A stretch of DNA of 18,016 nt. Source: Pseudomonadota bacterium (GTDB lineage: Bacteria; Pseudomonadota; Gammaproteobacteria; Burkholderiales; Gallionellaceae). Below the pieces are notes generated by a model. It saw only the letters and a program-made list of their open reading frames with translations. It made no database searches and had not been told where the DNA came from. Location of the stretch: the NCBI GenBank assembly GCA_021783855.1, contig JAJXTL010000050.1:1-18016 (forward strand), read 5' to 3'. Numbering within the stretch: the first letter of the stretch is position 1; the number at the start of each line of letters is the position of its first letter. Below are positions 1 through 18,016 of the stretch, in pieces. The position numbers and the translations under genes were made by a program.

Positions 1-71
1 AGCCGAATGACCTGCCTGCGACGCTCCAGCAGCTCCCCATCTTTCAGTTTTCTTGCATCAATTTTTTCCAT
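1..71 (-). CDS. IS630-family transposase, N-terminal fragment (runs off window)
   Basis: From the ATG at 71 on the minus strand the frame is open to the window edge (23 full codons). It begins MEKIDARKLKDGELLERR, a charged helical start typical of IS630-family transposases, where it leads into the N-terminal helix-turn-helix that binds the terminal repeats. The DDE catalytic domain would lie beyond position 1, so activity cannot be judged. The call is from remembered family resemblance of a short peptide; the position, directly abutting an interrupted cas gene, supports it. Confidence 0.65.
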   Translation of the reverse strand, partial: MEKIDARKLKDGELLERRRQVIR

Positions 72-125
72 GCACATTTGGCATGTAAAACCATAAAAAG
101 TTCAACTATTTATTGGCCGAATCTA
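1..125 (-). mobile_element. End of an IS630-like insertion sequence
   Basis: The window opens inside an insertion sequence whose transposase is read leftward off the edge. Its outer end lies next to the broken cas7e reading frame, where the sequence reads TATA at 124-127. IS630/mariner elements duplicate a TA dinucleotide on insertion, so a boundary at about 125/126 fits, but the other end of the element is outside the window and the target duplication cannot be seen. The non-coding stretch 72-122 would hold the terminal inverted repeat and the transposase promoter. Identity rests on the transposase N-terminus and on the abrupt loss of Cas7 homology. Confidence 0.7.
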
Positions 126-392
126 TAACTCGGCATCAAAACGATCTTTGAGCAATTCGGTAAAACGTGTTTTGAGTTTGCCCAGATCGCGGGTGCGTAC
201 AGAAGGCTCGCCCAAAGATGCATGATGATAATCGCTCATGCGCATGGAGCGTTTCAGCGACTGGCTGGAAACCCGTACCCGGCTGACCCCGCCAAACACG
301 GCGGTTTTCTGCATGTTCATGTCATCGCGGTTCAAGCATGATGGGCTATGCGAAATCAATACATGGAAATTGATGAAATTCTTGGCGGTCAT
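123..392 (-). pseudogene. cas7e: cas7e (cse4/casC), truncated by IS insertion
   Basis: The 89-residue remnant matches the start of Cas7e, the backbone subunit that polymerises along crRNA in type I-E Cascade. The diagnostic N-terminal block [20 protein letters not shown] is intact and is followed by the [12 protein letters not shown] segment. Full-length Cas7e is about 350 residues. Here homology stops at RFDAEL and a TAG comes from the inserted element. The start ATG (392) shares one base with the cas11e stop (TAATG), so translation is coupled. About three quarters of the protein is missing from this side; the rest may lie beyond the element. Unless the insertion excises or a second cas7e exists, no Cascade backbone can be made. 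Confidence 0.9.
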
Positions 393-844
393 TATTTATC
401 TCCTTTGGCGGGTTTAAAGCGAACAATGTAAAAATCTTCGACGAGTTGACGTTTGGCTTTGTCATTCCAATACCAAACCATGCGACCAAATTCAGACCAG
501 TTTACGGTCGGTTCTATATGAGCTAGCAGTCGTCGTAGCTGCACAATATCCAGCGGCGCATGGGCGCGAGCAATTTGCAAGACACGCGCTTCAGCAACTT
601 TAGCTTCTGCCAACTGCGCACCCAGCGGCTTGGCCTTGGCCGCGTGCTTACAGCATGGCAATAAAAACGCCAGACGTAAGTGGCGCTCTCCCGGCTTTTG
701 CCCAGGAAACAGTCGATAGAGCGCAGGCGTGAGTGCAACATCATCAGGTTCGGCAATTCTACGCAGTTCTGCGCGTTCGCCATTTGAAAGCTTTTCGTCG
801 TAATGCTTTTTCAGCGCGACGAAATCCGGCAGTTCAGCACTCAT
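392..844 (-). CDS. cas11e: Cascade small subunit Cas11e (Cse2/CasB)
   Basis: A 150-residue, mostly helical, basic protein in the position of cse2 between cas8e and cas7e. Cse2 dimerises along the belly of type I-E Cascade and stabilises the R-loop by holding the displaced strand. Recognisable family features are the [12 protein letters not shown] segment near residues 38-49 and the conserved C-terminal part [20 protein letters not shown] with FY.VRF at the end. The length is close to the E. coli protein (160 residues). The start ATG (844) overlaps the cas8e TGA by four bases (ATGA) and the stop overlaps the cas7e start by one base. It appears intact but cannot form a normal complex if Cas7e is lost. 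Confidence 0.9.
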
Positions 845-2340
845 GCTTCCTCCTCCAGTTTTTTAAGGTCAGTGTTCAGGCTGCGTCGTGCCCATGCGAT
901 AACGGCAATCAACTCGGGTTTCATTGCGTAGGGGTCAGTAAGTTCTTCAAAAATGGCGCGGCATTGTCCCGCCATCTGCTTGGCAACGTTCTGTTTTGCC
1001 GCCGCCCACTGAGTGAATGTATCTTTGTTTGAAAACGTCTCGTGAATCAAACTTTCAGTCCGTGCGTAAAACAACTTTTCGGCGGTTTCATGGATGGCTG
1101 CACCAATACCTTTCAGCCCCTTGTCCTTATTCCCCTGAACAGCAAAATAGAGCTTACCGCGCAAGGCTTTCTTAGCCTCTTTGCCAATCTCGACCAGCTT
1201 TGACAAGCGGCCTTTGTCATCCTGCCAGCCTTGCGCAAGGCTAATCATCTCGTGCCGCCGCTCCAATACCGAGGCTTGGTTGGTACGATAACCACCTATA
1301 AGCAAATGCAGGCCACCTTCACCAAGCTCATTTGCTTGGGTGATTGGCTCGGCTGGGATTGAACCTTCTTTAGCATCCGGGGCGTTGTTGGGTACAACAA
1401 ACTCGGATAACTGCGTCCATGCAGGAGCGGTAGTTGTGAAGCTGGCAAATTTCACTGGCGGGTCTTTTTTTAGGTTCATGGTCATCGCGCCATGTGGATG
1501 CGGCCATACACCTTGCACAGTGAAGTTGAATTTTTCCTTGCGAAAGCCGCTGTACCCCTGCACTGCATCGCCACCCAAAACATCGCAGGGGGCCAGTTCT
1601 TCGGATTTCACCAGTTCAACACGCGCTGGTTGCCAGAATAAACCGCGCATGAGGCCGATCTCGTTCCAAGGAATGGTTGATTTTTCCAAAATTGGTTTGA
1701 CCCATGTAGGTTGGTCGAACTCAAAACCCGGCATGGCGATTTGCCGTTTCGCGATACGAGGTCGCGTAAGCACATTGCGCCAAATCGTTTCACGTAAATC
1801 GGCACCATAGGCCAGCGTGGTAATCGGCGCACCGCCGCGTAAACTGCCTTTGAAACCGCCGCCGAAACTCGGGCAATTAGAAGCTTGATTAAATAAGGTG
1901 ATTGCAGCAAGTGAACCCGATAGGTTGCGCACCTCCCCCGCTTCGTTGAAAAAAGCGTGGTTATTGCCTTCCGGCAGGCCAATCAGCAATTTCTGGATTG
2001 GGGTGTTTTCGGCAGACTTTACCCCGCGTGATTGCATGAATGGCTGGGTGGGGTGGTCGAGGTCGAACCAATCAAGGCAGGGGCTTATGCCGACTTCAAA
2101 ATCCTCTAGCGATAGCATTTTATTAATTCGTGTCCGCAAAGCCTTATCGTCTTCTGGCAAGAACATAACTTGAGTCATGCACACCAACAATTGCACACAG
2201 GCCAGTTCAAGGTCGTCGCGCGGCAAGCTCACTTGCCAGCTCCCAGATTCGCACAAAAGTTGCTGGTAGGTCAGCAGGCGGAAAGCTCCTGTGCCACCTT
2301 CGGCGCGCATAGGAATCCATGGGTCTTTAAGCAGGTTCAT
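841..2340 (-). CDS. cas8e: Cascade large subunit Cas8e (Cse1/CasA)
   Basis: A 499-residue protein, as long as E. coli CasA (about 502). Cas8e recognises the PAM, wedges the target duplex open and recruits Cas3. The start MNLLKDPWIPM is the family signature. Residues 159-175 carry the glycine-rich loop FGGGFKGSLRGGAPITT, which in CasA is the PAM/target-contacting loop. The C-terminal third (about 370-499) is helical, as expected for the four-helix bundle that contacts Cse2. The gene starts inside the end of cas3 (14-base overlap) and ends in an ATGA overlap with cas11e, so the operon is tightly coupled. No frameshift or missing motif was seen. Confidence 0.95.
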   Translation of the reverse strand: MNLLKDPWIPMRAEGGTGAFRLLTYQQLLCESGSWQVSLPRDDLELACVQLLVCMTQVMFLPEDDKALRTRINKMLSLEDFEVGISPCLDWFDLDHPTQPFMQSRGVKSAENTPIQKLLIGLPEGNNHAFFNEAGEVRNLSGSLAAITLFNQASNCPSFGGGFKGSLRGGAPITTLAYGADLRETIWRNVLTRPRIAKRQIAMPGFEFDQPTWVKPILEKSTIPWNEIGLMRGLFWQPARVELVKSEELAPCDVLGGDAVQGYSGFRKEKFNFTVQGVWPHPHGAMTMNLKKDPPVKFASFTTTAPAWTQLSEFVVPNNAPDAKEGSIPAEPITQANELGEGGLHLLIGGYRTNQASVLERRHEMISLAQGWQDDKGRLSKLVEIGKEAKKALRGKLYFAVQGNKDKGLKGIGAAIHETAEKLFYARTESLIHETFSNKDTFTQWAAAKQNVAKQMAGQCRAIFEELTDPYAMKPELIAVIAWARRSLNTDLKKLEEEA

Positions 2341-4945
2341 TGTTAACCCTCTCTAATCCAAAATCTTCTGAGTATAGAAACTTACCATCAATTGCCGACC
2401 AACTGCTATTTACGTCAGCAGTCATTTTTAGTAACACGACTCCATCATCATTATGTTGGCAGCCCTTTAGCCGTTCCTCCCAACTAGCCGGAACAGGTGC
2501 GGTGTGCAGGTTAAGCGTTTCAGCAAGGTCACGCTCGTTTAACGCACTCAACACTTGCCCATCCAGCAGGCGACCATCGGGCTGTATGGGCAAAACCGTC
2601 AAACTCATTTCGCCGTCACGAGTAAGAGCCGTGGTTGCGCTATCTTCATCACGAAAGTTGCTGACGGTCAACGTGGTGAGCCTCTTGGCTTCTGCATCAC
2701 GTCTACCCTGTTCATCTTTCCATGCCAGATAATTGCTATACACAACATCAGGTTCATCTTCCCAAATATTGCGCTGATAAACTTGCTCTATCCAATCCCT
2801 ATACGCCTCCGGGAAAACAATCCTGTCCGTATTGGCAAGCAGTCTTTCGGTGCGCCACAGCACACGGGTGTTACCGTAAATAAGTTTGTGCAACTCATAG
2901 TCATCACCATCTACTGACAGCACCGTGCAACGAGGTAACTCAAACCCTTCGGGACGATGTTCACGTTGGTGGCGATGCAAGCGTCCAATCCGCTGAAACA
3001 GCAAGTCCACTGGGCAGATTTGCGTGAGCATCCAATCGAAATCCAGATCGAGACTTTGCTCAACCACTTGCGTGGCAACGAGAATGCGCCCCTTGTCGCG
3101 CACGGCATCGCGTCCATAGTTATCGGTTACCGCCTTTTCTTTTGCTTGCCTATCCATGAAGCGGTAGCGCGCATGGAATACATCCACAGCTATCGTCGTT
3201 TTACCGCGCAGCAAGCGGGCAAGCCGCTGGGCATCGTCCACCAAGTTCATCACTATCGCCACTCGTGCGCCGGATTCGGCGGCAGCGATGATGCGGCCAA
3301 TCACCGCATCATCAGGAAATGCGCCGGGGAGTTTGATGCATTCTGTCAGCACTTCGCGCCGCTGCGGGCGGTGTTCGTCTGGCACTGTCATCGGGACAAC
3401 CGCACCTTGTGTGGCGTGCCACAGTGCGGGATACGGCGCATCATCCACGCCGCTGCATTCCCATGCCGCTAGTAACTTGGCGCGTATACCAGCGGGTAAG
3501 GTGGCGGACAACAAAATCGCGCTGCCGCCGATGGCTTTCTGGCGGCGCAACACTTCGCCGAGCAGGCCGTGCATGTAGGCATCGTAGGCATGAACTTCAT
3601 CCACGATAAGCACGGATTTGTTCAAGCCAAAACCGCGCACAAATTTGTGCCTGACAGGCAATACGGACAGCAATACTTGATCCACTGTGCAAACACCAAT
3701 CTGACCGAGAAACACTCGCTTGCGGCTGTTGGCAAGCCATGCGGCACATTGGACGGAGGCTTCTTCTTTACCTTGAGATGTTTGTCGTTGTCCGCTGTTA
3801 ACCAGCCGCTGGAACGATTCATTGAAATCGCGCTTGCCGTGCGACAGTACTACATTGGCATTGCCAAATACTTTCACCGCGAACTCTTCGGCGCGGGCAA
3901 GCATGGCGTTGGCGGTGGCTTGTGTGGGGAGCGCAAATACGATTGAGTCGGCGATTCCTTGATCCAGTAAGCGCCAAGCATAAGCCAGTGCGGCTTCGGT
4001 TTTGCCGCTTCCTGTCGGCGCTTCGATCAGTGTTAAGCCGGGCGTGGTTGGCAGGCTATCCACCCGAACCTGAACGCCGCGTGGAGATTCATCAGGTTTT
4101 AGCAATGATCCGATGCCTTTATAAGCAACTGCCTTTGCAAGCAGGCCAAAGCGATTCAGTGCATCTTTTTCACGAATGTTTTGTATGCTTGCGGCAAAGT
4201 AATTGGCTAATGCAGTTTCAGGTTTTTGATATGAGAATACCTCGGTGTTAGAGCCTATCCAGTCGCACACTGAGCAGAAACCAGCCAGCAAACTTTGCGC
4301 ACTTGGTGAGGTAGGTGGGGGTAAGTCCTGCAAACTGAGTTCAGCAGGTGTGAGGAAAATATCAGCCAATGCAGCCACAAATGCTTGGCGCGCAGCAAGG
4401 TCGTTTTCAATGATGGATGTATCCGCATCGGGATCGTAAATTTTTGTGGCTTCGTAAAAATCACCATGATGTCCGGTAACAGCAGCCAGCCAAGGCTTCC
4501 AGCATTCCCATGTATCGCGGTCGGCATCCTCCTGCCCAAGCCATTCACAATATTCCTGATTCGCCCAAGCCATGCCCGCCCAGCCATGATCGAATCCTTT
4601 GATGTCACTTTGTGAAACTTCTTGATCTTTCTTGCCAAGTGGTCGCCATGCTGCGGCAAGTGCATCCGGTGCCTTTAGCTGGAATCGCACATCGAATTTG
4701 CCAAGGTCATGCAAAGCCGTGAAAAACAGAACCCAAGCGCGTAATTGGTTTTGCTGTAATGACGTACAACCGAAAGCCGAAAGGAAGGTGCGTTGAATGG
4801 TAGGGCTGGCATCCCACCAAGATGCAGCAACAGCCGCCACATCCAGGCTGTGATAGGCAAGCGGATGCCATTTTTGTTCATGCGGATAAGCCGGATCGGC
4901 TTTGCCCCAGTAGTTGAAAATCGTATCCTCACGCTGCTCAGACAT
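2327..4945 (-). CDS. cas3: CRISPR-associated nuclease/helicase Cas3 (type I-E)
   Basis: 872 residues from the chosen ATG at 4945. Cas3 is recruited by Cascade and reels in and degrades target DNA. The HD nuclease motifs are visible: H32 in YHSLD, H79-D80 in LHDLGKFD and the GHHGDFYE block. The SF2 helicase follows: motif I APTGSGKTE (K315), DEVH box at 449-452, motif III LLSATLP and motif VI QRIGRLHRH. The frame is open upstream to 5035, but the 4945 start has an AGGGA Shine-Dalgarno seven bases upstream and gives the family N-terminus; the extra 30 codons translate repeat-derived sequence. It overlaps cas8e by 14 bases. All catalytic motifs seen are intact, although the downstream effector gene is broken. 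Confidence 0.93.
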   Translation of the reverse strand: MSEQREDTIFNYWGKADPAYPHEQKWHPLAYHSLDVAAVAASWWDASPTIQRTFLSAFGCTSLQQNQLRAWVLFFTALHDLGKFDVRFQLKAPDALAAAWRPLGKKDQEVSQSDIKGFDHGWAGMAWANQEYCEWLGQEDADRDTWECWKPWLAAVTGHHGDFYEATKIYDPDADTSIIENDLAARQAFVAALADIFLTPAELSLQDLPPPTSPSAQSLLAGFCSVCDWIGSNTEVFSYQKPETALANYFAASIQNIREKDALNRFGLLAKAVAYKGIGSLLKPDESPRGVQVRVDSLPTTPGLTLIEAPTGSGKTEAALAYAWRLLDQGIADSIVFALPTQATANAMLARAEEFAVKVFGNANVVLSHGKRDFNESFQRLVNSGQRQTSQGKEEASVQCAAWLANSRKRVFLGQIGVCTVDQVLLSVLPVRHKFVRGFGLNKSVLIVDEVHAYDAYMHGLLGEVLRRQKAIGGSAILLSATLPAGIRAKLLAAWECSGVDDAPYPALWHATQGAVVPMTVPDEHRPQRREVLTECIKLPGAFPDDAVIGRIIAAAESGARVAIVMNLVDDAQRLARLLRGKTTIAVDVFHARYRFMDRQAKEKAVTDNYGRDAVRDKGRILVATQVVEQSLDLDFDWMLTQICPVDLLFQRIGRLHRHQREHRPEGFELPRCTVLSVDGDDYELHKLIYGNTRVLWRTERLLANTDRIVFPEAYRDWIEQVYQRNIWEDEPDVVYSNYLAWKDEQGRRDAEAKRLTTLTVSNFRDEDSATTALTRDGEMSLTVLPIQPDGRLLDGQVLSALNERDLAETLNLHTAPVPASWEERLKGCQHNDDGVVLLKMTADVNSSWSAIDGKFLYSEDFGLERVNNEPA

Positions 4946-4980
4946 ATTGGCATCCCTGAATTTTGCAATTGCTGCGCAGT

Positions 4981-5012
4981 TTATACCCACTGGTGTCTCA
5001 GAACCTGAGCCT
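4981..5012 (-). promoter_or_regulatory. Possible cas operon promoter upstream of cas3
   Basis: On the minus strand a TATAAA box (4986-4981) lies about 36 bases before the cas3 ATG, preceded by GTGGG. The best -35 at 17-18 bases spacing (CAGGTT/TCAGGT, around 5004-5010) is poor and falls inside the copy of the 29-bp direct repeat at 4993-5021. If used, the repeat would supply the upstream half of the promoter. Only the -10 resemblance and the distance support it. Confidence 0.3.
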
Positions 5013-5021
5013 GTCGAATCT
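4993..5021. repeat. 29-bp direct repeat, copy A
   Basis: The 22 bases starting GGTGTCTCAGAACCTGAG recur identically at 5679-5700; over 29 bases (4993-5021 against 5679-5707) 27 match. The core contains a small hairpin CTCAG-AAC-CTGAG. Its right part, AGCCTGTCGAA, is shared with the left arm of the inverted repeat in comEC (17791-17813), so it may belong to the same dispersed repeat family. It lies between cas3 and the antitoxin gene and is partly read as codons if cas3 is started at 5035. Confidence 0.75.
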
Positions 5022-5060
5022 TTTACTGCTTTCACCTGCCAACCAACATGATATTAACTT

Positions 5061-5078
5061 TTCGTGCTACGCTACGAA
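5061..5078. promoter_or_regulatory. Possible antitoxin operator/promoter region
   Basis: An imperfect inverted repeat TTCGT-N8-ACGAA directly precedes the antitoxin ATG at 5081, and a plausible -10 (TATTAA, 5052-5057) lies just upstream. Antitoxins of this class usually repress their own promoter from such palindromes. The -35 is weak (CTTTCA-like near 5030) and no strong ribosome-binding site is visible, so this is a suggestion only. Confidence 0.3.
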
Positions 5079-5080
5079 TC

Positions 5081-5308
5081 ATGAATACGCACCTTTATGA
5101 AGAGCTGGAACACCTGAGTATCGCTGAGAAGCGGTCGCTCGGCGAAGCGTTGATTGTCAGCGCCGAAAGTGAAGCCTCCGCGCCTCTCATTACCGACGCA
5201 CAACGCACTGAGCTTCGTTCCCGTCTTGCTTATCACCGCGCAAATCCTGACGAGTCGGGCGTTACCTTCTCGCAACTCAAGACAAAACTTATGTCCACGT
5301 CGCGATAA
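5081..5308 (+). CDS. Addiction module antitoxin (Unstab_antitox/TIGR02574-like)
   Basis: A 75-residue acidic protein beginning MNTHLYEELEHLSIAEKRSL. It resembles the putative addiction module component family (TIGR02574, Pfam Unstab_antitox), with an N-terminal helix EELEHLSIAEKRSLGEALI and an R..LA.....P..GVTFSQLK C-terminal part that would wrap the toxin. The frame extends back to an ATG at 5048, but the family N-terminus starts at 5081. The toxin gene begins four bases after its stop, the usual antitoxin-first order. The expected role is to neutralise the toxin and repress the operon. The pair is enclosed by the 29-bp direct repeats and sits between cas3 and a WYL regulator. Confidence 0.8.
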   Translation: MNTHLYEELEHLSIAEKRSLGEALIVSAESEASAPLITDAQRTELRSRLAYHRANPDESGVTFSQLKTKLMSTSR

Positions 5309-5312
5309 CTTA

Positions 5313-5618
5313 ATGCTGTATCAAGTTGTCTATAAGCCACTGGCTCAGATTGAAGCAGCCGAAGCCTATCAATGGTACGGGCAACCACACATCGGTATGG
5401 GCAATTCCTTTCTTGATGAACTCGAACGCATCAATGGTTTTATTGCCGGCAACCCGCATCTTTACGCATGTGTAGAGGCCGAAATGAGACGGGCGAACCT
5501 GAGCCGATTTCCCTATTCGCTGTTCTATGTGATCGACAGTGACACCGTAAATGTGCTGTCTTGTTTCCACCAACACCGAGAACCTAAAACGCGGCAACAA
5601 CTTCTTTCAGGCAACTAG
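5313..5618 (+). CDS. RelE/ParE-superfamily toxin
   Basis: A 101-residue protein, MLYQVVYKPLAQIEAAEAYQ at the N-terminus, with the ParE/RelE-fold pattern: a first strand, helical pair AYQWYGQPHIGMGNSFLDEL, the conserved NPHLYACVE then RRANLSRFPYSLFYVID, and a last strand VNVLSCFHQHREP. By family it would be either a gyrase poison (ParE) or a ribosome-dependent mRNase (RelE). The sequence looks closer to ParE-type plasmid stabilisation proteins, but activity cannot be decided from it. The same frame is open upstream from 5154; I chose the ATG at 5313 because homology starts there and it lies four bases after the antitoxin stop, giving translational coupling without an obvious Shine-Dalgarno. 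Confidence 0.85.
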   Translation: MLYQVVYKPLAQIEAAEAYQWYGQPHIGMGNSFLDELERINGFIAGNPHLYACVEAEMRRANLSRFPYSLFYVIDSDTVNVLSCFHQHREPKTRQQLLSGN

Positions 5619-5678
5619 CCCACCAAAGTTCAACGATCAGGTTGCGTATGACAAGTGCTGCCAATCCGCCGACACTCG

Positions 5679-5707
5679 GGTGTCTCAGAACCTGAGCCTG
5701 CCAAATC
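5679..5707. repeat. 29-bp direct repeat, copy B
   Basis: Second copy of the repeat at 4993-5021: 22 identical bases, then two mismatches in seven (CCAAATC against TCGAATC). It lies between the toxin stop and the convergent WYL gene stop. The internal CTCAG-AAC-CTGAG hairpin (5684-5696) could weakly terminate either transcript, but no T-run follows. Confidence 0.75.
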
Positions 5708-5708
5708 G

Positions 5709-6737
5709 TTATTTTTGATAATTTGCCATCGCGGCCAGAAGACGGTTTTTTACTTCCTGCCGCAATTCGTCAGGGCCGAGCACCTCAACGTCAGGGCCAT
5801 ATTTCATGATATCCATCACCAGTTCGCGCGGGTCGGAATAGGGAATGCGCAACTCATAACTGCCGTCTTCAAGCATCCGGCTTTGCTGCTGCGGATGCCA
5901 GTGCTCATCGGCCACCCAGCGGGCGCGTTCGGGGTTGAAGCGCAACAGGGCGATGTGTTCCGGTTCTCCGGCAAAGATGCCGTAGGAACTCGCGTAATGC
6001 GCATCGAGTTGCTCTTCCGGGATGTCAAGGCAACGCTGCGGCAAGGCTTTGGCGGCGCTGATGCGCTCGACGGCAAAGCTGCGAAGTGCATTTCTGGTGT
6101 GACACCAGGCATCCAGATACCAGTTGTGGCTCGGCCTGATATCAGCTTTTCGTCTACGCCGAAAGACTGCATACGCCGTCTTTTCCCTATAATGAATGAG
6201 GCGCTGCGGGGAGATTTCGCGCTGACTATACTCATCGTTGCCGCGCCCGTGGTAGGTGATGTGCAGGCTGTTTCTTTTCAACAGAGCGCCCGCCGCGGTC
6301 TGAAAACATTCGAGTGCAACGTTGCGTCCGGTCATGCGCAGGATATGCACGCGCTGGCTGATCTGTTCACAACCCAGATGATTGGCTGCCAGAATTTTTT
6401 CGATGCGATCGCGTACCGGTTTGAGTTGTGCGTCGAGCAGTCCGGGCTGGACTTGTGCCAACAGTTGCTGGGTGGTTAACAAGGCATACAGTTCGGTTTC
6501 ACTGAACCAGAGTCCGGGAAGCTCGAAGGATTCGCCTTTATCTAAGGCGTAATGGTAACCGTTGCGTGATCGGTCATATTCGAGCGGCGCATTGAAATAC
6601 AGGCGCATCTCTTCGATGATGCGGTTGACTGTGGCGCGCGAACATTCGAGCTTTTTTTGCAACACGCTGTGCGGCACCGGCAAACGGTGTGCGGCAATAA
6701 CTTGATGCAGCTTATAGATACGTTGCAGTCGATCCAT
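5709..6737 (-). CDS. WYL-domain transcriptional regulator (HTH + WYL) with in-frame insert
   Basis: 342 residues. Residues 1-55 form a DeoR/HTH_11-like winged helix (MDRLQRIYKLHQVI; CSRATVNRIIEEMR). A central helical linker is followed by the WYL domain, whose motif NWYLDAWCHTRNALRSF begins at residue 205, and by a C-terminal WCX-like extension ending near the stop. WYL domains bind small ligands or nucleic acid and often regulate defence loci; the nearby cas operon and toxin-antitoxin pair fit, but the target is unknown. Residues 185-204 (EKTAYAVFRRRRKADIRPSH) interrupt the usual HYR-(D)NWYLDAW block and look like a repeat-derived insertion. The start has AAGGT upstream. It is convergent with the toxin gene. 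Confidence 0.88.
   Translation of the reverse strand: MDRLQRIYKLHQVIAAHRLPVPHSVLQKKLECSRATVNRIIEEMRLYFNAPLEYDRSRNGYHYALDKGESFELPGLWFSETELYALLTTQQLLAQVQPGLLDAQLKPVRDRIEKILAANHLGCEQISQRVHILRMTGRNVALECFQTAAGALLKRNSLHITYHGRGNDEYSQREISPQRLIHYREKTAYAVFRRRRKADIRPSHNWYLDAWCHTRNALRSFAVERISAAKALPQRCLDIPEEQLDAHYASSYGIFAGEPEHIALLRFNPERARWVADEHWHPQQQSRMLEDGSYELRIPYSDPRELVMDIMKYGPDVEVLGPDELRQEVKNRLLAAMANYQK
6126..6185 (-). repeat. 60-bp palindrome-rich in-frame insert in the WYL gene
   Basis: Exactly 20 codons that separate HYR from the WYL motif NWYLDAW. The segment contains AAAGAC-N10-GTCTTT, two copies of CGGCGTA, and the perfect 10-bp palindrome CTGATATCAG. From family memory the two flanks normally join directly, which would make this an inserted element that keeps the frame. 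I could not compare homologues. Confidence 0.5.
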
Positions 6738-6808
6738 GACTTACCTTTTTTGAAGTGAGCATACACAATGGCAAACCTTATTGCGAACCGGCCTTTGCTT
6801 TCTGCATT

Positions 6809-7786
6809 TTATTCTTTTGCCAGACAACACTTCTTGTATTTCCTGCCGCTGCCGCAGGGACAGGGATCGTTGCGTCCGACCTTGGGTTCGGGGCGAACGT
6901 AAGTCTCGACGGGTTCATAGGGACGATAAAAATCACCCGCAAAGTCATCATCTTCGTCCAGACCGAAAAAATCCTCTACAAGGTCGTCATTTTCCATATC
7001 TTCATCGCGCCAGCGTATCTGACGCCTGGCGATGGCATCCGGCTCATAGAATTTCCACGGGTCCGTGAACCTTTCCCATTCGGGCGCATAATATTTTCCG
7101 GCGTAGGCCTGTTCTATACTCTGCATGTCAAAACGCCTGTCAAAGTCATCCTGCAGTGGTGCCAGCTCTTCCAGCAATTGCCGGTATTGGAGACGCGGAA
7201 AATACAGCAGCATGTGGGCGGCTGCCAGACAGACGTCCCGATCTTCGTCTTCTTCAAGCGCCATTTTCGCCGCCCATGCCAGCGTTTGTTCGAGTGTTTC
7301 ACCGCCTTGCCGTGAAGCGACGAACAGTAACGATTCAATCGCATTGGCACGCATATACCAGTCCACATCCCGGTCTTCGCACAGATCACGTAAATCGGTC
7401 AGCAAACTCACCGGCTTGTTTTTAAACAGCGCAGGCCATTCGCCTGCCAGCCAGTCCTGCATATCTTCATCTTCTTCCAGCGACATGCGGCGCATGAAGT
7501 CCACCAGCAGCAACCCGGCCTCTTCACTCGGGATAAGCCCGAGGATCATCGCCGCATGCAGCCTCAGCCACCATACGCCTTCGCCACTTTCAGTATCCCG
7601 GAGAAAATCATCCCGATGCAGCATGCCCAGATACGCCGTCATTTCGTCGCCGCGCCGGGCGCATTCGTCGATGACATTACGCGGAACGCGATCTTCGTTT
7701 TCGATCACGGTATCAATCAATTCTGCCGGGCTGAGTCCGGCAAGCTCTTCACCGGTATAGATTGGCAGCTCTATAGCGTCGTTCAT
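6809..7786 (-). CDS. SEC-C motif protein with HEAT-like/DUF1186-like region
   Basis: 325 residues from the ATG at 7786, which has a perfect AGGAGG six bases upstream; the open frame extends 28 codons further but without such a site. The C-terminus is a SEC-C zinc-binding motif, [17 protein letters not shown], as at the SecA C-terminus and in YecA-type proteins, where it binds zinc and may contact SecB or ribosomes. The first 260 residues are acidic and helical with repeat-like units ([34 protein letters not shown]), resembling DUF1186 or HEAT-like proteins. No catalytic site was seen. It is divergent from the Lol permease gene. The function is unknown; roles in protein quality control or secretion are only inferred from SEC-C. 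Confidence 0.75.
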
Positions 7787-7905
7787 ATCATCCTCCTGCT
7801 CTGAATTGTTCAGTGGAAATTTTACCGGTTTTCTGCTGCAAAATGCGCTGTTGTCGTCAGGTTGTGGCAAACTGTCGCCCGTTCCATCAACGCGACTACT
7901 TTATC

Positions 7906-9150
7906 TTGCAACCCTACGAACTGTTCATCGGCCTGCGCTACACCCGCGCCAAGCGGCGCAACCATTTCATCTCCTTCATTTCATTGATTTCCATGCTGGG
8001 CATGGGGCTGGGCGTGATGGCGCTGATCGTCGTGCTGTCGGTGATGAACGGCTTCCAGAAGGAAATCCGCGCGCGCATGCTGGGCGCATCCCCTCATCTG
8101 GAAGTGGTCGCCGACGGCGGGCGCATGGACGACTGGCAACCCATCCTGAACAAGGTCGCACAGAACCCGCAAGTATTGGCTGCCGCACCTTATGTGGCAG
8201 GGCAAGGCATGCTCTCAAACGGGCAGAGCGTGCAGGGCGTGATGGTGCGCGGCATCGACCCTGCCCGTGAGACTGCCATCACCGAGCTTGCCAACAAGAT
8301 CAAGGTGGGCAGACTGGCCGATCTGCGCAGCACGGAATTCGGCATCGTACTGGGTTCCGATCTGGCGCGCGCGCTGGGAGTGCAGATGGGCGAAAAAGTC
8401 ATGCTGATCGCGCCGCAAGGCTCGATCACGCCCGCCGGCATGATGCCGCGCTTAAAACAGTTCCGCGTGGTGGGCATTTTCGAGATCGGCATGGCGCCTT
8501 ACGACAACTCTCTGGCGCTGATCAACATCAGCGATGCACAAAAACTGTTTCAGCTGGGCGATGCGGTGACCGGCATCAGCACCAAGCTGCGCGACATCGA
8601 CAAGGCACCCGAGGTGGCCGCCGAGCTGCAACACCAGTTGCCGCAAGGCCTGTATGCCAACGACTGGACGCATCAGAACAGCAACTACTTCAGCGCGGTC
8701 AAGATGGAAAAGAAAATGATGTTCATCATCCTGTCGCTGATCGTCGCGGTCGCCGCCTTCAATATCGTATCCACCCTGGTGATGGCGGTCACCGACAAGC
8801 AGGCCGATATCGCCATTCTGCGCACGCTGGGCGCCTCCCCCGCCAGCATCATGAAAATCTTTATCGTGCAGGGCGTGGTGATCGGTCTGATCGGCACACT
8901 GGCAGGCAGTCTCTGCGGCATCCTGCTGGCGCTCAACCTGAACGTGGTGGTGCCGTTCATCGAACATCTGTTCGGCGTGCAGTTCCTCTCCAAGGATGTC
9001 TATTACATCAGCGAACTGCCGTCCGATCTGCGCTATCACGAGGTGATACTGGTATCAGGAATATCCTTTGTAATCAGTCTACTGGCGACGCTGTACCCGA
9101 GCTACCGGGCATCGAAGACACAACCGGCGGAGGCATTGCGTTATGAATAA
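7906..9150 (+). CDS. lolC: Lipoprotein-releasing ABC transporter permease (LolC/LolE/LolF type)
   Basis: Inner-membrane permease that extracts mature lipoproteins from the inner membrane and hands them to LolA. From the TTG at 7906 it is 414 residues and starts with the family N-terminus [22 protein letters not shown]1 is at about 21-46, then a periplasmic domain of some 220 residues (MacB_PCD-like), then FtsX-type helices at about 271-298, 318-345 and 382-404. The frame is also open from a GTG at 7813 and an ATG at 7843, but those 31 codons do not look like the family and none of the starts has a clear Shine-Dalgarno, so the start is uncertain. The stop overlaps lolD by eight bases. Only one permease gene is present here, so it may act as a homodimer (LolF-like) or pair with a distant LolE. 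Confidence 0.9.
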
Positions 9151-9868
9151 TCAAATTCAGGATCGAGGATTGAGGATTGAGGATTCAGGGTGCGTCATTT
9201 CCTGCCGGGAGTTGAGCAAGACTTTTACGCTGGGTCAAGTGCTGGTACCGGTGCTCAGAGGCGTCAGTCTGGAAGTCGGACGCGGCGAGCGCATCGCCAT
9301 CGTAGGCGCATCCGGTTCCGGCAAAAGCACCCTGTTGCATCTGCTGGGCGGGCTGGATAACGCCACCAGCGGCAGCGTGCAAATACTGGGCCAGGAAGTG
9401 CAGAAAATGAACGAGACGCAGCGCGGAGTCATCCGCAACCGGTCGCTGGGCTTCGTCTATCAGTTTCACCATCTGTTGCCGGAATTTACCGCGCTGGAAA
9501 ACGTCGCGATGCCGCTCTTGATACGCCGCATGAAACGCCATGATGCCGAACCGATTGCTGCCGCGATGCTGGAGAAAGTGGGGCTTGCGCATCGCCTGCA
9601 TCACCTGCCCAGCGAACTGTCGGGCGGGGAGCGCCAGCGCACGGCGGTTGCCCGCGCGCTGGTCACGAAACCTGCCTGCGTGCTGGCGGACGAGCCGACC
9701 GGCAATCTGGACCGCAAGAGCGCGGAAGATTTATTCGATCTGATGCAGCAGCTCAACGAACAGCTGGGCACCAGCTTCATCGTCGTCACCCACGATCTTG
9801 AACTGGCAAAACGCATGCAGCGCAGCCTGAAACTGGTCGATGGCGTACTCGGCGCCGAAATGAGCTGA
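9143..9868 (+). CDS. lolD: Lipoprotein-releasing ABC transporter ATPase LolD
   Basis: 241-residue ABC ATPase that powers lipoprotein release. It shows Walker [10 protein letters not shown] (55-63), Q-loop Q107 in the LolD-typical [21 protein letters not shown], signature LSGGERQR (159-166), Walker B CVLADE with E184, and switch His H217 in [12 protein letters not shown]. These match LolD rather than MacB or FtsE. The ATG at 9143 lies within the end of the permease gene (ATGAATAA), so the pair is co-translated. Compared with E. coli LolD the N-terminus is about 14 residues longer; the extra part is encoded by a GAGGATT tandem repeat. No intact downstream partner follows: the next gene is convergent. 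Confidence 0.95.
9158..9185 (+). repeat. GAGGATT heptanucleotide tandem repeat in lolD
   Basis: Three perfect head-to-tail copies of GAGGATT (9165-9171, 9172-9178, 9179-9185) preceded by a degenerate copy CAGGATC (9158-9164). They lie in codons 6-15 of lolD. As seven is not a multiple of three, loss or gain of a single unit would shift the lolD frame. Confidence 0.85.
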
Positions 9869-9902
9869 CTAATCGCGACGCGAGTTTCGGGTTCAAACTG
9901 CT

Positions 9903-9930
9903 CGTTTGATCGTTGCAAATAAATCAAACG
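9903..9930. terminator. Candidate terminator hairpin between convergent lolD and NIT-like gene
   Basis: CGTTTGAT (9903-9910) is perfectly complementary to ATCAAACG (9923-9930) with a 12-base loop. It lies in the 82-bp gap between the lolD stop and the stop of the minus-strand gene, where a bidirectional terminator is expected. No T-run follows on either strand, so intrinsic termination would be weak. Confidence 0.4.
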
Positions 9931-9950
9931 CTTCATGTCTACACCGCGAT

Positions 9951-10793
9951 TCAGGCGCCTACCCCGATGAGTTCGCCGGTTTTGTCGGCTATGTCCTGCC
10001 ACAGACTCAGACAGGATTCGATGGCTTCCGTGGCCGTGCGAAAGAATACATCGGGCGCAATATCGACAGATTCGGCATCAATAAAGCGTTCGTTTAACAC
10101 ACCCAGCAATGCGTTAACACGCTGCATGGCATGCGGCTGCTCAGCCATGGAAGCGCGGATGCCGTGCTGACATTCGAGGATATGCTGCGCCAAAAAACTC
10201 ATGCGTATGCGCCCTACCGCGCCGCACTGTCCTTTGGCGGCGTAGCCCGAGCCGAGTGCGCGCGCCTGACCGATACTCTCCATCAACAAGGGAAGCTTGA
10301 GCAAAAGGGTATTGGCCAGCAGTGCAAACGGTGTTCCCTCTCCATCCAGCAGACCAAGATGCTCCCCCATATCGCCCAGCAAGTGGATGATCATCCTGAT
10401 GAGTGCGGTATGCTGGGAAAAACTTTGCTCAGGAAGCAAATTACCAATAGCTGAACTCATCCTGTCCCATTCGCGCCTGAGCGCCGACAGGCTGTCCGCA
10501 TCGGAACGCAACTCCGGAGTTGCCATTAGCAAAGATTCCAGATTGCGGAAAATTCCCTGTATTTCATTTCGTTTTTCTATCTGACGTGCAGCAAAAGACT
10601 GGTCGCCGTTGAGCAGCGCAGCGGAGATGCCGCGATGTTGCTGGACATTCGTCAGCAACCCCAAACCGCTGCGCAATACGCTCAGGCCGTATAACTGGCG
10701 CTCGCGCTTGCGTTGCCGTTTCTTTTTTTCGGCCATATTCAGCATGACATAGAGCAGAAGCAGAATAACGCCACAAATAATCGAAGTAAGCAT
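9951..10793 (-). CDS. Membrane-anchored NIT-like (nitrate/nitrite-sensing) domain protein
   Basis: 280 residues. One N-terminal membrane helix (about 2-19) is followed by the very basic stretch EKKKRQRKRER, which by the positive-inside rule places the rest in the cytoplasm. The remainder is all-helical. NVQQHRGISAALLNGDQSF (49-67) resembles the first signature of the NIT domain (L-QKERG-S), and SIGQARALGSGYAAKG near 194-209 resembles its second half. NIT domains sense nitrate or nitrite, and in NasR they are cytoplasmic. The gene lies 11 bases after the chemoreceptor gene, with AGGGAA seven bases before its ATG, so the two are co-transcribed. I infer that it is a sensor partner for that receptor. 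The domain call is from memory of the motif and is moderate only. Confidence 0.55.
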   Translation of the reverse strand: MLTSIICGVILLLLYVMLNMAEKKKRQRKRERQLYGLSVLRSGLGLLTNVQQHRGISAALLNGDQSFAARQIEKRNEIQGIFRNLESLLMATPELRSDADSLSALRREWDRMSSAIGNLLPEQSFSQHTALIRMIIHLLGDMGEHLGLLDGEGTPFALLANTLLLKLPLLMESIGQARALGSGYAAKGQCGAVGRIRMSFLAQHILECQHGIRASMAEQPHAMQRVNALLGVLNERFIDAESVDIAPDVFFRTATEAIESCLSLWQDIADKTGELIGVGA

Positions 10794-10804
10794 CAGCGTA
10801 TTCC

Positions 10805-11998
10805 CTATACTTTGAAGCGTTGGAGTGAAACACGGAGTCCGGAAGCCAGATTTTCCAGATGTCGCGCTACCGCAACCGCCTCACTGCTGGCGGCATTGTT
10901 TTCCTGCGATTTTCCGGAAATTTCATTCATCCCGTTCACTGCCTGCAGGCTGTTGCGGGACTGCTGTTCGGTGGCAGAAGCAATATTGCGCACACGATCC
11001 ATGGTGCTGCGCGCACCACTGCGTATGGATTCAAGCGCCTGCTCGGCGTCCCGCGCGAGTTGCAGACCGGACTTTACCTGCTTGCGGCCATTTTCCATGC
11101 CGGTCACCGCCGCTTCGATTTCCTGCAGAATGCCGGAAATCATGCTGCTGATTTCACCCGTAGCACCGGCAGTGCGTTCGGCCAGTTTGCGCACTTCATC
11201 GGCTACCACTGCAAACCCGCGTCCCTGCTCACCGGCACGAGCGGCCTCTATTGCCGCATTCAGCGCCAGCAAATTTGTCTGATCGGCAATACCCTTGATG
11301 ACGCTGACGATGCCGCCAATCTGATCCGAACGCTGCCCCATGGAAGAAACCAGCGTTGCAAGATCACTGATGGAGGCATCGATTCTGGACATTTCCTCGC
11401 CTGCCGCATGAACAATAGTCACACCATTATCTGCGAGCCTTTCGGATTCTTCGGCAATCTCTTTGGACAGTCTGGCAGATTCCGCGACATGTTCCACACT
11501 GGCGCGCATTTCTTCCATGGCTCTTGTCGATGAGGCAGCCAACGCACTCTGCGCGTCCGCGCCCGCCACCACGCGAGCCGCTGCCACTGTCAGTTCCGTC
11601 GCAGCGCTGGCGACCTCCTCGGTCGCACCATCGACTTCCTTGATCAGACGACCGGTTTCCCGCGCCATATCATTCAGGCTGAAGGCCACCCGGCCGAAGC
11701 CATCCTGACTGTCCAGCACACTGCGGATCGTCAAATCGCCTGCTACAGCGGTACGGATAGTCCGCAGCAGAGAATCGAGCGATTCGCGTATTGAAACGTA
11801 GAGCGCATATTGCAGATAGATCGCCAGCAGCCCAGCAAAAGCAGCAAGTGAGTAAAGTGTTTGAGCCATTGCAGGCCAGTAACCTGTCGCAGCAAGCAAC
11901 AACCCGGGCAGCAATAAAAAAGGACTGCAAAGGATGAATTTCCCCGCTATATCAATACGCTGCAATAGTCCAACGGCAGGTCGAATCAACGAGTTCAT
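10805..11998 (-). CDS. Methyl-accepting chemotaxis protein lacking a periplasmic sensor domain
   Basis: 397 residues from the ATG at 11998, which has AAGGAA nine bases upstream; a further in-frame ATG at 12043 lacks one. Two adjacent membrane helices (about 21-38 and 44-68) are joined by only a few residues, so there is no extracytoplasmic ligand domain. A HAMP-like linker (about 70-122) follows, then the coiled-coil signalling domain with the hallmark hairpin tip [20 protein letters not shown] continuing to [13 protein letters not shown] (239-276). The protein would signal to CheW/CheA. The C-terminus ([10 protein letters not shown]) has no CheR-binding pentapeptide. It is the first gene of an operon with the NIT-like protein and is preceded by a sigma-54 promoter. 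Confidence 0.93.
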
Positions 11999-12048
11999 CA
12001 GGCACGATTCCTTGTCTTGTTGTATATGGGACGCATAGGGCAATTTAA

Positions 12049-12060
12049 AAACAGCTGTTT
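12049..12060. repeat. 12-bp palindrome AAACAGCTGTTT at the predicted transcription start
   Basis: A perfect palindrome occupying about +3 to +14 of the transcript predicted from the sigma-54 promoter. It may be a repressor site or may be chance in AT-rich DNA. Confidence 0.4.
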
Positions 12061-12072
12061 GCGTACAATAAA

Positions 12073-12089
12073 AGCAAATTACGTGCCAA
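12073..12089 (-). promoter_or_regulatory. Sigma-54 (-24/-12) promoter of the chemoreceptor operon
   Basis: On the minus strand the sequence reads TTGGCACGTAATTTGCT. It matches the RpoN consensus YTGGCACG-N4-TTGCW, with GG at -25/-24 and GC at -13/-12 at canonical spacing. The predicted transcription start is near 12062, giving a 5' leader of about 64 bases before the chemoreceptor ATG. Sigma-54 promoters need an enhancer-binding activator; a candidate NtrC site lies upstream at 12170-12184. Confidence 0.8.
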
Positions 12090-12090
12090 A

Positions 12091-12102
12091 AATAATATTA
12101 TT
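12091..12102. repeat. 12-bp AT palindrome AATAATATTATT
   Basis: A perfect self-complementary sequence directly upstream of the -24 element (about -29 to -40). It lies inside an AT-rich stretch (12091-12140) that could serve as the bendable or IHF-like region between a sigma-54 promoter and its enhancer. Confidence 0.4.
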
Positions 12103-12148
12103 ACAAAACAATATGATATGAATATATGGAAACAAAAAAGGTAATTTT

Positions 12149-12184
12149 CGGTGCATCGGAACAACAGAAGCACCGTTTTGGTGC
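12149..12184 (-). promoter_or_regulatory. NtrC-type enhancer site upstream of the sigma-54 promoter
   Basis: GCACC-GTTTT-GGTGC at 12170-12184 has the dyad and five-base spacer of NtrC enhancer sites such as those before E. coli glnA. Its centre (12177) is about 115 bp upstream of the predicted transcription start, close to the glnAp2 geometry. A second half-site, CGGTGCA at 12149-12155, lies about 20 bases nearer the promoter and also pairs with the first arm (CGGTGC/GCACCG). The match is by eye against a remembered consensus. Confidence 0.55.
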
Positions 12185-12359
12185 GGAGTGAAACATATTC
12201 CTGCCGGAATCAAGCTCGAAGACCTGGCAAACACCTGAATGATAGCCCGCGAATCGGTTTTAGCCTGTGACGGAAAAAACGCCGCGTTTCCGCAAATGGA
12301 TGGGGGATAGGCGCTCGCGCTTTATCCAGCCTGCGTTCAACTGGCACGGCTTTGAACAA

Positions 12360-12884
12360 TTATCCAGCCCGCCGCCGCCCTCTGGCGCGCCATTTCAAAA
12401 CCACTGCCACACGCCAGACGATGCGCACCGCAAAATAGCCGGCAATTGCAAGGCACACCGCCAGCAACGGCAGGCCAATCAGCAGCGGTTTGCCCAACCC
12501 CGCCAGCCAGCTCCACAAGCCATCCGCATACAAACCTGGAAAAGCCGGCGGCACATCCGTCAGCTGCGCGCCGCTCACCCAAAGGCCGATCCGGTAGGCC
12601 AGCAGGTATAAAGGCACGATGGTGAACGGATTGGTGTACAGCGTGGCAAACAGCGCAACCGGTAAATTGACGCGAAACAGCAAAGCCATCAGGGTGGCTG
12701 CCAGCATCTGCAACGGCCCGGGTATCAGCCCGCAGAACAGCCCCACCGCGACCCCTCCCGCCACAGAACGGCGATGCAGATGCCACAGAGCAGGCCTTTG
12801 CAACCACTTGCCAAACGGCCTGAGCCAGCGGTTGTCTTTAATGGTTTCGTGATTCGGCAGTAACTTTTCTAATAAATTTCTCAT
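12360..12884 (-). CDS. DUF2062 domain membrane protein
   Basis: 174 residues with the clear DUF2062 pattern: N-terminal LLPNHETIKDNRWLRPFG, then LWHLHRRSVAGGVAVGLFCG and LIPGPLQMLAATLMALLFRV, and the conserved LYTNPFTIVPLY. There are about three membrane helices (around 41-72, 76-100 and 128-160) and a basic C-terminal tail ending RARGRRRAG. The function of the family is not established. In betaproteobacteria the gene is often found next to lolCD and comEC, and both are within this window, but here other operons separate them. It is divergent from the operon beginning at 12990; its start has no good Shine-Dalgarno. Confidence 0.88.
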   Translation of the reverse strand: MRNLLEKLLPNHETIKDNRWLRPFGKWLQRPALWHLHRRSVAGGVAVGLFCGLIPGPLQMLAATLMALLFRVNLPVALFATLYTNPFTIVPLYLLAYRIGLWVSGAQLTDVPPAFPGLYADGLWSWLAGLGKPLLIGLPLLAVCLAIAGYFAVRIVWRVAVVLKWRARGRRRAG

Positions 12885-12928
12885 GGCGGCATTCTACGCA
12901 AAATCCCCGGCGAAAATCGATCCATGTA

Positions 12929-12958
12929 TTGACACTCTGTTTTGCAGAGTAATATACT
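12929..12958 (+). promoter_or_regulatory. Strong sigma-70 promoter of the five-gene envelope operon
   Basis: A perfect -35 TTGACA (12929-12934) and a -10 TATACT (12953-12958, one mismatch to TATAAT) are separated by 18 bases. Predicted transcription starts near 12965, giving a leader of about 25 bases before the ATG at 12990 with GGAAG five bases upstream of it. The -10 and spacer are covered by the inverted half-sites listed separately. Confidence 0.75.
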
Positions 12959-12972
12959 CTACAAAACGGAGT
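12934..12972. promoter_or_regulatory. 39-bp operator: two 17-bp dyads overlapping the promoter
   Basis: The segment forms a long palindrome with 18-base arms (12934-12951 and 12955-12972, 16 of 18 pairing). It can also be read as two tandem dyads: ACTCTGTTTTGCAGAGT (12934-12950, perfect 6-5-6) and ACTCTACAAAACGGAGT (12956-12972, imperfect), with centres 22 bp apart, two helical turns. One lies between -35 and -10, the other from the -10 over the start site, which is ideal for repression. The likely ligand is the winged-helix protein encoded at 15153-15491 in the same operon; this is inference. Confidence 0.65.
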
Positions 12973-12989
12973 CACAATCGGAAGATTCG

Positions 12990-13676
12990 ATGCTCACATA
13001 TAAACATCCGTCACTTGCCGATAACTACTCGCCAATACAGCGCCTTGCATGGCCCTTGGCAATTTCGCTGATATTGCACGCGTGTGTGCTTTCCCAGATC
13101 AATTGGAATACACATTACATAAGTGCACAACCCCGCTTGACGGTGCTCCTGACCCATTTATCCCCGGCATTGCCAGAAAAAACTGTTCAAACCAGGAGTC
13201 ATGCATCTGAACATGTAAAGCGAGAGCGTAGCGCAGAAGAGCGTGAAACCGGCAAAATTCCAAAATTCGCAGCGACATCCGGTTTGAAAATATTGGAAAA
13301 AGCCGCTTTGCTCGATACGGAAGAGTTACTAAAACAGGTAAAAGACTATGCCAAAAAAGAATACCGCATCGCCGAACCCACGCCTGACATCGATGGAGAG
13401 TATTACGGCACTTACAACGGATACGACAAAGGTTCTTTTTCCATTCATCTGGATGGCACGGGTAACGTATCCGGTTCAGGGCAATCAGACAAGCTGGATG
13501 CCATCAGTTTTATTATCAGGGGCAAAGTAGCACCGAATGGCTTAATCGAGATGATGGGTCTAGGAATTATTGAAGGCGCTCGATTTACAGGAAAACTGGA
13601 TATCAAGACCCGGGAATTTTCCGGTTCATGGGCATGGGGTGTAGCAACTGGTTCATTTTCAGGGAAACACGAATAA
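12990..13676 (+). CDS. TonB-N-like anchored protein with glycine-rich beta domain (unknown function)
   Basis: 228 residues from the ATG at 12990 (GGAAG upstream); the frame opens at 12942, but that ATG precedes the predicted transcription start. A single N-terminal membrane helix, LAWPLAISLILHACVLSQI (19-37), carries S26-x3-H30, the SxxxH pattern by which TonB couples to ExbB/ExbD. A charged periplasmic stretch (about 60-130) follows, then a glycine-rich, strand-forming domain (about 133-228: GEYYGTYNG, GSFSIHLDGTGNVSGSG, GVATGSFSG) that does not look like the TonB C-terminus. It is first in an operon with a membrane protein, two lipoproteins and a regulator. I do not recognise the family. 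It may be an envelope protein energised like TonB, or simply a single-pass anchor. Confidence 0.7.
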   Translation: MLTYKHPSLADNYSPIQRLAWPLAISLILHACVLSQINWNTHYISAQPRLTVLLTHLSPALPEKTVQTRSHASEHVKRERSAEERETGKIPKFAATSGLKILEKAALLDTEELLKQVKDYAKKEYRIAEPTPDIDGEYYGTYNGYDKGSFSIHLDGTGNVSGSGQSDKLDAISFIIRGKVAPNGLIEMMGLGIIEGARFTGKLDIKTREFSGSWAWGVATGSFSGKHE

Positions 13677-13698
13677 TCATCAGATCGAGGAGAATTTC

Positions 13699-14745
13699 AT
13701 GTCGCAAATCGCAACACAACAACTCGACTCCATCCATTCGATGCTATCCGCTGGACACCGCAACCTGCGCATCGAACGTCACAGCCTGATCCTGTGGGGA
13801 ATCAGCTTCGGCGGGCTGATTTTTTTCAGCGACCGCATCCTGACTGTCGAACAGTTTCCCAATGTAACGCAACGCGCGATTGCATGGCTGACGGTGCTGA
13901 CGATTACGCTTGCCGGTGTCAGTCTGCTCGACTGGCAGCTCACCCGCAACGCAAAACAGGCGCGCGACGAAGCCTGGTCGTTCATCCACCGGCAAGTGCT
14001 CAAGGTATGGTGGCTGCTGATGTCGGTCGGCGTGCTGATGACCTTTGCCATGTTCTTCTACGGCGGCAGTTACATGATCTTCGCCGCGTGGCTGGTGCTG
14101 GCGGGTCTGGGACTGTATGTGCACGGCCTGTTTTCCGAAGAACTGCTGGAATGGATGGGCGCACTCGTCATCGCCATCGGCGTCAGTATGCTGGCCTTCC
14201 GCCTCAACTACACGGCAACGCAATGGATCGCCGCCTCGACGCTGGGACTTGGGCTGCCGCTGCTCGCTGCGATGCTCGATCGTGGCCGTCAACGCACCTC
14301 ACCGCTCAGGCTGGTGCAATCCGTTGGCTGGCTGCTGTGCGTGCTGATCCCGCCATTGCTGGCGCAAGGGGTAGCAAATGTCGGCACGCCGCCCATTGAT
14401 GCGCCAGTTGTATCTTTGGCTGCATTCCAGAAAAATCCTGCCGCACAGCAGATCGTCGCATTGCCTGCGGGCAGCACCATTCCCGTCAAATTTGAAGTCT
14501 CGGGTGATCTGTTCCGAGCAGGCAACACATCTGAATTGCCGCTTATCCTGAACGAGCCGCTCGAAATCGTAATGAACGACGGGCAACCCACAGGACTATG
14601 GCGATTTCCCGGCGAGAACTGGAATCTGGCGCGCGAATCGAACTGGCTGCGCATCCCGTGGATCAAGGCCGAACTGATACCGCAAACGGGGCCGCAGCTA
14701 CGCACCAGCCTGATCGTCGAAACCATGCATCAACCCAATCATTAA
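13699..14745 (+). CDS. Seven-helix membrane protein with C-terminal domain shared with the next gene
   Basis: 348 residues, start supported by GAGGAG before the ATG. A soluble N-terminal helix (1-28) is followed by seven predicted membrane helices (about 30-48, 59-77, 103-121, 126-146, 150-171, 176-193, 207-225) and a non-membrane domain from about 230. Residues 256-272, PAGSTIPVKFEVSGDLF, followed by GENWNL and a strand-rich end, closely resemble the lipoprotein encoded next (PAGTPLPVTTMVDGSLF, GQNWQP). No known enzyme motif was seen. It follows the previous gene by 22 bases and precedes the lipoprotein gene by 15. I infer an envelope complex in which the same domain is offered in anchored and lipoprotein form. 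The family is not recognised. Confidence 0.75.
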   Translation: MSQIATQQLDSIHSMLSAGHRNLRIERHSLILWGISFGGLIFFSDRILTVEQFPNVTQRAIAWLTVLTITLAGVSLLDWQLTRNAKQARDEAWSFIHRQVLKVWWLLMSVGVLMTFAMFFYGGSYMIFAAWLVLAGLGLYVHGLFSEELLEWMGALVIAIGVSMLAFRLNYTATQWIAASTLGLGLPLLAAMLDRGRQRTSPLRLVQSVGWLLCVLIPPLLAQGVANVGTPPIDAPVVSLAAFQKNPAAQQIVALPAGSTIPVKFEVSGDLFRAGNTSELPLILNEPLEIVMNDGQPTGLWRFPGENWNLARESNWLRIPWIKAELIPQTGPQLRTSLIVETMHQPNH

Positions 14746-14760
14746 CCCAAGGAGAACACC

Positions 14761-15150
14761 ATGAAACATCTGATACTCACATCTCTCATTGCCTCCTCTC
14801 TCACCGCCTGCGCCGGCATGCCGCCCAGCGCCTCGGACATCGCCAGTGCCCCAAAGATCAATTTCGGCCAGCCGCTGCCAACGGGTGACAACTACGTGCT
14901 GCATTTCCCGGCAGGCACACCTCTGCCGGTCACCACGATGGTGGATGGCAGCCTGTTCGAGCGCGCAGAATCCGCCACGTTCAATGTCACGCTCAAACAC
15001 GATATCTATGTGTTCAAGAAGTTTGCCAGCCTCGACGGTCAGAACTGGCAGCCCGGCTACAAGCTGATACAAACGCATCTGGATTTGCAGATTCCGCAGA
15101 AAGACGGCAGCAATGCCGGAATGCTGCATATCAAAATGGATCAGAAATAA
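14761..15150 (+). CDS. Small lipoprotein, paralogous to the preceding protein's C-terminal domain
   Basis: 129 residues with a textbook lipoprotein signal: MKH, a short hydrophobic stretch, lipobox LTAC with Cys17. AAGGAG is placed eight bases before the ATG. Residue 18 is Ala, so outer-membrane sorting by the Lol pathway is expected under the E. coli +2 rule. The mature part is strand-rich, with PAGTPLPVTTMVDGSLF at 50-66 and GQNWQPGYKLIQTHLDL near 93-109, aligning with residues 256-341 of the upstream membrane protein. There is no other recognisable motif. It lies two bases before the regulator gene. The function is unknown; perhaps it is the outer-membrane or released partner of that protein. 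Confidence 0.75.
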   Translation: MKHLILTSLIASSLTACAGMPPSASDIASAPKINFGQPLPTGDNYVLHFPAGTPLPVTTMVDGSLFERAESATFNVTLKHDIYVFKKFASLDGQNWQPGYKLIQTHLDLQIPQKDGSNAGMLHIKMDQK

Positions 15151-15152
15151 AC

Positions 15153-15491
15153 ATGGACATACTCGACCCGCTGTTGCACCAACCGCTGCGCACCCAGCTC
15201 GCCGCGTACCTGGCGGGCGCGGGTGAGGCCACCTTTTCAGAGCTCAAACGGCAACTGGATGTGTCCGACGGAAATCTCGATTCCCATTTGAAAAAACTGA
15301 TCGCCGCCGATTACGTGAATGTGCGCAAGGACGACAGCGCGGCCCGCACCCAAACCTGTTACGCCCTGAGCCCTGCCGGGCGTGCTGCGTTGCAGAACTA
15401 CATTCTTGCATTGCAGACACTGCTGACTATGGACAACCCTGAACCGTCTGCACATGCCAAACAGCGTGAAACAAAAATGAAAGCAGCCTAG
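15153..15491 (+). CDS. Winged-helix transcriptional regulator (HTH_34/MarR-ArsR-like)
   Basis: 112 residues. A compact winged helix fills about residues 1-75: LHQPLRTQLAAYLAG, ATFSELKRQL, recognition helix DGNLDSHLKKLIAADYV, wing VRKDDSAARTQTCYALSPAG, then a dimerisation helix AALQNYILALQTLL. This is the pattern of the small one-domain HTH_34 family, which often regulates adjacent membrane-protein genes. There is no metal or ligand site that I can identify. It starts two bases after the lipoprotein stop and its own stop touches the peptidase ATG (TAGATG). A natural target is the ACTCT/AGAGT dyad array over the operon promoter, which would make it autoregulatory. Confidence 0.85.
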   Translation: MDILDPLLHQPLRTQLAAYLAGAGEATFSELKRQLDVSDGNLDSHLKKLIAADYVNVRKDDSAARTQTCYALSPAGRAALQNYILALQTLLTMDNPEPSAHAKQRETKMKAA

Positions 15492-17453
15492 ATGAAAATA
15501 CTAAGTTTATTGATAATAATCGCTGCACTGACGGGTTGTGCGACCACGGCCATCCACCCGAGTCTGAAAACCAGTGCGGGTTTACCGGAGTTGATTCCTG
15601 CTCATGATTTCGTAGCCAACCGTGGCAGCAATTTCAATTATCAGATTTCGCCGGATGGTAAAAAGCTGGCCTGGATTGCGGTCAAGGGCGTATCCCTGCA
15701 CCTCTACATCAAAAATCTTGAGAACAACACCCTGCGCACTTTTCCTGGGAGCATGCTTTATGGGGGGGTTGTTTGGGCTCAGGACAGTCGTCATCTCATT
15801 TGTAATTCGTTAGACGAGTCGGGGACTGAAAACACATTGGTCTTCACGATCGATACCGAACAAGCCGACGAGCGCAAAATTTTTAAACTTATTTCGCCTT
15901 ACGGCGGGGTGAGATCGCTTCTGGTTCAACAAATTCCGAATGACCCGGATCATATACTGATATCCAACAATCAACGCGACAAGACTGTTTTCGACCTGTA
16001 CCGAGTCAACATCGACACCAAAGAACAGACCATGATCGCGCAGAACCCGGGCAATGTCACCCAATGGCTGACCAATCCGCAGGGAGAGCTGACAGGTCGC
16101 ATCGTCAAACAGGCGAATGCCTATTCACTGGATATCAGCCAACCGGGCGAGCCCGGTTACAAAAACGCATATCAATGGACAATGGACGACGATGTATATG
16201 TCGTCAGTATCGTCGACAACGGTTCAAGAATTTATCTGCTATCCAATAAGGACAGGGATCGGAAGGCATTGATCGAACTTGCGACCGACTCCGGCAAGGA
16301 GAAGGTTGTCTATGCCGACCCGGTGGTCGATATCTCCAGGGTTTACACACATCCTGTCACCGGCGAACCACTCATCGCGTTTTCCGATCCTGATTACCCC
16401 AAGGCAGTGATGCTGGATCACGCTCTTGATGCTGCCTTTGGCTTTATGAAGAACAAGGCTCATGCAAATTACACCATCGACAGCAGCGACAACCAATTTC
16501 ATCGTGTGACGATCAATCAAAATACGGATCAAGGGTATGAATATTACCTGTATGACATCAAGAGCAGTCACCTGCAATTACTCGGTTCATCGCCGATTCT
16601 TGACTACAAGAATATCCTAGCCGATACCAAGCCCGTCGAAATCATCAGTCGGGATCACATACCGCTACACGGTTATCTGACTCTGCCCAACGGTGTGCCC
16701 GCGCATCGATTACCGATGGTGCTGTGGGTACACGGCGGCCCATGGGATCGGGACTATTGGCAATACGATTCCAATATTCAATTTCTTGCCAACCGTGGCT
16801 ACGCGGTTTTGCAGATCAATTATCGCGGCTCAACCGGTTATGGCCACCACTTCCAGGAATTGGCCTTCGGCGAGTTTGCCGGAAAGATGCAGGACGATCT
16901 GCTTGATGGTGTCAACTGGGCTATCGCTAAAGGCATCGCCGACCCAGCTAAAATTGCAATCGTAGGCGGAAGCTACGGCGGCTATGCGGCATTGGTAGGC
17001 TTGAGTTCTACCCCGGATACTTTCGCTTGCGGCATCGACATGTTTGGCCCAACCGATCTGGTAAAGCTTATCGAAAATTTTTCTCCGTATTGGAAACTGG
17101 AAATGGATCTCTGGCATCAATACGTGGGAGACCCGACCAAGGAAGCGGACCGGAAAATCATGCGGGCAAAGTCTCCGTTATATAAAGCCGTCGACATTAC
17201 CAAACCATTGATGGTTATCCAGGGTGCCGACGATGTCAGGGTGCGCAAAGAACAGAGTATTGAGCTTGTGGAAAAATTGAGGCAATACCACAAAGAGGTG
17301 GATTTCTGGCTGGTACCCGGAACAGGCCATGGGATTACAGACTGGCCGCTCAGACTGACGCAATTCAGAAAAACGGAAGACTTCCTGGCGGGTTGCCTGG
17401 GAGGCCGGAGTAGCGGTTTTGATTATTACCAACTTGGTGCATGGCTTTTTTAG
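15492..17453 (+). CDS. Lipoprotein S9-family serine peptidase (acylaminoacyl/dipeptidyl peptidase-like)
   Basis: 653 residues. MKILSLLIIIAALTGC is a lipoprotein signal with Cys16, so the enzyme is membrane-tethered outside the cytoplasm. Residues about 35-390 form a beta-propeller-like region with repeated YxxSPDGKKLAW-type units (ISPDGKKLAWIAV near 53-65). The C-terminal alpha/beta hydrolase has WVHGGPWDRDYW, the nucleophile in GGSYGGY (S494), acid D581 in GADDVRV and base H613 in GTGHG. The triad is complete. The length is normal for S9B/C prolyl-oligopeptidase relatives. The start directly follows the regulator's stop with no spacing, so expression probably depends on translational coupling. 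It would trim peptides in the periplasm as the last gene of the operon. Confidence 0.92.
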   Translation: MKILSLLIIIAALTGCATTAIHPSLKTSAGLPELIPAHDFVANRGSNFNYQISPDGKKLAWIAVKGVSLHLYIKNLENNTLRTFPGSMLYGGVVWAQDSRHLICNSLDESGTENTLVFTIDTEQADERKIFKLISPYGGVRSLLVQQIPNDPDHILISNNQRDKTVFDLYRVNIDTKEQTMIAQNPGNVTQWLTNPQGELTGRIVKQANAYSLDISQPGEPGYKNAYQWTMDDDVYVVSIVDNGSRIYLLSNKDRDRKALIELATDSGKEKVVYADPVVDISRVYTHPVTGEPLIAFSDPDYPKAVMLDHALDAAFGFMKNKAHANYTIDSSDNQFHRVTINQNTDQGYEYYLYDIKSSHLQLLGSSPILDYKNILADTKPVEIISRDHIPLHGYLTLPNGVPAHRLPMVLWVHGGPWDRDYWQYDSNIQFLANRGYAVLQINYRGSTGYGHHFQELAFGEFAGKMQDDLLDGVNWAIAKGIADPAKIAIVGGSYGGYAALVGLSSTPDTFACGIDMFGPTDLVKLIENFSPYWKLEMDLWHQYVGDPTKEADRKIMRAKSPLYKAVDITKPLMVIQGADDVRVRKEQSIELVEKLRQYHKEVDFWLVPGTGHGITDWPLRLTQFRKTEDFLAGCLGGRSSGFDYYQLGAWLF

Positions 17454-17590
17454 CCAGACCATAAGACGAGTTGAAGCAGCCGAACTCTAATCAGCAAGTG
17501 CGAATTTACACCCCGGTCATATTGGCCTCTTATAGCCGACTCGTGCAGTTCATATCGCTATCGCTGCTGCACGTAACGGCTTTTCAACCA

Positions 17591-17614
17591 CCTGACCTGA
17601 GTTTCAGCATCAGG
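17591..17614. repeat. Hairpin upstream of comEC
   Basis: CCTGA-c-CTGA-gtt-TCAG-ca-TCAGG folds into a nine-pair stem with one small internal loop, 40 bases before the comEC start. A further CCTGAT (17629-17634) could pair with ATCAGG (17609-17614) instead. No T-run follows, so it is not a standard terminator for the peptidase operon; it could affect comEC translation or be a repeat relic. Confidence 0.35.
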
Positions 17615-17654
17615 AAATACCTACTGCACCTGATTCGGCGGTAAGCTATGCCGC

Positions 17655-18016
17655 ATGGTTCTCTTCACGATATTTTTTACTTTAGGCGTATGGCTGCTGC
17701 AACAGCAGGCTGTACTGCCGAATCTTGCCCGGGGATGGCTGCTTGCAGGCTTGCCGCTGGGGCTGCTGATTCTTCTCCAAGTTATCAGAACCGTTCGGGT
17801 TGGGCCTGTCGAAGCCTTTACCAACATTCAAAAACAGCGCATTTCGACAAGCTCAATGCGAACGGATTTAATCAACATTTCTCTGGCATTACGTATCGTC
17901 CGCGCGCTGCTGATCGCGGCTTTCGCCTGCGGCGCCGGATTTTACTGGTCTGCCTGGCAGGGCGAACAGCGGCTGGCCGTCAATCTGCCTGACAACTGGC
18001 AGGGGCGCGACGTTGG
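17655..18016 (+). CDS. comEC: ComEC/Rec2 DNA-uptake channel, N-terminal fragment (runs off window)
   Basis: From the ATG at 17655 the frame is open for 120 codons to the window end. MVLFTIFFTLGVWLLQQQAV and the following LARGWLLAGLPLGLLILLQV form the two N-terminal membrane helices of ComEC; a third hydrophobic helix, LRIVRALLIAAFACGAGFYW, leads into AWQGEQRLAVNLPDNWQGRDV, the start of the periplasmic OB-like domain. ComEC carries single-stranded DNA across the inner membrane in natural transformation. Residues about 46-71 (RTVRVGPVEAF...SSMRTDL) are not typical and are encoded by a 75-bp inverted-repeat element that preserves the frame. The competence domain and C-terminal metallo-beta-lactamase-like domain lie beyond the window. 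Proximity to lolD and DUF2062 fits betaproteobacterial synteny. Confidence 0.85.
   Translation, partial: MVLFTIFFTLGVWLLQQQAVLPNLARGWLLAGLPLGLLILLQVIRTVRVGPVEAFTNIQKQRISTSSMRTDLINISLALRIVRALLIAAFACGAGFYWSAWQGEQRLAVNLPDNWQGRDV
17791..17865. repeat. 75-bp inverted-repeat element inside comEC
   Basis: A 23-base left arm (17791-17813, beginning CCGTTCGGG and ending CCTGTCGAA) is matched in inverted orientation by 17843-17865 at 19 of 23 positions, with a 29-base spacer. The total of 75 bases equals 25 codons and leaves comEC open. The arm core, (T)GAGC(C/T)TGTCGAA, resembles widely dispersed REP-like repeats of beta- and gammaproteobacteria and shares AGCCTGTCGAA or a close variant with the repeat at 4993-5021. 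Confidence 0.75.

Follow-up and report, generated by a model that had tools for sequence, protein, structure and literature searches.

A chemoreceptor-NIT gene pair suggests a two-piece nitrate sensor made under NtrC control

Two adjacent genes in the analysed DNA (the window, the whole stretch of 18,016 bases) probably constitute an NtrC-regulon operon encoding a two-piece nitrate/nitrite chemoreceptor that works by the mechanism proposed below. NtrC control of the operon is strongly supported at the sequence level. The pair suggests that nitrogen-short bacteria build a two-piece nitrate sensor only when nitrogen is needed. The operon and its control elements are as follows.

9951..10793, minus strand: gene for a standalone NIT-domain protein of 280 aa, second in the operon (Pfam NIT, predicted fold)
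10805..12001, minus strand: chemoreceptor gene, 398 aa (Pfam MCPsignal; helices by eye)
12074..12089, minus strand: sigma-54 (RpoN) -24/-12 promoter, TTGGCACG-TAAT-TTGC (read directly; conserved in relatives)
12140..12155, minus strand: degenerate second NtrC site, good in one of its halves, TGCACC-GAAAA-TTACC (read directly)
12170..12184, minus strand: NtrC-type enhancer palindrome GCACC-GTTTT-GGTGC, that is GCACC-N5-GGTGC (read directly; counterparts in relatives)

Elsewhere the window holds type I-E CRISPR genes at 392-5035 (Cas3, Cse1/CasA, Cse2), a WYL-domain regulator gene at 5709-6737 and LolC/E and LolD lipoprotein-release genes at 7813-9868, which are convergent with the NIT gene.

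The leader lies between a DUF2062 gene (12360-12884) and the chemoreceptor start, which is probably the ATG at 12001 rather than the TTG at 12043. The sequence-only reading had placed a canonical RpoN promoter at 12073-12089; the canonical site can be read there directly, with correctly spaced -24 GG and -12 GC elements, and only its end needed moving by one base, to 12074. Transcription is predicted to start near 12062. A search for the exact pattern TGGCAC-N5-TTGC revealed a single match in the whole window, and its perfection is what distinguishes it, because with one mismatch allowed matches occur at about chance level (3 against 2.46 expected in the 18,016 bases). The GCACC-N5-GGTGC site that the same reading had described at about -115 is likewise present, with the centre of the palindrome at about this distance from the predicted start, and is the sole match with zero or one mismatch in the window (9 matches with two mismatches allowed, 12.1 expected). 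The good half of the second site (TGCACC, 12155-12150 on the minus strand) lies 30 bp, or about three helical turns, on the promoter side of the palindrome. In the homologous leader of a Gallionellales relative (L001) a TGCACC half-site lies 31 bp from its palindrome, as counted by eye. NtrC sites about three helical turns apart would suit a pair of dimers on one face of the DNA. The palindrome was also considered as a terminator, a reading rejected because inspection by eye showed no run of T after it.

Related loci comprised 26 from one scan of GTDB genomes and those of five family samples (the families of G001, G003, G006, G013 and G009); the family names Gallionellaceae, Methylophilaceae, Cellvibrionaceae and Alteromonadaceae are inferred for these relatives. 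Any NIT match was found in 52 of 158 genomes of the G001 family, 13 of 187 (G003), 17 of 43 (G006), 72 of 144 (G013) and 64 of 246 (G009), many of the matches being larger proteins. Standalone NIT frames, taken as those no longer than 360 aa that score 70 bits or more, numbered 87, of which 85 are distinct (the same gene is repeated in L010/L164 and in L019/L168). An MCP frame lies upstream on the same strand in 70 of the 87, within 300 bases in 69 of these 70; MCP frames are cut or broken in L006, L008, L010, L018 and L164. Counted as distinct proteins from beta- and gammaproteobacteria, 68 of 85 stand behind a chemoreceptor frame, and the pair is spread across several families. Among the carriers are cultured bacteria such as Methylobacillus sp. 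MM3, Novimethylophilus kurashikiensis, Leeia oryzae and Andreprevotia chitinilytica. Seventeen of the 87 frames have no upstream MCP (for example those of L154, L155, L157, L159 and L165). The L149 locus (G041) carries two standalone NIT genes in tandem behind one chemoreceptor gene; its second NIT frame, counted among the 70, lies 1,027 bases behind the MCP frame, with the other between. Related proteins of the EAL (cyclic-di-GMP phosphodiesterase) type are encoded in or beside the MCP-NIT operon at seven loci, upstream in L004, L005 and L007 and downstream in L001, L156, L160 and L181; in L005 and L007 a sigma-54 promoter precedes the EAL gene, and in L001 a PilJ-PAS-GGDEF gene also follows the operon.

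To the promoter and NtrC site together the sequence-only reading had attributed nitrogen control, and this gained support, as both are conserved ahead of the same gene pair in distant lineages at rates far above those of shuffled and gene controls. We scored 63 receptor leaders, the window among them (the 70 paired minus the MCP shared in L149, the five cut or broken frames and the duplicate L168), with schemes and thresholds fixed post hoc after a first look at the leaders. A sigma-54 score of at least 10 (of 14) was reached by 26 of the 63 (200 shuffles: mean 1.35, maximum 5) and by 2 on the reverse strand. An NtrC score of at least 8 was found in 17 of the 34 leaders, again including the window, whose sigma-54 score was at least 9 (100 shuffles: mean 0.75, maximum 4). 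Control genes of the same loci reached a sigma-54 score of 10 in 11 of 220 cases and of 12 in one, a promoter rate whose expectation is lowered because operon-internal genes are among the controls; the sole control gene reaching 12 is the EAL gene that opens the EAL-MCP-NIT operon of L005. Shuffles and control genes led us to reject a chance origin of the conservation. In L007 a perfect palindrome lies 98 bp ahead of TGGCATGGCGTTTGC, upstream of the EAL gene. In L007, as in L001 and the window, the spacing between palindrome and promoter is 81-83. The other 37 of the 63 leaders scored below 10, and none of 13 leaders from the inferred Cellvibrionaceae scored above 7 for sigma-54; L158 and L160, from the same family sample, scored 11 and 10.5. 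By eye, six of the inferred Cellvibrionaceae leaders (L013, L015, L019, L023, L166, L167) carry NtrC-like GCAC-type palindromes about 45-65 bp before the chemoreceptor start, with no recognisable sigma-54 promoter beside them.

The company that this composite motif keeps elsewhere points to nitrogen as well. In 37 genomes chosen among carriers of NIT proteins, the strict pattern GCACY-N5-RGTGC-N72..102-TGGCAY-N5-TTGC had 8 matches and the reversed control none. A narrower spacing of 55-80 had given one match in 19 genomes, at the glnA site of G019, and the range was widened because the operon's own spacing is 81-83. The 8 matches come from five genomes, four betaproteobacterial ones and Marinobacterium; the pattern was not found in the 22 genomes searched of the G009 family. 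Two matches sit before the MCP-NIT operon (G001 and G007). The other six all precede nitrogen genes and none precedes an unrelated gene: they stand before glnA (G019), before a Gcw_chp porin gene with genes for a P-II protein and an ammonium transporter behind it (glnK-amtB; G003), before uroporphyrinogen methyltransferase-nirB and then a nitrate-reductase-like gene (G003), before narK-nirB and then a nitrate-reductase-like gene (G007), before the gene for an NMT1_2-family ABC binding protein with narK and a nirB-like frame further on (G005), and before a formate/nitrite transporter with cyanase (G001), where the nitrate-reductase-like frames are below the NCBIfam NasA/NasC cut-offs (one matched best to formate dehydrogenase) and the NarK and formate/nitrite transporter matches fall short of their own NCBIfam thresholds. 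All 40 related genomes examined have both an NtrC above its cut-off and a CheA dimerisation domain. In the G009 family (246 genomes, taken to be Alteromonadaceae) nirB is present in 36 of 37 genomes with a standalone NIT protein versus 107 of 209 others (Fisher 9e-9, ancestry ignored), the carriers being defined by an open frame no longer than 310 aa, with the partial match G731 excluded and MCP presence not required. In the G013 family nirB exceeds the cut-off in 129 of 144 genomes and is thus nearly universal, so that this replicate is uninformative.

The second gene had been said to resemble the NIT domain, and it does: the 280-aa protein matches Pfam NIT (PF08376) with E 1.4e-6 and 29.4 bits, above the gathering cut-off of 24.9, and its predicted model matched the NasR-type fold (4akk) in a fold search, which alone reached 4akk; sequence profiles searched against the PDB did not. 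One N-terminal membrane helix is followed by positive charges and then by an all-helical NIT domain, which is probably oriented to the cytoplasm; in the topology count over 68 distinct NIT proteins, 20 of the 68 are without the motif used for locating the helix. The NIT match extends to residue 270 of 280, and an ANTAR domain was not found in the protein by Pfam. Alignment revealed R54 (helix 1) and R178 (helix 5) in all 88 distinct complete NIT rows, three of them from short NIT-like proteins that Pfam does not match (L218, L221, L222); 6 partial rows were excluded. Longer NIT proteins keep the arginine pair just as strictly, in 52 of 52 rows, among which the gene G061:C3 may be present twice and may be standalone. 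We judged R54 and R178 to be the counterparts of NasR R50 and R176 by helix number and by the range aligned, rather than by aligning residues. An attempt to reach NasR by way of short NIT-like proteins from the G013 family failed (two were scanned, with no Pfam match, and one was searched, with no PDB match).

The ligand of the NIT protein is the main doubt. A NIT domain is no guarantee of nitrate binding, since no binding of nitrate or nitrite was seen for that of PA4520, a P. aeruginosa receptor (PMC6381276). The operon might thus be NtrC-controlled while its NIT protein senses another anion or a metabolite and so guides nitrogen-source or energy taxis instead of taxis to nitrate. The arginine pair, common to all complete NIT rows aligned, short and long, would be compatible with this. 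We regard it as unlikely, as the genes sharing the composite motif belong largely to nitrate and nitrite assimilation, nirB accompanies standalone NIT proteins in the G009 family, and the Q-x-x-R and G-x-x-R of the NIT protein fit the asymmetric site of NasR as described in PMC8199190.

The chemoreceptor has an MCP signalling domain (MCPsignal, E 6.4e-50), a weak HAMP match (15.8 bits, below the cut-off of 25) and, by eye, two N-terminal membrane helices joined by a hairpin loop of a few residues. Pfam profiles detected no recognised ligand-binding domain in its 398 aa and no PilJ domain in it or in the partner receptors scanned, and six further partner receptors from relatives showed no recognised sensor domain. 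As the chemoreceptor is without a recognised sensing domain, the gene pair resembles a single receptor divided over two proteins. Fused receptors with an NIT-like part and an MCP part exist (L033 and L076, with HAMP and MCPsignal by Pfam), their NIT part being seen only by the A1 profile and not by Pfam. Alternatively, the two proteins could be co-regulated without forming one receptor, the chemoreceptor serving energy taxis or the array in general while the NIT protein acts elsewhere, for instance on cyclic-di-GMP enzymes, as the EAL proteins at seven loci and the 17 NIT frames without an MCP would allow. This is quite improbable given the pairing of 68 of 85 distinct NIT proteins across several families, the partner receptors without recognised sensor domains and the fused NIT-MCP receptors. 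Motility genes are commonly under sigma-54 control, and these genomes encode many other NtrC-like activators that score under the NtrC cut-off, but it is highly improbable that a PilR-, FleQ- or FlrC-type motility activator drives the promoter beside an incidental palindrome, as the palindrome is conserved together with the promoter and the strict motif elsewhere marks nitrogen genes only (six of six).

In the mechanism that we propose for a two-piece nitrate/nitrite receptor, NtrC binding, topology, ligand, protein-protein contact and taxis are all putative. When fixed nitrogen is short, phosphorylated NtrC would occupy both tandem sites (about -115 and about -85), activating sigma-54 RNA polymerase at 12074-12089. 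The NIT protein would be held in the membrane by its one helix with the sensor domain in the cytoplasm, where nitrate or nitrite entering the cell would bind between R54 and R178. The changed NIT domain would then influence the receptor at its HAMP-like and signalling part, from which the signal would pass to CheA. We propose that the receptor, belonging to the NtrC regulon, is therefore a nitrate taxis device made only under nitrogen shortage. There is about an even chance that the pair represents a class of split chemoreceptors spread over both beta- and gammaproteobacteria: an NIT protein facing the cytoplasm would dock on a sensor-less NtrC-regulon receptor and report intracellular nitrate or nitrite, and in some lineages the operon would also encode a cyclic-di-GMP phosphodiesterase. 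If true, receptor splitting would prove to be a more general design, a chemoreceptor would be placed directly in the NtrC regulon, and many standalone NIT proteins would gain a role. It would also offer one mechanism for nitrate taxis that appears only under limitation, as reported in PMC6381276. Among the literature matches listed, titles and abstract openings describe neither a NIT-MCP gene pair nor an NtrC-run chemoreceptor.

A close parallel is CetA/CetB of C. jejuni (CetA2/CetB2 in Magnetospirillum), described as a bipartite energy-taxis receptor of two adjacent genes, in which a two-helix hairpin receptor with a signalling domain is joined by a separate membrane-associated sensor. In the window pair a NIT protein with a membrane helix of its own takes the place of the PAS-FAD sensor, the HAMP match of the receptor is below the Pfam cut-off, and control appears to be by NtrC and sigma-54. 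Our reading, by analogy, is that the pair may work like CetA/CetB with NIT replacing PAS; it is not a member of that family, because the family is defined by PAS-FAD sensors, and a 2026 review (PMC13401364) describes bipartite chemoreceptors as PAS-FAD redox sensors. In contrast to NasR, the NIT-ANTAR nitrate antiterminator (4akk), the window protein is membrane-anchored and without ANTAR, and its output is proposed to go via a chemoreceptor and not RNA. McpN (PA2788), a nitrate chemoreceptor of P. aeruginosa, mediates taxis only under nitrate starvation (PMC6381276), and NtrC control would lead to the same logic here; McpN, however, is a single protein whose PilJ domain is periplasmic, whereas the window receptor has no PilJ match and a loop of a few residues. 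The fused NIT chemoreceptors (PA4520, L033 and L076) share the NIT-like part and the MCP signalling domain, in one protein instead of two. Promoters of the glnA type have both NtrC and sigma-54 elements at a similar distance, and the strict pattern matched glnA of G019, but the window genes are sensory, not metabolic. There is a precedent for a chemoreceptor under nitrogen-linked control in AerC of Azospirillum, which is raised under nitrogen-fixing conditions (PMC13401364).
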